NCBI GenBank assembly: GCA_947457545.1
Contig: CANGXD010000007.1
Span: 1-62,818, forward strand
Length of the DNA stretch: 62,818 nucleotides
Direction of reading: 5' to 3'
Origin: Gemmatimonadaceae bacterium
Lineage (GTDB): Bacteria; Gemmatimonadota; Gemmatimonadetes; Gemmatimonadales; Gemmatimonadaceae
This document shows positions 1 to 62,818 of the stretch, piece after piece. Position 1 is the stretch's first letter, and every line of letters starts with the position of its first letter. The notes below the pieces were generated by a model, which made no database searches, was not told the DNA's origin, and saw only the letters and a program-made list of their open reading frames with translations. Made by a program: the position numbers and the translations under genes.

Positions 1-2
1 GA

Positions 3-767
3 CTGTCGTTCTATGTCGGGGCCTTCGCCTTCTTCGGGGCGGTGATGTACACGGTGCTCACCACGAAGGAAAAGCCCCCCGAGGACCTTGCGGCATTCGA
101 GCGCGAGAAGGCGGCAACGGCTGGCATTGCCGCAGGCATTCGCGACATCGTGTCGGCGGCGAAGGCCATGCCGACGACCATGAAGCAGCTCGCGTTGGTG
201 CAGGTGTGCACGTGGCTCGGCCTGTTCTGCATGTGGCTGTACTTCGGCACGGCGGTCGCCACCAACATTTTCGGTGCCACCGACACGAGTGACCCGCGCT
301 ATCAGCAGGGGGTCGAGTGGGGCGGCGTCTGCTTCGGCGCTTACTCGGCGGTCACCTTCCTCTTCTCGTTCTTCCTGCCGCATCTGTCCAAGCGCTTCGG
401 ACCGCGTACGACACACATGCTCTGCCTGCTGGCCGGTGCAGCGGGATTGGGTAGCGTGTCGATCATTACGTCACCGAATCTCTTGCTGCTCTCCATGGTG
501 GGTGTTGGTATTGCGTGGGCGAGCACGATCTCCATGCCGTACGTCATGTTGTCCACGTCGCTCCCGAAGCATCGTATCGGGGTGTACATGGGGTTGTTCA
601 ACTTCTTCATCGTCATCCCCGAGATCGTGGCGTCACTGGGCTTCGGGTGGGTGATGAATACAATGCTCGACAACAACCGCATGGCGGCGGTCGTTGCCGG
701 TGGTGCCTTCATGGCGCTTGCGGCGTTGCTCGTGTTGCGCGTGCAGGTGCCGGCGGAGACAACCTGA
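3..767 (+). CDS. MFS sugar-type permease, C-terminal part (5' end outside window)
   Basis: The gene is cut by the window edge; 254 residues remain and the frame is open from base 3. What is left has a cytoplasmic loop rich in charged residues (about 15-55) followed by several hydrophobic segments typical of the second half of a major facilitator. These include the conserved loop with SKRFGPR near residue 125 and a late MPYVMLSTSLPKHRIGVYMG segment, which is typical of the SLC45/GPH-like sugar permeases. The stop lies one base before the start of a secreted GH13 enzyme, so the two form an operon. I infer uptake of maltose or maltodextrin products, but substrate cannot be read from sequence. 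Confidence 0.85.
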   Translation: MSFYVGAFAFFGAVMYTVLTTKEKPPEDLAAFEREKAATAGIAAGIRDIVSAAKAMPTTMKQLALVQVCTWLGLFCMWLYFGTAVATNIFGATDTSDPRYQQGVEWGGVCFGAYSAVTFLFSFFLPHLSKRFGPRTTHMLCLLAGAAGLGSVSIITSPNLLLLSMVGVGIAWASTISMPYVMLSTSLPKHRIGVYMGLFNFFIVIPEIVASLGFGWVMNTMLDNNRMAAVVAGGAFMALAALLVLRVQVPAETT

Positions 768-768
768 C

Positions 769-2613
769 ATGAGTGCTGTGACGTTGCGCTCGTGGGCGGC
801 GAGGCTGGCCATGGCCGTTGCGCCCGCGTTCTCACTCGGCGCGCAGGCGCCGACGGTGGAGAAGGTGGAGCCGCCCAACTGGTGGGCCAACCACTCGATC
901 AATCCGGTGCGCGTACTCATTCGCGGCCAGCATCTGGCGGGTGCGCGCGTGGAGTGTCCGCGCTTGGCGTGCGGCCAAGTCTCGGTGAATGCCCAGGGCA
1001 CCTATGCGTTCGTCGATGTGCGTATTGCACCGAGCACGAAGGCGGGGAGCTACCCGCTCACGTTGCGTACGTCGCGAGGGAGTGTACAGGCACCGTTCAC
1101 GATATCGGCGCAACTGCCGACGCTTGGGCGTTTTCAAGGCTTCGGCGTCAACGACGTCGTGTACTTGCTCATGCCCGACCGCTTCGCGAACGGCGACAGC
1201 AGCAACGACCGCTCCGCGAAGTCACCGGCCATTCTCGACCGCGGCAAGGGACGCTTCTATCACGGCGGTGATCTGGCCGGCGTGCGCAAACAGCTGCCGT
1301 ATCTCAAGCAGCTGGGGATCACCGCGATCTGGATGAACCCCCTGTACGACAATAACGACGGGGTCGACACGCTCGAGGTGTACGACAAGCAGCCTACGAC
1401 CGGCTATCACGGGTATGGCGCGACGGATCTCTACGCCGTCGACGAACACCTCGGCACGATGCAGGAGTTCAAGTCGCTCGTCGACGAGGCACATGCACAG
1501 GGGATCAAGGTCATCCTCGACATGGTGGCCAATCACACCGGACCGTATCACCCGTGGGTGAAAGACGCGCCGACGCCGACGTGGTACCACGGCACGCAGG
1601 CAACTCATCCCGACAACACCTGGCAGACGTGGACGTTGGCCAACGGCTACGCCAACGATGCGCTGCGCCGAGCGACGCTCGACGGGTGGTTCATCAACAT
1701 TCTGCCCGACTTCAATCAGGACGACCCTGAGGTTTCACGGTACATCATTCAGAACACCCTCTGGTGGGTGGGCATGAGTGGGATGGACGGCATCCGGCAG
1801 GATACGTGGCCGTATGTCCCGGTGAAGTTCTGGCGTGACTGGATGAGCGCCATCAAGAAGCAGTATCCCACGCTGCGCGTAGTGGGCGAAGTGTTCGACG
1901 GCGACCCGGCGATGATCCGGTTCTTCGAGGGCACCAAGACGACGCACGACGGTGTACGCACGGGTGTCGACTACCTGTTCGACTTTCCGTTGTACTATCC
2001 CATCCGTGACGCCTTCATTGGCGGCAAGCCGGTGAAGGGTGTGGCCCAGATGCTCATGCGCGATCATCTGTACGATCGCCCGCAGGCGCTCATGCCCTTT
2101 CTCGGGCTGCACGACGTGTCGCGGTTCATGGGCGAACCTGGCGCCACCGTTGATGGTCTCAAGCTGGCGTTCACGACGGTGCTCACGATGCGTGGCATTC
2201 CGCTCGTGTACTACGGCGACGAAATCGCCATGGCCGGCGGGCCGGATCCGGACAACCGGCGCGACTTCCCGGGCGGCTGGACGACCGACGCGTCCAACGC
2301 ATTCAGTGCCAGTGGCCGCACGCCGGAGCAACAGGCGGTGTGGTCGCATGTGAACACGTTGCTGCGCACGCGCGCCGCGCATGCCGACCTTCGCACCGGC
2401 GCGCTGCAGCAGCTCGCCGTGACCGAACAACAGTTCGTGTATGCGCGCGGCGCCGTGGTGGTGGCGATCAACAACGACACGAAGCCGGCGACGCTCGCGT
2501 TGCCCGTGTCGGTGACGGGACGCGACGTACTCGAACGCTGTTCTACCCCTGGATCGCGTACGCTCACGATTCCGGCGAAGAGCAGCTGTGTGTTTGCTCC
2601 GTCATCGCGCTGA
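769..2613 (+). CDS. Exported GH13 alpha-amylase / cyclomaltodextrinase-like enzyme
   Basis: 614 residues. The ATG at 769 follows the permease stop by one base and gives a signal peptide (residues 1-26, ending near GAQA), so I prefer it over an in-frame upstream start. Residues about 30-115 resemble the N-terminal beta domain of cyclomaltodextrinases. The GH13 barrel then shows region I DMVANH (251-256), region II GIRQD with nucleophile D345, the acid/base in VVGEVF (E374), and region IV LHD (H448, D449). All catalytic residues are present. Expected role: hydrolysis of alpha-1,4 glucans or cyclodextrins in the periplasm, feeding the adjacent permease. The exact specificity (amylase, neopullulanase or cyclomaltodextrinase) is not decided. 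Confidence 0.9.
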   Translation: MSAVTLRSWAARLAMAVAPAFSLGAQAPTVEKVEPPNWWANHSINPVRVLIRGQHLAGARVECPRLACGQVSVNAQGTYAFVDVRIAPSTKAGSYPLTLRTSRGSVQAPFTISAQLPTLGRFQGFGVNDVVYLLMPDRFANGDSSNDRSAKSPAILDRGKGRFYHGGDLAGVRKQLPYLKQLGITAIWMNPLYDNNDGVDTLEVYDKQPTTGYHGYGATDLYAVDEHLGTMQEFKSLVDEAHAQGIKVILDMVANHTGPYHPWVKDAPTPTWYHGTQATHPDNTWQTWTLANGYANDALRRATLDGWFINILPDFNQDDPEVSRYIIQNTLWWVGMSGMDGIRQDTWPYVPVKFWRDWMSAIKKQYPTLRVVGEVFDGDPAMIRFFEGTKTTHDGVRTGVDYLFDFPLYYPIRDAFIGGKPVKGVAQMLMRDHLYDRPQALMPFLGLHDVSRFMGEPGATVDGLKLAFTTVLTMRGIPLVYYGDEIAMAGGPDPDNRRDFPGGWTTDASNAFSASGRTPEQQAVWSHVNTLLRTRAAHADLRTGALQQLAVTEQQFVYARGAVVVAINNDTKPATLALPVSVTGRDVLERCSTPGSRTLTIPAKSSCVFAPSSR

Positions 2614-2644
2614 TCGCCCGTCGACCTGAAGGGCGACGTCACAC

Positions 2645-2920
2645 TCACACCGTGGCGTCGTCCTCAGCGGGCGCTTCGTAGGCCCACACCATGAGCATCG
2701 ACGCGATCCACCCGATGACGGTCCATCCGAGCAGCACATTGACCGCCGTAATCTTCCATTTGCGCCGTTTGCCGCCCGCGTGCGCCAACATGCTGGGCAG
2801 GAAATAGAGCAGGATCAGCGCCCCAACAATGACGATGCCTTTGGGGATGCCACCGCCGGTATAGCCTTTGGGCGGTTCCATGTTCTGCAGGGCGAGCAGC
2901 GTGGGCCAGATATTCGGCAT
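2645..2920 (-). CDS. Small membrane protein, superinfection-immunity-like fold
   Basis: 91 residues from an ATG at 2920. Two transmembrane helices (about 28-47 and 57-78) are separated by a short basic loop (GGKRRKWK). The first helix ends in the YFLPSMLA motif and the second carries NVLLGWTVIGWI. This pattern matches the family named after phage T4 superinfection immunity proteins (Pfam PF14373), which is common in bacterial chromosomes with no known role. An acidic tail follows. It is convergent with the amylase gene 31 bp away, and its 5' side touches repeat copy A, leaving only about 24 bp between the repeat and the start codon. Function unknown; the family assignment is from the motif. 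Confidence 0.75.
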   Translation of the reverse strand: MPNIWPTLLALQNMEPPKGYTGGGIPKGIVIVGALILLYFLPSMLAHAGGKRRKWKITAVNVLLGWTVIGWIASMLMVWAYEAPAEDDATV

Positions 2921-2944
2921 GCGGTGCAATATAGGCGCAGTTTC

Positions 2945-3275
2945 ACTGCTACTGCGGTTCGGGTTTGAACTGCCACTGCAGTGACTGACGTTTACTGCGG
3001 TTCTGGACAGCCCCTGCGGTTTGGGAACACTGCGGTGGGGGTGGAAATTGAAGCGCCCGCCGGCTTTGCCGGACGGGCGCGTTTTTTGGTGGTTGATGTA
3101 ACTGCAACTGCGGTGGCGGTTACTCCAACCACCAAGCGCGTGCCGACCGGGCGAAGCCGGTCGGCACTTCCGAAGAGACCCGAACTGCGGTGTTCCCAAA
3201 CCGCAGGGGCAGTCCAGAACCGCAGTAAACGTCAGTCACCGCAGTGGCAGTTCAAACCCGAACCGCAGTAGCAGT
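2945..3275. repeat. Large palindromic element, copy A (central type 1)
   Basis: Fills most of the 369-bp non-coding stretch between two minus-strand genes. The outer arms (2945-3045 and 3168-3275) are near-perfect inverted copies made of ACTGCGGTT-type modules. Inside are two hairpins, CGCCCGCCGG/CCGGACGGGCG near 3053 and GTGCCGACCGG/CCGGTCGGCAC near 3140. The first is followed by a T tract, so both have the form of terminators pointing to the centre. The core is bounded by GGTGGTTG and CAACCACC and contains a further palindrome based on GTAACTGC. Copies B to E share this architecture. Confidence 0.9.
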
Positions 3276-3289
3276 TCCGCAGTCCAGGA

Positions 3290-4648
3290 TCAGAAGGACA
3301 TGATCATTTGCCCCCCGCCGCGGGTTCCGCCAAAGCGCGGGTTGACGATGGTGTTGTAGATGGAGCCGAACGTGTAGCTCATGCCGAAGTTGAGGAAGAA
3401 GCGGTAGTTCGTGGCCAGCGCCTGCTGACGTGCAATGATTTCGTTGTCGTTGAGCGTGCCGCGCGGCAGGTAGAGCTGGTCGTTCACGCGAGAGTAATTG
3501 CCGCCGACATTGATGGACAATCCCTTCGCGATGCGCAGGTCGATGAATCCGCTCGTGCCGTAGCTGTTGAAGCGGGTGTTGTGCAGATACTGCGAGCCAA
3601 AGAGCGACCAGTTGACTGAACCCCACGGCTGGCGCGCGTTCCACGCGACTGTGAGGGAATGCAGCGGGCGTGTCTCCGAGTAGCGATCGTAAATGGTGGG
3701 CTGCTTGTACTGATACGATCCCACGCCGAGTGCGTAGTACGTGGTGAGCTGGCGACGCGTGAAGTCCTTGTAGTCGAAGAGATTCCACTCGAGCGCCGGC
3801 ATGACGCGCAGATTGAGCCGGTAGTTGCTGAAGTCGGAGTAGCTGCCGCTCACATTTGCGCCAACGGCGAAGTGGTTGCCAATGCTGCGGGCGACAAGGG
3901 TATTGCCGCCGTAGTTGCGAAGCAGATTGGTGAACGTGCTGCCGTTACTGAGGGTGAAGCGACTTTCGTCGTAGCCGAGGTTGGCTCCGACGTTCACCTT
4001 CCACGCCGCCGTGACACGGTTGGCACTCGCGTTGAGGAATCCGCTCATGAATTGCTGGCGTTTCTCTCCGCTGCCGAAGCCGTTGGCCGAGACCCGATAG
4101 ACCCAGAAATTCCACGGGTCCTTTACGGACTTGGGGTTCGTGGTCGCCCCCACGGGTGCGCGATAGGTGAGATCGATGCGCGAGGCCAGTGGCGACTTGG
4201 CGGCGTACGGCGCCAGCAGCAGGGAAAACGTGCGCGCCAGATTGCGGCGGACGACATCCTGTGCATCGTTTGGGGCGGCGACCACCACCGCCGTATCGGC
4301 TCGCCCTTTGTATTTGTCATTGCCAATGGCGGCGATGGTGTACTCAATCCCCCCCGCGCCTGTGCGCAGCGACGTGACGAGCAACAGCACGTCGGAGAAG
4401 AGGCGGTCTCGGACGAAATTCACCCATCGCATCTGATCGCGAAAGAAATCGAAGTCGCAATTCGAGCTCTGGCAGTCCACGAACACCCGCACTGCGGCAG
4501 CCTGCGAGGTATCGGTAGCGGCACTGCCAGCGGCCGGTGGCGCGGTGGGCGGAGCCGTCTGGGCGCCCGTCGCCTGCGGGAGGAGCGCCAGTGCCCCCAC
4601 CATTACGAGGCGGCGGACCGCGAGGGGACATAGCGAAGGAAAAGGCAT
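3290..4648 (-). CDS. Outer-membrane beta-barrel protein of unknown function
   Basis: 452 residues from the ATG at 4648; an in-frame ATG at 4693 is the alternative, and neither has a clear Shine-Dalgarno. A signal peptide ends near residue 30 (ATGA-QTAPP). Residues about 50-165 form a soluble domain (start VFVDCQSSNCDFDF) of a type I recall from Bacteroidetes and Gemmatimonadetes surface proteins. The rest has alternating aromatic/polar strands and ends in Phe (QMIMSF), the signature of a BAM substrate. The cargo or role is not known. The gene is divergent from the Tat-exported protein at 4824 and ends 14 bp from repeat copy A. Confidence 0.7.
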   Translation of the reverse strand: MPFPSLCPLAVRRLVMVGALALLPQATGAQTAPPTAPPAAGSAATDTSQAAAVRVFVDCQSSNCDFDFFRDQMRWVNFVRDRLFSDVLLLVTSLRTGAGGIEYTIAAIGNDKYKGRADTAVVVAAPNDAQDVVRRNLARTFSLLLAPYAAKSPLASRIDLTYRAPVGATTNPKSVKDPWNFWVYRVSANGFGSGEKRQQFMSGFLNASANRVTAAWKVNVGANLGYDESRFTLSNGSTFTNLLRNYGGNTLVARSIGNHFAVGANVSGSYSDFSNYRLNLRVMPALEWNLFDYKDFTRRQLTTYYALGVGSYQYKQPTIYDRYSETRPLHSLTVAWNARQPWGSVNWSLFGSQYLHNTRFNSYGTSGFIDLRIAKGLSINVGGNYSRVNDQLYLPRGTLNDNEIIARQQALATNYRFFLNFGMSYTFGSIYNTIVNPRFGGTRGGGQMIMSF

Positions 4649-4823
4649 TGTCGGGGAAGCGAGAGGGAGGGCGTGCGCCCGGAGACGTGACATTTGCCGC
4701 GTCTGGCGCCATCATGTGCACTGACAACACAACCCGTCCACATGGTTCAACGACACTTCATTCCCATTTCATCGTTGAGTCATGCGACGTTCACGCAGTC
4801 TTCATTTTCCCGGAGCACGCCGT

Positions 4824-5543
4824 ATGTCCAGCGCCCGTCGCGAGTTCTTGAAGCACGCAGGTCTTACAGCGTCGGCGTTCGCCGTGTTCCCAGGCGTGGC
4901 GTCGGCCGCCGATGCCCCGCCATCGCCGACACCGTCTGAAGCCGCGCGCATCCGCGCCCACGCCTCCGCGTGGGACGAGTCGCAGCAAGCAGAGGAATGG
5001 GACACGTCATGGACGAAGCGCATTACCGGCGCGCACAAGGCCATGTTCGACGTACCCGAAGTGGAAGGCGGCGTCGGAGTGCTCCGCTCAGGAATCTGGC
5101 AACAGCAATTCAAGGATGTGCTCAAGGTGCCCGCGAGCGCCCTCTCGAGCGTGATGGTGCTGCGCCACAACGGTATCGTGCTCGCCATGAACCAGGAGTT
5201 CTGGACCACGTACAACGTGGGCGAAGCCGAGAAGCTCAAGGACGACGACGGGAAGATTCTCAAGTTCAACCCGGCACTCCCTGGCGGCGAGCAGCCAGTG
5301 CCCGCCCCGTTCAGCAACTATCTGCTCGACAAGCAGATCAGCGCCGGCGCCATTGCGCTCGGCTGCAATCTCGCCTTCCGCTCGATGGTGAGTCTGGTCG
5401 CCAAGCAGGACAAACTCAGCCCGGCCGACGCGCGCAAGAAGGCGCTCTCCATGATGGTGCCCGGGGTCATCATGCAACCCAGCGGCATCTTCGCCAACGT
5501 GCTCGCGCAGCAGGCGGGGTGCGTCTTCATCCAGGCTGTCTGA
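4824..5543 (+). CDS. Tat-exported DsrE/DsrF-like protein
   Basis: 239 residues. The ATG at 4824 is chosen because it places a twin-arginine signal (SSARREFLKHAG, then a hydrophobic stretch ending VASA at about residue 28) at the N-terminus. The mature part has VMVLRHNGIVLAMNQEFW and a late GAIALGCNLAF segment. These resemble secreted relatives of the DsrE/DsrF sulfur-relay fold that are often annotated only as Tat pathway signal proteins. A Cys in ALGCNLAF could be redox-active. The reaction is unknown. It is divergent from the outer-membrane protein and convergent, across repeat copy B, with the TldE-like gene. Confidence 0.6.
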   Translation: MSSARREFLKHAGLTASAFAVFPGVASAADAPPSPTPSEAARIRAHASAWDESQQAEEWDTSWTKRITGAHKAMFDVPEVEGGVGVLRSGIWQQQFKDVLKVPASALSSVMVLRHNGIVLAMNQEFWTTYNVGEAEKLKDDDGKILKFNPALPGGEQPVPAPFSNYLLDKQISAGAIALGCNLAFRSMVSLVAKQDKLSPADARKKALSMMVPGVIMQPSGIFANVLAQQAGCVFIQAV

Positions 5544-5899
5544 CTGCAGTAGCAGCTACTGCAGTTCGGGTTTGAACTGCTACGGCAGTGACTGACGTTG
5601 ACTGCGGTTCTGGATTACAACTGCGGTTGGGGAACACTGCGGTTATGGGTCGCTGTGGAAGCGCCGACTCGGCTTCGCCGGTCGGCGCATTCTTTTGGTG
5701 GTTGCACCTTGTGTGCGGGGCCACTCGAGTGCTTCCACCGACACTGTCCAACCACCAAAGGAATGCGCCCGGGGGCAGAGCCCCCGGGCGCTTCCAAAAT
5801 GACCCAAACCGCAGTGTTCCCAAACCGCAGTAGCAGTCCAGAACCGCAGTAAACGTCAGTCACCGCAGTAGCAGTACAAACCCGAACCGCAGTTGAAGT
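5544..5899. repeat. Large palindromic element, copy B (central type 2)
   Basis: Occupies the whole 362-bp gap between two convergent stop codons. It opens with a near-perfect small palindrome CTGCAGTAGC-A-GCTACTGCAG. The arms again carry AACCGCAGT/ACTGCGGTT modules. The hairpins are CGCCGACTCGG/CCGGTCGGCG near 5664, followed by TTCTTTT, and GCGCCCGGGGGC/GCCCCCGGGCGC near 5764. The stem sequences differ from the other copies on both sides at once, so base pairing is kept. The core between GGTGGTTG and CAACCACC contains ACTCGAG, shared with copies C and E. Confidence 0.9.
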
Positions 5900-5905
5900 C
5901 CCGCC

Positions 5906-7306
5906 TTACACGGCGTCCGAGAGCGACGAGAACGTAAAGTCTCTCACCTTAATGGCCGGCATGTATACCGCGCCGCCAGCACCGAGGTTTTCGCTCGCGT
6001 TGATGCGAATGCTCGGACCCATCGCTTCCAGATTATTGAGGAAGAAGATGGGGCTCTCGTTGAAGCGGAAGTTCTTGATGGGTCGCGTGACCTTGCCGTT
6101 CTCCACCAGGAACGTGCCGTCGCGCGTGAGCCCCGTGTACAGAATGGTGCGTCCGTCGACCGGGCGGATGTACCAGAAGCGCGTGACCAGCACACCGCGC
6201 TCGGTGCTCTTCACCATGTCGGCAACACTCGACGTTCCGCCCATCATGCGCAGCGAACGGCCGGCGCCACGGAAGCCGCCGCCACCGGCGCGCGTGGGCT
6301 GCTTGCCCTGCTTCTGCGCCCAATAGCGATCGTAGTTCAGGTTCTTCACGACACCGTTCTCGATCCAGACCACCTTCTCGAGCGCGAGGCCGTCGTCGTC
6401 GTAGCCCCCGTTGAGGCTCGACGAATCGGCGGGATCGGTGAGCAGCGTGACGCGATCGTCGACGACCTTGAGCCCGATCTTGTTGCCACCGCCGGGCTTG
6501 GTGAAGAACGACCGACCTTCATCGGCCGCCCGCGCTTGCATGGCGCCCGCGATGAGCTGCACGAGATTGCCGACCGCCGTGGGCTCGAGAATCGTGGTGT
6601 AACGGCCCGGCTCGATCGCCACCGGATTGCGCGAGTCACGCGCCTTCTGCACTGCGGTCGCCGCCAACGTCTGCGGGTCGAGATCGGCAAAGCTGTTGCC
6701 GTCGGTGCACGCCCAGCCGGAGCCCGTACCATCGGGCGACCGCACCGTGGTCGTCATCGTGACCGCGGAGCTGCCGTCGTAGGCAAACAATCCCTTCGAG
6801 TTCGCGAGTGCCGTCGCGCCGGCACGGCACTCGATGAAGCCCGTGGCAATGAGCTCGTTCTTGCGCGCGAGCTCCGTCACGATTTTCGCGGCAGCGGCGC
6901 GCTCTTCGGGCGTGGGAAGTACCACTTGCCGCTCACGCAGCGTGGGATACTCCTGGCCGCCGAGCTCCGGCATGCGCTCGGGGTTGGGCGGCACGAGCTT
7001 CGCGATCTCGTACGCCTGCTTGGCCGCCGCCGCGAGCGACGCTTCGTCGAGACGGTTGGTGTTCACACTCGCCGCGCGATTGCCGTCGTACGCGGTGATC
7101 GTGACCGACGTGTCCTGATTCTCGCCCGACGTGGTCACCTGATTGAGCGCGAAACGCGTATCGGCGCGCGCCGAGCTGTTGATGGTGACGCGCGTTTCCG
7201 GCGCCGGCGAATTGCGCAACACACGCTGCGCAATCTCCTGCGCTTCCATGCGCGAGAGAATACTCGGCGGCGCGAAGAGTGAACGGGGAGCGTGAAAATC
7301 GCTCAT
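5906..7306 (-). CDS. TldE/PmbA-like partner of a TldD-type metalloprotease
   Basis: 466 residues. The start at 7306 overlaps the TldD stop in an ATGA arrangement, the usual sign of translational coupling. The sequence follows the TldD/PmbA fold: an N-terminal domain with VRSPDGTGSGWACTD, then a C-terminal domain with RPIKNFRFNESP and the late ENLGAGGAVYMPAIKV segment. It lacks the HExxxH zinc site seen in the upstream partner, as expected for TldE. In characterised pairs the two form a heterodimer that degrades unfolded or modified peptides. Here the partner carries a Tat signal, so I infer an exported complex, although this subunit has no signal of its own. Confidence 0.85.
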   Translation of the reverse strand: MSDFHAPRSLFAPPSILSRMEAQEIAQRVLRNSPAPETRVTINSSARADTRFALNQVTTSGENQDTSVTITAYDGNRAASVNTNRLDEASLAAAAKQAYEIAKLVPPNPERMPELGGQEYPTLRERQVVLPTPEERAAAAKIVTELARKNELIATGFIECRAGATALANSKGLFAYDGSSAVTMTTTVRSPDGTGSGWACTDGNSFADLDPQTLAATAVQKARDSRNPVAIEPGRYTTILEPTAVGNLVQLIAGAMQARAADEGRSFFTKPGGGNKIGLKVVDDRVTLLTDPADSSSLNGGYDDDGLALEKVVWIENGVVKNLNYDRYWAQKQGKQPTRAGGGGFRGAGRSLRMMGGTSSVADMVKSTERGVLVTRFWYIRPVDGRTILYTGLTRDGTFLVENGKVTRPIKNFRFNESPIFFLNNLEAMGPSIRINASENLGAGGAVYMPAIKVRDFTFSSLSDAV

Positions 7307-8934
7307 GCCGTCCTCCCGGTGTTGATGATGTTGACCTGCTGGAAGAGCGACGGCACGCAGCCGTGGCTCACGGAGTTGGACTGACCGGGCTGACCCTTGG
7401 CATCGCCGAACGCACCACCGAGGTGATAGCTGCGCGGTCCGCCAATGGCTTTGAGCGACTTCCAGAAATCCGGCGTGCGGAACTGGTACGCAACGTCCTT
7501 CAGCTGCCCGACGATCTTGCCGCCCTTCACTTCGTAGAACACCTGCCCGGCGAACTGCCCGTTGTAGCGCTGCTGATCGATCGAGAACGAGCCGTCGCCG
7601 ACAATGGCGATGCCCTTGTCCATCTTGGCGATCATGCTTTCCCAAGTATCGTCGTTCTTGCCCGGTACCATGCTCACGTTGGGCATGCGCTGGAACTGTA
7701 CGTCGGCCCAGCTCTGCGCGTACGAGCAGCCGTAGCTGCGCACCGGCTTGCCCACGCTCTGGTAGTAGTCGCTCATCATCGTCGCCTGCTCACGCGTGGT
7801 CTGATAATCCACGAACACGCCGTTCTTGATGATGTCGAACTTGACCGGCTTCACCGCTTCATCGTCCCACCCAATGGCGCCGAGCGATCCCGGCTGCTCG
7901 CGATCGCCCACGATGTTGAGCAGATCGGTGCCGATGCGCAGCTTGCCCAGCACGTCCTTGGGCGGCGCAATGAAGCTCGTGCCGGCGTAGTTGGCTTCGA
8001 AGCCGAGGGCGCGATCGAGTTCGGTGGGGTGCGCGATGACTTCGTGCACCGTGAGCCACAAGTTGGACGGGTGCAGCAACAGGTCGTAGCGGCCGGGCTC
8101 GACCGGCTTGGCGCTCAGCTTCTGCACCGCGAGCTCGGCCCAGCGCGGCGCGTGTTCGGCGAGCTTGCTGTCTACCACGTGCTCGTAGCCAAGACCCATG
8201 GGCGCGATCTCGTTGCCATCGACCGACTGGAAATCGCGGAAGTCCGGGCTCACCGCCGTCACCGTCATGCTCGGCGACGTGCGATAAATGGTCTGCACGA
8301 TGTACGAGCCGTCGCTCGTCATGAGCGTCTTCTCTTCGCGCAGGAAGAACATGCTCGAGTTCACATTGCGAATGCCCTTCACCTTGAGCGCCGCTTCGTT
8401 GGCGGCGAGCAGGTAGGCCACCTTGTCGGTGATGGGCACCGTGAACGGATCGGTCTTGATGGGGCTCTTCCACGTCCCCACCTGATTGCCGGGCGTGGGC
8501 GCGAGCTGCACCGGGCGTAGCTGCGACGCGCGATTGGCGCGTGCCTGTCCCACGGCTGCCTTGGCCGCGTTGGCGACGCTGTCCTTGTCGAGACGACTGG
8601 TGGCGGCAAAGCCCCACGCGCCATCGACGAGCGTGCGCACGCCGAGGCCGAAGGTGTCGGTGTCGCTCACCCCCTGCACGATGCGGTCGCGGGTGTTCAC
8701 GTTCTGCTGTCGGCGGGCAGCCACGCGCACGTCGGCATAGCTGGCGCCGCCGGACTTGGCGGCATCGAGTGCCACCTGCATGAGCGCCTTGATGACGGGG
8801 TCATCAGCGTGCGGCAGGTCGGCGGAGGGGATGATGAGCCGGGACGACTCGGCCATCAGTGGCGAGGTGGCAACCAGGGTTCCGGCGGCCACGGTTGCGC
8901 CAGTCTTCAGAAAGTCGCGACGTGATCTGGACAT
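7303..8934 (-). CDS. tldD: TldD-type zinc metalloprotease with Tat signal
   Basis: 543 residues from an ATG at 8934. The N-terminus has a twin-arginine signal (SRSRRDFLK, hydrophobic run to about residue 28). The zinc-binding site is HEVIAH at 297-302, matching the HExxxH of TldD. The C-terminal half shows the conserved GDG and YNGQFAGQ regions. Known TldD proteins act with TldE as a metalloprotease that cleaves peptides inside its cavity. The coding end overlaps the TldE-like start by 4 nt. A Tat leader is absent from the E. coli protein but frequent in homologues of this kind, which suggests a periplasmic or surface role. The symbol is given by family only. Confidence 0.85.
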   Translation of the reverse strand: MSRSRRDFLKTGATVAAGTLVATSPLMAESSRLIIPSADLPHADDPVIKALMQVALDAAKSGGASYADVRVAARRQQNVNTRDRIVQGVSDTDTFGLGVRTLVDGAWGFAATSRLDKDSVANAAKAAVGQARANRASQLRPVQLAPTPGNQVGTWKSPIKTDPFTVPITDKVAYLLAANEAALKVKGIRNVNSSMFFLREEKTLMTSDGSYIVQTIYRTSPSMTVTAVSPDFRDFQSVDGNEIAPMGLGYEHVVDSKLAEHAPRWAELAVQKLSAKPVEPGRYDLLLHPSNLWLTVHEVIAHPTELDRALGFEANYAGTSFIAPPKDVLGKLRIGTDLLNIVGDREQPGSLGAIGWDDEAVKPVKFDIIKNGVFVDYQTTREQATMMSDYYQSVGKPVRSYGCSYAQSWADVQFQRMPNVSMVPGKNDDTWESMIAKMDKGIAIVGDGSFSIDQQRYNGQFAGQVFYEVKGGKIVGQLKDVAYQFRTPDFWKSLKAIGGPRSYHLGGAFGDAKGQPGQSNSVSHGCVPSLFQQVNIINTGRTA

Positions 8935-9069
8935 AGGCGGGGTTGGGGGACTGCCCAATGTACGCGTCGGCGCGCGGTCGTGTTGGGGCGAGCACGATTG
9001 GCGCTCCGGCGTTCCGTCCCCGATGTTCAGCACACGTCTTCCCGCTCCACTCTCCAAGCCCAGCCCGCT

Positions 9070-10524
9070 ATGCGCCCCGTCATTCGCCCTGCGATCACCG
9101 CCGCACTCCTCGCCACCTGCGCCGGCGTCGCGGCCGCCCAACCGATCCTGCGCCCGGCGCCGGGTGCCCCCACATCACTCACGCCACAGCAGGCCGCAGC
9201 GCGGGCGATTTACAAGGAAATGGTCGAGATCAACACGGCCGATTCCGTGGGGAGCGTGACCAAGTCGGCCCAGGCGCTCGCGGCCCGCTTCAAGGCCGCC
9301 GGGTTCCCGGCGGCCGACATCCACCTCGTGGGGCCCGCCGACAAGCCGGAGAAGCAGAACCTCGTGGTGCGCTACCGCGGCAAGGGGAGCGGAAAGCCGA
9401 TTCTCCTGCTCGCGCATCTCGACGTGGTGCAGGCCAAGCGCAGCGATTGGGCCAACGATCCGTTCGTCATGCGCGAAGAGAGCGGCTATTTCCTGGGACG
9501 TGGCGTGGCCGACGACAAGAGCATGGCGGCGATCCTCGCGGCCAACGTCCTGCGCTACAAGCAGGAAAACTGGATCCCGGAGCGCGATCTCATTCTGGCG
9601 CTCACCGCCGACGAAGAAGGGGGCGGTGCCAACGGCGTCAGCTGGCTGATTGCCAATCGCAAGGAACTCATCGACGCCGAATACGCGATCAACGAAGGCG
9701 GTGGCGGCACGCTTGGCCCCGACGACAAGCCGCTGTTTCACTCCGTCCAGGCCGCGGAGAAAGTCTACGCTGACTTCACCCTCACCGTGCGCAACACCGG
9801 CGGTCACTCGAGCGTGCCGCGCAAGGACAACGCCATCTATTCGCTCGCGGCGGCGCTCCTCAAGGTGCAGCAGTACACTTTCCCGGTTGAGTTGAACGAC
9901 GTCACGCGCCCGTTCTTCGAGCAGACGGCGAAAGTGGAAATGCCATCGCTTGCCGCAGCAATGCGTGCATTGTCCGCAAACCCCGCCGACACCGCCGCTG
10001 CTCGCATCATCAGCACCGACCCGCGCTATGCGAGCATGCTGCGCACCACCTGCGTGGCCACGATGCTCGACGGCGGACACGCGGCCAACGCACTGCCGCA
10101 GACGGCCACGGCGAACGTGAATTGTCGCATCGCGCCCACGAGCAAAGCATCGACCGTGAAGGCGGCACTCCAGCGCATCATCGGCGACACCGCCGTCGCG
10201 ATCACGACCGACCGCCCCGACCGCAGTGACGGTGCGCCGACGCCGATCAACGCCACGCTGCTGCAAGCGACGACGTCGCTCACCAAGCAGATGTTCAACG
10301 GCGTCCCCGTTATTCCCACCATGAGCACCGGCGCGACCGATGGCTATCGACTGCGCGCAGCAGGCATTCCCACCTACGGTGTCAGTGGCATTTTCTCATC
10401 GCCCGGCGAAACCAACGCCCACGGTCGCGACGAGAAGCTTCGTATCAAGTCGTTCTACGACGGTCTCGACTTCCTGTATCAGCTGGTGAAGCAGGTCTCG
10501 GGACCGCTCAAGCCGATGTCGTAA
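9070..10524 (+). CDS. Secreted M20-family zinc peptidase
   Basis: 484 residues. The ATG at 9070 gives a signal peptide ending near residue 23 (GVAAAQP). The M20 metal ligands are visible: LLAHLDVV (H116), RGVADDKS (D148), TADEEGGG (catalytic E182 and ligand E183), a NEGGGG ligand near 216, and a C-terminal NAHGRDE His. The dimerisation/lid domain lies between about 240 and 380. It is likely a broad-specificity carboxypeptidase or dipeptidase working in the periplasm on short peptides. It is divergent from tldD, with 135 bp for both promoters, and convergent with the ANTAR regulator across a 110-bp palindrome. Confidence 0.85.
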   Translation: MRPVIRPAITAALLATCAGVAAAQPILRPAPGAPTSLTPQQAAARAIYKEMVEINTADSVGSVTKSAQALAARFKAAGFPAADIHLVGPADKPEKQNLVVRYRGKGSGKPILLLAHLDVVQAKRSDWANDPFVMREESGYFLGRGVADDKSMAAILAANVLRYKQENWIPERDLILALTADEEGGGANGVSWLIANRKELIDAEYAINEGGGGTLGPDDKPLFHSVQAAEKVYADFTLTVRNTGGHSSVPRKDNAIYSLAAALLKVQQYTFPVELNDVTRPFFEQTAKVEMPSLAAAMRALSANPADTAAARIISTDPRYASMLRTTCVATMLDGGHAANALPQTATANVNCRIAPTSKASTVKAALQRIIGDTAVAITTDRPDRSDGAPTPINATLLQATTSLTKQMFNGVPVIPTMSTGATDGYRLRAAGIPTYGVSGIFSSPGETNAHGRDEKLRIKSFYDGLDFLYQLVKQVSGPLKPMS

Positions 10525-10535
10525 GGCGTCCGCTG

Positions 10536-10645
10536 TTCCTGCGCTCCTGCCATCTGTGTGGCTGCCGTCCGCCGTCTCAGCGCGATACCGCAATATCGCG
10601 CCGAGACCGCAGAGGGCAGCCACTCAGATGGCAGGAGCACAGGAA
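10536..10645. repeat. 110-bp palindrome, second repeat family, copy 1
   Basis: The arms TTCCTGCGCTCCTGCCATCT (10536-10555) and AGATGGCAGGAGCACAGGAA (10626-10645) pair almost completely, and the pairing continues inward through GGCTGCC/GGCAGCC and CGCGATA/ATATCGCG. The element lies between the convergent stops of the M20 peptidase and the ANTAR regulator. A second copy sits at another convergent junction at 47901-48008. It is likely a hairpin-forming transcription end or nucleoid site; its function is inferred only from position. Confidence 0.85.
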
Positions 10646-10649
10646 GTCA

Positions 10650-11252
10650 TCAGCTCTTCATGCCCGGCTCGCTGTCGATCACCGCACGCGCGATATCCAC
10701 CATGCGCACGCTGCGATCCTGACTGGAGCGCTGCATGATGCGATATGCTTCCTGCTCGCTGCTGCCGGTGCGGCGCATGAGAATGCCCTTAGCGCGCTCA
10801 ATGAGCTTACGGTTTTCGAGCTGCTCCTTGGCCTCGGCGGCTTCGCGGCGGGCAGCGAGCAGCTCACGCGCACGCGTGACGGCCATGCGGAGCGTGGCGT
10901 CGAGCGTCGTCGGCGGCGTGGGCTTGGGAAGCAGCGCGACGGCCGTGGAGCGCAGCACGTCGGCGGTGGAGAGCGTGAGCGACAAGTCGCCAGTGATGAG
11001 CACGACCGCCGTTCCCGGCAAGGCGCTCGCAATGCCTTCGGCGGCCTGCACACCCGTCGCGCCCGGCATATGCATGTCGAGCAGAACCGCATCAGGCGTA
11101 AACTGCTGCGCCTTCTCGATCGCTTCGGTCCCACTGTCCACCTCGGCCACAACCATGTGACCCAAGGCGCTCAGCAGATCCACCAAGGTGGAGCGCTCGA
11201 GCGCGTTGTCTTCGGCAACCAGGACGCGAATGGTCGTGGGGAGTTCGGACAT
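10650..11252 (-). CDS. Response regulator with ANTAR RNA-binding output domain
   Basis: 200 residues from the ATG at 11252. The receiver domain spans about 8-125, with acidic pair VAEDN at 13-15, phospho-acceptor D59 in LLDMHMP and K in LLPKP. The C-terminal ANTAR domain spans about 145-198 (LIERAKGILMRR, then a late AYRIMQ helix). ANTAR regulators act after phosphorylation by binding tandem hairpins in nascent RNA to block termination. The start is 4 nt after the stop of the hybrid histidine kinase, which is therefore the probable partner. The target RNAs are not identifiable here, but several hairpin-rich intergenic elements are nearby. Confidence 0.9.
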   Translation of the reverse strand: MSELPTTIRVLVAEDNALERSTLVDLLSALGHMVVAEVDSGTEAIEKAQQFTPDAVLLDMHMPGATGVQAAEGIASALPGTAVVLITGDLSLTLSTADVLRSTAVALLPKPTPPTTLDATLRMAVTRARELLAARREAAEAKEQLENRKLIERAKGILMRRTGSSEQEAYRIMQRSSQDRSVRMVDIARAVIDSEPGMKS

Positions 11253-11256
11253 AGAT

Positions 11257-13326
11257 TTACTCGATGGTTTGTGCGGGAGTGTGCTTCCCGGCAATGTGCG
11301 CCTTCAGTTCGGGTGCCCGCAACGGTTTGCGGAGCACGAATTCCGCGCCGTCCGCTTCTTCTGGACCGACGCTGGGCTCCCAGCCAGTAATGACACCAAC
11401 GCGGATGGCTGGATATTCCGCCTTGGCCTGCTTCACGAGCTCCCAGCCGTTGCCGTCCGGGAGCCCGACATCGGTCAACATCAGATCAAACGGGGCGTGC
11501 TGCAATGACGCCAGCGCTTCACGCGCTTCCGCGCAGCTCGCCACGGCCACCACATCGTGTCCATCACCCTGCAAGATCCGCCGCAGGAACTCACGCCCGT
11601 CGTCGTGGTCTTCGACCACCAGAATGCGGCGCGGCAGCGTGTCAGGCACCTCTTCCACCACCGCGACCGGGAGTGAAACGGCCAGCAGCGGAAAGCGCAC
11701 CACCACCTCGGTGCCTCGCCCAATGACCGACGAGATCGTTGCCGTGCCGCGATGGCGGCGCGCGATCCCGTACACTTCGGCCAATCCCAACCCCGATCCC
11801 TTGGCGCCCTTCGTGGTGAAGAACGGTTCGAAGGCGCGCTCACGCACTTCGGCCGACATCCCGACGCCCGTATCGCGCACGGCGAGACAGGCATCGCCGC
11901 CGTCCACAGCCGTGCGGACCGTGAGCGTGCCACCGTCGGGCATTGCGTCGATGGCATTCTGCACGAGGTTGAGCAGGGCTTCGCGAATTTCACCCGGCAA
12001 GCCACGCGTGATCGCGCGATCGGAGAACATGCGCACGATACGGACCTCGCGACTCTCACTTGAACGCTGCAGTCGCATGGGTTCCGTGAGATCGAGCACT
12101 TCTTCCGCAAGGTGCGACAGATCGACTTCGACGTCACCACCGGGATGCACCGGCTCCTGACGAATGAAACGTCCCACCCGCGAGGCCGTCGCGGCTCCGA
12201 TCTCCGCCGCCTTGCGAATGCGATCGGCATAATCGCGCACCGCCTCCGGCGACTCCGCATGATGCCGCAACAGATACGCGGCGGCCATGATGGGATTGAG
12301 CGCGTTGTTCACGTCGTGCATCACGCCGGCGGCCAGCTGCCCCACCGCCGAGAGACGTCGTTCACGCACCTGCTCTTCCTGCAGGGCAATGAGCGCACGC
12401 GAGCGTTCTTCCACCAACCGCTCGAGCTCCTGTTCATTTTGCGCGGCTGTTGGTCGCGTGGATGATGCGCCTTCCTGCTCGCGGAGCAATTGCTCGAGCC
12501 GCTCGCGATCGGTGACATCACGATCGAGCAACAGCACGCCGGTAATGCGGCCGTCGTTGCCGTGCATGGGTGACGCGAATGACTCGAGCACGCGCCGGCC
12601 GCCCAGTCGACGCACTTCGAGCATCTGGCGGCGCACCGTTTGCCCGGAGAGCGCCCGCATGCCCGGAGTGTCGAGGAAGGACAGCGGCCGTTGGTTGGCT
12701 ACGTCGTGTGGTGCGTCGAGCTCCCACAATTCGCGAATGGTGAGCGGCTGACGCGCCTCGTGCTCACGCGCTGCGTTTTCGTTGGCTTGCAGAATGCGCC
12801 CGGAGACATCCACTACGCGCACTGATGATGGCGTGAGCTCAAGGATGGCGCGCAACTCGCGTTCGGCGCGAGCCGCGCCCGCGCGCTCGGCTTCACGATC
12901 GGTCACGTCCACAGCGGAGACGAGCAACAGGTCGTGATCGAAAACCGACAGGCGCGCCTCGGCTACGCGTGCATCGCGACCGAAGGGAATGACGCCGAGT
13001 TCGGTCGCCTGACCGATCATCGCGTGCCGCATGGCGTCGAGCACCGGCGTCCCGAACGGCTGCAGCACGACCTTGTAGTGCTGCGCAGAGAGCGGGGCGT
13101 GCTCATCGATGACGAACATCGCGCGACCGCGCGCGTTGACGGTGACGACATACCCGTCGCGCTTGAAAAGGGCCGCCGCCGTTGGCAACGACTCGAGAAG
13201 CGCCGTGAGGCGTGCTCGCTCGCGGTCGGAACCTTCTGCCTGCTGATCTAGGGGACGACCTGAGGAATTCATCGATGGACCGAAGGCACCGCATTCGCAG
13301 GAACTCGCAACTTCGCGGGTGCCCAT
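11257..13326 (-). CDS. PAS-PAS hybrid histidine kinase with C-terminal receiver
   Basis: 689 residues from ATG 13326; ATG 13272 (MNSSGRP) is an equally good alternative, since neither has a clear ribosome site. Order: PAS at about 38-145, PAS at about 155-275, coiled coil at about 278-325, DHp with MHDVNNALNP (phospho-His H337), HATPase with N box NLVQNAIDA, DTGVGM and KGSGLGLAE, then a receiver with D near 617 in LTDVGLPDG. No transmembrane segment is seen, so it is probably a cytoplasmic sensor. It is followed after 4 nt by the ANTAR regulator, forming a two-component operon. The attached receiver suggests a phosphorelay or feedback step. Confidence 0.88.
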   Translation of the reverse strand: MGTREVASSCECGAFGPSMNSSGRPLDQQAEGSDRERARLTALLESLPTAAALFKRDGYVVTVNARGRAMFVIDEHAPLSAQHYKVVLQPFGTPVLDAMRHAMIGQATELGVIPFGRDARVAEARLSVFDHDLLLVSAVDVTDREAERAGAARAERELRAILELTPSSVRVVDVSGRILQANENAAREHEARQPLTIRELWELDAPHDVANQRPLSFLDTPGMRALSGQTVRRQMLEVRRLGGRRVLESFASPMHGNDGRITGVLLLDRDVTDRERLEQLLREQEGASSTRPTAAQNEQELERLVEERSRALIALQEEQVRERRLSAVGQLAAGVMHDVNNALNPIMAAAYLLRHHAESPEAVRDYADRIRKAAEIGAATASRVGRFIRQEPVHPGGDVEVDLSHLAEEVLDLTEPMRLQRSSESREVRIVRMFSDRAITRGLPGEIREALLNLVQNAIDAMPDGGTLTVRTAVDGGDACLAVRDTGVGMSAEVRERAFEPFFTTKGAKGSGLGLAEVYGIARRHRGTATISSVIGRGTEVVVRFPLLAVSLPVAVVEEVPDTLPRRILVVEDHDDGREFLRRILQGDGHDVVAVASCAEAREALASLQHAPFDLMLTDVGLPDGNGWELVKQAKAEYPAIRVGVITGWEPSVGPEEADGAEFVLRKPLRAPELKAHIAGKHTPAQTIE

Positions 13327-13548
13327 CGGGCCGGTGCGCCTGTCTCTGCTTTACAGAAACTGATCAAACGTAGTGCCAGTTGGTACCAAGGGTCAAACTG
13401 TGGTATTGATAGCCGAATTTCGTCAACGAGTGACTTGCTCCAGCAAGTATTCGCAGTGTCGCCAATGCCCTGCGTTTCGCTTCGTCGGTATGCTCACGCT
13501 GTAACGGTCCCAGACACGAAGTCCGTGTTTTCCCTGTAGCTTTGGCCC

Positions 13549-13644
13549 ATGTCGCAATTCAAGAGCACGTTGCTCCGCGTTCTGATCATTCAGGTCATCA
13601 CTCTCGTCGGCCTGTGGCTCCTCCAGTCACGGTACACCACATGA
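13549..13644 (+). CDS. 31-residue single-span membrane peptide ahead of a symporter
   Basis: A short reading frame from ATG 13549 to TGA 13644. It has a basic N-terminus (SQFKSTLLR), one hydrophobic helix (about 11-26, VLIIQVITLVGLWLLQ) and a short SRYTT tail. It starts in the otherwise empty leader of the symporter gene and ends 10 nt before the symporter ATG, so the two would be co-translated. The composition is that of a genuine membrane peptide. I recall similar very short frames ahead of SSS transporters in related bacteria but could not check this. Possible role: a small subunit or stabiliser of the transporter. Confidence 0.55.
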   Translation: MSQFKSTLLRVLIIQVITLVGLWLLQSRYTT

Positions 13645-13654
13645 GGGGCTGATC

Positions 13655-15316
13655 ATGCACTGGATCAACTGGGTCATTGTCGCCGTCTACCTCGCCGTCG
13701 TCATAGTGGACGGCCTGCGGCGCACCCGCGGGACGAAGAACATCGAAGGCTACTTCCTCGCCAGCCGCAGTCTGCCGTGGTGGGCGGTGGGGCTGAGCGT
13801 CATGGCAACGCAGCTGTCGGCGGTCACGCTCATTGGCACCACCGGACAAGGGGCCACCGATGGACTGCGCTTCGTGCAGTTCTACTTTGGCTTGCCCATC
13901 GCGATGGTGCTCCTTGGCGTGACGCTCGTGCCGTTCCTGCATGGCGCCAAGGTGTATACGGCCTACGAGTATCTCGAGCGGCGCTTCGATGCCAAGACCC
14001 GTTCGCTGACGTCGCTTCTTTTTCTGCTGTCGCGCGGTATGTCCGCGGGTACGATCATCGCGGCGCCGAGCGTCGTGCTCAGCGCCATCTTTGGCTGGGA
14101 CCTGACCTGGTGCGTGCTGCTCATCGGCGTCCCTACCATTGCCTATACTGTCCTGGGTGGTGTGGAAGCGGTGGCGTGGGCCGATGTGAAGCAGATGGTC
14201 GTCATCGTATCGGCGCTGCTGGCCATCGTGGTCGTCCTCATCATGCGATTGCCGGTCCCGCTCGATGATGCGTTCCGCATTGCCGGCGCCACCGGCCGAC
14301 TGCGCGTCTTCGATTTCTCCTTCTCACTGACGGAGACGTACACGTTCTGGTCCGGCATACTGGGCGGCACCTTTCTGATGCTCAGCTATTTCGGCACGGA
14401 CCAGAGCCAGGTGCAGCGCTATCTCGCCGCGCGATCGGTCGACGAAGCGCGCAGCTCGTTGCTCATGAGTGCGTACTGGAAGATCCCGCTGCAGGCGCTC
14501 ATCCTGATCATCGGCGTACTGGTGTTTCTGTTCTACACCTTCTCGCCGGCGCCCATGCTGTACAACCCGCGCCACGATGCGCAGCTGCGCGCACAGCAGC
14601 CCGCCGCATACGCCGAGCTCGAATCACGCTACACCGCCGCGCTGTCAGCGCGGAACCAGGCGGCGCGCGATGCGTCGGCCATCGGAGGCACGGCTCCGCT
14701 GGCCACCTTCAAGGCGCAGAACGATCAGGTCGACGTGGTGCGCAAGGAAGCGCTCGCGGCTGCCGCCACCGCGACGGGGGAGAGCTCACGCGATGTGAAT
14801 TACATCATTCCGCGTCTGGTCCTCGATCATCTGCCGCTCGGCTTTGCCGGCGTGTTTCTCGCGGCGGTGCTGGCAGCCGCCATGTCGAGCATCGCCGCCG
14901 AGCTCAACTCGCTCGCCACTGCGAGTGTGGTGGACTTCTATCAGCGGTGGTACAAGCCCGAGGCCAGCGACGCGCACTTTCTCCTCGTCGGACGCGTGAG
15001 CACGGCCATCTGGGGCGTCTTTGCCATGGTGGTCGCGACGTACGCCGCCACGCTCGGGTCGCTCATCGAAGTCGTGAACCGTTTTGGTTCGTTCTTTTAC
15101 GGATCGATCCTCGGCGTCTTTCTGCTCGCCATGGTGAAGCGCACGACCGCCTTGGGGGCGTTCGCGGGCCTGCTGAGCGGCATGGCCGCAGTTGCCGCCG
15201 TGAGCTTCGGCATGCCGCAGGTGAGCTTCTTGTGGCACAACGTTATCGGCGCCGTCGTCGTCTTCGGCGTGGGGTCGGTACTCTCCTTGGGATCGCGCCC
15301 CGCTACTGCGGTCTAG
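13655..15316 (+). CDS. Sodium/solute symporter (SSS family)
   Basis: 553 residues with about 13-14 hydrophobic segments. The SSS core is visible: N-terminal YFLASRSLPWWAVGLS, the LIGTTGQGATDG region, the YTVLGGVEAVAWADV signature near 170-185, and FGTDQSQVQRYLAARS near 250. A long hydrophilic insert at about 310-385 (LYNPRHDAQLRA onwards) separates two helices. The substrate cannot be read; relatives carry sugars, sialic acid, amino acids or carboxylates. The last codons (GCT ACT GCG GTC, ATAV) lie at the edge of repeat copy C and resemble its modules. The 31-residue peptide just upstream is probably co-expressed. Confidence 0.88.
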   Translation: MHWINWVIVAVYLAVVIVDGLRRTRGTKNIEGYFLASRSLPWWAVGLSVMATQLSAVTLIGTTGQGATDGLRFVQFYFGLPIAMVLLGVTLVPFLHGAKVYTAYEYLERRFDAKTRSLTSLLFLLSRGMSAGTIIAAPSVVLSAIFGWDLTWCVLLIGVPTIAYTVLGGVEAVAWADVKQMVVIVSALLAIVVVLIMRLPVPLDDAFRIAGATGRLRVFDFSFSLTETYTFWSGILGGTFLMLSYFGTDQSQVQRYLAARSVDEARSSLLMSAYWKIPLQALILIIGVLVFLFYTFSPAPMLYNPRHDAQLRAQQPAAYAELESRYTAALSARNQAARDASAIGGTAPLATFKAQNDQVDVVRKEALAAAATATGESSRDVNYIIPRLVLDHLPLGFAGVFLAAVLAAAMSSIAAELNSLATASVVDFYQRWYKPEASDAHFLLVGRVSTAIWGVFAMVVATYAATLGSLIEVVNRFGSFFYGSILGVFLLAMVKRTTALGAFAGLLSGMAAVAAVSFGMPQVSFLWHNVIGAVVVFGVGSVLSLGSRPATAV

Positions 15317-15320
15317 GAAA

Positions 15321-15661
15321 GCAACGGCGGTTCGGGTTTGAGCTGCCACTGCGGTTGATGGACTGCCACTGCGGTTCTGGACCGCCACTGCAGTTGAGGA
15401 ACACTGCAGTTCGGGTCGCTGTGGTTGCCCCCGACGGCTTCGCCCGTCGGGGGCTTTTTGGTGGTTGGACTTTGTGAGCGGCGACACTCGAGGGCCTTCG
15501 CCCAAAAGGTTCAACCACCCAAAAGTCGCCCCGCCGGCGTAGCCGGGGGGCGACTTTCCTTGTAAACCCGAACCGCTGTGTTCCTCAACCGCGGTGGCAG
15601 TCCAGAACCGCAGTGGCAGTCCAGCAACCGCAGTAGCAGGTCAAACCCGAACCGCCGTTGC
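15321..15661. repeat. Large palindromic element, copy C (central type 2)
   Basis: Bounded by GCAACGGCGGTTCGGG (from 15321) and its complement ending at 15661. It spans almost the whole 349-bp gap between the convergent stops of the symporter and the PIG-L gene. Hairpin 1 (CCCCCGACGG/CCGTCGGGGG, near 15429) is followed by CTTTTTGG. Hairpin 2 (near 15525) reads as a terminator on the minus strand and is followed there by TTTT. The core between GGTGGTTG and CAACCACC holds ACTCGAGGGC and CGCCCAAAA, matching copy E. This is a clear bidirectional terminator. Confidence 0.92.
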
Positions 15662-15665
15662 TGTA

Positions 15666-18341
15666 CTACTGCACCAAAGGAACCGCGCCAACCAAATTGG
15701 CGATCAGACGAGCCGCCCCCGGTACCCCCGCCGGCAACTGCCGGAAGAGGGCGAGCGTGACGTACACGTAGCGCCCCTTGCCAAGCGGTGCGACGAGCAG
15801 ACCGCCATCGTTGACCGGTTCTTCGGGATCGTTCATGCGCAGCAAGCGCGTGTACCGCCGGTCGATCGTGCTTGGCATGTATGTCGCGCGCTCCTGCACC
15901 CACGCATCCCAATCGGCCGGGCCGATGCGGTTTGGCGTGGTGAGCAGTGGGTTGGCGGGCTGCAAGATCGTGACCGGTGCGCTCTCCATAGTGACGCGCT
16001 CCGCCCGCGGTGCCCATTGCAGCGGATACGGTACGACACCGGCAAACTGATTCATGTTCTGTGCGCCGTACTGCACGACCAGCGTGCCACCCTGCTTGGC
16101 AAAATCGAGCAGCCGCGCGTTGTTGCGCACGAGCGACTCGTTGGCTTCGTAGGCGCGCGGGCCCACAATGATGCTGGTGAAGCGCGACAGGTTGGTCGAG
16201 GTGAGGAGCGAGGGTTCGATTTTCTCGACGGGAATATCGAGCTGTTCGAGTGCTTCGATCCCCTTGTCACCCACGCCGGCGATGTACCCCACGCGGGCAC
16301 GCGGCGGCAGCTTCACGTTCACGGCCGAGAGATACATCCCCGACGCGCCATAAAGCCGCATGGGCGTGATGTGCTCGTACTGAATGAGGTACGCACCATT
16401 CGTACTCATCGCGCCGTCGTGCAGGGCGAGCGCGACAAGCTGCAGTGGCCCTTCTTTGACCGTGCCGCGTACGCGGAACTGCAAAATGGCGCTGCCGTCG
16501 GGCCCAAGTGTGCGCGTACGCTCCACGCTATCGGCCTTGAGACCGGGTGGCAGCTCGAGGTTGACCGTCACCTTGGCGTCGTGCGGGTAGCTGCTCTGAA
16601 TGCGCACCGGAACAACGCGTTCCACAGGCACTCCCGCGCGGATGTACTCCATGCTGTTCGCCAGATTGATCGTGATCCCTGGCACGGCGCTCACCGGCAC
16701 CTGCATGTCGCCCTTGATGGGATCGGCGTAGCGGTACACCACCGGCGCACTCACCGACACCTGCTGCCCGGCGATCTCGAGCTGCGCCAACACCAGCGAC
16801 GCGCGTTGCGACTCCTGCTGTGACTCGTTGCGCGCATCGATGGTCGCCTGAAACCAGTCCTGCTGCTTGCGGCCATACGCGCGCCACCACGGGCTGTTCG
16901 AGGCGAACGCCACAGCCCACCGATTCAGCGTAGCGGCGCTGTCGGGAGCGACGGTCAGATCACCCGTTTCGCCCGGGCGCAGTCCGAGGCCAGCCACCAT
17001 GGCATTGCGCACCAACACCGGAGCCGCTCCGCGGTTGAACACCGTAATCGCAACCGGCAACGAATCGTTCACTTCGACCTTCACCGCTTCGCGTACCGGG
17101 AACGTCGCGCGCGGTGCCGTCGCTTCGACCACGACGCCAGATGCGAGCACCAACGCCTGCTCCGTGCGCGCGAGCGTAATGCGCAGCGCATCCCAGAGCG
17201 CAGGCGGCGCGTCGTTGGCCGAACGCGAGGACAGACTCGAGGGCGCTCCCGGGCGTCCCGTAATCAGAATGGCCGGGCCGTTGCGATACGCGCCGCGTAC
17301 GGTGCGGAACTGCCGCAATGCCTGCGCGAGGATGGGAACCACCGTAGACGGTGCATCGGCCCTGTACGCCGCGCGGACGTCACGCACCGCCAGCAGCGCC
17401 GAATCGAGCATCAGCTGCGCCGGTGCCGGCAGCTGCGCCCGCAGTGGCGCCCACGTCGTGTCGATGCCATCGAACAACGAACGCTCGGCGCGCGCACCGG
17501 CCGGCCCCACCCGCGACGCCTCGCGTGACAGATAGCCCCACATCACCCCTTTGCGCTGCAGCACACCAAAGCCCTGGCTCTTGTGCTGCGATCGGCTCTC
17601 CGCCGCAAGCTCGTAATACGAACGCCCCAGCAGCGCATCGTACTCGCCCGTATTTACCCGCAACGTGGCACTGTCGGGAGCCTGCCGCGCGCTGCGATAG
17701 AACTTCTGCGGCGTCCACGGCAGGCCAAAGTCTTTGACCGGAAAACGCACGGTATCACCGGCCACGTCGTACGCCTCGCGCGCCAGCAGCCCGCTCACTT
17801 GATGATGCCCGTGTCCGTCGCGCGGTGTGCCGCTGAAGAACCCGATCATTACATGCGGGCGGAACGCGCGCACCACGCGCACGACATCGCCCAGAATCGT
17901 GTCCTTGGGCCAGTGCTGATAGGTCTCTTCGGCGTTCTTGCTGAAGCCAAAATCGTAAGCACGCGTGAAGTACTGCGTCGCGCCATCAATGCGTCGCGCC
18001 GACAGCAGCTCCTGGGTGCGAATGGCGCCGAGCGCTTCCCCAAGCTCGTTGCCGATCAGGTTCTGCCCGCCGTCACCACGCGTGAGCGAGAGATAGGCCG
18101 TCTCGACGTGCCGGCCTTTGGCGAGCCATGCAATGATCGGCGTGTCTTCGTCATCGGGGTGCGCCGCAACGGTGAGCACGCGTGCCGTGGTGCCGATCCC
18201 GGCCAGTGTCGATCCCAGCGCTGCGGCACCGCGATCTGGTGCGCCTTGGGCATGCAACACCGGTGCAGATGCGACGAACGCCGCGGCTAGGGCCGCGGCG
18301 CTCATCGTTCGCTGCATCGGTCGCTGCATGATCCGCTTCAT
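15666..18341 (-). CDS. Large secreted PIG-L family deacetylase
   Basis: 891 residues from ATG 18341 (an upstream ATG at 18371 is in frame). The signal peptide ends near residue 32. The N-terminal PIG-L domain shows AAHPDDED (H61, D63, D64) and the GHGHHQ metal/active-site motif at 176-181, the Zn-dependent N-acetylglucosaminyl deacetylase signature. Residues about 390-650 look like immunoglobulin-like beta domains, and the last 220 residues like a class I glutamine-amidotransferase-like Rossmann domain (YIAGVGDKGIEALEQLDI). Family members deacetylate GlcNAc-containing substrates. The long extension suggests a surface glycan target. The substrate is unknown. Confidence 0.8.
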   Translation of the reverse strand: MKRIMQRPMQRTMSAAALAAAFVASAPVLHAQGAPDRGAAALGSTLAGIGTTARVLTVAAHPDDEDTPIIAWLAKGRHVETAYLSLTRGDGGQNLIGNELGEALGAIRTQELLSARRIDGATQYFTRAYDFGFSKNAEETYQHWPKDTILGDVVRVVRAFRPHVMIGFFSGTPRDGHGHHQVSGLLAREAYDVAGDTVRFPVKDFGLPWTPQKFYRSARQAPDSATLRVNTGEYDALLGRSYYELAAESRSQHKSQGFGVLQRKGVMWGYLSREASRVGPAGARAERSLFDGIDTTWAPLRAQLPAPAQLMLDSALLAVRDVRAAYRADAPSTVVPILAQALRQFRTVRGAYRNGPAILITGRPGAPSSLSSRSANDAPPALWDALRITLARTEQALVLASGVVVEATAPRATFPVREAVKVEVNDSLPVAITVFNRGAAPVLVRNAMVAGLGLRPGETGDLTVAPDSAATLNRWAVAFASNSPWWRAYGRKQQDWFQATIDARNESQQESQRASLVLAQLEIAGQQVSVSAPVVYRYADPIKGDMQVPVSAVPGITINLANSMEYIRAGVPVERVVPVRIQSSYPHDAKVTVNLELPPGLKADSVERTRTLGPDGSAILQFRVRGTVKEGPLQLVALALHDGAMSTNGAYLIQYEHITPMRLYGASGMYLSAVNVKLPPRARVGYIAGVGDKGIEALEQLDIPVEKIEPSLLTSTNLSRFTSIIVGPRAYEANESLVRNNARLLDFAKQGGTLVVQYGAQNMNQFAGVVPYPLQWAPRAERVTMESAPVTILQPANPLLTTPNRIGPADWDAWVQERATYMPSTIDRRYTRLLRMNDPEEPVNDGGLLVAPLGKGRYVYVTLALFRQLPAGVPGAARLIANLVGAVPLVQ

Positions 18342-18382
18342 CGTGGTGTACACCCGCGAAGCTCTATGCATGTCGAAAGAGG

Positions 18383-21157
18383 TCAGTGTGTGGCCGTCAT
18401 CGCCGGACGTCCTTCCGGCACTTCACCAGTGTCCATCACCATGGCCACGATACGCGCCTGCTCCGCCTGGTGCGCATCGGCGAACCCTTCGGCGGGGCTG
18501 GCCCGCTCGGGGCGCCCCACGTAGCGCACGCCAACGGCGGCACCCGCCGACGCGCGAAGACGCGGCTGCACGTACGTCCACGCTCCCTGATTCTTGGGCT
18601 CTTCCTGCGCCCACACCACCTGCTCCACCGCCGGATACAGATCGACGATGCGCTGGATTTCCTCGTGCGGCCACGGATACAGCTCTTCGACGCGCACCAG
18701 CGCGACCTGCGGATTGCGCGTGGGTGACAACGACAGATCGTAGTAGAGCTTGCCGGTGCAGAACACGATGCGCCGCACATCGTCGCGATGCTGCGACGTG
18801 ATGGGATCATCGATGACCGCCTGGAAACTGCCGTGCACGAGGTCGTCGAGCTTGGAGGCTGCCTGCGGCAACCGCAGCAGCGACTTGGGCTGCATGCACA
18901 CGAGCGGGCGGCGATTCGTGCGCAGGGCCTGACGACGCAGCAGGTGGAAGTACTGCGCCGGCGTGCTGCAGTAGGCGACCGTCATATTGCCTTCGGCACA
19001 CAGCTGCAGGAACCGCTCGAGACGCGCACTGGAGTGCTCCGGCCCCTGTCCTTCGTAGCCGTGCGGCAGCAGCATGACGAGCCCACTGTCCTGTCCCCAC
19101 TTGGCACGATCGGCCACGATGAACTGGTCGATGATGGGCTGCGCCACGTTCACGAAATCGCCGAACTGCGCTTCCCACAACGTGAGCGTATCGGTCGCCA
19201 TTACGCTGTAGCCGTATTCGAACGCCATGACGGCGGTCTCGGACAACGCCGAGTTGTAGACCTCGAACGCGCCCTTGGCACCCGGCAAGTTGGCGAGCGG
19301 TGCGTACTTGCGACCGGTGTTCACATCGTTGAGCACCGAATGCCGGTGCGAGAACGTGCCGCGTTCGGCATCCTGCCCCGTGATGCGCACCGACATCCCT
19401 TCGAGGAGCAACGAACCGAAGGCCAGCGCCTCGGCGTGTCCCCATTCGATGCCGCCCTGCTCACCCATCGTTTCGCGACGACGCTCGAGCTGCTTGGCCA
19501 AGCGCGGATTGGCCGCGAAGTCCGCCGGCCACTGCAGCAGCGACTCGTTGACGAACTGCAACCGCTCCGGCGGCAAGCCGGTCGCGACAGGCTTTGGCGC
19601 ACCCTCGCTTTCGGCCGGCCACGGCGCATGCTTTTCGTTGCCGAGCAGCGACTGCTTGAAGCGCGCGTGGATGTCGGCATAGCGTTGCGAGACGTCCTTC
19701 TCCACGTTCGCCGCCTCATCGGCGGTCATCACGCCTTCGCTCACCAGACGGGCGGCCCACACCTGCGGCACCGTGGGATGCTTGCGGATGGCGGCCGTAC
19801 GCGTCGGCTGCGTGTACATGGGTTCGTCGCCTTCGTTGTGCCCATGACGACGGTAGCCCACGAGATCGATGAGCACGTCCTTCCCGAACGTGGCGCGATA
19901 TGCGCAAGCGAGACGCATCGCGATGATGCACGCCTCGGCGTCGTCCGCATTCACGTGGAAGATCGGGATTTCGAAACCCTTCGCGAGATCGGACGAGTAG
20001 TGCGTCGAGCGCGCGTCGGTCGGGTCGGTGGTGAAGCCGACCTGATTGTTCACGATGATGTGAATCGTGCCACCGGTGCGATACGCATTGAGATGCGAGA
20101 TGTTCAGCGTCTCGGCCACGATGCCTTCGCCCGGGAACGCCGCATCGCCGTGAATGGCGACCGGCACCACCGCGCGCTCATTGCGCTCACCCGGCTTGCC
20201 CGGTTCGCGCTGCAACGCGCGCACCACGCCTTCGATGACCGGGTTGACCACTTCGAGGTGCGACGGGTTGGGCATGAGACGCAGCTTCACCGCGCGTCCA
20301 TCGACGTCGCGAGCGCCGTTGTAGCCCATGTGGTACTTCACGTCGCCAGTCGCGTTTTCGTCGGCCGATTCGTGACGGCCTTCGAACTCCGCAAAGAGAG
20401 CCTCGAATGGCTTGCCCATGACGTTCGTGAGCACGTTCAGACGGCCACGGTGCGCCATACCGATGACGACTTCGGTGGCCCCTTCGCGTCCGAGCTCGTC
20501 GATCATCACGTCGAGCATGGGCACGAGCGTATCCGTGCCTTCGACGGAGAAACGCTTGTACCCCTGATATGCACGACCGAGGAAGCGCTCGAGTCCGTCG
20601 ACTTCATTGAGACGGCGCAGCACCTGCTTCTTTTCGTCGGCGGTGAGCGGGCGCGTGATGACGCCATCGCGGAACGCGCGACGGAACCAGTTGCGCTCTT
20701 CGTTCACTTCGAGATGCCACACTTCGTAGCCAACGCGTCCCGAGTACACGCTGCGCTTGCGATCGATGACATCCTTGGCGGTCGCAAAGCGGTCATCACC
20801 AAGCGCCGCGCCCGGAATGGTCGCGAGGTCGGCTTCGGTGAGGCCGTGGAACTCGGGGCTCAGCTCATCGGCACCGGCTGGCGGCGCGCCGAGCGGGTCG
20901 AGCTGTACGGCGTAGTGGCCGTACATGCGAATGGCCTGCTGCAGCGATGCGGCCGCCGCGACTTTCGCGAGGAGCGCCGTGTCCATGACGGCGCCAGAGG
21001 CCGCTGGGGCGCTCGTTGCGCCGGCGCTGCCAAAGAGCGACTCCGCGATGCGGAAATACTGGCGCCATGTCTCGTCGACACTCGCCGGATCGCGGCGGTA
21101 TTGCTCGAACTGTTCGGCGAAGATGCCGTCGTTGAATACGCTGGTAATTGCTGACAT
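18383..21157 (-). CDS. sucA: 2-oxoglutarate dehydrogenase E1 component
   Basis: 924 residues from ATG 21157 (MSAITSVFNDG), the length expected for SucA. It has the N-terminal helix for E2 binding (FAEQFEQYRRDPASVDETWR), the thiamine diphosphate domain with GMAHRGRLNVL and GDAAFPGEGIVAETL, the transketolase-like pyrimidine domain with HSSARLERFLQL, and the C-terminal GAWTYVQPRL segment. It decarboxylates 2-oxoglutarate in the TCA cycle and transfers succinyl to the SucB lipoyl domain. SucB and Lpd are not in the window, so the complex is encoded in separate places. The gene ends 41 bp before the PIG-L start, and 109 bp separate it from the GAF kinase upstream. Confidence 0.95.
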   Translation of the reverse strand: MSAITSVFNDGIFAEQFEQYRRDPASVDETWRQYFRIAESLFGSAGATSAPAASGAVMDTALLAKVAAAASLQQAIRMYGHYAVQLDPLGAPPAGADELSPEFHGLTEADLATIPGAALGDDRFATAKDVIDRKRSVYSGRVGYEVWHLEVNEERNWFRRAFRDGVITRPLTADEKKQVLRRLNEVDGLERFLGRAYQGYKRFSVEGTDTLVPMLDVMIDELGREGATEVVIGMAHRGRLNVLTNVMGKPFEALFAEFEGRHESADENATGDVKYHMGYNGARDVDGRAVKLRLMPNPSHLEVVNPVIEGVVRALQREPGKPGERNERAVVPVAIHGDAAFPGEGIVAETLNISHLNAYRTGGTIHIIVNNQVGFTTDPTDARSTHYSSDLAKGFEIPIFHVNADDAEACIIAMRLACAYRATFGKDVLIDLVGYRRHGHNEGDEPMYTQPTRTAAIRKHPTVPQVWAARLVSEGVMTADEAANVEKDVSQRYADIHARFKQSLLGNEKHAPWPAESEGAPKPVATGLPPERLQFVNESLLQWPADFAANPRLAKQLERRRETMGEQGGIEWGHAEALAFGSLLLEGMSVRITGQDAERGTFSHRHSVLNDVNTGRKYAPLANLPGAKGAFEVYNSALSETAVMAFEYGYSVMATDTLTLWEAQFGDFVNVAQPIIDQFIVADRAKWGQDSGLVMLLPHGYEGQGPEHSSARLERFLQLCAEGNMTVAYCSTPAQYFHLLRRQALRTNRRPLVCMQPKSLLRLPQAASKLDDLVHGSFQAVIDDPITSQHRDDVRRIVFCTGKLYYDLSLSPTRNPQVALVRVEELYPWPHEEIQRIVDLYPAVEQVVWAQEEPKNQGAWTYVQPRLRASAGAAVGVRYVGRPERASPAEGFADAHQAEQARIVAMVMDTGEVPEGRPAMTATH

Positions 21158-21266
21158 AAACGCGAAATCTAGTGGGCTGCACAGCACAACTGCGGGAGCC
21201 GGGGCAGCTAACAGTGGGTTGCCGGTTACGGCGACGTTCCCTGGGCGTTTTGGGCAACGCCCGCGG

Positions 21267-22544
21267 TCAGTGGTTCTGTGGCAGGACGAGGGTAAACGTC
21301 GACCCATCGCCCGGCCGGGAGACGAGCTCGATGCGTCCGCCCAGGAGCGTCGCGAGCCGGCGGGCAATGTAGAGCCCCAACCCGGTGCCGCGCGCGCGTC
21401 GGGTGTGCTCGTCCTCAAGCTGCGAGAAGGGGCGGAAAAGGCGCTGCATGTCGGTGGCCGCGATGCCCACGCCCGTGTCCCGGACGGCAAAGCGCACCAT
21501 GGGGCTCCCGTCGGCCGTCGGTGAGCCGCGGGAGACCTTCACATGCACACCGCCCGCCTCGGTGAACTTGATGGCGTTCTGACAGAGGTTGAGCAGGATC
21601 TGCCGCACGCGGGCCTCGTCGGTCACCAGCGTGGGGAGCCCCGCCTCGAGCTCGAGCCGGAATTCGATCCCTTTTTCGCGGGCGAGTGGCTCGAGAAACG
21701 GGTGCAGGGAGTCCATGAGCTCATCGACACGCACCGTGGCACGGCGCGCGGTGAGCCGGTCGGCCTCGAGGGAGGCGAAGGTGAGGATGTCCTCGATGAG
21801 GCTCCCCAGGTGGCGCCCCACCGTCCGCAGGCGGACGATGACCTCGCGCTGCTCGTCGGTGAGCGGCCCCAGGATTTCGTCCTCGAGCAGTTCGCCATAC
21901 CCCTCAAGGGCAGTGAGCGGCGTGCGCAGCTCGTGGGAGAGGGTGGCCAACAAGCTGGTTTTGGCCGCGTCGGCCGATCGCGCTTCTTCCAGCAGGCTCG
22001 CTTTCCAGAGTGCCAGGGCGGCCAGGTCGGCCATCACGCCCAACCGTTCTTCGTCGACGTCGTCGAACAACGGGTGCCCCTGATCGCGGGTAATCGCGAG
22101 CACCCCGAACAGCCGGGCGTTGGCGAGCAGCGGCAGGAGCAGAATGGGACCGACGCCGAGCGTGGGGAGCAGCTCGGCGAAGAAGGGCGAGCTTTCGGCC
22201 GGGGAGGCGATGGAAAGAGTGCGGTGCTCCCGTGCGACGCGTCCGGTGAACGACCCTTCGAGGGGAAACGCCGTGCCAGGGAGCGACGCCATGTGCCCGC
22301 TTCCCATGACATATACGCCATTATCGCCACTTATCTGCGCCACTGCAGCGCCACTAGCCCGTCCACGGACCATGGAGAGCTGACAGAGCGTTTCGAGCAC
22401 CTTCTGGGAGTCGGTCTCTGCGGCCAGCGCCCGCGCCACCTGTCGCAGCGTGCCCAACTCCTCCGTTTTGCGGTAGTCGGAGTAGAGCAGGTCCTGATGG
22501 CTGGCTGGGAAGTCGGCCGGATCGATGGGGCTGTGCGTGCTCAT
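21267..22544 (-). CDS. GAF-domain sensor histidine kinase
   Basis: 425 residues from ATG 22544. The GAF domain covers about 35-185 (ending in ADLAALALWKAS). The DHp has TLSHELRTPLTALEGYGELL with phospho-His H204. The HATPase has NLCQNAIKF, DTGVGIA, an F box and GTGLGLYIARRLATLLGG. No membrane segment or receiver is seen. It is a soluble sensor probably responding to a small ligand or redox state through GAF. No response regulator is adjacent, so it is an orphan kinase. The DUF2256 gene is divergent, 40 bp away. Confidence 0.88.
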   Translation of the reverse strand: MSTHSPIDPADFPASHQDLLYSDYRKTEELGTLRQVARALAAETDSQKVLETLCQLSMVRGRASGAAVAQISGDNGVYVMGSGHMASLPGTAFPLEGSFTGRVAREHRTLSIASPAESSPFFAELLPTLGVGPILLLPLLANARLFGVLAITRDQGHPLFDDVDEERLGVMADLAALALWKASLLEEARSADAAKTSLLATLSHELRTPLTALEGYGELLEDEILGPLTDEQREVIVRLRTVGRHLGSLIEDILTFASLEADRLTARRATVRVDELMDSLHPFLEPLAREKGIEFRLELEAGLPTLVTDEARVRQILLNLCQNAIKFTEAGGVHVKVSRGSPTADGSPMVRFAVRDTGVGIAATDMQRLFRPFSQLEDEHTRRARGTGLGLYIARRLATLLGGRIELVSRPGDGSTFTLVLPQNH

Positions 22545-22584
22545 GTGGGAACAGTGTACCGATCGTCGGCGCTTGGGGAGCGAT

Positions 22585-22755
22585 ATGGGACAACGAGAAA
22601 ACTCAGGACGTCGCGCCGGGAGCGTGAACGGACACCCGGACAAAACGTGCGCCCGCTGCGGTCGGCCCTTCTCCTGGCGGAAGAAGTGGGAGCGCGATTG
22701 GGACTCGGTGCGCTACTGCTCCGACAAGTGCCGTATGGGGAAGTCGGCCGGCTGA
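22585..22755 (+). CDS. DUF2256-type small zinc-binding protein
   Basis: 56 residues from ATG 22585, preceded by GGGGAG 4 nt upstream. A CxxC at 22-25 (CARCGRPF) and a CxxxC at 45-49 (CSDKC) can bind one zinc. The intervening SWRKKWERDWDSVRYC is the diagnostic core of DUF2256. The family is widespread, often near photolyase-related genes, with no assigned function. It converges with the M20 dipeptidase, whose stop lies 15 bp further on. The start is chosen for the ribosome site and because the upstream extension overlaps the divergent kinase leader. Confidence 0.8.
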   Translation: MGQRENSGRRAGSVNGHPDKTCARCGRPFSWRKKWERDWDSVRYCSDKCRMGKSAG

Positions 22756-22770
22756 CGCAGGAGCGTGGCG

Positions 22771-24318
22771 CTACTGCAGGCGCGGCGCCCACTCGCGCCC
22801 CAACCCCACCATGAGCTCCGTCATCACGCCGATGCCGTCCCACAGATTGCGCACGCGCAGGTTCTCGTTGGGCGCGTGCTGGCTGTTGTCGGCGTTGACG
22901 GTGGGCACCGTAATGACGGTCGCGCCAAGCTGCTCGACGAAGTGAAAGAGGGGCAGTGACCCGCCCAGAATGGGCATGATGAATGGCTCCTGCCCATAGC
23001 TGCGCGCCATGAGGCGCTTGACCGCCTGCACCCCGGGCAGCACGCTGGGGACGCGCACTGCCGTATAGCCACTGTCGTAGCTCACGTACGCCAGTCGGCT
23101 GCGATTCCCACTCGTGCTCGCGGCGTTGGGGTCGCGCACGATGGTGTACCCCAACGTGGTGAGGTGCTGCTCCAGCATGGCGCGTATGCGCGCCGGCTTC
23201 TGGTCGGGCACCAACCGGAAATCGATGCTCACCGTGGCACTCGTGGGGACGGCGTTACTCGCCCCGCCCCCCACATTGCCCGTGCGAATGCCGCGAATGT
23301 TCAGCGCCGGCTGCATGATGCGTTCGCCCAGGGGCGCGTTGGCCAGTTCGGTGTGCGCGAGCCCCAGCGATTTGCGCACGCTGTCGTCGGTGGCGCTGAG
23401 CGCCCGCGCCAGCGCGCGGTCGGCGGCGGTCATGACGGGCACATCGCGGTAGAACCCCGGCAACTTGATGCGGCCATCGGTGTCGCGCAGACTCGCCACC
23501 AGATTCGCCACCGCCACGGCGGGGTTGGGCGCCCAGTTGCCGTAGTGGCCACTGTGCAGGGCGCGGTTGGCGCCGTACAACGTGATCTCGGCGCCCATGA
23601 CGCCACGCACGCCCAGCACCAGCTGCGGACGGCCGCTTACGTGCACCGGCCCGTCGAAGAAGAGCCACGCGTCGGACTGGAGCTTGTCCTTGTGCGTGCG
23701 AAGCAATGCCCCAAGGTGATTGGAGCCGGCTTCTTCCTCGCCCTCGAGGAAGAACTTGATGTTCACCGACGGCACCTGCTTGAGCGCCTTCATGGCATCG
23801 AGCGCGGCGAGCATGGCCACGATGGGGCCTTTGTCGTCGCTCGCCGAACGGGCCCGGATGCGGACCTCGGGATCGACGGTGTCGCCGGGGGCCGGCAACG
23901 GCACGTCTGCGGTGGGCGCGCTATTCTGGTAGCGACTGAGCTTGGGGGTGAACGGATCGGCATCCCAGCCGCCACCAGCCACCGGCTGTCCGTCGTAGTG
24001 CGCGTAGAACACCACGGTCCGCGTGGCGCCCGGCGCCTTGATCTCGCCGAAGAGCGCCGGACTGCCACCAGTGGGCGCGCGCAGTGGCGTGAGCACGACG
24101 CCACGCTTGGCGAATGCCTCAGTGAGGAAGACGACGTTCTTCGCGATGTCGTCCTGATTGCTCGCCACATTCGGAATGGCGAGCAAGGCGAAGGCTTCGT
24201 CGAGAATTTCCCGCTCGTGGGCCCGGCGCCACGCATCGACCTGTGGACGGAGCGACTGGGCCTGCACGGCAAGGGGCGCAACGAGCGCAACGGCGACGGT
24301 AGCGAGAGATAAGCGCAT
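22771..24318 (-). CDS. Exported M20 dipeptidase
   Basis: 515 residues from ATG 24318, giving a signal peptide (1-20, ending VQAQ). M20 ligands: FYAHYDGQP (H107, D109), RSASDDKG, catalytic EGEEEAGS, FFDGP, and the late HAPNENLR. The dimerisation domain contains LHSGHYGNWAPNPA. It resembles the carnosinase/PepV-like branch (M20 dipeptidases) and would cleave dipeptides in the periplasm. It is not closely similar to the other M20 peptidase at 9070, so the two are distant paralogues. The 277-bp gap upstream is largely taken by two tandem 100-bp palindromes. Confidence 0.87.
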   Translation of the reverse strand: MRLSLATVAVALVAPLAVQAQSLRPQVDAWRRAHEREILDEAFALLAIPNVASNQDDIAKNVVFLTEAFAKRGVVLTPLRAPTGGSPALFGEIKAPGATRTVVFYAHYDGQPVAGGGWDADPFTPKLSRYQNSAPTADVPLPAPGDTVDPEVRIRARSASDDKGPIVAMLAALDAMKALKQVPSVNIKFFLEGEEEAGSNHLGALLRTHKDKLQSDAWLFFDGPVHVSGRPQLVLGVRGVMGAEITLYGANRALHSGHYGNWAPNPAVAVANLVASLRDTDGRIKLPGFYRDVPVMTAADRALARALSATDDSVRKSLGLAHTELANAPLGERIMQPALNIRGIRTGNVGGGASNAVPTSATVSIDFRLVPDQKPARIRAMLEQHLTTLGYTIVRDPNAASTSGNRSRLAYVSYDSGYTAVRVPSVLPGVQAVKRLMARSYGQEPFIMPILGGSLPLFHFVEQLGATVITVPTVNADNSQHAPNENLRVRNLWDGIGVMTELMVGLGREWAPRLQ

Positions 24319-24380
24319 CGCGCACGCTACCGCGTACTCGACCAGTTGGCCAGCACCAGCAGGTTTTGCGTTACGGTCTC

Positions 24381-24580
24381 GTGCCAGATAGATGGAGCCG
24401 GGAAGCTGGGGAGCTGAGAAGAACATCATTAAATCGTTCTTCTCGGCTCCATGGCTCTCCGGCTCCCCTTATCGGGCACCGTGCCAGATGGACGGAGCCG
24501 GAGAGCTGATGCGCTGAAGAGCACATCAATGCGTCATTCTCCTCGGCTCAACAGCTCTGCAGCTCCATCGTTCAGGCACC
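24381..24580. repeat. Two tandem 100-bp palindromic units
   Basis: The units run 24381-24480 and 24481-24580. Each is exactly 100 bp, begins with GTGCCAGAT and ends with GGCACC. Within each, GGAGCCGG on the left pairs with CCGGCTCC or AGCTCC on the right, with loops around GAACATCATTAAATCGTTC and GCACATCAATGCGTC. The two copies differ at many positions but keep the foldback. They lie between two minus-strand genes (TonB receptor stop and M20 start), so they may terminate receptor transcription. No match to the other palindrome families is evident. Confidence 0.85.
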
Positions 24581-24595
24581 CGCCAGGACGAGCGG

Positions 24596-26722
24596 TTAGA
24601 AGTCGTACGCCGCCGTCACGAACAGCGCACGGGCTGGCAGAATGAAGTAACGCACACGACCGCTGCTGCTCACGGCGCCGCTGCCGAACTTGCGCGTGTC
24701 CCCCAGGTTCTGCCCACGCACCGTGAGACTCGTGCGCCCGAGCGACAGCCGCGCGGTGGCATCGAGCGTGTAGTAGTCGGGGAGGACGCGATCGGGACTG
24801 CTGGTGTTGTCGAGGAACGCACGGCTCTGGTAGCGCCCTTCGACGCTCACCCACAACCGCGACACCGGCGTGACCTCCACCCGGTGCGCGCTCGTGAAGC
24901 GCGGCGTGAGCAGCGGCTCCACGTTGCGGCGTACCACCGGGGTGCCACGCGAGCTGTCGGTGAACTGCGCAATGCGGTTCGTGCTCCAGTTGGCATTGCC
25001 CGCGAGCACCACACGCTCAATGCCACGATACGCCCAGTCGAGCTCGAGCCCGCGTCGATAGCTGCTCCCCACGTTGCGACGCAGGATGGAGCCGCTGGCC
25101 GTCGGGGCGCCGATGCGCGCGATGTCGTTCCGGAAGTCCATGCTGTACACGTTCGCAGACAGATCGAACGTGCTCTTGCGCAGGTTCACACCGGCTTCGA
25201 AGTCGCGCAGCTGCTCAGGCTTGATGCGTGTGAAGTCGCCGTACTCGGCGACGTTGCCGGCGTTGAGATCGTCATCGCCGGCAAAGAGATCGTTGCGCGC
25301 CGGCTCACGGCTGGTCATGCCATAGCTCGTGAACGCCGACACGCCCTTCCCCAACGCGTAGGTCACGCCAGCCTTGGGATTGAAGAACGCCCAATCGATG
25401 CTGCGCTCGGAGATGTTCGCGTTGGCCGACGGTTCGTAGCGGAATCGCGCCCACCGCCCCTGCACATCACCAAACCAGGTGGCGCGCCCAGCGGTGTACG
25501 ACAGCTTCACGAAGCCACTCGCATCCTGCTTGTGGCCGGTATTGTCGTACAGTTCGGTCTCGGGCTGGAAGTAGCCGCGGTGCGCGCGCTGATACGTGTT
25601 GGCGTTCACACCGGTGTTCACCGTGAGCGCGCCACGCTCCACGTTGTACACACTCGTCACGCCGTACCACGTGTGGGCCAGGTTGAAGCGATACCGGTCG
25701 GGGAGCTCGAAGTAGTCGTAGTTGCCGCTCGCCGAATTGCGGTACACCGTGGTGTTGAGCGACGCGCCGCTGCGCAACGACCGCGACCACGCCAGCGATA
25801 CCATCTGCTGTCCGAACTTGTCGCGCTCGTTGGGCGCCAGCGGATTGAAGCGCCAGTTCTGCTCGAGCTGCGCGAGAGTCGCCCCCGTATAGCTCAGCGT
25901 GTCGTACAGCTGCCCCACGAGGGCGGTGAGCTTCACGATGTCGCGCGAGCCGAACCATCCCGCGCCCAAAAACGCAGAACGCCCCGACACCCCGCTGTGA
26001 TCGCGATAGCCGTTGGTGCGCAAGGCACTCACTCGGCCGTACGCCGCGAAGCCGTTGTTCAGCCCGCTGTTGAAGCTCGCGGTGGCACGCTGCGCGCCGA
26101 AGCTTCCCATTTGCAGCTGGACATCGCCTCCGGCATCCTTCCGCGCCACCGGGACCGTTTCGAAGTTGATGGAGCCGGCGTACGACGCCGTGCCCGCGGT
26201 GCTCGTACCCACACCGCGCTGCACCTGCACACTCTGCACGTTGCTCAGCAGGTCGGCAAAGTTGGCGAAGTAGAGGACCTGGTCCTCCATGTCATTGAGC
26301 GGCACGCCATCAATGGTGATGTTGATGCGCGTCTGATCGAGCCCGCGGAGGCGCAGATAACTGTACCCCCACTGCGTGCCCGTCTCCGTGTGGGCAATGA
26401 GACTTGGCGCGGCGTTCATGAGCAGCATGGGCACATCCTGCCCGTAGTGCCGCTGCGTGAGTGCGGCTCGCTCGATGGTTTTCTGCGCAATCGGTGCGTT
26501 ACTGCCGGCTCTGATGGCCTGCACCGACACCCCTTCAATGCGACGAGCCGCACTGTCGGCGCGAGCGGAGTCTGCGCGCGTCTGGGCCGCAAGGCCGGAC
26601 GACGAGGCAGACAGGAAAAACGGAAGGGCGACTACCGCGGCCACACCGTGCGCGAACGAACGCGACACGCTGGCCTCCGGTCGCCCAGCGCGCACGAGGC
26701 GCGCAAGGATGCGACGAGACAC
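24596..26722 (-). CDS. TonB-dependent outer-membrane receptor, probably for thiamine
   Basis: 708 residues from a GTG at 26722. Signal peptide to about residue 47 (SGLAAQT). The plug domain spans about 62-190, with RLRGLDQTRINITIDGVPLN and RGVGTSTAGTASYAGS. A 22-strand barrel follows, ending in VTAAYDF with the terminal Phe. Substrate assignment comes from the leader: a TPP riboswitch ends directly at the start codon, and the AGGGAG within its conserved 3' segment is the only ribosome site, 7 nt from the GTG. The PnuC-type permease and a kinase are divergent neighbours. I infer active uptake of thiamine or its phosphates across the outer membrane. Confidence 0.88.
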   Translation of the reverse strand: MSRRILARLVRAGRPEASVSRSFAHGVAAVVALPFFLSASSSGLAAQTRADSARADSAARRIEGVSVQAIRAGSNAPIAQKTIERAALTQRHYGQDVPMLLMNAAPSLIAHTETGTQWGYSYLRLRGLDQTRINITIDGVPLNDMEDQVLYFANFADLLSNVQSVQVQRGVGTSTAGTASYAGSINFETVPVARKDAGGDVQLQMGSFGAQRATASFNSGLNNGFAAYGRVSALRTNGYRDHSGVSGRSAFLGAGWFGSRDIVKLTALVGQLYDTLSYTGATLAQLEQNWRFNPLAPNERDKFGQQMVSLAWSRSLRSGASLNTTVYRNSASGNYDYFELPDRYRFNLAHTWYGVTSVYNVERGALTVNTGVNANTYQRAHRGYFQPETELYDNTGHKQDASGFVKLSYTAGRATWFGDVQGRWARFRYEPSANANISERSIDWAFFNPKAGVTYALGKGVSAFTSYGMTSREPARNDLFAGDDDLNAGNVAEYGDFTRIKPEQLRDFEAGVNLRKSTFDLSANVYSMDFRNDIARIGAPTASGSILRRNVGSSYRRGLELDWAYRGIERVVLAGNANWSTNRIAQFTDSSRGTPVVRRNVEPLLTPRFTSAHRVEVTPVSRLWVSVEGRYQSRAFLDNTSSPDRVLPDYYTLDATARLSLGRTSLTVRGQNLGDTRKFGSGAVSSSGRVRYFILPARALFVTAAYDF

Positions 26723-26820
26723 GTTTGGACTCCCTACGCCGGTGCAAACCGGATCAGGTTCGACGGGTGTTATCTCAGCCGGACGCTCATTAGCGGCGCC
26801 GGCACCCCGGTCATGTGCTC
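26723..26820 (-). promoter_or_regulatory. TPP (thi-box) riboswitch
   Basis: Read on the minus strand, the canonical blocks appear in order: GGGGTGCC (26808-26801), GGCTGAGA (about 26780-26773), ACCCGTCGAACCTGATCCGG, and CACCGGCGTAGGGAGTCC ending near 26727. These are the P2/P3, TPP-pyrimidine and pyrophosphate sensor elements and the closing stem. The conserved AGGGAG doubles as the Shine-Dalgarno of the receptor gene, so ligand binding, which closes P1, should hide it directly. The element regulates the minus-strand receptor only; the permease is on the other strand. Confidence 0.95.
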
Positions 26821-26844
26821 CAACGCTAATTAGCTTTGCTCTTC

Positions 26845-27510
26845 ATGACCAGTGTTTTCGCACAAACCGTTGCCGTCATGACACCGCTGTGCGACTGGCT
26901 CGTCGCCCACGGCAGCAGCTGTCTCGAGCTGTTCGGCTTCGTCACCGGCGTGGCCAACGTGTGGCTGGTCACTCGTCAGAGCATCTGGAGCTGGCCCTTG
27001 GGCGTGCTCAACGCCGTCGTGTATCTGGTCGTCTTTGCGCGCGCGGGACTCTACAGCGACACCGGCCTGCAGGTCGTGTACTTCGTGCTGTCGCTATACG
27101 GCTGGTGGCACTGGACGCGCGGTGGCGCCGCGAACAGCGCCGACGGCGTTCACGCGCCAGCACCGTTGCCCGTGACCTTCACATCACCGCGGCTCGCCGT
27201 GCTGCTGGCAAGCGTCGTGCTCGTCACATGGGTTGCACTCGCGCAGATTACGTCGCGCATTCCCGGCGCCGCGCTCCCGTGGCTCGATGCCTTGCTCGTC
27301 GCCGTCAGCCTGGTTGCACAGTACATGATGACCCGCAAGCTGCTGGCCAACTGGCTGCTCTGGATTGCCGCCGACGTGGTGTACATCGGCCTGTTCATCA
27401 ATCGCGGACTGCCGCTGACGGCGGTGCTGTACACCATCTTTCTTGCGTTGGCCATCTGGGGCTACATCAGTTGGCGCCGCAGCATGCCTGCCATGGTGAA
27501 CACCGCATGA
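26845..27510 (+). CDS. PnuC-type permease, likely thiamine (PnuT-like)
   Basis: 221 residues from ATG 26845; a TTG at 26836 and an ATG at 26878 are alternatives and no ribosome site decides. About seven hydrophobic segments. The PnuC signature is present: ELFGFVTGVANVWLVTRQSIWSWPLG near 28-58, then the YGWWHW motif and the late NWLLWIAADVVYIGLF. PnuC proteins carry nicotinamide riboside by facilitated diffusion coupled to intracellular phosphorylation, and PnuT variants carry thiamine. The neighbour is a riboswitch-controlled receptor for thiamine, so I favour thiamine. The stop overlaps the kinase start (ATGA). Confidence 0.8.
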   Translation: MTSVFAQTVAVMTPLCDWLVAHGSSCLELFGFVTGVANVWLVTRQSIWSWPLGVLNAVVYLVVFARAGLYSDTGLQVVYFVLSLYGWWHWTRGGAANSADGVHAPAPLPVTFTSPRLAVLLASVVLVTWVALAQITSRIPGAALPWLDALLVAVSLVAQYMMTRKLLANWLLWIAADVVYIGLFINRGLPLTAVLYTIFLALAIWGYISWRRSMPAMVNTA

Positions 27511-28055
27511 TCATGACGCGCGTCGTCATTACGGGATCGGAGAGCGTTGGCAAAACCACGCTCGCCACACAGCTCGCGTCGCGTCACCACACGCTCTGCG
27601 TCCCCGAGTTCGTGAGGGACTACGCCGAACGAAAGCAGGCGCCCATCGACCGCTCGGACCACTGGCCAATTGCACGTGGTCAGGTGGAACAGGAAGCGAT
27701 CTACCTCGCGAAAGCGACGGAACTTGGCCATTCGCTCGTCGTGCAGGATACCGATTTGCTGAGCACGGTCGCTTATTGCTACCACTACACCGGTGGCTGC
27801 GACGCGGGGATCGAGCGGCTGGCGGCGGAGCGATGCGCCGATCATTATCTGTTGCTCGATATCGATGTGCCGTGGGTATTCGATGGCATGCGCGATCGCG
27901 GGGACCGTCGCGCCGAGGTGCACGCGCTGTTCGTGGCGACGCTGGAACGATTTGGCGCCCCCTTTACGCTCATTGGCGGAACGTGGGGAGAGCGCATGGC
28001 GGCTGCGGAGCGTGTAATTGCCGGGCTTCGCGGTGGCACCGATGTACTGCGGTGA
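27507..28055 (+). CDS. NadR-like P-loop kinase, candidate thiamine kinase
   Basis: 182 residues; ATG 27507 overlaps the permease stop, and a second ATG lies two codons later. Walker A is GSESVGKTT (10-18). Further features are VPEFVRDYAERK, a DTDLLSTVAYCYHY segment and DIDVPWVFDGMRDRGDRR, all typical of the ribosylnicotinamide kinase domain of NadR. In PnuC systems the kinase traps the imported nucleoside. Given the thiamine context, the kinase may instead phosphorylate thiamine; Bacteroidetes clusters pair PnuT with thiamine pyrophosphokinase. Specificity is an inference. Confidence 0.75.
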   Translation: MIMTRVVITGSESVGKTTLATQLASRHHTLCVPEFVRDYAERKQAPIDRSDHWPIARGQVEQEAIYLAKATELGHSLVVQDTDLLSTVAYCYHYTGGCDAGIERLAAERCADHYLLLDIDVPWVFDGMRDRGDRRAEVHALFVATLERFGAPFTLIGGTWGERMAAAERVIAGLRGGTDVLR

Positions 28056-28080
28056 GATTGGTCCGGCGGCTTACGGGCGA

Positions 28081-28222
28081 CGGCACTAGCCCTCAGGGGG
28101 AAGGACCTAAGGGTAAAGGATAAAGTACGGTTTGGTTCACCGGGAACTGCGGTTCATGGTCTGTGAACGGCACCGTGCTTTCCCCTTTGCCCTTACGTTC
28201 TTCCTCCTGAGGGCTAGTGCCG
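28081..28222. repeat. 142-bp palindrome, single copy
   Basis: The left arm CGGCACTAGCCCTCAGGGGG (from 28081) pairs with CCTGAGGGCTAGTGCCG ending at 28222. Pairing continues through AAGGG-TAAAGG/CCTTT-CCCTT blocks. The centre holds a smaller foldback GGTTCACCGGGAACTG/CGGTTCATGGTCTGTGAAC. It sits in the 246-bp gap between the kinase and the downstream plus-strand gene, so it may separate two transcription units. The arms do not match the other families, although the outermost GGCAC/GTGCC is shared with the 100-bp tandem units in opposite polarity. Confidence 0.8.
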
Positions 28223-28301
28223 TGGCCGGTAGACGGCCGGGCCTCATGCCGTTTCAGTTTCAGCAGTCCCGGCAGCACCAGCACACCACCAGGAGAAATT
28301 C

Positions 28302-28742
28302 GTGTCCAAGACGCCACAAACGTTCGCCAATCATACGCAGTTCAATCCGCTCTACCATTACGTCACGAGTCCGCTCGCGCTGATCTTTCTCGTGTGGAGC
28401 ATCACGCGCTTCTTCAAGACGCCGGGGTACGACACGGGCTACTTCCTTGTTGGCGCCCTCGCGCTGTTCGCGGTCGTCTCCGTGGCACGCTTGTCACCGC
28501 TGCGTGCGCAGGACCGCCTCATTCGCCTGGAGGAGCAGCTGCGCTATCAGCGCGTGCTGTCGCCGGCGCTCGCCGACAAGGCCGCCGCGACGTTTTCGCC
28601 GCGTCATTACATCGCGCTGCGCTTTGCGAGTGATGCGGAACTCGCCGGCCTCGTCGAAAAAGTCATCGCCAACCCCACCATGAAGGGGCGGGAGATCAAG
28701 CAGCAGATCACGACGTGGCGTCCGGACTACTTCCGCGTCTGA
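28302..28742 (+). CDS. DUF6526-like small membrane protein
   Basis: 146 residues from a GTG at 28302 with AGGAG at 28291-28295, 6 nt upstream. Two hydrophobic helices (about 22-38 and 45-62) follow a TFANHTQFNPLYHYVTSPLA segment. A soluble helical tail has RLEEQLRYQRVL and ends in KQQITTWRPDYFRV. This layout matches what I recall as DUF6526. Function unknown. Its last 16 nt overlap the 3' end of the convergent methyltransferase gene. Confidence 0.7.
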   Translation: MSKTPQTFANHTQFNPLYHYVTSPLALIFLVWSITRFFKTPGYDTGYFLVGALALFAVVSVARLSPLRAQDRLIRLEEQLRYQRVLSPALADKAAATFSPRHYIALRFASDAELAGLVEKVIANPTMKGREIKQQITTWRPDYFRV

Positions 28743-29935
28743 GACTCGCGTAAGGTGTCGGGAACGGTGGCCAGCAGCTCCACGGGCAGGCCACCGTTTG
28801 TCGTTTTGAGTGCCGGCTCTAGACGCAGTCGCAGCTGCCCCGTGAGTGCCTTGTCGGGCGGCACGAGCATCCCTAGGCGCCATTGCCGTCCGCCGGCGCG
28901 CAGCACGTCGCCCATACGCGCGTAGAGCCCGCGCAGGTCGGCCCCTTCGCTGACGCGCAATCCGTACGGCGGATTGGTGAGCAGCACGCCGCGCGGGCCA
29001 ATGGCGGCGAGATCAGTTTCCGACAGCGTCCCCTGCTCGATGACGAGATCATCGAGCACCCCTGCACGTTCCGCGTTGGCACGCGCGGCCTCGATGGCGC
29101 CCCGGTCGCGGTCGCGCAATACAATGGGTACCCCCACCGACGGACGCGCCGCAGCGCGGGCCTCCTCGCGGACGGCGGCGTACACGGCGCGCATGATGGC
29201 GGCGTCGGCCCCGGGCCACTGCTCCATGGCGAACGCGCGTGACACGCCTGGCGCGATGTTCCGTGCACGCAGCGCGGCCTCAATACCGATCGTGCCCGAC
29301 CCGCAGAACGGATCGACCAGCGGCACGTCACCCTGCCACGGCAACGCCGCGATCATTCCCGCCGCCAGCGTTTCGCGCAGTGGCGCCTTGGCGATGGCCT
29401 GACGCCAGCCGCGACGGTGCAACAGTGCGCCCGAGGTATCGGCGCTGATGGTGCACTGATCGTGATCGAACCGCACGACGATGAGCTGCGACGGCGCTCC
29501 GGTGGATTCGTCGTCGTCCTCATCGTCATCACGCGCGCGGGCTGCGACCTGCGAGCCCTTCACCGCGCCCAGAATGCCGCGCCCGACGCGTTCGGCGACG
29601 GCGTCGGAGTGATAGAGGCGCGACTTGCGGCAGGTCACGCGAATGCGCGCGATGCCGCCCTTGGCAACAACGCGTCCCCACGGGACACGCGCGGCGAGCT
29701 TTTCGAGGGTGGCAAAGTCGCGCGCTTCGAAGTGCGCCAGACGCACCACGATGCGGCTCGCACAGCGCGTCCAGCAGTTGAGCAGGAAGAGCTCCCGTCG
29801 GGTGAGCGACAGCTCCACACCGGCGCTGCTCACTCCCGTGGGCACCAGCCCCAACGCCTCGCACTCAGCCACCACCAACGGCGCAAAGCCGGGGGCACAC
29901 ACCGCAAAGACGTCGAGCCGCTCGGGCCACTCCAA
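28727..29935 (-). CDS. THUMP-domain RNA guanine/adenine N-methyltransferase
   Basis: About 402 residues if the TTG at 29935 is used; that codon lies 4 nt after the stop of the GGDEF/EAL gene and puts VFAVCAPGFAPLVVAECEALG at the N-terminus, as in RlmL/Trm14-like enzymes. THUMP-like RNA-binding region about 1-155. Rossmann methyltransferase with VDPFCGSGTIGIEAAL (motif I), and LLTNPPYGLRV carrying the NPPY motif of N-methyltransferases acting on exocyclic amines. Expected target: 23S rRNA guanosine or a tRNA position. The acidic stretch DDDEDDDES near 170 is an insertion. The start codon is uncertain. Confidence 0.8.
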   Translation of the reverse strand: MEWPERLDVFAVCAPGFAPLVVAECEALGLVPTGVSSAGVELSLTRRELFLLNCWTRCASRIVVRLAHFEARDFATLEKLAARVPWGRVVAKGGIARIRVTCRKSRLYHSDAVAERVGRGILGAVKGSQVAARARDDDEDDDESTGAPSQLIVVRFDHDQCTISADTSGALLHRRGWRQAIAKAPLRETLAAGMIAALPWQGDVPLVDPFCGSGTIGIEAALRARNIAPGVSRAFAMEQWPGADAAIMRAVYAAVREEARAAARPSVGVPIVLRDRDRGAIEAARANAERAGVLDDLVIEQGTLSETDLAAIGPRGVLLTNPPYGLRVSEGADLRGLYARMGDVLRAGGRQWRLGMLVPPDKALTGQLRLRLEPALKTTNGGLPVELLATVPDTLRESQTRK

Positions 29936-29939
29936 CGGA

Positions 29940-32807
29940 TTAGCTGACGCGGACACGCAGATCGCGACGTCGGTCGTTGGAAAGCGGTTCGCGCACACCA
30001 CGGGCGAGGAGCAACTGCCAATACTCCGCAGCATCGAGCGGCGGCGCGAACAGGTACCCCTGTCCGAGCTCGCAGCCCAGAGCGAGCAACGTCCCGCGTT
30101 GCGCCTCCGTCTCGATGCCTTCGGCTACGGTTCGCATCCGCAGCGTTTCCCCGAGTGCCACAATCGCCTGCGCCAACACCGGTCCTTCGCCTCCCTTATC
30201 GATGACATCTACGAACGCCTTGTCGATCTTCAGGATGTCGATCGGATAGCGCTGCAGGTAGCTCAGGGAAGAATAACCGGTTCCGAAGTCATCAATAGCC
30301 AGCGACACGCCGAGATCCTTGAGCGCCTTGAGGCGCTGCATGGAGAGCTCGGTGTTGTGCATGAGCATGCTCTCGGTGATCTCGAGGACCAACTGCGTGG
30401 CGTCGAGCCCCGATTCCTCGAGCGCAAGACGTACATCGTCGACCACGCCGGCGTCCTGCAACTGCCGGCCGGAGAGGTTGACTGTAATGCGGCAGGGCAA
30501 GCCGCGGTCGCGGGTCCAGCGCTGGGCCTCGCGGCAGGCACGGCGCAGCACCCATCGACCAATCGGCACGATGAGTCCCGTTTCTTCGGCGATGGGGATG
30601 AACACCCCGGGAGGCACGGTCCCGCGCTCCCGACACATCCAGCGCACGAGCCCTTCCGCGCCAATCACGTCGCCGGTGGTCAGCTCCACGATGGGCTGAT
30701 ATTGCAGGAAGAACTCTTCGTGCTCGATGGCGCGGCGCAGGTCGGCTTCCACCACCAGCCGCTCGAGCGCGGCCGCATGCATCTGCTGTTCGAAGAGGAC
30801 GTGCTGCCCTTTGCCTCGCGTCTTGGCCACATACATGGCCACGTCGGCGTTCCGCACCAGTTCATCGGAGCCTTCACCGCTCGACGAGCGCGCCACACCA
30901 ATGGATGCGTTCACGAACACTTCCTTGCCACCCAACATGAACGGCCGCGAGAGCGCCGCACCAATGCGCGTGGCCACCACGAGCACTTCGTCCACCGATT
31001 CGGCGTCTTCGACGAGCACGGCGAATTCGTCGCCGCCGAGTCGCGCGATGAGGTCGCTGGCGCGCACACACGACGCGAGGCGACGTGCGGCTTCGACGAG
31101 CAGACGATCGCCGGCGGCGTGCCCGAGCGAATCGTTGACCGTCTTGAAGTTGTCGAGATCGAGAAAGAGGACGGTGACCGGATGCGAATGCCGCGACTGC
31201 CGCGCCAGAGCATGCCCCACCTGATACAGGAAGAGCGAGCGGTTGGCGAGATCGGTGAGCGGATCGTGAAACGCCTGGTGCATGTACTGCTGCTTGATGA
31301 TGCTCTGCTCGGTCACGTCGCGCGTATTGAGCACGAGGCCACCGATGACGGGCTCGCGCAACAGATTGGTGCCGACGTTGTCGACGGTCATCCAGCCGCC
31401 GGCGGCGTTGCGCAGGCGCCATTCGCACTTGAGGACGCCGGGCGATGAATGGCCGCTGCGCATGATGGTCTGCGACAATTCATCGAGAAACCGCGTGCAG
31501 GCGCTCACGTCATCCTCGTGCATGAGCGTGAGCAGATTCACCCCCACGAGTCGCGCAGGATCGTGCCCGAAGACCGTCGCCATGGACGGGCTGGCGTAGC
31601 GAATGGTGCCATCGGGGTCGACGATCATGATGACGTCGCTCGAATGCTGCACCAGGGCGCGGAAGCGGGCTTCGTTTTCGCGCGCCGTCGACTCGGCGAG
31701 CGCATTGACCGCTTCGCGCGTCGACACGAACTGCCGTGCGAAAGCCAACAGGGTGAGCGCCACGGCGCCCAGCACGAGTCCGGTCAGCGGCTGGGCGCGC
31801 TGCTCGAAACCGACTTTGATGAGCAGCGCGAAGCCGGGAAGCGCCGCGGCATAGGGGAGCATGCTCGACGACAGCTGCCGCCGTTCGCGCGGGCGGCGTG
31901 CGCTCCGCTGCATGACCGACACGCTGCTCAGCCACGCGGCCGCGGTGACGAGCGCCGTAGACAGCGGGCTGACGATGTGCATGACATCGGGACGCAGCGT
32001 ACCGTTGAGCATCTGCACCACGGCCGCCGTATGCCCCAGGAAGTTCACCAACAGCGCGGCGCCAATGATGACCAGCGTGTTGGCGCGGTGCTGCAGCGCG
32101 GTGCGTCGCCAGATGATCGATGCGGTAAGCACGAGCACGAGATCGAGCACGGCTTGCACATGCAGCAGCACGAACCAGATCTGCTCGCTGCCCCCGGTGA
32201 TGGCGGGACTCGTCTGGTAGTTGTACCACCCGACCAGCACGCCGCCCACACTCACGGTGGCGAGATCGAGATACAGTTTGAGCCGGTCGACCGGTGACCG
32301 GGGGGCGCTGGGGAGTTGCAGCAGCGCGCAGAACATGACCAGCGGCGCCGAGAGCGCGGCACCTGCCCAGCAGGCGAGTTGTAACCAGGGCGCGCCGGGC
32401 GCGGGGGCCAGGCGTGCGAGCTGCTCGGAGGGGACCAGCACGGCCGCGAGCATCATGAGCCGCCAGAAGCGGCGGGAGCCGTGATCGAGCGTGAGATCAC
32501 GGCTGGCGCGCCAGGTCATCCCCGCGGCGAACATGGCCACGAGCATCGGCAACACGAGTTGCAGCAGCAGCCCGTCGAGGCGACGGGAGTCGGCCCGGGT
32601 AAACCACACCGAGAGGGCCGCCGCGTACGCGACCACCGCAAGCCCCATGGCGCGATCCCAACGCGTTTCCAAGGGCCGTTCAACCGCCGACGCCAACGGT
32701 TCGATGGCCGGCATGCCCGTGGGAGAGGTCCCACCGGTGATGCGGCGATCGAACGGGGTTTTCCGTCTATCGATTCGGCGGCGGTCGACGCCGTCGGGTG
32801 CGGTCAT
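29940..32807 (-). CDS. Membrane PAS-GGDEF-EAL cyclic-di-GMP enzyme
   Basis: 955 residues from ATG 32807 (a GTG at 32855 is in frame). About eight hydrophobic helices between 50 and 360 form a membrane sensor. PAS about 370-490. GGDEF domain with intact [10 protein letters not shown] near 588, and an EAL domain whose signature is EGLVRW near 715 (Glu kept, Ala replaced by Gly), with [13 protein letters not shown] and AEGIETEAQ. Both synthesis and hydrolysis of c-di-GMP look possible, or one domain may regulate the other. It sits between MsrQ and an RNA methyltransferase in a tight run, suggesting a link between envelope redox state and c-di-GMP. Confidence 0.88.
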
Positions 32808-32867
32808 GTGCGGGGGAGAAAGCGGGGCCGGGTAGTCCCTTGGAGGACGTCCCACTCCTCCCCACCG

Positions 32868-33500
32868 TCACGCCGATGGCACCGTTACGCTCTTTGTCCG
32901 CGCCGGGGGCCGTCCAACGACGCGGACGGCGAGCAGCACGAGGGCAATGCCCCCGTAAATCATGGGCTCGGTGATGTCTTTCTTGACCGCCCACACGAAG
33001 TGCAGACAGGCCGCGATGACGGAGACGTAGACGAGCGAGTGGAGCCGGTTCCAGCGCGCCCCGCCCAGCCGTTTGATGGCGCCCTTGGTCGAGGTCAGCG
33101 CCAGCGGGACCATGAGCACAAACGCCGTCATCCCCAGCGTGATGTACAGGTGCTTGAGGATGTCCTTGGTGATCTCCTGCCAGTCGAAAAACCAGTCGAG
33201 CACCGTGTACACACTCAGGTGTCCGAACGCCCAGAAAAACGCGGCGAGCCCCAGAAACTTGCGCTGGGCCACGAGCCACCCCCACCCGGTCAACCACATG
33301 AGTGGCGTGACGGCGAGCGATGCGATCAGGAAGCGCAGCGCCCACGCGCCGGTGAGCCGTTCGAGCTTGTCGATGGGGTCGGCCCCGAGCTGATCGAGCA
33401 GCAACTGCGCGATGAGCATGGGAGCCGGGAGCACCACCAGCAGCCACAGCGCCGGCCGGATGAACCGGCGCGTAACGCGTTCGACGGTCGACACCACCAC
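32868..33500 (-). CDS. msrQ: MsrQ, heme-binding membrane partner of MsrP
   Basis: 210 residues from a GTG at 33500, 4 nt after the msrP stop; this gives the usual MsrQ length. Six hydrophobic helices, with His residues in AFGHLSVYT, ILKHLYITLG and RLHSLVYVSVIAACLHF that correspond to heme ligands of the ferric-reductase-like fold. It delivers electrons from the respiratory chain to MsrP for repair of oxidised periplasmic methionines. Its neighbour relation to msrP supports the call strongly. The downstream GGDEF/EAL gene starts 60 bp further on. Confidence 0.9.
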   Translation of the reverse strand: MVVSTVERVTRRFIRPALWLLVVLPAPMLIAQLLLDQLGADPIDKLERLTGAWALRFLIASLAVTPLMWLTGWGWLVAQRKFLGLAAFFWAFGHLSVYTVLDWFFDWQEITKDILKHLYITLGMTAFVLMVPLALTSTKGAIKRLGGARWNRLHSLVYVSVIAACLHFVWAVKKDITEPMIYGGIALVLLAVRVVGRPPARTKSVTVPSA

Positions 33501-33504
33501 CCGC

Positions 33505-34425
33505 TCAGTAATTGCGACGGAGATCCATCCCGCTGTACAACGACGCCACCTGATCGGCGTAGCCGTTGAACATGAGGGTATTCCGCTTGAGGAATTCACC
33601 GATGCGCCGTTCCTTGGCCTGGCTCCAGCGCGGGTGGTCGACGGTGGGGTTCACGTTCGCGTAGAACCCGTATTCGCTGGGGTTCGCGTCGTTCCAGGTG
33701 GTGTTGGGCATCCGGTCGGTGAACCGGATTTTGACGATGCTTTTGACGCCCTTGAAGCCGTATTTCCACGGCGTCACGAGACGCAGCGGCGCGCCATTCT
33801 GATTGGGGAGCACCGACTTGCCGTACATGCCGGTCGCCAGCAGCGCGAGCGGATGCATGGCTTCGTCCATGCGCAGCGCTTCCTTGTAGGGCCACGGCAA
33901 CACCGCGCTGCGCTGGCCGGGCATGCGCTTGGGGTCGAACAGCGTCGTGAATTCGACGAACTTGGCACTCGGCAGCGGCTCGACGCGGTTGATGACGTCG
34001 CGCAGCATGACGCCGCGCCACGGGATCACCATCGACCACGCCTCGACGCAGCGCATGCGGTAGGTGCGGTCCTGCACGGCCAGCTTGCCCACGAGCTCAT
34101 CGTAGGAATAGGGGCGCGGCTTTTTCACGAGCCCTTCGACCTGCACCGTCCACGGGGTGGTGACGAACCCCCGCGCCTGGACTTCGGGCTCTTCCTTGTC
34201 GGTCCCGAACTCGTAGAAGTTGTTGTAGCTGGTAGCGTCTTCTTCGGGGGTCACCTTGTCCTCCTGCGCGCCGCCCGTCCGTGCCATGGCCTCGAGCGCG
34301 GCCGGCGACAGCACCGTGCCGAGCGCGAGCGCGCCGGCGGTGCCCATGAACTGGCGGCGGTTCTGGTACAGCGACTCCGGGGTGATTTCGGAGGACGGGA
34401 TATCGTCGGGGCGGCGAATGAGCAT
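33505..34425 (-). CDS. msrP: MsrP, periplasmic molybdopterin methionine sulfoxide reductase
   Basis: 306 residues from ATG 34425. Tat signal with NRRQFMGTAGALALG (22-36). SYNNFYEFG near 66-74 and the Mo-binding Cys in RMRCVEAW (C126) are diagnostic. Also present are GGAPLRLVTPWKYGFKG near the molybdopterin site and the terminal DLRRNY region. It reduces methionine sulfoxide in oxidised envelope proteins, with electrons from MsrQ. The leader toward repeat copy D is 71 bp, with a possible minus-strand -10 TAGAAT at 34468-34463. Confidence 0.95.
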   Translation of the reverse strand: MLIRRPDDIPSSEITPESLYQNRRQFMGTAGALALGTVLSPAALEAMARTGGAQEDKVTPEEDATSYNNFYEFGTDKEEPEVQARGFVTTPWTVQVEGLVKKPRPYSYDELVGKLAVQDRTYRMRCVEAWSMVIPWRGVMLRDVINRVEPLPSAKFVEFTTLFDPKRMPGQRSAVLPWPYKEALRMDEAMHPLALLATGMYGKSVLPNQNGAPLRLVTPWKYGFKGVKSIVKIRFTDRMPNTTWNDANPSEYGFYANVNPTVDHPRWSQAKERRIGEFLKRNTLMFNGYADQVASLYSGMDLRRNY

Positions 34426-34496
34426 GACAGGACCGGAAACGGAATACTTCGGGGGACCATCTATTCTAGCATTTTGCGGGGCATCCGGTTCCCTTG

Positions 34497-34860
34497 AACG
34501 GCGGTTCGGGAGAACTGCTACTGCGGTTCGGGTTTTTCCTGCCACCGCGGTTGCTGGACTGCACCTGCAGTTCTGGACTGCACCTGCAGTTTGGGAACCC
34601 TGCGGTTCGGGTCGGTATGGAAAACGGCGCCCGGCTTCGCCGGTTCGCCGTTCCTTTGGTGGTTGGAGTAACTGCCACCGCGGTTGCAGTATCCCAACCA
34701 CCAAAAAGTCGCCCTGCCGGCGAAGCCGGAGGGCGACTTTCCCTGTGAACCCAAACCGCCGTGTTCCCTAACTGCAGGGGCAGTCCAGAACTGCAGGTGC
34801 AGTCCAGCAACCGCAGTAGCGGTTCAAACCCGAACCGCAGTGGCAGTCCCACCCTAACCG
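34497..34860. repeat. Large palindromic element, copy D (central type 1)
   Basis: Lies in a 444-bp divergent gap between msrP and the aldo/keto reductase. The left edge shares GAACGGCGGTTCGGGA with copy E. Hairpins: ACGGCG/CGCCGT around a CGGCTTCGCCG core near 34624, and AGTCGCCCTGCCGGC/GCCGGAGGGCGACT near 34706. The core GGTGGTTG...CAACCACC contains GTAACTGCCACCGCGG, matching copy A. The right edge is 9 bp from the reductase ATG, so the promoter of that gene must lie in the element or the gene must be read through it. The remaining 71 bp on the left are the msrP leader. Confidence 0.9.
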
Positions 34861-34869
34861 CTTTAGCAG

Positions 34870-35850
34870 ATGCACTTTACGTCGCTCGGATCGACGGGCC
34901 TCAGCGTTTCCCGTCTGTGCCTCGGCTGCATGAGCTATGGCACCCCGGACTGGCGGCCGTGGGTGCTCGATGAAGAGCAGTCGCGCCCCTTCTTCCGGCG
35001 CGCCATCGAGGCCGGGATCAACTTCTTCGACACGGCGAACATGTATTCGCTGGGGGTCAGCGAAGAGGTGACCGGCCGCGCCCTGCGCGAATTCGGGCGC
35101 CTCGACGAGCTCGTGATCGCCACCAAGGTGTTCTTCCCGGTGGGGACCGGCCCCAACTCACAGGGGCTCTCGCGCAAGCACATCGTGCAGGCGTGCGAGG
35201 CCAGCCTGCGCCGGCTGGGGGTGGAGACGATCGATCTGTATCAGATCCATCGCTTCGATCCGGTGGTCCCCATCGAGGAAACGCTCGCGGCTCTCGACCA
35301 TCTCGTCCACAGCGGGAAGGTGCGCTACATCGGCGCGAGTTCGGGCTTTGCCTGGCAGTTTGCCAAGGCGCTGAGCGCGAGCGAACGCCACGGGTGGGCC
35401 CGGTTCGTCAGCATGCAGAACCATTGCAACCTTCTGTATCGCGAGGAAGAACGGGAGATGATTCCGCTCTGTGAGACGGAGCGCGTGGGCTGCCTGCCCT
35501 GGTCGCCCCTCGCACGCGGCCTCCTCGCGGGCTCGCGCAGTAGCGTCACCGACCGCAACGCGTCCACGCGCGCGGCCACCGACAGCTACGGCCACACGCT
35601 CTACGACGACCAGGTGAACTGGGAGATCGTGGAAGCCGTGCGCACGATTGCCGGTCAGCGCGGCGTCCCCATGGCGCAGATCGCGCTGGCGTGGCTGCTC
35701 AGCAAACCGGCTGTCGCGGCGCCCATCGTTGGCGCCACGAAACTCGAGCAGCTCGACGATGCACTCGGCGCCGTCGACCTGGTGTTGTCGGCTGATGAAG
35801 TCGCGATGCTCGAGGCACCATATCGTCCGCAGCCGGTTCGGGGCATCTGA
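34870..35850 (+). CDS. Aldo/keto reductase
   Basis: 326 residues; the ATG at 34870 begins MHFTSLGSTGLSVSRLCLG, the standard AKR N-terminus. The catalytic tetrad is complete: D54 and Y59 in FFDTANMYS, K86 in VIATKVF and H127 in LYQIHRFD. The C-terminal NADPH-binding part includes PIVGATKLEQLDDA. The best family fit is the AKR11/YajO-like group (potassium-channel beta-like reductases). It reduces aldehydes or ketones in the cytoplasm; the natural substrate is not known. The gene is alone between two copies (D and E) of the same palindromic element, an odd setting discussed separately. Confidence 0.9.
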   Translation: MHFTSLGSTGLSVSRLCLGCMSYGTPDWRPWVLDEEQSRPFFRRAIEAGINFFDTANMYSLGVSEEVTGRALREFGRLDELVIATKVFFPVGTGPNSQGLSRKHIVQACEASLRRLGVETIDLYQIHRFDPVVPIEETLAALDHLVHSGKVRYIGASSGFAWQFAKALSASERHGWARFVSMQNHCNLLYREEEREMIPLCETERVGCLPWSPLARGLLAGSRSSVTDRNASTRAATDSYGHTLYDDQVNWEIVEAVRTIAGQRGVPMAQIALAWLLSKPAVAAPIVGATKLEQLDDALGAVDLVLSADEVAMLEAPYRPQPVRGI

Positions 35851-35851
35851 A

Positions 35852-36220
35852 CGGCGGTTCGGGAACGCAACTGCGGTTCGGGTTCTTCCTGCTACTGCGG
35901 TTGCTGGACTGCCACTGCGGTTCTGGACTGCCCCTGCAGTTTGGGAACACGGCGGTTCGGGTCGGTAGGGTAGACGACGCCCCGGCTTCGCCGTTGCGCC
36001 GTCCTTTTGGTGGTTGAACCTTTGCCGCCGCAGTACTCGAGGGGCTCCGCCCAAAAAGTCCAACCACCAAAGAGACGGCGAGCCGGCGAAGCCGGGGCGC
36101 CGTCTTCCATACCGACCCGAACCGCAGTGTTCCTCAACTGCAGGGGCAGTCCAGAACCGCAGGGGCAGTCCAGAAACTGCAGTAGCAGGAAAACCCGAAC
36201 CGCAGTTGCAGTAAACCGCC
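35852..36220. repeat. Large palindromic element, copy E (central type 2)
   Basis: Fills the whole interval between the stops of the aldo/keto reductase (35850) and the ABC permease (36221). The two arms pair over more than 100 bp, with repeated modules TGGACTGCCACTGCGGTT at about 20-bp period. Hairpins: GACGACGCCCCGGC/GCCGTTGCGCCGTC near 35966, followed by CTTTTGG, and GACGGCGAGCCGGC/GCCGGGGCGCCGTC near 36074. The core has ACTCGAGGGGC and CGCCCAAAAAGTC, close to copy C. It serves both convergent genes as a terminator. Confidence 0.92.
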
Positions 36221-37354
36221 CTATTCGAGCGTTTTGGAAAAGCGACGGACACTGACCCCGAACAAGAGCAGCGCGAGCACCACCAGCGCGCCAAGTTGCT
36301 GGTACAGGTCGCCAATGCCCACACCCTTGAGCAAGACGCCGCGCAGAATGTCGAGGAAATAGGTGAGCGGCAGCAGCAGCCCGAGGTACTGCGCTGGCTC
36401 GGGCATCGCGGCGCGCGGGAAGATGTATCCCGACAGCAGGATGTTGGGGAGCATGAAGAAAAAGCTCAGCTGCATCGCCTGCGCCTGACTCCGGGCGACC
36501 GTGGAGATGAGCAGCCCCACACCGAGTGACGCCAGGATGAACACTAGCGCGAGCGCGTAGAGCAGCAGAAGACTGCCGCGCACGGGGATGTCGAAAAAGA
36601 TCACCCCAAGCGTGAGCACCACGGTCATCTGCACATAGCCCACGAGCACGAACGGCACGAGCTTGCCGAGCATGAGACTCATTTTGCCGATGGGTGTGAC
36701 AATGAGTTGCTCGAGTGTGCCACGTTCGCGTTCACGCACGACGGCGGTGCTGGTAATCAGCGTCATCGTGATGGTGAGCAGAATGCCCACGATGCCCGGC
36801 ACGATGAACACCGCGCTCTTCTGTGCCGGGTTGTACCAGGGGCGCACGCGAATTTCGACCGGCGCGCGCAATTGATACCGTTGTGCCAGCAGCTGGGCGC
36901 CGCGCGCCTGGGCCGCAAGCTGTGCGCCGGAAATGGCGGCCCCGCTCGACTGCGGATCGGCCGCGTCGATGAGCAGCTGCGCCACACCCGTGTGTCCACT
37001 GCGAATGAGCCGTTGATACTCGGGTGGAATGACGAGCGCGACCCGCGCGGCACCACGCTCGATCCATCGGCGTGCTTCGGTACGATCAGCAACCGCGCGC
37101 ACGATGCGAAAGTTGTCAGTGTTTTGCAGCACCTGAATCAAGGCACGACTCTCACTGGTGCGCGACTCGTCGACGACGACCGTGGGCAATCGGCGCACAT
37201 CGGTTTGAATGGCGTACCCGAAGAGGACGAGCTGAATGGCCGGCAGCGCCGTCATGAGCGCGAAGGTGAGGCGGTCGCGCCGCAGCTGCAGGAACTCCTT
37301 CCAGAGCATCGGCCACGCCGTCCACCGACGCACACGATCTACCACTGTACTCAT
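36221..37354 (-). CDS. ABC-2 type transporter permease (YhhJ/YbhR-like)
   Basis: 377 residues from ATG 37354 (an in-frame ATG at 37393 exists). One N-terminal helix (about 30-50, ALMTALPAIQLVLFGYAI), a large periplasmic domain (about 55-180), then five helices, with RERERGTLEQLIVTPI between helices two and three as in ABC-2 permeases. The stop of the ATPase gene is 7 nt upstream. Together with the ATPase and the HlyD-type lipoprotein it forms a YbhGFSR-like exporter, probably for drugs or lipophilic compounds. Only one permease is encoded, so it likely works as a homodimer. Confidence 0.9.
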   Translation of the reverse strand: MSTVVDRVRRWTAWPMLWKEFLQLRRDRLTFALMTALPAIQLVLFGYAIQTDVRRLPTVVVDESRTSESRALIQVLQNTDNFRIVRAVADRTEARRWIERGAARVALVIPPEYQRLIRSGHTGVAQLLIDAADPQSSGAAISGAQLAAQARGAQLLAQRYQLRAPVEIRVRPWYNPAQKSAVFIVPGIVGILLTITMTLITSTAVVRERERGTLEQLIVTPIGKMSLMLGKLVPFVLVGYVQMTVVLTLGVIFFDIPVRGSLLLLYALALVFILASLGVGLLISTVARSQAQAMQLSFFFMLPNILLSGYIFPRAAMPEPAQYLGLLLPLTYFLDILRGVLLKGVGIGDLYQQLGALVVLALLLFGVSVRRFSKTLE

Positions 37355-37361
37355 GACCGTC

Positions 37362-38123
37362 TCATGGAACGCGTCCGTGCGCGGCCTGCTCATCGCGCTC
37401 CTGCAGCATCACGAACACATCTTCGACGGTGTTGGCGCCGAACTGTCGCACCACTTCGTCCGGAGTACCCAGCCCAATCAGATGTCCGCGCGACAAGAAC
37501 GCGAGCCGTTGACACCGCTCCGCTTCGTCCATGTAGTGTGTCGTGACGAGCACGGTCGTGCCCGACTGCGCGAGGTCGTAAATCGTCTGCCAGAAGGTGC
37601 GTCGCGCTGCGGGGTCGACACCCGCGGTAGGCTCGTCGAGAAACACGAGATCCGGGTGATGCGCGGTGGCGCACGCGAGCGCGAGTCGCTGCTTCCATCC
37701 GCCGCTCAACGTGCCGGCGCGCTGACTGAGGCGATCGCCCAAGCCAAGTAGCTCGATATGCTCCGCCAGACGCGTGTCACGCGCTTTCCCCACGAGCCCG
37801 TACACCGACGCGTAAAAGCGCAGGTTCTCCGCCACCGTGAGCTCGTCGTACAAGCCGTAGCGCTGCGACATGTAGCCGATGCGGCGACGCACCTGTTCGG
37901 CGTTCGTGGTGATATCGAAGCCCGCGACGGTGGCAGTCCCGCTCGTGGGGACGACCAATCCGCAGAGCATGCGAATGGTGGTCGTTTTGCCAGAGCCGTT
38001 GGGGCCGAGCAGTCCGAACACTTCACCGCGCCGTATCTCGAGATCGAGGGCATGCACCGCGACCAGTGAGCCGAACTGCTTGTGCAGCGCGTGCGTCTGC
38101 ACGACCGCCGGCGTCTCGCTCAC
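37362..38123 (-). CDS. ABC transporter ATP-binding protein
   Basis: 253 residues from a GTG at 38123 that overlaps the HlyD gene stop (GTGA). Walker A GPNGSGKTT (40-48), signature LSGGWKQR, Walker B LVFLDEPTAGVDP, and H-loop TTHYMDEAE. It is a typical NBD of the ABC-2 drug/lipid export group. The 4-nt overlap with the membrane-fusion gene and 7-nt gap to the permease show one transcript and coupled synthesis. It would energise the ABC-2 permease. Confidence 0.93.
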   Translation of the reverse strand: MSETPAVVQTHALHKQFGSLVAVHALDLEIRRGEVFGLLGPNGSGKTTTIRMLCGLVVPTSGTATVAGFDITTNAEQVRRRIGYMSQRYGLYDELTVAENLRFYASVYGLVGKARDTRLAEHIELLGLGDRLSQRAGTLSGGWKQRLALACATAHHPDLVFLDEPTAGVDPAARRTFWQTIYDLAQSGTTVLVTTHYMDEAERCQRLAFLSRGHLIGLGTPDEVVRQFGANTVEDVFVMLQERDEQAAHGRVP

Positions 38124-39106
38124 GGGGCCGACGGCGGCAACGTCACCGTAATGGGCAGCCCCGCGCGCAATCGCTGCGTCGCGTCGCTGAATTCGAGCTT
38201 CACGCCAAAGAGCAGATCTTCGCGTTCCTGCTCCGTGAGCGCCACGCGCGGCGTGAACTCCGCTTTCGACGCAATCGCGGAAATGCGACCGGCAAACGCG
38301 GTCGTGTCGCCATCGAGTCGTGCCCACAGCGTGTCGCCCGCACGCAATCGCGGCAGCATGAACTGCGACACGTAAATGCGCGCCCACGGTCGTGCCGGCT
38401 GACCAATGGTGACGGCACTCTGCCCCGCCGCCATCACTTCGCCGGGCTCCACATTGCGGCTCGACACCACACCATCCACGGGGGCGACGAGCACCAGATC
38501 GTTCGCCGTCGCGCGCCATCCGTCCACCGCGGCCTGTGCACCACGCGCCTCGGCCGCCGCCGCGGCGCGACGTTCCTGCCGCACACCATCGCGAACGAGT
38601 TGCAGCTGTTCACGCGCGGCATCACGACGGCTGGCCGTTGCCCGCGCCGCCGCCCGCGCCGCGTCGAGTGACGCGCGACTGATATCGCCGCGCTGTGCGA
38701 GCGGCTCAAGGCGCGCGAGATCCGCCGCCGCCCGCACCGCGTCGGCATCGGCGACATCGAGCTCCTTTTGCGCTCGCGCAATCTCCGCGGGGCGCGCACC
38801 GCGTGTAAGCTCCTGCGCGGCCTCCTCCGCAGCCGTGGCCCGCGCCTCGGCCTGCGCCACATTCGCGGACAGCGTGGGCGTCGAGAACACGGCCAGCGTA
38901 TCTCCCACGCGCACCATGTCGCCCTCCTGCACCAGCACGCGCACGGCTCTCGCCACCTGCAGCGGCCCTACATCCACCTCGACCATTTCCAGGGTGCCGA
39001 CGGCGGTGGCCGATCCGTCTGATGTCCGACAGGCCGTCAACGCCGCAACAGCGAATCCCAGCACCAGGGGAAGGACCAGGGAACGGAGCTCAGTAGCGCG
39101 CGACAT
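38120..39106 (-). CDS. HlyD/YbhG-type membrane-fusion lipoprotein
   Basis: 328 residues from ATG 39106. A lipoprotein signal peptide with lipobox LTAC puts Cys at about residue 26. A biotinyl-lipoyl-like barrel (VRVLVQEGDMVRVGDTLAVF), a long alpha-helical hairpin (about 75-190, Ala/Arg/Glu-rich), then the second half-motif LVLVAPVDGVVSSRNVEPGEV and a beta-barrel domain. It bridges the ABC exporter to an outer-membrane channel; no TolC gene is present here. It is the first gene of the exporter operon. SufE is divergent, 113 bp away. Confidence 0.88.
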   Translation of the reverse strand: MSRATELRSLVLPLVLGFAVAALTACRTSDGSATAVGTLEMVEVDVGPLQVARAVRVLVQEGDMVRVGDTLAVFSTPTLSANVAQAEARATAAEEAAQELTRGARPAEIARAQKELDVADADAVRAAADLARLEPLAQRGDISRASLDAARAAARATASRRDAAREQLQLVRDGVRQERRAAAAAEARGAQAAVDGWRATANDLVLVAPVDGVVSSRNVEPGEVMAAGQSAVTIGQPARPWARIYVSQFMLPRLRAGDTLWARLDGDTTAFAGRISAIASKAEFTPRVALTEQEREDLLFGVKLEFSDATQRLRAGLPITVTLPPSAP

Positions 39107-39219
39107 GTCTCGGGATGAGGGAGGACCTTTCAGGTATCGCTAACCATTGCCTCCGCGGCGCGGCGCGTCAAATAGGCCGCCACGATTACGGCGGCCCGCG
39201 GATTGGCTACTTTTGTGGC

Positions 39220-39660
39220 ATGTCCGACGCTCCTGATGGCCTGCCCCCGACGCTCGCCCGAACGCTGAAGCAATTCCGCCTCCTCGGTCGCGAAGACAAG
39301 ATGCAGGCGCTGCTCTCCTGGTCGAAGAAGCTCGAACCGCTCCCCGAGCGGTTTGCCGAGCTCGATCGCACCGAATTCACCGTGCCCGAGTGCCAAACCC
39401 GTGTCGACATCTTCCCCGAGTGGAAAGACGACGGCACGGTGCACTTTTACGCCGATGTGAATGCCCGACAGTCGCCCACGGTGGCCGCTGTCCTCGCTAT
39501 CACCTTTGCCGCGGTCAACGATCAACCGGCGTCCACCACACTCGCACTTCCCGCCGATTTTGTCCGGCTGCTCATGCAGGACATCGGGCTCGGCGCGCGC
39601 GAAAGCGGGTTGGCCGCCATGGTTGCGCGACTCAAGCGATACGCCGCTGCTGCGGCCTGA
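39220..39660 (+). CDS. sufE: SufE-like sulfur acceptor protein
   Basis: 146 residues; ATG 39220 (MSDAPDG) is preferred over an upstream frame extension. The N-terminal half has LARTLKQFRLLGREDKMQALLSW, and the acceptor Cys lies in VPECQTRVDIF (C58), the equivalent of the SufE active-site loop, where GCQSxVW is usual. It accepts persulfide from SufS and activates the desulfurase for Fe-S assembly. No other suf gene is nearby. It is followed 11 nt later by an acyltransferase gene, probably co-transcribed. The Cys-Gln-Thr context is slightly unusual. Confidence 0.82.
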   Translation: MSDAPDGLPPTLARTLKQFRLLGREDKMQALLSWSKKLEPLPERFAELDRTEFTVPECQTRVDIFPEWKDDGTVHFYADVNARQSPTVAAVLAITFAAVNDQPASTTLALPADFVRLLMQDIGLGARESGLAAMVARLKRYAAAAA

Positions 39661-39671
39661 ACTGGACTGTG

Positions 39672-40454
39672 ATGATCGGTACGCTGCTGAATTGGTGGGC
39701 GTGGACGGCGACCGTAATGGTCGTGATGCTCGGCACCCCCGTGGTCGGAGTCGTCTTTTTGTTCACCGCGCCCTTCGACAAAGGACGCTACGCTGCCGGC
39801 CGCATGTTTCGCATTGTCGGTGTCACGGCAATGCGGTTGAACGGCCTGTGGACGTTCCGGGTGCGCGGCTCGCTCGCCGACCCGCGCCGCCCGTACGTGG
39901 TGGTGGCCAATCACGAGTCGTACGCCGATGTGTTTCTCATCAGCTGCTTTCCGTGGGAAATGAAGTGGCTGAGCAAGGACACGATGTTCAAGATTCCCTG
40001 CATGGGATGGATGATGCAGATGGCTGGCGACATCAAACTGGTGCGCGGCAACCGCGACTCGACGCTTGATGCCGTGGCGCAGTGCCGCGATCGCCTCGCG
40101 AAGCAGGTGAGCGTGATGATCTTCCCCGAAGGCACGCGCTCCAAGACACAGGAGATGCTGCCGTTCAAGGACGGGGCGTTCCGTCTGGCTATCGAGAGTG
40201 GCGCACCGATTCTGCCCATCGCCGTCGCGGGGACGCGCAACGCCATGGCCAAGGGCACGTTTCGCTTCCTGCGCGCGCGCGCGCTGGCTCAGGTACTCGA
40301 GCCCATCACCACCGCCGGCATGACGCTCGAGGATATCCCGCGCCTCAAGGCAATCGCGCGGGAACGCATCGATGATGGCCGTCGGGCACTGGCGAGCGAA
40401 CTGGGCATTCCCATGTCGCCGCGGACGGCAACCGCCGATGCCCAGCCCGCGTAA
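39672..40454 (+). CDS. PlsC-type 1-acyl-glycerol-3-phosphate acyltransferase
   Basis: 260 residues; ATG 39672 (a GTG directly before it is possible). N-terminal membrane helix (about 8-32). Acyltransferase motif I NHESYAD (H81, D86), block II with LVRGNRDS, block III VMIFPEGTRSKTQEMLPFKDGAF near 148-170, and block IV PILPIAVAGT. It transfers an acyl chain to the sn-2 position of lysophosphatidate in phospholipid synthesis. Its end overlaps the next gene by 17 nt. Confidence 0.88.
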   Translation: MIGTLLNWWAWTATVMVVMLGTPVVGVVFLFTAPFDKGRYAAGRMFRIVGVTAMRLNGLWTFRVRGSLADPRRPYVVVANHESYADVFLISCFPWEMKWLSKDTMFKIPCMGWMMQMAGDIKLVRGNRDSTLDAVAQCRDRLAKQVSVMIFPEGTRSKTQEMLPFKDGAFRLAIESGAPILPIAVAGTRNAMAKGTFRFLRARALAQVLEPITTAGMTLEDIPRLKAIARERIDDGRRALASELGIPMSPRTATADAQPA

Positions 40455-41481
40455 CGGCGCGTTCGACAGCGCCCCCGCGACCGAGACGTCGCTCGAAGCG
40501 CGCCTGGCCGCCCCCGATATCGAAACGATCGGCGCGCTGGAATCCCTCGACGGTGACATCATCATTCTCGGGGCGGGCGGAAAGATGGGCCCGTCGCTCG
40601 CCACCATGGCGAGACGGGCCATTGCCGATCGCTCCCGCCGCGTCATTGCCGTCTCGCGCTTTTCCGATGCGCAGGCAGCGGACGCACTCCAGACACACGG
40701 CGTAGACGTCCTTCGTGCCGACTTGTCCGACCCGCGTGCGGTAGCTGCGCTGCCGTACGCGGCGAATGTGGTGTGGATGGCCGGACAGAAGTTCGGGACC
40801 ACCGGTGATCCCGTGGGCACGTGGACACAAAACGTGGTCGCGAGCGTGCATGCGGCTGAACGGTTTGCGGGTGCGCGGATCGTGTGCTTCTCCACCGGCA
40901 ACGTGTACGGACGCACTGCAGTCGCCCACGGCGGGTCACAGGAAGGCGATACCCTCGTCCCCGATGGTGAATACGCGGCCAGCTGCGTGGGACGCGAGCG
41001 CGTGTTCGAAAGCGTCGCGCGCCGCACTGGTTCGCCGTTGCTGCTCTACCGATTGTTCTACGCCTGCGATTTGCGCTACGGCGTTGTCACCGAGCTCGCG
41101 TTGAAAGTCCTGCAGCAACAGCCCATCGATCTGCGCACGGCGTGGGTGAACATGATCTGGCAGGGCGACGCCAATCGTTTGGCGCTGCGAAGCCTGGTCA
41201 CGGCCAACACACCCGCACTCGCGCTCAACGTCACGGGCCCCATGGTGCGTGTACGCGAGGTCGCCGAGTGTCTCGGCAAACACGCCGGCGTTGCACCGCG
41301 CTTCGAGCATGACGAAGGCGCCGAGTCGCTGGTGGCTAACGTGACGCAGCTCGAAGAGCAGCTGCCGTATACCCCGCTGCCGCTCGACACATTGTGTGCG
41401 TGGGCCGTGTCGTGGATTCGAAACGACGGCCGATTACTCAACAAGCCCACGAAGTTCGAGGTCCGCGATGGCCAGTTCTGA
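40438..41481 (+). CDS. NAD(P)-binding epimerase/dehydratase-like protein
   Basis: 347 residues from ATG 40438, overlapping the acyltransferase. The nucleotide-binding loop is IIILGAGGKMGPSLA near 42-56, an unusual GxGGxMG rather than GxxGxxG. VCFSTGNVYGR and a downstream LLYRLFYACDLRYG segment follow the extended SDR fold, but the YxxxK catalytic pair is not evident (EYAASCVGRER occupies that region). It is translationally coupled to the DapA-like gene (14-nt overlap). The two probably act in one catabolic route for a sugar or uronate; the substrate is unknown. Confidence 0.75.
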   Translation: MPSPRNGAFDSAPATETSLEARLAAPDIETIGALESLDGDIIILGAGGKMGPSLATMARRAIADRSRRVIAVSRFSDAQAADALQTHGVDVLRADLSDPRAVAALPYAANVVWMAGQKFGTTGDPVGTWTQNVVASVHAAERFAGARIVCFSTGNVYGRTAVAHGGSQEGDTLVPDGEYAASCVGRERVFESVARRTGSPLLLYRLFYACDLRYGVVTELALKVLQQQPIDLRTAWVNMIWQGDANRLALRSLVTANTPALALNVTGPMVRVREVAECLGKHAGVAPRFEHDEGAESLVANVTQLEEQLPYTPLPLDTLCAWAVSWIRNDGRLLNKPTKFEVRDGQF

Positions 41482-42547
41482 GATCGCCACGCCGGTGAAT
41501 GTGCGGGCCGCATTGCAGTCGGGGCTGGTCATTCCGGCGCACCCGTTGGCGCTCACGCCGCGGCGCGACATGGACGAGCAGCATCAGCGTGCGCTCACTC
41601 GCTACTATGTGGCCTCGGGTGCCGGCGGGATGGCGGTGGGCGTACACACCACAGGCTTCCCCATTCACGACGCAAAGATCGGGCTGTACCGACCGGTGCT
41701 GGAGCTGGCCGCAGAAACCGCCACCGCGTCGCTCGAAGCACATGGGCGCCCCTTCGTGCGCGTGGCCGGCCTCATTGGCGACACCGCGCAGGCACAGCGC
41801 GAGGCGCAGATCGCACTCGCGCTGGGCTATCACTGCGGCCTGCTGTCGCTCGGCGCGTGGCGCGACGCCACCGACGACGCGATTCTTGCCCACTGTCGTC
41901 GCGTTGCAGAAACCATTCCGCTCTTCGGCTTCTATCTGCAACCCGCCGTGGGTGGTCGCCGCCTCGAGTATCGCTTCTGGCGCGAGTTCGCCGAGATTGC
42001 CAACGTGGTGGCCATCAAGGTGGCACCCTTCGATCGCTACGCTACGCTCGACGTCGTGCGCGCGCTCGCTGATGCGGGGCGCGATGACATCGCGCTGTAC
42101 ACCGGCAATGACGACGCCATCATCCCCGATTTGCTTACCGACATTCCGGTGCAAAGTGGCGGCCGTGCGTACACGCGCCACTTCGTGGGTGGCTTGCTTG
42201 GCCAGTGGGCGGTGTGGACGTCGCGCGCGGTGGAAATGCTGCAGGAGATCCGCGCGTGGCGCGACAGCGGCGCCGAGAGCATTCCGCGCACCTGGCTGAC
42301 GCGCGGCGCGGCGCTCACCATGGCCAATGCCGTCGTGTTCGATGCGGCCAATAACTACACCGGCTGCTTACCCGGCATTCTCGAAGTGCTCCGCCGCCAA
42401 GGACTCGTGCGCGGCACGTGGACGTTCGACACGCACGAACAGCTGTCGCCTGGGCAAGCCGAGATGCTGGCGCGACTCCCAGCGCTGTATCCCGATCTCG
42501 TCGATGATGCGTTCGTCGCGGCGAACATCGACGAGTGGCTTCGTTAG
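41468..42547 (+). CDS. Dihydrodipicolinate synthase-family aldolase/dehydratase
   Basis: 359 residues from ATG 41468. A TIM barrel of the DapA/NAL class: GGMAVGVHTTGFPIHD in the N-terminal part, the Schiff-base Lys in NVVAIKVAPFD (K184) and the Tyr in LFGFYLQPAV (Y156). It is longer than DapA (about 290) because of a C-terminal helical extension. Relatives act on keto-sugar acids. The pairing with the SDR-like gene suggests a private pathway, not lysine synthesis. The stop overlaps by 4 nt the stop of the convergent gene at 42544. Confidence 0.8.
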   Translation: MASSEIATPVNVRAALQSGLVIPAHPLALTPRRDMDEQHQRALTRYYVASGAGGMAVGVHTTGFPIHDAKIGLYRPVLELAAETATASLEAHGRPFVRVAGLIGDTAQAQREAQIALALGYHCGLLSLGAWRDATDDAILAHCRRVAETIPLFGFYLQPAVGGRRLEYRFWREFAEIANVVAIKVAPFDRYATLDVVRALADAGRDDIALYTGNDDAIIPDLLTDIPVQSGGRAYTRHFVGGLLGQWAVWTSRAVEMLQEIRAWRDSGAESIPRTWLTRGAALTMANAVVFDAANNYTGCLPGILEVLRRQGLVRGTWTFDTHEQLSPGQAEMLARLPALYPDLVDDAFVAANIDEWLR

Positions 42548-43041
42548 GCCACCGCGAGAAAGCGCGCATGCCAGCTCTCATGCGCCGGCTTCTCGAACCC
42601 CGAACGCCACGTACCAACCGAAGTGATCGTGGTGTCGAACACGTGGGTGTCCCCGTGAACGCCGCCGGCAGCAGCTAGGGCACGGAACGACGGTCGATCG
42701 CTGACCTGCACCACACCGCTCGCGTCACGCCAGTACAGCTGACCGCTGGCAACGAGTGAGCTGCCTACCTGCCCCTCGATGGCGCGCAGCGCGTGAAAGA
42801 GCGCGTCGATGGAACAGCCCGAGGCGCCGGTGGCCGCTTCGTCGACCGCGACAACAAGGAACCGGTCATCACGCCATTCACGAGCGCACACCAGCGGCGC
42901 GCCATGTGCACGCCACGCCCGCAGGTGGTCGTCGACCATATCGAGTAACGCGACAGCGGCGGCTCCGGTAACCGGAGCCGCCGCCGCGAACACCCATGCA
43001 CGTGCCTCGTTGGGCAGCGTTTCGAAGTTCACAAGCGGCAT
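42544..43041 (-). CDS. Conserved protein with AVDE...GCSID motif
   Basis: 165 residues from ATG 43041. The centre shows VVAVDEAATGASGCSIDALF (65-82), with acidic pair D67/E68 and C76. This resembles a Bacteroidetes family often labelled ABC transporter ATPase, yet there is no Walker A or B motif here. The N-terminus (WVFAAAAPVTG) and RAWRAHGAPL also fit what I recall of that family. The motif suggests a metal- or thiol-dependent function, but none is known. It lies 12 bp downstream of the SPFH gene on the same strand, so it is probably in that operon. Confidence 0.7.
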   Translation of the reverse strand: MPLVNFETLPNEARAWVFAAAAPVTGAAAVALLDMVDDHLRAWRAHGAPLVCAREWRDDRFLVVAVDEAATGASGCSIDALFHALRAIEGQVGSSLVASGQLYWRDASGVVQVSDRPSFRALAAAGGVHGDTHVFDTTITSVGTWRSGFEKPAHESWHARFLAVA

Positions 43042-43053
43042 GGCCGCAAGTTA

Positions 43054-44022
43054 CTAGTTCTTCGTCACACCGGGCAACTGCATCATGGGCATGGCACCGC
43101 CGGTCACCTGCGGCATCTGCCCGTTCCACCGCTTCGCCATTTCGTACTGCACGAGCGTTTGCGTGATGCTGCGCGACAGCAGTTCGTTGGCCTTGGCCTG
43201 CGCCTCGGCTTCCGCCATGATCGCCTTGGCACGACCCGCCGCCTTGATGCTGTCACCCTGCGCCTGGAACGTGTTCTTCTGCAACTCGTTCTGGGCCGTG
43301 AGCGCCTGCTGCGACATGACGTTCTTGAGCGAGATGGCGTCCATCACCGCCTTGGGCGCGCGGAACTCGTTGAGCGTGAACTGCCGCACGGAAATGCCGT
43401 ACGGGTCGAGTCGCTTCTGCAGTGCAGCCTGCGTACGTGTCACCGTCTCTGCCTTCTTGGGACCGAGAATGTCGGCGATCATCTCCTGACCAACCGTCTC
43501 CTGCAACGACTGACGGACGGCCTGCTTGATGAACCCGTGCGAAATGGTCTGGATATCGGTGCGGAACGTCTGATACAACGCCGGCACCTTCATCCCATCC
43601 AGTTCGAAGGACATGGACACGTCGAGCGACAGCGGCTGCCCCTCAACGGAGTTCACGTTGATCTCGTCGTTGTTGGGCGAGCCTTCCGTGCTTTCCCGCG
43701 TGAGCACCAACGTCTGCATGAACGTCGGATACTCCGTGATGGCGGTGAAGAGCGGATTGCGCAGGTGGAAGCCCGGGCCCAACGGCGTGGGCGACACGCC
43801 GCCACCCGCACGGTTGATCACGATACCCACATGCCCGGGTTCGATGTACGCCACGGTAGGACGCACGAGCAGAATGGCGACCAGCAACCCGACCGCGGCC
43901 ACCACCAGACGCGTCACGTTGCGTCCGCCGTTACCGCCACCCGAGTTCTGGAGATTGTTTCGCATCGCGCTGCCGAAGGAATCGCGCAGCCCGCCGAGCT
44001 TGTCATCAAGAGATGTAGCCAT
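43054..44022 (-). CDS. SPFH/band-7 (prohibitin-like) membrane protein
   Basis: 322 residues from ATG 44022. A short Gly-rich N-terminus (SGGGNGGRN) precedes one helix (about 36-53). The band-7 domain starts with YIEPGHVGIVINRAGGGV and includes NVNSVEGQPLSLDVSMSFELD. A coiled coil follows (LTAQNELQKNTFQAQGD, AKAIMAEAEAQAKANELL). It closely follows the prohibitin type: a multimeric ring in the inner membrane that modulates proteolysis or domains. The upstream small membrane protein overlaps by 17 nt and may be a partner. Confidence 0.9.
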   Translation of the reverse strand: MATSLDDKLGGLRDSFGSAMRNNLQNSGGGNGGRNVTRLVVAAVGLLVAILLVRPTVAYIEPGHVGIVINRAGGGVSPTPLGPGFHLRNPLFTAITEYPTFMQTLVLTRESTEGSPNNDEINVNSVEGQPLSLDVSMSFELDGMKVPALYQTFRTDIQTISHGFIKQAVRQSLQETVGQEMIADILGPKKAETVTRTQAALQKRLDPYGISVRQFTLNEFRAPKAVMDAISLKNVMSQQALTAQNELQKNTFQAQGDSIKAAGRAKAIMAEAEAQAKANELLSRSITQTLVQYEMAKRWNGQMPQVTGGAMPMMQLPGVTKN

Positions 44023-44266
44023 GGACAGCTTCCTTGTAGCAAAGGGGACAGAGCGGCTCACCAGTGGGAAGGCGCACGAGGTCTTCTTCGCGCTGCAACC
44101 CGTGAATGGGGCAGGTGAGTTCCGCCGTTTTATCGATGCGCTTGCGATTGGCCGTCTGCTTGATGCGACGGCCAAAGGGCGTGATGCCCAGCGCGGAAAC
44201 CAAAAGCGTCCCCACCACGGCCAGCAGGCCGATGAAGAGGACACTCTCTACGATGATCGCGTTCAT
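44006..44266 (-). CDS. Small membrane protein with zinc-ribbon-like tail
   Basis: 86 residues from ATG 44266. One N-terminal helix (about 3-27, ending in LGITPFGRR), then a basic linker and a tail with Cys/His at 52, 55, 73 and 76 (CPIHG ... CPLC), able to bind one zinc. The 17-nt overlap with the SPFH gene implies coupled translation. Band-7 proteins often have a small membrane partner of the NfeD class; this is not NfeD by sequence. Function unknown. Confidence 0.7.
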   Translation of the reverse strand: MNAIIVESVLFIGLLAVVGTLLVSALGITPFGRRIKQTANRKRIDKTAELTCPIHGLQREEDLVRLPTGEPLCPLCYKEAVHGYIS

Positions 44267-44427
44267 GTATACCAATCTTACGGGATGCACCCGAAAAAAG
44301 TGTCAAATCGCCACGCGGGCGGAGGTGGCACCGGTTTCCGGGAACCGAATACGCAATGACGATCTAGGCGTATCTCCATATACAGCATGTAGTTACGCGC
44401 AAGCAACGGCTCACCGTCTGCGGCGGC

Positions 44428-45810
44428 TCAGTCCGCCGTGACACCCAGTTCGAAGCGCAACATCGAGGCGAGCGTGGGGAATCGCCACACGAAGCCCTTC
44501 TGCTGCAGAACACCGGGCACCACCCGCTGACTGGCGAGCACGGTCGCGTTCGCCATGTCGCTGCCGAGCGCCAGCCGTAGCGCAAACGCCGGCGCAGCCA
44601 CGAATGACGGACGCGACAATACATCGCCCAGGATCGTGGTGAATTGTGCGTTCGTCACGGGCTCCGGTGCCACGAGATTCACCGCACCGGATACATCGTC
44701 GCGCATGAGACAGAAGTGCATGGCACCGATGTGATCATCGAGCGCGATGGGGCTGACCCACTGGGTACCACTGCCGAGATTGCCACCGACGCCGAGTTTG
44801 AAGAGCGGTGCCTGCTTGGCCAACGCCCCACCGGCCGCTCCTTGGACGATACCGGTGCGAAGGTGCACGACACGAATGCCCGCCTTCTCCGCCGGTGCCG
44901 TCGCGCCTTCCCAGGCACGACCCACTTCGGCGAGAAAGTCATCGCCAAAGCGGCTCGATTCGTCGAGCAGCTCATCCCCGCGATTTCCGTACACGCCAAT
45001 GGCCGATCCACTCAGCAGCACCGCCGGCCGCCGCGAGAGCTGCGCCAGTGTATGCGACAGCAGCGACGTGCCTTCGACTCGACTCTCGCGGATGGCGCGT
45101 TTGTGCGAATCGGTCCATCGGTCCGCAATACTGGCGCCCGCTAGATGAATGACCGCGTCGACGCCTTCGAGCGCGCGCGGGTCGAGCTGTCCGCGCGAGG
45201 GATTCCACGTGACATCGACGACACCGGGCTGGACCGCGCCGCGTCCAATGCGAATGACCTTGTGCCCACCCGTGCTGAGAAACGCGGCCAACTGCGTCCC
45301 GATGAATCCGGTGGCCCCCGTAATGGCGACCGTGAGTCGCGGACGCTCCGCATACGCCGCATGTCGCTCGATGTCATGCAACGTGACCGCATGGCGATAG
45401 GCAAAGACGCGCTGCAGTGTGCCCGCCGCGAACGATCCGCCAACGGCCTCACCGAGACCGCCCAGCGGCAGCTCGTACGCGATGTGATCGTCGAGCACGC
45501 TGGCCGACGGACCGTCGGGCTCGATGCTGTGGGTGTGCACCCACGACGTGAACGGCCCCTCGAGCATGACGTCGCGAAATTGCCGGTTCGCGATGTAGTC
45601 GCGGTGCTCGAGCTTCCACGTTGTAGGAATTGGGCCCGCGTGAACGCGGAGCTCGACGCGTGCGCCGTCCCGGATGCCCCCGACGTGCGACACCACTTCC
45701 GGACGATCCCACGGCGGGGAGAGCCGGAGAAAGGCGCCTTCACGTTCATGCCACGCAAACAGCTCTTCTGCGGACACGGGAACTCGGACTCGCTTGCGAA
45801 ACTCCGGCAT
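44428..45810 (-). CDS. TIGR01777-type SDR protein with N-terminal SRPBCC domain
   Basis: 460 residues from ATG 45810, with AGGAG 7 nt upstream. Residues 1-150 form a START/SRPBCC-like domain (FRKRVRVPVSAEELFAWHE). Then GATGFIG at 165-171 starts an extended SDR fold, with VIHLAGASIADRWTDSHKR, SGSAIGVYGNRG and the DDHIGAMHFCL segment of TIGR01777 (YfcH-like). The C-terminal DUF1731-like part is ASQRVVPGVLQQKGFVWRFP. In plants and bacteria such proteins affect cell division or pigment metabolism; the reaction is unknown. The fusion with SRPBCC is common in this group. Confidence 0.85.
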   Translation of the reverse strand: MPEFRKRVRVPVSAEELFAWHEREGAFLRLSPPWDRPEVVSHVGGIRDGARVELRVHAGPIPTTWKLEHRDYIANRQFRDVMLEGPFTSWVHTHSIEPDGPSASVLDDHIAYELPLGGLGEAVGGSFAAGTLQRVFAYRHAVTLHDIERHAAYAERPRLTVAITGATGFIGTQLAAFLSTGGHKVIRIGRGAVQPGVVDVTWNPSRGQLDPRALEGVDAVIHLAGASIADRWTDSHKRAIRESRVEGTSLLSHTLAQLSRRPAVLLSGSAIGVYGNRGDELLDESSRFGDDFLAEVGRAWEGATAPAEKAGIRVVHLRTGIVQGAAGGALAKQAPLFKLGVGGNLGSGTQWVSPIALDDHIGAMHFCLMRDDVSGAVNLVAPEPVTNAQFTTILGDVLSRPSFVAAPAFALRLALGSDMANATVLASQRVVPGVLQQKGFVWRFPTLASMLRFELGVTAD

Positions 45811-45836
45811 GCACTGCTCCTGCAGGACGACCTGCG

Positions 45837-46502
45837 CTACCAGCCGCCGGCGTCTTCGAGATCGAGTACACGCCAGCAATACCAACTGGCAACGCTTGCC
45901 CACGGACGCCAGTTCCGCGCGATCTTTTCCAGTCGCGCGGCATCGGGGAGCTCCCGGGTTCGGTAAATGCGTTGCGCACCCTTGCGTACGCCAAGGTCGA
46001 GTACGGGAAGCACGTCGGGGCGCCCGAGGCGGAACATCAGGAACATTTGCGCGGTCCATGGGCCGATACCACGCACCGGGACCAGCGTATCGATGATGGC
46101 CTGATCGTCCATGTCGTCGAGCGCATGTAGCGGGAGCCGCTCGTCGACGACGTGTTGGGCCAGGTCACGCACCGCGCGCACCTTGGCGCTCGAGAGCCCG
46201 CACGCGCGCAGCGCCTCGTCGGTCATGGCGAGGATGACGTGCGGATCCGGCGCCTGCGGATCGCCACCCAGGAGCGCCGTGAAGCGGCCGTGAATCGTGG
46301 CGGCGGCGCTGCCCGAGAGCTGCTGATAGATGATGTTGCGCGCGAGATGGCCGAAGTGGCTGCCTTCGCGCCGCGGCAACAGCGTGCATTTCCCAACACG
46401 TTCGATGGCGCCTGCCATCTTCTCGTCCTGCGCACACAAGGCTTCGCGTGCGCGGACGAGACGGGCCGGCGTGAGTGTGTCGAACCGGGCCCGGCGCACC
46501 AC
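45837..46502 (-). CDS. AlkA-type DNA-3-methyladenine glycosylase
   Basis: 221 residues from a GTG at 46502, just after the stop of the upstream gene. The HhH motif is VPVRGIGPWTAQMFLMF (141-157) and the catalytic Asp is in LPVLDLGVRKG (D169). No N-terminal AlkA domain and no iron-sulfur loop, as in the shorter archaeal/bacterial Mag class. It removes alkylated purines such as 3-methyladenine to begin base excision repair. The start overlaps no other frame; a second GTG follows immediately. Confidence 0.9.
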   Translation of the reverse strand: MVRRARFDTLTPARLVRAREALCAQDEKMAGAIERVGKCTLLPRREGSHFGHLARNIIYQQLSGSAAATIHGRFTALLGGDPQAPDPHVILAMTDEALRACGLSSAKVRAVRDLAQHVVDERLPLHALDDMDDQAIIDTLVPVRGIGPWTAQMFLMFRLGRPDVLPVLDLGVRKGAQRIYRTRELPDAARLEKIARNWRPWASVASWYCWRVLDLEDAGGW

Positions 46503-46503
46503 G

Positions 46504-47091
46504 TTACATCGTGGAGCTGAACATGATGTGCGCCTTTGGCGTGCCGGGCAGCATGAGCCACGGCTTGGTATCCGACGGCACGGTGCTCAGCCCCGTCGTT
46601 GCGGGCGTCGCGAACGGAATGTAGACCACGAAGAGGTTGCGACCGTTCTTCACGCTGCCGGTCGACGCGTCAAAGCTGTCGGCAAAGATCTGATACAATG
46701 CGGCCGGCGCCGTGGGCATCTTGATCTTCCCCGCCTTCACTTCGGCAAAGCGTGCCGTATCGACTTGTGCGCCCTTGACGCCGCCCGCGCGGAGCGAGCG
46801 CCCACGTGCCATGAACGGCTCCATGGTGTCGGCGTAGCAGGAGACGTGGAATTTCTCCTCGGCCGGATCGTCGGCGAGACAGAGCATTCCATTCTTCGCC
46901 GCGCGTAGCAGCTCGAGTTTTCCAGTAACGCGATAGCCCATGACGCCGGCGCCGTCACGCATCTCCTTGGGCAGCGCGAGCACGGCGCCCGCAATCTGCT
47001 CTGACGCCGGCGCGACATTCTGCGCCTCCAGAAATGCCGGGAGCGTGACGACACTCACAGCGGACAGCAGCCCAAGAATGAATCTGTTCAT
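46504..47091 (-). CDS. Exported protein of unknown function
   Basis: 195 residues from ATG 47091. Signal peptide 1-23 (FILGLLSAVSVVTLPAFLEAQ). The mature part has two Cys (NGMLCLADD and FHVSCYADT) that could form a disulfide, a basic patch, and ends TPKAHIMFSSTM. I do not recognise a family. No catalytic motif is visible. It is adjacent to the glycosylase, with 1 nt between stop and start, but that enzyme is cytoplasmic, so the operon may be coincidental. Confidence 0.65.
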   Translation of the reverse strand: MNRFILGLLSAVSVVTLPAFLEAQNVAPASEQIAGAVLALPKEMRDGAGVMGYRVTGKLELLRAAKNGMLCLADDPAEEKFHVSCYADTMEPFMARGRSLRAGGVKGAQVDTARFAEVKAGKIKMPTAPAALYQIFADSFDASTGSVKNGRNLFVVYIPFATPATTGLSTVPSDTKPWLMLPGTPKAHIMFSSTM

Positions 47092-47215
47092 ACGGCAGCC
47101 CTGATGAAGGAATCGCCATCCCCCGACCTACGAGGGGTGGCACATGATGTTTTGCATACCTCTGGCGCTTTGCCCTCGTGGTGACGTGGGCTGGCGCACA
47201 TATTCTACGGTGAAT

Positions 47216-47887
47216 ATGCCTCTCCCGACAAATGCGGTCACGAACGAGACGATTGTCCGGTTCGCCCGCAAGGTCTCGCACGACCTGAACAACTTTTCTA
47301 CGGTCGTCCGAACCTACAGCGAACTCCTGTTGTCCGACTTGCCACCGGACTCGCCGACGTATGCCGACGTCGCCGAAATCCAGCGCGCGGCCGAGAGCAT
47401 GGTGCAGTACCTCCAGCGGGTCACGAAGTTCGCCCGCGCCGGTTCGCTCAAGCGCGTACCCATCAGTGTTGACGCCGGAGCGCAGGACGCCGTCAGCCAG
47501 TTCGCGACCACGGCTCCGACCCGTATCGTGCAGCTGATCGCGCAGTCCGATGCCACGATCCTCGCCGACCAGCTCTGGTGGCGCGACGTGTTGCTCGAGC
47601 TCCTCCAGAACGCGCACGACGCCGCGCCTACCGGGAGCACGATCATCGTGCGCACCAATCGCGACGGCGACCGCGTGGCGGTCAGCGTTGAGGATGAGGG
47701 GGCAGGCTTTCCCGACGACGTACTGGCACACGCAGCCGAGCCGATGGTCACCGGCAAGACCGGCGTGCGCGGAGCCGGCATGGGACTCGCCATCGTTGGC
47801 GCCTTCGTCGATACCCTTGACGGAACGCTCGATGTCGAACGTCGCGACGCGCGCACGGTCGTGACGGTGCGCCTGCCGCTGGCGTAG
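47216..47887 (+). CDS. Stand-alone histidine kinase core (no sensor domain)
   Basis: 223 residues from ATG 47216. It starts almost directly with the DHp helix: FARKVSHDLNNFSTVV (H22), then the HATPase with LLELLQNAHDA, VEDEGAGFPDD and GAGMGLAIVGAFV. No sensor, membrane or receiver domain. It lies convergent with cheB across a palindrome and terminator, so a role with the chemotaxis block is possible but not shown. It may be activated by a partner protein. Confidence 0.8.
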   Translation: MPLPTNAVTNETIVRFARKVSHDLNNFSTVVRTYSELLLSDLPPDSPTYADVAEIQRAAESMVQYLQRVTKFARAGSLKRVPISVDAGAQDAVSQFATTAPTRIVQLIAQSDATILADQLWWRDVLLELLQNAHDAAPTGSTIIVRTNRDGDRVAVSVEDEGAGFPDDVLAHAAEPMVTGKTGVRGAGMGLAIVGAFVDTLDGTLDVERRDARTVVTVRLPLA

Positions 47888-47900
47888 GCACAAACCGCAG

Positions 47901-48008
47901 TTCCTCCGCTCCTGCCATCTGTAGTTTCTGCCGTCTGCCGTCTCGGCGCGGATCCGCCGCATCTCGCCGAGACGGCAGACGGCAGCCACACAGACAGCAG
48001 GGGCGCAG
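47901..48008. repeat. 108-bp palindrome, second repeat family, copy 2
   Basis: Begins TTCCTCCGCTCCTGCCATCT and folds back through CTGCCGTCTGCCGTCTCGGC/GCCGAGACGGCAGACGGCAG to CAGCAGGGGCGCAG at 48008. It shares the outer CTCCTGCCATCTGT block and the CCGTCTC...GAGAC block with copy 1 at 10536. The centre is GCGCGGATCCGCCGCATCTCGCC. It sits just before the strong bidirectional terminator that closes the kinase gene and cheB. Whether it has its own role is unclear. Confidence 0.85.
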
Positions 48009-48010
48009 TA

Positions 48011-48052
48011 AAAGGGGCCGGCCGCGATAATCGCAGCCGGCCCTTTCTGTTT
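48011..48052. terminator. Bidirectional rho-independent terminator
   Basis: The stem GGGCCGGC/GCCGGCCC (48015-48022 with 48036-48043) is extended inside by GCGAT/ATCGC around a single A. The plus strand continues TTTCTGTTT; the minus strand continues with CTTTTAC. It therefore ends both the kinase transcript and the cheB operon. Confidence 0.85.
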
Positions 48053-48072
48053 ACGTCGAAACCGGAATTCTG

Positions 48073-49176
48073 TCAGGCGTGCGCGCTGGCGTGCACCGCG
48101 TGCAACAACGCATCTGCCACGCGGTCGAGCGGAAGAATGTCGGTGGCGGCGCCAAGCTTGACCGCTTCACGCGGCATGCCGTAGACCACGCACGTCTCTT
48201 CGTTCTGCGCCACCGTATACGAACCGGCTTCGCGCATGGCGAGCATCCCTTTGGCCCCGTCGGCCCCCATGCCCGTGAGAATCGCCCCCACGGCGTTGCG
48301 CCCCGCACTTCGCGCGACGCTCTGGAAGAGCACATCGACGGCCGGACGCTGATGATGCACCTTGGGGCCGTCCTTCACGCGGGCCACCCAGCGGGCGCCG
48401 CTCGCCTGCACCACCAGGTGCTTGCCACCGGGTGCAATGAGCACCAGTCCCGGCACCACGTAGTCGCCGTCCTTCGCTTCCTGCACGCGCATGGCGCACA
48501 CGGAATCGAGACGCTTGGCAAAGGACAGCGTGAAGTGCTCGGGCATGTGCTGCACGACAACCGTACCCGGGGCGTCGACGGGAAAGCGACGCAGCACATG
48601 CTCCAGCGCCTGGGTCCCGCCGGTCGACGCACCGAGCGCGATGATCTTGTTCGTCGTGTTCAGCGTCGCGATCGTCGAACGCACCGCCGCAGGGGGCTCC
48701 TGCGGCTCGACGCGCTTGACCACGCGCGCATGCGAAGCCGCGCGAACGGCGCGCGCCAACTCTTCCGTGATTTCGCCGGCCGACAACGAACTGCCAGGCT
48801 TCGCAATGACATCGACCGCACCGAGCGCGAGCGCACGGAGGGCCGTCTCACTGTTCTCCTGGCTGAGCGAGCTGCACACGACCACCGGAATCGGAAAGTG
48901 CCGCATCAGCTTGGACAGGAACGACAGGCCGTCCATGCGCGGCATTTCGATGTCGAGTGTGATGACATCGGGGCGAAGCTGCGCAATGCGCTCGCGTGCG
49001 ACATACGGATCGGTCGCAGTGCCTACGACCTCGATGTCATCATGCTTGGACAACGCGTCGGTGAGGATGCGACGTACAAGCGCCGAATCGTCCACGACCA
49101 GCACGCGGATGACCCCCGGCTTCTTGGCCGACGGTGCCGCACCGGAGACGGGCGACTGGGCGAGTAGTGTGGACAC
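48073..49176 (-). CDS. cheB: CheB protein-glutamate methylesterase
   Basis: 367 residues. N-terminal receiver with VLVVDDSALVRR and phospho-Asp D75 in ITLDIEMPRMDG. C-terminal methylesterase with the catalytic Ser in IALGASTGGTQAL, His in VVQHMPEHFT and Asp in LTGMGADGAKGM. It demethylates receptor glutamates for adaptation and deamidates glutamine. It is the last gene of the cheW-to-cheB operon and starts 5 nt after the cheX-like stop. No receptor (MCP) gene is in the window. Confidence 0.95.
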   Translation of the reverse strand: MSTLLAQSPVSGAAPSAKKPGVIRVLVVDDSALVRRILTDALSKHDDIEVVGTATDPYVARERIAQLRPDVITLDIEMPRMDGLSFLSKLMRHFPIPVVVCSSLSQENSETALRALALGAVDVIAKPGSSLSAGEITEELARAVRAASHARVVKRVEPQEPPAAVRSTIATLNTTNKIIALGASTGGTQALEHVLRRFPVDAPGTVVVQHMPEHFTLSFAKRLDSVCAMRVQEAKDGDYVVPGLVLIAPGGKHLVVQASGARWVARVKDGPKVHHQRPAVDVLFQSVARSAGRNAVGAILTGMGADGAKGMLAMREAGSYTVAQNEETCVVYGMPREAVKLGAATDILPLDRVADALLHAVHASAHA

Positions 49177-49181
49177 GGGGA

Positions 49182-49652
49182 TCAGGCCGCAGCGGCCTGA
49201 GTATCGAACAGATACAACACCGTCTCCACACGCCCGTCTTCCACGCCGATCTGCACACGGGCCGCCGGCTCGTCGTCATCCCGATGCGGCAACTCGCCAC
49301 CGTCCACCACCAGTGGCGCGGCGAGATTGAACAGCTTGTCGGAGCCGGCGATGAGCGGCAGCACATGCCCGCAGATCACATTGCCGACTTCGCCGAGCGC
49401 ATCACGCTGCAACGGGGCCTGCTTGGACTCTTCAGCCCCGAGCATGTTGGCCGCGATGGCGGGAAGAATGCATTGGGACGCGCGAACCACGAGGCGCCCC
49501 GTCAGGGGGCCACGAAACTCGACCGACACTGCGACATCGAGCGGAGCCGCTGCCTGTTCGGCCGACAGATCCAACTCGGGGAAGAGGAGCGCGAGCTCCT
49601 CAAAAGTCGCTGTCGTCGCTCGCGACAGGGACTGCGCCGTAGTACTCGACAT
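49182..49652 (-). CDS. CheX/CheC-like CheY-P phosphatase
   Basis: 156 residues from ATG 49652. The CheC/CheX signature helix is DALGEVGNVICG (E88, N91), matching the ExxN active site. Only one such helix is seen, as in CheX, whereas CheC has two. The preceding domain VEFRGPLTGRLVV fits the fold. The gene begins inside the upstream CheY-like gene, overlapping by 53 nt. It probably dephosphorylates the adjacent CheY-like protein. CheZ is also encoded nearby, so two different phosphatases serve this block. Confidence 0.8.
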   Translation of the reverse strand: MSSTTAQSLSRATTATFEELALLFPELDLSAEQAAAPLDVAVSVEFRGPLTGRLVVRASQCILPAIAANMLGAEESKQAPLQRDALGEVGNVICGHVLPLIAGSDKLFNLAAPLVVDGGELPHRDDDEPAARVQIGVEDGRVETVLYLFDTQAAAA

Positions 49653-50028
49653 CTGTCACTCCAGTGACACGCAGAATGGTGTCGCGCAGGGTTTCCGGCG
49701 CGAAGGGTTTACGGACGATCGCGGCACCCAACTCGGTGAGCGAGTGGAGCCGTGTCTCACTGCCTTCCGTGGAGACGACGATCACCGGGAGATTCTCGGT
49801 TTCGGGATTGGCGCGGACACGCCGCAACATCTCTTCGCCGTTCATGACCGGCATGTTGATATCCAGCAGCAGCAGGTCTACCCACTGATCCTGGAGGACG
49901 AACAGTCCTTCTTCGCCGTTGCCGGCCTCGAGGACCGATGCAAGCGGAAGACCGCTCATCCTGAGAGTCCGAACGACCATCTGCCGCATGACGGCACTGT
50001 CGTCGACCACAAGAACGTTAAAGGCCAT
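49600..50028 (-). CDS. CheY-like single-domain response regulator
   Basis: 142 residues. Receiver domain only: VLVVDDSAVMRQM, phospho-Asp D56 in LLLLDINMPVMNG, the Thr/Ser position in VIVVSTEGS and K in VRKPFAPE. A C-terminal tail (TGVTDVEYYGAVPVASDDSDF) extends past the usual CheY length and overlaps the cheX-like gene. It probably receives phosphate from CheA and is dephosphorylated by the overlapping phosphatase; it may act as a phosphate sink. It is distinct from the canonical cheY at 55265. Confidence 0.85.
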   Translation of the reverse strand: MAFNVLVVDDSAVMRQMVVRTLRMSGLPLASVLEAGNGEEGLFVLQDQWVDLLLLDINMPVMNGEEMLRRVRANPETENLPVIVVSTEGSETRLHSLTELGAAIVRKPFAPETLRDTILRVTGVTDVEYYGAVPVASDDSDF

Positions 50029-50042
50029 AGGTCATCCGCTCG

Positions 50043-50561
50043 TCAGAGCTTGCTTTCGGCGCCGTTGATTTTGAGAGTGACCTCGCCGCTGGTCACCTCA
50101 ACCCACATGGTCCGCGACGTTTGTACGCCGCCGGTGTCGTGCGCGTGCACCATGACGCCGTTCTTCCACAGCAGCTTGCGCAGCGCGATCATGTTGCGCT
50201 TGCCGATCTGAAAACGGTCATCCTCTTCACAGGCGCCGGCGTGCGCGCCTCCTGCAACTTTCACCTGCATCCGCTCCTTCTTGGCGCCCAACTTGTAGCA
50301 CTCCTTGAAGAGCAACGGCACGCCGCTATCCACGAACATCGCCGGCTTGTCCGCCATCTTGGCCGGATCGATCGTGCCGGTGGGCAGCATCACGTGCAGC
50401 ATCCCGGCTACGTTGGCGACCGGATCGTGCACCACGATACCGAGGCAGCTGCCCAGCGCATACGTGATGAGCTTTTCTCCGGGCACATTGGACACCTTGA
50501 GATCGGCGACGCCGACCACGCGGTCGCTGGCGCGAGCCGTTGCCATGGAGACCATACTCAC
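50043..50561 (-). CDS. cheD: CheD receptor deamidase
   Basis: 172 residues from a GTG at 50561, overlapping the cheR stop (GTGA); an ATG two codons in (50555) is possible. The catalytic Cys is in YALGSCLGIVV (C39) and the His in GMLHVMLP (H56). CheD deamidates glutamines of chemoreceptors and usually binds CheC. No CheC with two active sites is present; the nearby CheX-like protein might take that place. Confidence 0.93.
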   Translation of the reverse strand: MSMVSMATARASDRVVGVADLKVSNVPGEKLITYALGSCLGIVVHDPVANVAGMLHVMLPTGTIDPAKMADKPAMFVDSGVPLLFKECYKLGAKKERMQVKVAGGAHAGACEEDDRFQIGKRNMIALRKLLWKNGVMVHAHDTGGVQTSRTMWVEVTSGEVTLKINGAESKL

Positions 50562-51391
50562 TTCACGTACACGGCAGGCTGCACGTACCGGAACTTGTGC
50601 GCCAGGCCGGTCAGACTTTCAGAATGTCCCACGAACAGGTGACCACCTGGGCGCAACAGCCCCCAGTACCGCTCCACCAACTGCTGTTGGGTAGCCTTGT
50701 CGAAGTAGATCATGACATTACGGCAAAGAATGCCGTCGAACGGCCCCTGCATCGGCCACCGTTCCATCAGATTCAGCTTGGCAAAGTTCACGTGGCGGCG
50801 AAGATTCTTCTCCGCTTCGAACACGGCGCGACCGCCCGCGTCCTGCTTGCGCGCCCAGTACTTCTGCAACCACGGCGCCGGGACATCACTCATGTTCTCG
50901 GCGGGATACACGCCCGCCTTGGCCTGCGCCAGCACGCGATGGCTGATGTCCGTCGCCAGAATGCGCACATCGCGCTTGGCGATGTCGGGGAACGCCTCGT
51001 TGCAGAGCATGGCGAGCGTATACGGCTCTTCCCCGCTCGAGCAGCCTGCGCTCCAGATGCGCACCGGCCCGGACAGCGTCGGAAAGACGCTATCGCGCAG
51101 GAAATCAAAGTGCGTCGCTTCGCGCAGGAAGCTGGTCTTGTTGGTCGTCAGGGCGTCGATCATCTCGGCGAACTCCTGCTTCCCCGGTTCGCGCTCAACG
51201 TAGTTGAGATACGAATCGAAGTCGTTCAGGCCGAGCTTCCGCAGGCGCTTGGTCAGACGCGCACGCACCAGCCCTTCCTTTCCTTCACGCATCCGGATCC
51301 CCGCGTGCTCGTGGAGCACGTGGGTAATCCGTGCGAACTGTGCCGGTGTGAGCTCACATTCGGCAAACAGCGCTGTGGCGGGGGCAGTCAT
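50558..51391 (-). CDS. cheR: CheR chemoreceptor methyltransferase
   Basis: 277 residues. N-terminal helical domain (about 1-75), then TTNKTSFLREATHFDFL, the SAM-binding SAGCSSGEEPYTLAM and the LCRNVMIYFDK motif. It methylates receptor glutamates using SAM. The start lies 28 nt after the cheW stop, and the end overlaps cheD. The length is normal. Confidence 0.95.
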   Translation of the reverse strand: MTAPATALFAECELTPAQFARITHVLHEHAGIRMREGKEGLVRARLTKRLRKLGLNDFDSYLNYVEREPGKQEFAEMIDALTTNKTSFLREATHFDFLRDSVFPTLSGPVRIWSAGCSSGEEPYTLAMLCNEAFPDIAKRDVRILATDISHRVLAQAKAGVYPAENMSDVPAPWLQKYWARKQDAGGRAVFEAEKNLRRHVNFAKLNLMERWPMQGPFDGILCRNVMIYFDKATQQQLVERYWGLLRPGGHLFVGHSESLTGLAHKFRYVQPAVYVK

Positions 51392-51419
51392 GCGGGCCTC
51401 GAGAGCAGCTGGATCAGAT

Positions 51420-51941
51420 TCAGTCGACGTGCGACTGCGCGGCCTGCAAGGCGGCGATTTCGTTCGTGGCCAGCACCTTGTCGATGTCGAGCAGCAGCTT
51501 CACGCGGCCGCCCGTCTTGCCGATGCCGAGCAGGAACTCGGTACGGATGCCGGCGCCGAAGCTCGGCGCGTCCTCGATGTCGGCTTCGCCAATGGCGACG
51601 ACTTCGCTCACGCGGTCCACGACGATGCCGGTCTGAATGCCGCGCATCTGCACCACGATGATGCAGCTGTCTTCGGAATCCTCGGCGTCCATCCCGAACT
51701 TCATGCGCAGGTCCGTGATCGGAATGACCTTGCCGCGCAGATTGATCACACCGCGCACGAACTCGGGCATGCGGGGCACGCGCGTGATCGGCTGCAGACC
51801 GATGATCTCGCTCACCTTGAGAATCTCGAGGCCGTATTCCTCACCGGCCAGGAAGAACGTGAGGTACTTGCCGGCACGCGACTGGGTCAGCGTGGCGACG
51901 GCATTCTCTGAATTCATGACCTGCAGGCTCTGCGTGCTCAT
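51420..51941 (-). CDS. cheW: CheW coupling protein
   Basis: 173 residues from ATG 51941. A CheW/SH3-like double barrel: YLTFFLAGEEYGLEILKVSEI, PEFVRGVINLRGKVIPITDLR and VDRVSEVVAI with a C-terminal ILLDIDKVL. It links receptors to CheA. A FliA-like promoter (51996-52023) lies just upstream, so this gene begins its own transcript although cheA is only 116 bp away. Confidence 0.95.
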   Translation of the reverse strand: MSTQSLQVMNSENAVATLTQSRAGKYLTFFLAGEEYGLEILKVSEIIGLQPITRVPRMPEFVRGVINLRGKVIPITDLRMKFGMDAEDSEDSCIIVVQMRGIQTGIVVDRVSEVVAIGEADIEDAPSFGAGIRTEFLLGIGKTGGRVKLLLDIDKVLATNEIAALQAAQSHVD

Positions 51942-51995
51942 GGCTCGCTCGGAAAATGGAGTGGAATCGGAGTCGGATGACTCGTATCGAAATAG

Positions 51996-52023
51996 GTATC
52001 GGCGCCCCGGGGACGGAGCTTCA
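51996..52023 (-). promoter_or_regulatory. FliA (sigma-28) promoter-like site for cheW
   Basis: On the minus strand TGAA (52023-52020), a 16-nt spacer, then GCCGATAC (52003-51996). The -10 matches 7 of 8 of the consensus GCCGATAA, and the spacing equals the sites of flgM and cheA. The cheW ATG is 54 nt downstream. Confidence 0.6.
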
Positions 52024-52057
52024 CTGCAAAGAGCTAAGACTTTGGCGCTATTGCCGA

Positions 52058-54346
52058 TCAGGCGGCTTCACGCTCGCGCCGTGGCGCATCCGTCGCTTGT
52101 GCCAGCGCGACGGTTTCGTTGACGTCGAGAATGAGACCGACTCGTCCGTCGCCAAGAATTGCGCCGCCACTGACGCCAGCCACCTTGCCCAGACCATCGC
52201 CGAGCGTCTTGGCGACGACCTGCTGCTGCCCGAGCAGTTCGTCCACCAGGAGCGCGGTGCGCTTGGCGCCGTCACCGACGATCATGAGCAGGCCGTTGAG
52301 CGGGCTCTCGACCGCATTGGCGACATCGAAGAGGCGGTGCAGACGCAGGATCGGCATGAGCTCGCCGCGCAGGTGCACCATCTCACCCTTCCCGACGACC
52401 GTGGAGAGCATGCTCTGCTCCGGGCGGAAAGACATGTGGATGTGCGTGAGCGGCACAATGAACCGTTCGTCGCCGACGCGCACCAACATGCCGTCGGTAA
52501 CGGCGAGGGTGAGTGGCAGACGGATGGCGAACGTCGTGCCCTTGCCGGGCGCCGACGTAATGTCGATGCGGCCGCGGATGGCTTCGAGGTTGCGGCGCAC
52601 CACGTCCATGCCGACACCGCGTCCGGAGATATCGGTGATCTTTTCGGCCGTCGAGAAGCCGGGCGCGAAGATGAGGTTGAACACCTCACTGTCCGTCATG
52701 CCCTTATCGGTCTCGATCAACCCCTTCTCGATCGCCTTCTTCACGATCTTGTCGCGATGCAGGCCGCGACCGTCGTCGACGAGCTCGACGACGACATTGC
52801 CCGACGCGTGATACGCGCGGAGGCGCACGACACCAAGGCCCGGCTTGCCGTTCGTGGTGCGTTCGTGCGGCGGCTCGACGCCGTGATCGACGGCGTTTCG
52901 GACCATGTGCACGAGCGGATCACCGAGGCGATCGACCATCGTCCGATCGATTTCGACCTCATCGCCTTCGGTGATGAACTGCACCGTCTTGCCGGCCTTG
53001 GTCGCGGTGTCGCGAACGACACGCGCGAGCTTCTGGAAGGTGGGACGGAGCGGCACCATGCGCATCGACATCGACAGGTCCTGCAGCTCGCGGACGATCT
53101 TGCCGGCGTGCGTGACTTTGCGAAGCAGCTCGTGCTGCGTACCGCTGTCGAGGGTGTCGTCACCGGCGATCATGGTCTGCGCGATCACCAGTTCGCCCAC
53201 CATGTCGATGAGGCGGTCCAGGCGGTCGGTGCGCACGCGAATGGTGGCATCGGCATTACTGCTGCCGCTGGCATTGGCGTTCTGCACGCCGGTGTTGTCG
53301 GCGCGCTTGGCCACGTTGCCGGCCACGGGGCCGCTCAGCGCCGCGTCTTCGCCAGTCGACTGTGCCGCCGGAAAGATGTCGTCGTTGCTGCTCGTGAGCA
53401 CGAGCTGCACACCGTTGGCGTCGCGCGCGGGATCGTAATTGAGCAACGCGTCGAGCAGCTCGAAATAGCCTTCGGGAATGGGCATGCGCCCATCGCCGTT
53501 GAGCGCCTTCTCCACCACGGTCAAGAGCGCCTTGAGCATGTCGGCTGAGCGCAGCGACAGGTCCGCGCATCCCTGCGAATACGCGATCTCCTTGTCACGA
53601 ACGCGGCTGAGCAGCGACTCGGCTTCGTGCGCAAACGCGGCGATACGGGCGAGGCCGAGAAACGCCGACGTACCCTTTACCGTGTGGAAGGCACGGAAAA
53701 CGGTGTTCACCGCCTCTTCGTCCGACGGATTGGCTTCGAGTTGCAGCAGCGCGGCTTCCGAGTTCGTCACGCATTCGTTGCTTTCCGTAATGAAGTCGGG
53801 AAGCAGATCGCGGTCCGCGTCGTCGGGCAGACGGTCTTCGGTGAAGTCGCGAACAGCCACGAGCGGGGCCGCGGGGGCGACGGGGACAGGCGCAGGAGCG
53901 GGAGCAGGCGCAGGCGCTTGCCATCCTGCTGCGGGCGTAATCGCCGCCGCAGGTTCGTCGGCGCTGTCCACGTCGCTGTCGAATTCGATGGTCGCAGTTG
54001 CCCCGCTCGCGACGGCGATACCGGTGGCCCCGCCAACGGTGCCGGAAAGCGCGTGCGCGACGGGATCGGCGCCGACCGCGCTGGGCTGACTTTCGCTCGC
54101 CTTCATGGCGGCCTCGATGGCCTCGCCCACTTCGGCGAATGCCGCCGACACATCAGCGGCAGTGCCATTGACGACGGTGCCGAGCACGCGTGCGGCGCGA
54201 GCGACATGGGGCTGTGCCCGCAGTGGCACGCGGTTCTCGAACGCGAGATCCGTCAGCGCATCGCGCAGAACGGCAAGATCAGCGGTATCGGTTGCTTCGA
54301 GCTGCATGAGCAGCGTCGCAGCATCATCGAGATTCAGTGGGGACAC
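52058..54346 (-). CDS. cheA: CheA sensor kinase with extra N-terminal domain
   Basis: 762 residues from ATG 54346. Residues 1-85 form a helical domain without a phospho-His, followed by a Pro/Ala linker (APAPAPAPAPVPV at 144-156). The Hpt domain begins near 165 with H221 in FRAFHTVKGTSAFLG. P3 dimerisation region near 375-430 (RLDRLIDMVGELVIAQ), P4 ATPase with HMVRNAVDHGVE, DDGRGLH and DISGRGVGMD, and the P5 regulatory domain to the end. It autophosphorylates and passes phosphate to CheY and CheB. A canonical P2 is not obvious. A FliA-like promoter lies upstream. Confidence 0.93.
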   Translation of the reverse strand: MSPLNLDDAATLLMQLEATDTADLAVLRDALTDLAFENRVPLRAQPHVARAARVLGTVVNGTAADVSAAFAEVGEAIEAAMKASESQPSAVGADPVAHALSGTVGGATGIAVASGATATIEFDSDVDSADEPAAAITPAAGWQAPAPAPAPAPVPVAPAAPLVAVRDFTEDRLPDDADRDLLPDFITESNECVTNSEAALLQLEANPSDEEAVNTVFRAFHTVKGTSAFLGLARIAAFAHEAESLLSRVRDKEIAYSQGCADLSLRSADMLKALLTVVEKALNGDGRMPIPEGYFELLDALLNYDPARDANGVQLVLTSSNDDIFPAAQSTGEDAALSGPVAGNVAKRADNTGVQNANASGSSNADATIRVRTDRLDRLIDMVGELVIAQTMIAGDDTLDSGTQHELLRKVTHAGKIVRELQDLSMSMRMVPLRPTFQKLARVVRDTATKAGKTVQFITEGDEVEIDRTMVDRLGDPLVHMVRNAVDHGVEPPHERTTNGKPGLGVVRLRAYHASGNVVVELVDDGRGLHRDKIVKKAIEKGLIETDKGMTDSEVFNLIFAPGFSTAEKITDISGRGVGMDVVRRNLEAIRGRIDITSAPGKGTTFAIRLPLTLAVTDGMLVRVGDERFIVPLTHIHMSFRPEQSMLSTVVGKGEMVHLRGELMPILRLHRLFDVANAVESPLNGLLMIVGDGAKRTALLVDELLGQQQVVAKTLGDGLGKVAGVSGGAILGDGRVGLILDVNETVALAQATDAPRREREAA

Positions 54347-54409
54347 AGGCCGCGCCAGTGCAGGGTCACAATCAGTGGGACATCAGAGGGACGTCCCGTA
54401 CGCGTGGGA

Positions 54410-54437
54410 GTATCGGCTCGCCAGTGTCACAGGTTTA
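54410..54437 (-). promoter_or_regulatory. FliA (sigma-28) promoter-like site for cheA
   Basis: TAAA (54437-54434), 16-nt spacer, GCCGATAC (54417-54410), read on the minus strand. The TAAA and GCCGATA are exact matches to the flagellar sigma consensus. The cheA start is 63 nt downstream. Confidence 0.7.
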
Positions 54438-54490
54438 CTGCGCTTTGGCCTTGAGATTCTCCGCGTCGACGTTGGATGACACCGGAACGC

Positions 54491-54526
54491 TCGAACGGCC
54501 CGTGCGCAAGCGCACGGGCCGTTCGA
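54491..54526. terminator. Perfect 17-bp inverted repeat between cheZ and cheA
   Basis: TCGAACGGCCCGTGCGC and its exact complement are separated by AA. No T tract follows on either strand. Its place between the cheZ end (54579) and the cheA promoter suggests a transcription end for flgM-cheY-cheZ, or an mRNA 3' stabiliser. Confidence 0.65.
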
Positions 54527-54578
54527 AGGCATCGCGTAGTCCGGGGGGCGGTCTACACGCTGCAGTATTCTCCTGTCC

Positions 54579-55253
54579 TCACGCTGCGGGGGCCTTCACC
54601 ACGGTGAAGATTTCGTCGGCCAGGTGCTGTCGCTCCTCGGCGTTGCGCGTCGTAGCGTTCGGATCGAAGCTCTTCTCGTCGATCGCGAGGCTTGCCAGCG
54701 GACGCTCTACCGAGATGCTCGAATCGAAGAGATTCGCGATGTCGGCGAGGCGGTTTTCCATCTCCACGAGCACGGTCGAGGCATGCGCGAGCTGCTGCGA
54801 CGTGATGTCCTGGAACTGGAGGGCACCCATCATCATGAACAGTTCATCGCGGAGCGTGCTGCGAAGCTCGAGCGCCTTCTGCCGGTCCGGCGTTTCGGCC
54901 GCATCGATCGTATCGAGTTCGTCGACGAGCTGACTGGCGCGATCACAGGCATCCATGATGTTCGTCGCCGCATCTTCGGTGGCCGACGTGACTTCGCGGA
55001 TCTTGTCGTGCGTGGTCTGCAACTTGTCGAACGTCGTGCTTTGCAGGGCGGTCCGCGTTTCGCGCAGATGGGCCAGGACTGAGCGGATCTGGTTGTTCGC
55101 TCGCTCGAGGATCAGCGGCAGATCGGCCAGGCTCACCGAGACGAATCGCGGGACGGCCTCAGCCCCATCGCGCAGGGTGTCGAGCTCTTTGTCGACCAAC
55201 CGCAGCGCGGCCTCGGATTCGTAGTAAGCCGTTTGGGCTCGTGGATCACTCAT
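54579..55253 (-). CDS. cheZ: CheZ phosphatase
   Basis: 224 residues. A long four-helix protein with the CheZ active-site motif FQDITSQQL (D149, Q153; E. coli has DLTGQ). The C-terminal HLADEIFTVVKAPAA resembles the CheY-docking tail. It dephosphorylates CheY-P. It is co-transcribed with cheY (11 nt upstream), as in Proteobacteria. Finding CheZ together with a CheX-like phosphatase in one cluster is unusual. Confidence 0.88.
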   Translation of the reverse strand: MSDPRAQTAYYESEAALRLVDKELDTLRDGAEAVPRFVSVSLADLPLILERANNQIRSVLAHLRETRTALQSTTFDKLQTTHDKIREVTSATEDAATNIMDACDRASQLVDELDTIDAAETPDRQKALELRSTLRDELFMMMGALQFQDITSQQLAHASTVLVEMENRLADIANLFDSSISVERPLASLAIDEKSFDPNATTRNAEERQHLADEIFTVVKAPAA

Positions 55254-55264
55254 TGACTTAATCC

Positions 55265-55636
55265 TCAGGCAGCCGCCGCAGGCAGGAGCGCGTCGATCTT
55301 CTCCTTGAGAACCTGGGGGGTGAAAGGCTTGACGATGTAATTGTTGACACCCGCTTCCATGGCGGTGAGGATGTCTTCTTTTACGGAACGCGCCGTGACC
55401 ATGAGTACGGGCACGTGTTTACCATCATCACGGGAACGCAGCACCTTCGTGAATTCGGTGCCCGTCATGTTCGGCATGTTCCAGTCGGTGATGACGAACT
55501 TCACCGAGCTGTCGAACTTCGCCAACGCCTCCTGACCGTCGCCGGCTTCGACGGTGTCATTGAAGCCGATGCGCTGCAGCGAGTTGATGACGATGCGACG
55601 CATGGTCGCGGAGTCGTCGACTACGAGAAACTTCAT
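55265..55636 (-). CDS. cheY: CheY chemotaxis response regulator
   Basis: 123 residues, with FLVVDDSATMRR, phospho-Asp D51 in VITDWNMPNMTG, T in LMVTARS and K in YIVKPFTP. It has the canonical CheY size and binds the flagellar switch when phosphorylated. It sits between flgM and cheZ, under the same promoter. Confidence 0.95.
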   Translation of the reverse strand: MKFLVVDDSATMRRIVINSLQRIGFNDTVEAGDGQEALAKFDSSVKFVITDWNMPNMTGTEFTKVLRSRDDGKHVPVLMVTARSVKEDILTAMEAGVNNYIVKPFTPQVLKEKIDALLPAAAA

Positions 55637-55687
55637 ACGGCCAATCTCCTGACAAAGCCGGGGTGGAGAGCGCGCCGGTCGATCTGA

Positions 55688-55972
55688 TTACAGATCGCCG
55701 CGCGTCAGAATGCGCCGGGCTACCTGATCCACAACATCGAGGGAGTTGTAGGCGCCGGTAAGAACTTTTTGTCGGAGTTCGGCAACCCGCTCCGGGTTCA
55801 GCGCATCGCGCTGATCGGCGTTGAGTCGACGAGCCTCGTCCGAGATCTGGACCGAGTCCGACTTGACCGGCTTGGTAGCCGGAGACTGCGTGACTTCCTG
55901 GGCGGGACGCTGAATCGCCTGATTGCTGATAGGCGTCGCGCGCAGGCTGTCGCTGTAACCGTTGATTTTCAT
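55688..55972 (-). CDS. flgM: FlgM anti-sigma-28 factor
   Basis: 94 residues from ATG 55972, with GAGGAGG upstream. The N-terminus is disordered (INGYSDSLRATPIS), and the C-terminal part carries SDSVQISDEARRL and ERVAELRQKVLTGAYN, the FlgM sigma-binding helices. It holds FliA until it is exported through the hook. A FliA promoter directly upstream gives the usual feedback. The fliA gene is not in the window. Confidence 0.9.
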   Translation of the reverse strand: MKINGYSDSLRATPISNQAIQRPAQEVTQSPATKPVKSDSVQISDEARRLNADQRDALNPERVAELRQKVLTGAYNSLDVVDQVARRILTRGDL

Positions 55973-55996
55973 AAGGATCCTCCTCCTCACTTGGGA

Positions 55997-56024
55997 CTAT
56001 CGGCATCGAGGGCTCGTAACTTTA
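55997..56024 (-). promoter_or_regulatory. FliA (sigma-28) promoter for flgM-cheY-cheZ
   Basis: On the minus strand TAAAGTTA (56024-56017) and GCCGATAG (56004-55997), with TAAA 16 nt before the -10. This is the closest match to the flagellar sigma consensus in the window. The flgM start is 25 nt downstream. Confidence 0.78.
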
Positions 56025-56089
56025 CCTCTCGATTGTTTTCCTATTTACGGAATGCGACGTCCCTGTCGCCCGATTCGGCCTGGTGGGCC

Positions 56090-56362
56090 TTATTCGGCTC
56101 CAACCCGCGGCGCACGCGCCGGGAATCGGATATCCAACGTTGGTGGGAGTACAGCGAGCTGAACCGCGGGGTCCTGCTGGTACTGCACCGCCGCCCCGCC
56201 GTGCCACGGGCCGGCCAGACGCGCCGTGGCCAGATGGGCGGCCCTCAACCTGAGAAGCTCCACTTCATCCACGGCCAACCGCGCTTCCTGCTCGGCGGCG
56301 TGATCGAGCTCATCCAGCTTTTCCTGCAGGAGCTGGTCGAACCGCTCGGGAGTACCAGCCAC
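56090..56362 (-). CDS. Small unknown protein of the flagellar cluster
   Basis: 90 residues from a GTG at 56362. Charged helices (FDQLLQEKLDELDHAAEQEARLA) form a likely coiled coil in the first half, followed by a low-complexity tail. It starts 11 nt after the FliT-like stop, so it is in the fliS operon. No family is recognised; it could be a regulator or chaperone of the export system. The frame is open but short, so a coding role is likely, not certain. Confidence 0.5.
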   Translation of the reverse strand: MAGTPERFDQLLQEKLDELDHAAEQEARLAVDEVELLRLRAAHLATARLAGPWHGGAAVQYQQDPAVQLAVLPPTLDIRFPARAPRVGAE

Positions 56363-56373
56363 AGGTCGACCCG

Positions 56374-56871
56374 TTACCGGAGACGGTCAACCAGACGGGG
56401 ACCGCCGGGCATGCCGTACGCCGTGCTGGCGGTGGATGCCCGCTGCACGGCGTCCAACTCCGCGCGGATTTCCTCGCTACGGCGAGCGACCTTGGCGGCG
56501 AGCTCCATCGTGATACGATGCGACGTCGACACGGCCGAGCAGACTTCGGCCACCAGCGCATCCGCTTCGTCGACCACTCGTTCGGTTGCGGCAAAGAGCG
56601 CGCTGTCCGCGGTGGGTCGGTGAAGCCGGAGCACCAGCAACTGCTCGGCGAGATCCTGCAGCATCGTTTCGCGCTGTTCGAGCAAGGCAAACAGCCGATG
56701 ATCATCCGCGGCCGCTTCCACTTCGGCATCGGCTTCCCGTGCCAAAGCGTCGGCATGGGCACAGATCGAGAGCGCCGCCCAGGCAGCCTTGACGCGGCTG
56801 GAGGAGGAGATGAGCGGCGACGGGGAGGCGCGCATGGAAGTGAAGGGCGACGGCGAGGTGGGGCGGCTCAC
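56374..56871 (-). CDS. FliT/FlgN-like flagellar export chaperone candidate
   Basis: 165 residues from a GTG at 56871 overlapping the fliS stop (GTGA). The core is helical, with LFALLEQRETMLQDLAEQLL near 80-100, reminiscent of the FliT/FlgN chaperones, and a second helical part ARRSEEIRAELDAVQ. The N-terminal 25 residues are Ser/Pro-rich. The position directly after fliD and fliS is the usual place of fliT. Sequence similarity alone is weak. Confidence 0.6.
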   Translation of the reverse strand: MSRPTSPSPFTSMRASPSPLISSSSRVKAAWAALSICAHADALAREADAEVEAAADDHRLFALLEQRETMLQDLAEQLLVLRLHRPTADSALFAATERVVDEADALVAEVCSAVSTSHRITMELAAKVARRSEEIRAELDAVQRASTASTAYGMPGGPRLVDRLR

Positions 56872-57269
56872 GCCGTCTTCCGGGACTTCTGTCCCGCCAG
56901 CTGCTGGGCCGCGCCCTGAAAACCATCACGCAGCTGCGACGCGATGTTCACCAGCTTGCGCATGGTAACGATGTCCCCGCGCTGTCCGATGTCGACGAGC
57001 TGCAGCAGCATGAACTGGTAGAGGTCCGCCAGCTCGTGCGAAAGCTTGCCGCCCTGTTCGAAATCGAGCGTGGAGAGCAGCTCGGACACCAGGCCGCGCG
57101 CACGGCGCAGCGAGGTCACCCGCAGCTCGACGTCCCGTCGTTCCATCGCAATGCGCGCACGCTCGAGATTGACGACGAGTTGCTCGAAGACGATGCAGAC
57201 GAGACGCTCGGGCGACGCCGCGTGTACTTCCATTTCGCGATACGACGACGTCTGGCTGGCGTAAGACAT
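56868..57269 (-). CDS. fliS: FliS flagellin chaperone
   Basis: 133 residues. Four-helix FliS with ASPERLVCIVFEQLVVNLERAR near 18-39, a helix RARGLVSELLSTLDFEQGG and LADLYQFMLLQLVDIGQRGD. It binds the flagellin C-terminus to stop polymerisation in the cytosol. It follows fliD after 58 bp. Confidence 0.92.
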   Translation of the reverse strand: MSYASQTSSYREMEVHAASPERLVCIVFEQLVVNLERARIAMERRDVELRVTSLRRARGLVSELLSTLDFEQGGKLSHELADLYQFMLLQLVDIGQRGDIVTMRKLVNIASQLRDGFQGAAQQLAGQKSRKTA

Positions 57270-57327
57270 GATACGAGGGGGGAGTTGGCGTGAGACGAAC
57301 TGCGACGATCACACTTGTGAGTATCGG

Positions 57328-59391
57328 TCAGTTCTGGTTCTGCTGAAGCGAATTGAGCGTTCCCAGCAGACCGCTGCTCTGTGACCTGAGCCGCGCCAAC
57401 GCTTCCTCCATACGGGTGTACTGCTGCACCAACTGCTCACGACGCAGATCGAGCCGGCTCTTGGCCGTCGTTTCCTTGAGCCGCAGCGAGACGGTGCTAT
57501 TGTCGATACTGGTGATCTGCGACGAGATCGAGCCCGTGCTGAAGCGCGTCGCGTCATCAGTCGCATTGACGAATGCCGTGCCCACACCATCAAAGCCGAA
57601 CAGCTTTTCGACTTCCTCAGGTTTGTCGGCCAGCGCCTTGCTGAACGTTTCCTTGTTCATCACCAGCGTGCCGAACCGATCGAGGGCAAGTCCGGTGACG
57701 GCGAGCGAGGAGAAAGTTTCGTTGCCGGTCACTTTCGTGCGCAGGGCGGCCGTGAACGTTTCCACCGTACGGCGCAACGACGAGTTGGCGTACAGCGGGC
57801 TGTCCGGCTGGCGCTGCTCATCGAGGAACTTGCGGATGGCGTTGTAGGAATCCGCGAACGCCTGCACGTTTTCCACGGCCGTTTTCTGATCGCGTTCCAC
57901 CGTGACGTCGATGGCGGTCCCGGGCTCGGCGCTGGTCAGGTTGAGTGTGACCCCGCTGATGGCATCGGTAATGGCATTCGTCGCACGGCGAATTTCGCGA
58001 CCATCGACGCGCACGATCGCTTCCTTGCCCACTTGCAGTTCACGTGACCGGCCAGGCACCGATGTCTCGGTCGCGCCGAGCGTGCCCGTGGTGCCATCAG
58101 CCTTGGTGAACGACATCGAGAAGCTGAGTCGAGACCCGCCACCGGTGTCATCGGTCAGACGAATACGCCCGTCATCACCGAGTCCGGCAGTCGCTGTGCG
58201 CGAACCACTCTTGAAGCCGTTGGTCGCATCATTGAATCGCCCGAGCAACGTCTGCATGGTATCGCCCGAACCAATCACGAGTCCCACGGTGACCGCGGTG
58301 CCGTCTCCTCGCGTGCCGCGAATGTTGATCGCGTCACCAACGGCGAGTCCCGACGGCGTCCCACCGACACCAAGCGCCGTAAGCGGCGTGGCGGCCGTCA
58401 CGGGACTACCGCCGTTGGTCAACGCCGCCGACTGCACCGTCTGCCGCACCGTCCCGGTGCTGCCGGCGGCGAAGCCGAGCGTATCGATGATCTCTTGCGA
58501 GATGGGGTCGCCATTGTCTGCCGAGACGTTTCCCTCGACGAGCAAACGAAAGCGGGTCTCGCTGCCGAACTGCTCCGGCTCGACGGACGCGGAGCCACCA
58601 GCGGCGTTGATCTTGGCCGCAATGGAGGTCAACGAGTCGGTGGAGAGGTCTGCTACGATGACTTTGTTCCCCACGCGAATGGACGCGGGCGATGGAAACA
58701 CGGACAGACCCATCGCCGCCGCCACCGATTGCGTGGCGGACGACACGGGCTTGGAGCGCGTATCGATGAGTCCCAACTCACGCGCCATTCCTCCAGTACC
58801 ATCACTGAGCGTGATGCCGGTGGAAGTATTCGTGGTGGAGGTGAGCACGAGGCGACCGGCGGTCCCGCCTTCGCTCACGATGCTCGCCGTGACCCCACTG
58901 GGCGAGGTGCCCGTATTGGCGGCGTTGATCTTTTCCTGGATCGTGCGCAGCGTGTCGGTGGTGGCAACCGCGATTTCTTTGCCATTGATCGAGAACGTGC
59001 CCGTGAGGCCGCGGGCCGCACCGACATCGCTGACCGATCCACCCGACAGCTTGGCGGCATCCGCCAGCTGCAGCACTTCGACACGATACTTTCCCGGTGC
59101 GGCCGTCGTCGACGCCGCCGCGGAAAAGAGCGAACGCCCCGAGGTGGGACTCGTCGGCACGTTGGCGAGATACCCGCCAATGCCGCCGCGACGCACCGCG
59201 AGCGAATTCGTGTTCAGCGTGTTGACCAGCGTACGGAACTGATTCCACGCCTCTTTCTGCGCCGATCGCTTGGCGATCTGATCGGAGATGGGCGTGACCG
59301 TTCGCGCTTCCATGGCCTTGATCGTCGCGTCGACGACGTCGCCCCATTGGATGTTCGAACTCAGCCCGCTGATGTTGAGACTCGTTGTCAT
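57328..59391 (-). CDS. fliD: FliD filament cap (hook-associated protein 2)
   Basis: 687 residues. The N-terminal FliD domain starts SLNISGLSSNIQWGDVVDATI, the central variable part is beta-rich and Ser/Thr/Gly-rich (about 120-420), and the C-terminal coiled coil is TTAKSRLDLRREQLVQQYTR with the terminal LNSLQQNQN. It caps the filament for flagellin insertion. It is longer than the E. coli protein (about 470), due to the central insertions. It is separated from fliC by a hairpin. Confidence 0.92.
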   Translation of the reverse strand: MTTSLNISGLSSNIQWGDVVDATIKAMEARTVTPISDQIAKRSAQKEAWNQFRTLVNTLNTNSLAVRRGGIGGYLANVPTSPTSGRSLFSAAASTTAAPGKYRVEVLQLADAAKLSGGSVSDVGAARGLTGTFSINGKEIAVATTDTLRTIQEKINAANTGTSPSGVTASIVSEGGTAGRLVLTSTTNTSTGITLSDGTGGMARELGLIDTRSKPVSSATQSVAAAMGLSVFPSPASIRVGNKVIVADLSTDSLTSIAAKINAAGGSASVEPEQFGSETRFRLLVEGNVSADNGDPISQEIIDTLGFAAGSTGTVRQTVQSAALTNGGSPVTAATPLTALGVGGTPSGLAVGDAINIRGTRGDGTAVTVGLVIGSGDTMQTLLGRFNDATNGFKSGSRTATAGLGDDGRIRLTDDTGGGSRLSFSMSFTKADGTTGTLGATETSVPGRSRELQVGKEAIVRVDGREIRRATNAITDAISGVTLNLTSAEPGTAIDVTVERDQKTAVENVQAFADSYNAIRKFLDEQRQPDSPLYANSSLRRTVETFTAALRTKVTGNETFSSLAVTGLALDRFGTLVMNKETFSKALADKPEEVEKLFGFDGVGTAFVNATDDATRFSTGSISSQITSIDNSTVSLRLKETTAKSRLDLRREQLVQQYTRMEEALARLRSQSSGLLGTLNSLQQNQN

Positions 59392-59424
59392 ATATCCCTC
59401 ACTGCCCTAGTGCTTAAGGCTACA

Positions 59425-59455
59425 CCCCGGGGCCGGCTATTCGCCGACCCCGGGG
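59425..59455 (-). terminator. GC hairpin between fliC and fliD
   Basis: CCCCGGGGCCGGC and GCCGACCCCGGGG pair with one G-T, loop TATTC. There is no T tract. It would limit read-through from strongly expressed fliC into fliD or protect the fliC mRNA end. Confidence 0.6.
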
Positions 59456-59483
59456 CTGCTCACCTCACGTGCGAACCGACCGC

Positions 59484-60257
59484 TTATCGCAGGAGCGACA
59501 AGACGCCCTGTGATCCCTGATTCGCCTGCGAGAGCATGGCCTGCGCCGCCTGCGAGAGGATGTTGTTCTTGGTGAAGTTCGCCATTTCCTCAGCCATATC
59601 CACGTCGCGGATGGTGGATTCCGCGGCGCGAAGGTTCACGACCGTCGCCTTGAGGTTCTGCGTCGTGTAGTCGAGCACGTTCTGGCCGGCACCGATGTTC
59701 GCGAGAACGCTGTTGATGGCATCCATCGCGTCGTCCACGTCCTGCAGGCTGGCCGAACCGGCGAGCGACACGTCGCCGATCGTGAGGCTGGCGCCGACGG
59801 TGACCGTTCCGTTGCTCGACGTTTCGGCGACCTGGAACGTCAGATCACCGAAGACCGACGTCCCCTGGAAGGTGGTGATGTTGGCGATACGCGCGACTTC
59901 GGTCGAAAGCTTTTCGATTTCGTTTTCGATCGTCGTCGTGGTCGCGCTGCTGCTCGTGCCGTTCAACTTCTGCGTAACGAGTTCCTTCTGACGCTCGAGA
60001 ATACGCTGGATGGTCGAGGCCGCACCTTCCGCGATCTGGAGCATCGCGTTGCCCTGCTCGGCATTCGCCGACGCCTGATTCAGCGAGCGGCTCTGCGTGC
60101 GCAGCTTGTTGGCGATCGCCAAGCCGGCCGCATCGTCAGCCGCGCGGCTGATCTTGAGGCCCGAGCTCAGCTTGCGCATGCTGCCTTCCGTCGCCATCTG
60201 ATTGACAAAGATGTTGCGGGAAGAGTTAAGCGCGCCGACGTTGGTGTTAATACGCAT
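59484..60257 (-). CDS. fliC: Flagellin, short form lacking D2/D3
   Basis: 257 residues from ATG 60257; AAGGAGG at 60272-60266 confirms the start. N-terminal D0/D1: MRINTNVGALNSSRNI, then SSGLKISRAADDAAGLAIAN, a core helix, and NILSQAAQAMLSQANQGSQ at the C-terminus with terminal LLR. The D2/D3 variable region is absent, giving a minimal filament. Ser/Thr-rich stretches (GTSSSATTTT, SSNGTVTVG) are possible glycosylation sites, given the adjacent TPR-glycosyltransferases. Confidence 0.95.
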   Translation of the reverse strand: MRINTNVGALNSSRNIFVNQMATEGSMRKLSSGLKISRAADDAAGLAIANKLRTQSRSLNQASANAEQGNAMLQIAEGAASTIQRILERQKELVTQKLNGTSSSATTTTIENEIEKLSTEVARIANITTFQGTSVFGDLTFQVAETSSNGTVTVGASLTIGDVSLAGSASLQDVDDAMDAINSVLANIGAGQNVLDYTTQNLKATVVNLRAAESTIRDVDMAEEMANFTKNNILSQAAQAMLSQANQGSQGVLSLLR

Positions 60258-60284
60258 GGTACAATCCTCCTTGATATGAAAACC

Positions 60285-60300
60285 GAGGCATCCGTGCCTC
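60285..60300 (-). other. Stem-loop in the fliC 5' leader
   Basis: GAGGCA-TCCG-TGCCTC is a perfect 6-bp stem 28-43 nt upstream of the start and about 12 nt before the Shine-Dalgarno. Such stems often protect highly expressed leaders from decay; a direct role here is inferred. Confidence 0.5.
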
Positions 60301-60337
60301 ACCGAGATCCGACGACCGGATCATGGTCTGGGGAGGA

Positions 60338-60364
60338 GTGTCGTCGATGACCCGAAAATCTTGA
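60338..60364 (-). promoter_or_regulatory. Weak FliA promoter candidate for fliC
   Basis: TCAAGATT (60364-60357), 11-nt spacer, GACGACAC (60345-60338). It matches 6 of 8 and 5 of 8 of TAAAGTTT and GCCGATAA, poorer than the flgM and cheA sites. The 81-nt distance to the ATG fits. Other promoters are possible in this 202-bp leader. Confidence 0.3.
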
Positions 60365-60459
60365 GCGTCGGGTTGCGACGATTCGCATTTCTGGCCATTC
60401 CTCTCACGTAGCAGGCACATTTCTCACACCGCAGCCGCATTCCGTCACATTCTGGGCAT

Positions 60460-61902
60460 ATGGCGCCGACCTTGACCGAGTCCGAGATCGTAGAGTGCCT
60501 TACCGACGGAGAGCGCGCCCTTGAAGAAGGGCGGCACCGTGAGGCCGCACTTGCCTTTTCGAGGGCGCGCGACGCGACCCCTGGAGTCACCGCGATCGCG
60601 TTGATGGCCGCCAACGCGTGGCGCTTGGCCGAGCGTGTGCTCGAGGAACGGGAGGCGTTGTTGGTCGCCCTCAGCATGGCCGATCGGACCGACGTGGCGT
60701 CGCTGTACGAACTGGGAACGGCGCTGCTCCGTGTCGGTGCGCCGATGGAAGCCCGGACGTGCTTCGAGGTGGCCGTGCAGCGCCATCCGCAGGACGCGGC
60801 CGCATGGAGCGCGCTCGCCAGCGCGTCGCGTGCAGCCGGTGACCCGACGGCGGCGTGGACCTATGTACAGAAGGCGCTGGCGCTGCGCTCAGACGAGCCG
60901 TCGATCATGCTCACCGCCGGTCAAGTACGCCACGCCCTCGGTGACCTCGACGAAGCGACGGGGTGGCTGAATCGCGCAGCGACTCGCCGGCCCGGACACG
61001 CCACCACGGAACTGCAGCGCGCGTTCACGTCACTCCTCCGCGGCGCAAACACGGACGGGTGGGAATGGTTCGAGGCGCGTCGCCGACCCGCCATCCCCAC
61101 TGGAACACGCGAATGGCGGGGTGAAGCACTTGCTGGCGACAGCATCCTGGTGCTGGGGGAGCAAGGCATCGGCGACCAGTTTCATTTCGCCCGGTACATT
61201 CCCCGACTCTACGCGCTCGGTGCGTCGCGCGTCGTGTTGACCTGTCACCGTTCGACCGTCGCCCTCTTTGTGGCGAGCGGCTTTGACGCGGTAGCGCTGG
61301 ATGACGCGCCGCCGACCACGACATGGGCGGTCCCGCTGCTGTCACTCCCGCATCGGCTCAATGCCGGCGCCGACGTCGCGGCGGACACGGTGCCGTATCT
61401 CCGCGATCCACACGCGCCGGCGTCGCCGACGCCCTCCACCGCGTCTCGCAAGCGCCTCGGTTTGGTCTGGAAAGGCAATCCTGAGTTTGCCGCCACCGTC
61501 CTGCGCGATCTCGACGAGCAATTCCTCTCGTCGCTCACCACAATTCCCGACGTCGACTGGATTTCGCTGCAATACGGACAGGACATCCCACCGGACTGCA
61601 CGTCGGCGATCGCACCAATGCCCCCCGTGCGGGACTGGGCAGAGACGGCCAGTCTTCTCGCACAGCTGGACGGAGTAGTCACGGTGGATACGAGCCTGGC
61701 CCATCTCGCCGGTGCCATGGGCCTCCCAGCGTGGGTGCTGCTACCCCATGCGCCGGATTGGCGATGGGGACTGATGGCGGAGACGACCCCCTGGTACCCC
61801 AGCGTGCATCTCGTACGTCAGCCTGCCCCGCACGATTGGCACGGCGCGATTCAGCGACTCCGTGCCATGCTGCAGTCGGTCGAGCATCGACACGCGGAGT
61901 AG
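60460..61902 (+). CDS. TPR-glycosyltransferase, likely flagellin-modifying (FlmG-like)
   Basis: 480 residues from ATG 60460. TPR-like repeats cover about 10-195 (YELGTALLRVGAPMEARTCFE, AWSALASASRAAGDPTAAW). The C-terminal domain has WEWFEARRRP, ILVLGEQGIGDQFHFARYIP near 225-245 and VVTVDTSLAHLAGAMGLPAW near 405, the pattern of GT9/GT41-related transferases. The same architecture occurs in Caulobacter FlmG, which glycosylates flagellin. It is divergent from fliC and 202 bp away. The donor sugar is not known, and no sugar-synthesis genes lie in the window. Confidence 0.75.
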   Translation: MAPTLTESEIVECLTDGERALEEGRHREAALAFSRARDATPGVTAIALMAANAWRLAERVLEEREALLVALSMADRTDVASLYELGTALLRVGAPMEARTCFEVAVQRHPQDAAAWSALASASRAAGDPTAAWTYVQKALALRSDEPSIMLTAGQVRHALGDLDEATGWLNRAATRRPGHATTELQRAFTSLLRGANTDGWEWFEARRRPAIPTGTREWRGEALAGDSILVLGEQGIGDQFHFARYIPRLYALGASRVVLTCHRSTVALFVASGFDAVALDDAPPTTTWAVPLLSLPHRLNAGADVAADTVPYLRDPHAPASPTPSTASRKRLGLVWKGNPEFAATVLRDLDEQFLSSLTTIPDVDWISLQYGQDIPPDCTSAIAPMPPVRDWAETASLLAQLDGVVTVDTSLAHLAGAMGLPAWVLLPHAPDWRWGLMAETTPWYPSVHLVRQPAPHDWHGAIQRLRAMLQSVEHRHAE

Positions 61903-62102
61903 TCGAGGCGGTAATGGGATGCGGCAGAAGTTGCCGCAGCGGCACAGCCGTCCATCCCTGCGGCAGCCACTCAGATCGTAACACATTGAATTACATACGC
62001 TTATCTTCGGCACAGATTATGCTCTACCGTCGGTGATTTCGCCTCACGTCGTCGAGTCTTCGCTCGGCCGCTTGGCTTCCACCGACACTTGTACGCCATA
62101 CC

Positions 62103-62818
62103 ATGAAGCATGGCATGCCAAAATCACGCCCCTCGCACCGACCGATGCCCGCGGTGGCGTCCACTCGGGCCGGCGGTCAGCCAGCAGGCGGCGCGAGCAC
62201 TGCGGCATGGATGCACGAGTACCGGCAGGCGCGGGAGTTGTTCAAGAAGGGCGACCTGACGCGAGCGCTTCCGCTATTCCAGCGGGTCGTCGATGCGGTC
62301 CCGGAGCTTCACGATCCGCGTCGCGACCTGGCGAGCACCTTCTACAGACTCGGTCGGCTGACTGACGCCCTTCGTGAGTACAACGAGGTGGCGCGCCGCT
62401 TTCCCGACCAGAGCGAAGCGGCCAACAATGTGGCGGGCGTGCTTTCGGTGATGGGACACCAAGCGCTCGCGTTTCAGTCGGTGGAGCGGGCGCTGGCGCT
62501 CGATCCGGGTAACACGGCCGCGATGAACAACCTCGCCGAGATCCTCAAGCACATGGGAGACTGGCAAGGCTCCCGCGATGTGTACGCGGCCGCACTCTCG
62601 CTCACGCCCGACGACGCCAAGTTGCGCATGCAGTACGGCATGGCGCTGGTGCTCCTCGACGACTGGCTTGCCGGATGGCCGGCGATGGAAGCGCGCGAAG
62701 CGGTGCTCGGTACCGCCGTGCTGTTCAAGGAACAGTCGAAGCGCCCGCGCTGGACCGGCGCCGAGCCACTCGACGGCAAACAGCTGCTGATTCAACACGA
62801 GCAGGGGCTGGGCGATGC
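62103..62818 (+). CDS. Second TPR-glycosyltransferase-like protein, 3' end outside window
   Basis: 238 residues are visible from ATG 62103 (ATG 62115 is possible). A basic Pro-rich N-terminus, then TPR units (RALPLFQRVVDAVPELHDP, AAMNNLAEILKHMGDWQGS), then WPAMEAREAVLG and the start of a LLIQHEQGLGD motif. That motif corresponds to LVLGEQGIGD of the preceding gene, so this is a paralogue of it. The C-terminal transferase half is not in the window. The 200 bp between the two genes hold an AT-richer stretch and no clear gene. Confidence 0.7.
   Translation, partial: MKHGMPKSRPSHRPMPAVASTRAGGQPAGGASTAAWMHEYRQARELFKKGDLTRALPLFQRVVDAVPELHDPRRDLASTFYRLGRLTDALREYNEVARRFPDQSEAANNVAGVLSVMGHQALAFQSVERALALDPGNTAAMNNLAEILKHMGDWQGSRDVYAAALSLTPDDAKLRMQYGMALVLLDDWLAGWPAMEAREAVLGTAVLFKEQSKRPRWTGAEPLDGKQLLIQHEQGLGD

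Follow-up and report, generated by a model that had tools for sequence, protein, structure and literature searches.

A probable flagellin O-glycosylation island with a conserved TPR-glycosyltransferase and exchangeable sugar cassettes in a Gemmatimonadaceae genome

Introduction

FlmG of Caulobacter crescentus is described as a TPR/GT-B protein that transfers pseudaminic acid to flagellin (PMC7591256). Flagellin glycosylation islands have been described in Enterobacteriaceae, where they are hypervariable and share no single protein (PMC4875605), and they also occur in Clostridium (PMC13317340). A GT-B domain of GT9 type acting on a protein is found in TibC, of the BAHT class, whose catalytic base is Asp110 (PMC4358343). 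The open-licence literature yielded no account of flagellin glycosylation in the phylum studied here, and the literature examined reports no glycosylated flagellin from these organisms.

The DNA analyzed, called the window below, is the entire contig C7 (62,818 bases) of a draft Gemmatimonadaceae genome (G000; 4.63 Mb, 321 contigs, 85.8% complete). We consider it likely that a flagellin O-glycosylation island, situated between flgL-fliW and fliC, is cut by the end of the window.

Results

The fliC neighborhood

The right end of the window carries the following features.

55688..55990, minus strand: flgM, anti-sigma28 factor (Pfam FlgM, 27.8 bits against a cut-off of 25)
56868..57269, minus strand: fliS, flagellin export chaperone (Pfam FliS)
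57328..59391, minus strand: fliD, filament cap, taken as a marker of vertical inheritance (Pfam FliD_N/FliD_C)
59484..60257, minus strand: fliC, flagellin of 257 residues (start MRINTN), the likely acceptor (Pfam PF00669 and PF00700; alignment with 15 relatives)
60285..60300, minus strand: hairpin GAGGC-ACGGAT-GCCTC in the fliC leader, conserved in nearly all loci whose upstream regions were compared (RNA fold of the G000 leader)
60338..60366, minus strand: conserved sigma28-like box CTCAAG-TT... CGACGACA upstream of fliC (by eye, in loci with a TPR-GT beside fliC)
60460..61902, plus strand: TPR-GT1 (GT1), 480 residues, N-terminal TPRs and a GT9-type GT-B domain (Pfam; models; fold matches; profile comparison)
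62103..62818, plus strand: TPR-GT2 (GT2), 5′ part, a TPR array whose frame stops at EQGLGD inside the GT domain (Pfam; reading frame)

The flagellin is minimal, as the first-pass annotation of this region had stated: Pfam recognizes Flagellin_N and Flagellin_C only, and since just 34 residues separate them, domains D2 and D3 are absent. Ser/Thr-rich stretches, also mentioned there, were dropped as evidence, because the 26.7% Ser/Thr in the middle of this flagellin is no richer than the 28.6% and 24.4% in two flagellated relatives that lack a TPR-GT.

In the fliC leader (60285-60366, minus strand) the sigma28-like box is followed by the hairpin, GAGGCACGGATGCCTC, and then by a GGAGGA ribosome site. 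The hairpin looks like a candidate CsrA site and the whole pattern, with fliW in the same locus, like FliW-CsrA control of flagellin translation. Between fliS and flgM lies a gene for 165 residues (56374-56871, minus strand) which has no Pfam match and by position would be a FliT/FlgN-type chaperone; cheY-, cheZ-, and cheA-like genes, named by eye, are found to the left of flgM.

Paralogous TPR-glycosyltransferases

GT1 is complete and diverges from fliC. GT2 starts 200 bases past it and is incomplete because the contig ends there, not because of a frameshift; the full-length gene is present in the nearest genome, G017 (L061:11277-12755). Comparison of GT1 with that full-length copy (29% identity over 410 residues, E 4e-35) indicates that the two are paralogs, in line with the first-pass annotation, and its further proposal of more than one transferase is borne out by three paralog clades, GT1, GT2, and GT3, which predate the genus in a quick tree. 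Pfam assigns several TPR families to GT1 and places Glyco_transf_9 at residues 394-424 at 21.3 bits, just under the cut-off of 22; the corresponding scores are 19.2 for GT3 and 22.4 for the G017 copy of GT2. Candidate catalytic-site residues in GT1 are D239 (EQGIGD) and D410/H415 (VDTSLAHLAGA). The EQGxGD-type motif occurs in 50/50 collected GT domains, the GD itself having been a requirement of the collection, and the DTxxxH-type motif, read by eye, is present in the three genus clades and lost only in copies from G055 and G056.

These two genomes, from another family of the order, carry five TPR-GT copies around Pse genes and flagellin (G055: L102, L103; G056: L057, L104); the TPR-GT search returned six matches there. 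Letters resembling APTAVSS replace DTxxxH in them, possibly reflecting a change of donor or a loss of activity. Other genera of the family have a GT-domain reading frame of ~1,040-1,400 residues at the same flgL-fliC position (G034:C16, 1,245 residues as called; G076:C1; G112:C7; G121:C14; G123:C40; G133:C4; G153:C84; G077:C6).

Association with flagellin

A TPR-GT is the direct divergent neighbor of fliC in 23/27 loci, and with that degree of retention the arrangement is not due to chance. The four loci lacking the divergent pair comprise two with the flagellin proper on another contig (G010, G018), one affected by gene calling (G011), and one in which the order differs (G034). Among 61 relatives, TPR-GTs (best match of at least 93 bits) are present in 29 of the 33 genomes with a flagellin-domain gene and in none of the 28 without (Fisher p 2.6e-13, uncorrected for kinship). 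Weak matches of 50 bits or less were left out; nearly all consist of TPRs only, and two, in G005 and G015 (47-50 bits), are short C-terminal fragments of a GT domain. In a phylum sample of 150 genomes the GT domain occurs in 22, flagellin in 45, and both in 21 (p 3e-12); counted from coordinates, 16/22 have the TPR-GT between the two flagellin-domain genes of one contig. Adjacency to fliC and co-occurrence with flagellin uphold the earlier view of FlmG-like transferases dedicated to flagellin. That dedication is tempered, and exclusivity argued against, by one genome with a TPR-GT and no flagellin (G079) and by plasmid copies: family matches were found in 111/72,556 plasmid records, most in Azospirillum and commonly also in the Burkholderia group, and both annotated regions that were inspected have them away from flagellar genes. 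A scan of genome contigs returned only three loci, one of them from the closest relative, and the viral contigs searched contained no relative. Maf was considered as the flagellin transferase and set aside, PF01973 occurring in 0/61 genomes.

A probable pseudaminate cassette beyond the window

G017 (GT1 86% and FliD 94% identical) contains a single 29.5 kb contig whose DNA matches span both the end of the window and another G000 contig, C45. In the G017 frame, C45:1-215 and the last 960 bases of the window are 1,577 bases apart; this junction rests on synteny with the relative, with no joining sequence within G000. C45 (locus L069) carries the following genes.

9303-10379, minus strand: pseB (NCBIfam 502.9 bits, cut-off 407.75)
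8159-9376, minus strand: pseC (NCBIfam 434.8, cut-off 423.5)
7342-8058, minus strand: pseF (NCBIfam 236.2, cut-off 205.7)
6302-7345, minus strand: pseG-like gene (NCBIfam 115, below the cut-off of 153.55)
5631-6305, minus strand: methyltransferase-like gene (by eye)
4907-5659, minus strand: WbqC-like gene (named by eye)
3816-4910, minus strand: pseI (NCBIfam 462.9, cut-off 340.25)

A FAD enzyme and a second methyltransferase follow pseI in the gene listing, and further along are a GT4 protein, the third TPR-GT (GT3), fliW, and flgL. No PseH acetyltransferase was recognized in the cassette. G000 thus appears to encode most of the CMP-pseudaminate pathway in its flagellar locus, and probably makes a Pse-type sugar for the island. 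The first-pass annotation had seen no sugar biosynthesis genes and had advised checking the genes beyond position 62818; the check, by synteny, places the PseB/C/F/G-like/I set and GT3 ~1.6 kb past the end of the window, the apparent absence being due to the contig end that cuts the island.

The flanks of the cassette are near-identical in G000 and G017 (PseB 99.4%, PseC 99.0%, GT3 94.5%). The middle diverges (PseF 48%, PseI/NeuB 37%, PseG 29%), and DNA similarity stops there. By this pattern the cassette has evidently been exchanged between the two close relatives. The exchanged cassette of G017 encodes an ATP-grasp enzyme (L061:4126-5361) whose C-terminal domain is of the L-amino-acid-ligase type, which suggests an amino-acid-decorated nonulosonate. 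A 305-residue protein of unrecognized family, u354 (L069:459-1373 on C45, L061:9084-10001, L090:8786-9715), occurs in 3/30 genus genomes, all three with a nonulosonate cassette; searches of Pfam, NCBIfam, and PDB gave no match, and a role as nonulosonate transferase or modifier would be our guess.

The island across relatives

Gene maps were drawn for the 16 relatives with both anchors, flgL-fliW and fliC, on one contig, with G000 added as the seventeenth where stated. The 163 genes of the 16 complete islands fall into 97 clusters, 65 of them singletons. The TPR-GT cluster is present in 15 of the 16 islands, and the sixteenth (G028) has GT1 as well (full gene in L046), its copy having been missed in the cluster count where the edge of the locus cut the gene. 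A DegT-type aminotransferase occurs in 10/16, and every other cluster apart from the TPR-GTs in at most four. Read from the gene maps, four of 17 islands hold nonulosonate cassettes (G000, G017, G001, and G004, the last two with GT1 as their sole TPR-GT), ten have other sugar or acyl genes, and three (G005, G015, G032) have no sugar genes. Among those of the second kind, G020 has LuxC/LuxE/AMP-ligase/SDR genes together with an aminotransferase, G012 a UDP-GlcNAc 2-epimerase set, and G006 nucleotidyltransferase, KAS III, and Rieske genes. The G020 island also encodes, alongside its LuxC/LuxE-like acyl genes, a Glyco_transf_41 protein of O-GlcNAc-transferase type (L098:2100-4043), possibly another protein transferase.

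Variable sugar genes and transferases thus lie in the flagellar locus beside flagellin, as in a flagellin glycosylation island, and we have high confidence that this is what the locus is.

Inheritance, predicted fold, and possible donor of GT1

GT1 distances follow those of FliD (Mantel r 0.79, p 1e-4, 16 genomes), for the TPR part (0.79) as well as for the GT part (0.72). Two separate nonulosonate lineages have GT domains that are no closer to each other than to those of non-nonulosonate neighbors, and even slightly further apart (residual distance +0.044 vs -0.004); in this comparison G022 is labeled nonulosonate from its genome, its island being on another contig. GT1 is kept in G020, G028, and G029, single-contig genomes in which no NeuB-type match above 100 bits was found. 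This threshold reflects a judgement on scores, by which the matches to NeuB (PF03102) of ~24-55 bits seen in nearly all genomes were left out as other synthases.

The GT domain was modeled alone (pLDDT 82.1). Its best fold match is WaaC (Z 16.5, rmsd 3.2, 231 residues aligned, 11% identity), followed by TibC (Z 16.1), WaaF (15.3), and another GT9 protein (15.1), and Foldseek agrees. The next enzyme class in the search is the UDP-GlcNAc 2-epimerases (Z 10.9); the results also list an unexplained photosystem-supercomplex row (9grx_1, Z 13.4). A profile of 12 TPR-GT domains matched four E. coli heptosyltransferases at 95% probability, a sequence match limited to 42 columns around VDTxxAHLAGA, with controls at 0.1% (GT4) and 0.3% (KDO transferase). 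On these grounds the catalytic domain of GT1 is predicted to fold like the GT9 heptosyltransferases. The whole-length model retrieves mostly TPR proteins and O-GlcNAc transferase; GT41 was considered for the catalytic half and is disfavored, the GT-domain model alone showing GT9, though SPY appears at Z 8.8. From the offsets of the aligned ranges (model residue 28 to WaaC residue 1), we infer that Asp239 of GT1 corresponds to WaaC Asp13, which we take to be the catalytic base.

The known members of GT9 use, to our knowledge, ADP- or UDP-sugars. Both ADP-heptose gene models, adenylyltransferase and epimerase, score over their cut-offs in G000; of the 29 TPR-GT genomes, 23 pass for the former, 21 for the latter, and 27 for at least one of the two. 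These genes are common in non-flagellated genomes too, and therefore speak for availability, not use.

Discussion

A proposed scheme for the island

From gene content, synteny, conservation, predicted fold, and cassette exchange we infer the following scheme of acceptor, timing, donors, and order. The TPR half of each TPR-GT would bind flagellin in the cytoplasm, before export, and the GT9-type half would add a sugar to exposed Ser/Thr residues of flagellin D1. GT1 would be the constant, vertically inherited first transferase, most likely with a single, ordinary nucleotide sugar as its donor, either ADP-heptose or a UDP-sugar, and GT2 and GT3 would modify other sites or extend the glycan. On C45, the exchangeable cassette would make a CMP-activated sugar of pseudaminic-acid type, the variable part of the glycan, to be moved by GT2 or GT3, the GT4 protein, or another transferase of the island.

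Because GT1 tracks fliD and not the cassette, has a predicted GT9 fold, and occurs with ADP-heptose genes, its donor is plausibly constant and ordinary, and we give about even chances to a constant donor that is not a nonulosonate. The first-pass annotation had suggested a common nucleotide sugar on the ground that sugar genes were lacking; that ground has fallen, and its conclusion may still hold for GT1, which persists in complete genomes where no nonulosonate synthase was found and whose catalytic domain resembles GT9 heptosyltransferases. More tentatively, the GT1 lineage may consist of flagellin O-heptosyltransferases, that is, TPR-GT9 enzymes that prime flagellin from ADP-heptose while the outer-sugar cassette is freely swapped, a narrower proposal that we think less likely than not. 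If true, an ADP-heptose primer would explain glycan switching between close relatives with FliD 94% identical, and outer cassettes (nonulosonate, acylated amino sugar, and others) could be swapped with no change of the protein-recognizing enzyme.

Alternative readings

The strongest competitor is direct transfer in the manner of FlmG, where at least one TPR-GT puts a nonulosonate on flagellin from the CMP-sugar of the cassette, and where the TPR-GTs of relatives accept whichever activated sugar the local cassette makes, or have changed donor. FlmG has the same architecture and transfers pseudaminic acid to flagellin (PMC7591256), which counts against a constant non-nonulosonate donor and makes it a strong rival view that one of the three TPR-GTs carries out the transfer itself. 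The absence of Maf from the 61 genomes also favors it, as do the presence together of Pse genes and three TPR-GTs in G000 and G017 and the nonulosonate cassettes of G001 and G004 beside a lone GT1. The retention of GT1 in three single-contig genomes where no nonulosonate synthase was found argues against it, as do the two nonulosonate lineages, which share no GT1 type, and the GT9-like fold with the donors generally known for it. We judge direct transfer to be less likely than not, and somewhat less probable than a constant donor for GT1.

That the sugar genes and TPR-GTs serve another surface polymer such as O-antigen or capsule, their flagellar location being incidental, we regard as improbable. 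The GT4 and other large GT genes of the island would suit such a polymer, and pseudaminic acid is found in surface polysaccharides elsewhere (PMC7591256). Against this, the presence of TPR-GTs follows that of flagellin, the cassette varies across the family but stays in its place between flgL-fliW and fliC, and no flippase, polymerase, or export genes were recognized among the island proteins scanned. Least probable is that the TPR-GTs are non-catalytic flagellin-binding proteins, chaperones or regulators, an idea that fits the protein-binding nature of TPRs and the company of FliS and FliW and is opposed by the motifs conserved in the GT domains, EQGxGD-type throughout the collection (GD being required for entry) and DTxxxH-type in the three genus clades.

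Under the preferred reading, a flagellin O-glycosylation island with GT1 as its constant transferase, flagellin glycosylation islands would extend to this phylum. The family would provide a natural experiment, one conserved flagellin-recognizing transferase beside many interchangeable cassettes, some of them in complete genomes, in which the donor and acceptor choice of TPR-type flagellin transferases becomes directly testable; it also calls into question whether nonulosonate transfer is a general property of the FlmG-like class of enzymes.

Comparison with known systems

GT1 resembles FlmG (PMC7591256) by architecture, an N-terminal TPR half and a C-terminal GT-B half, and G000, like the genome of FlmG, has a Pse pathway and no Maf, with flagellin as the presumed target here. 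It differs in that three paralogs stand beside a single flagellin within the flagellar locus, and in that GT1 orthologs persist in G020, G028, and G029 without the nonulosonate synthase that G000 possesses. With TibC, GT1 shares a GT9-type GT-B domain, acting in TibC on a protein. TibC has an N-terminal beta-barrel, a four-Cys iron finger, and an autotransporter as acceptor (PMC4358343). GT1 has neither of the first two: TPRs replace the beta-barrel, its 4 Cys are spread and not clustered, and the presumed acceptor is flagellin. WaaC (heptosyltransferase I) has in common with GT1 the predicted fold, the DTxxxH donor motif, and probably the GxGD catalytic Asp, but acts on LPS and lacks TPRs.

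As to the islands themselves, those of Enterobacteriaceae (PMC4875605) and Clostridium (PMC13317340) show as here a hypervariable sugar, acyl, and methyl cassette beside flagellin with evidence of exchange. The present islands belong to another phylum, their transferases are GT9-like and not Maf, and the TPR-GT family is found in 16/16 of them, against no universal protein in the islands of Enterobacteriaceae. It is this constant TPR-GT that sets the islands described here apart.
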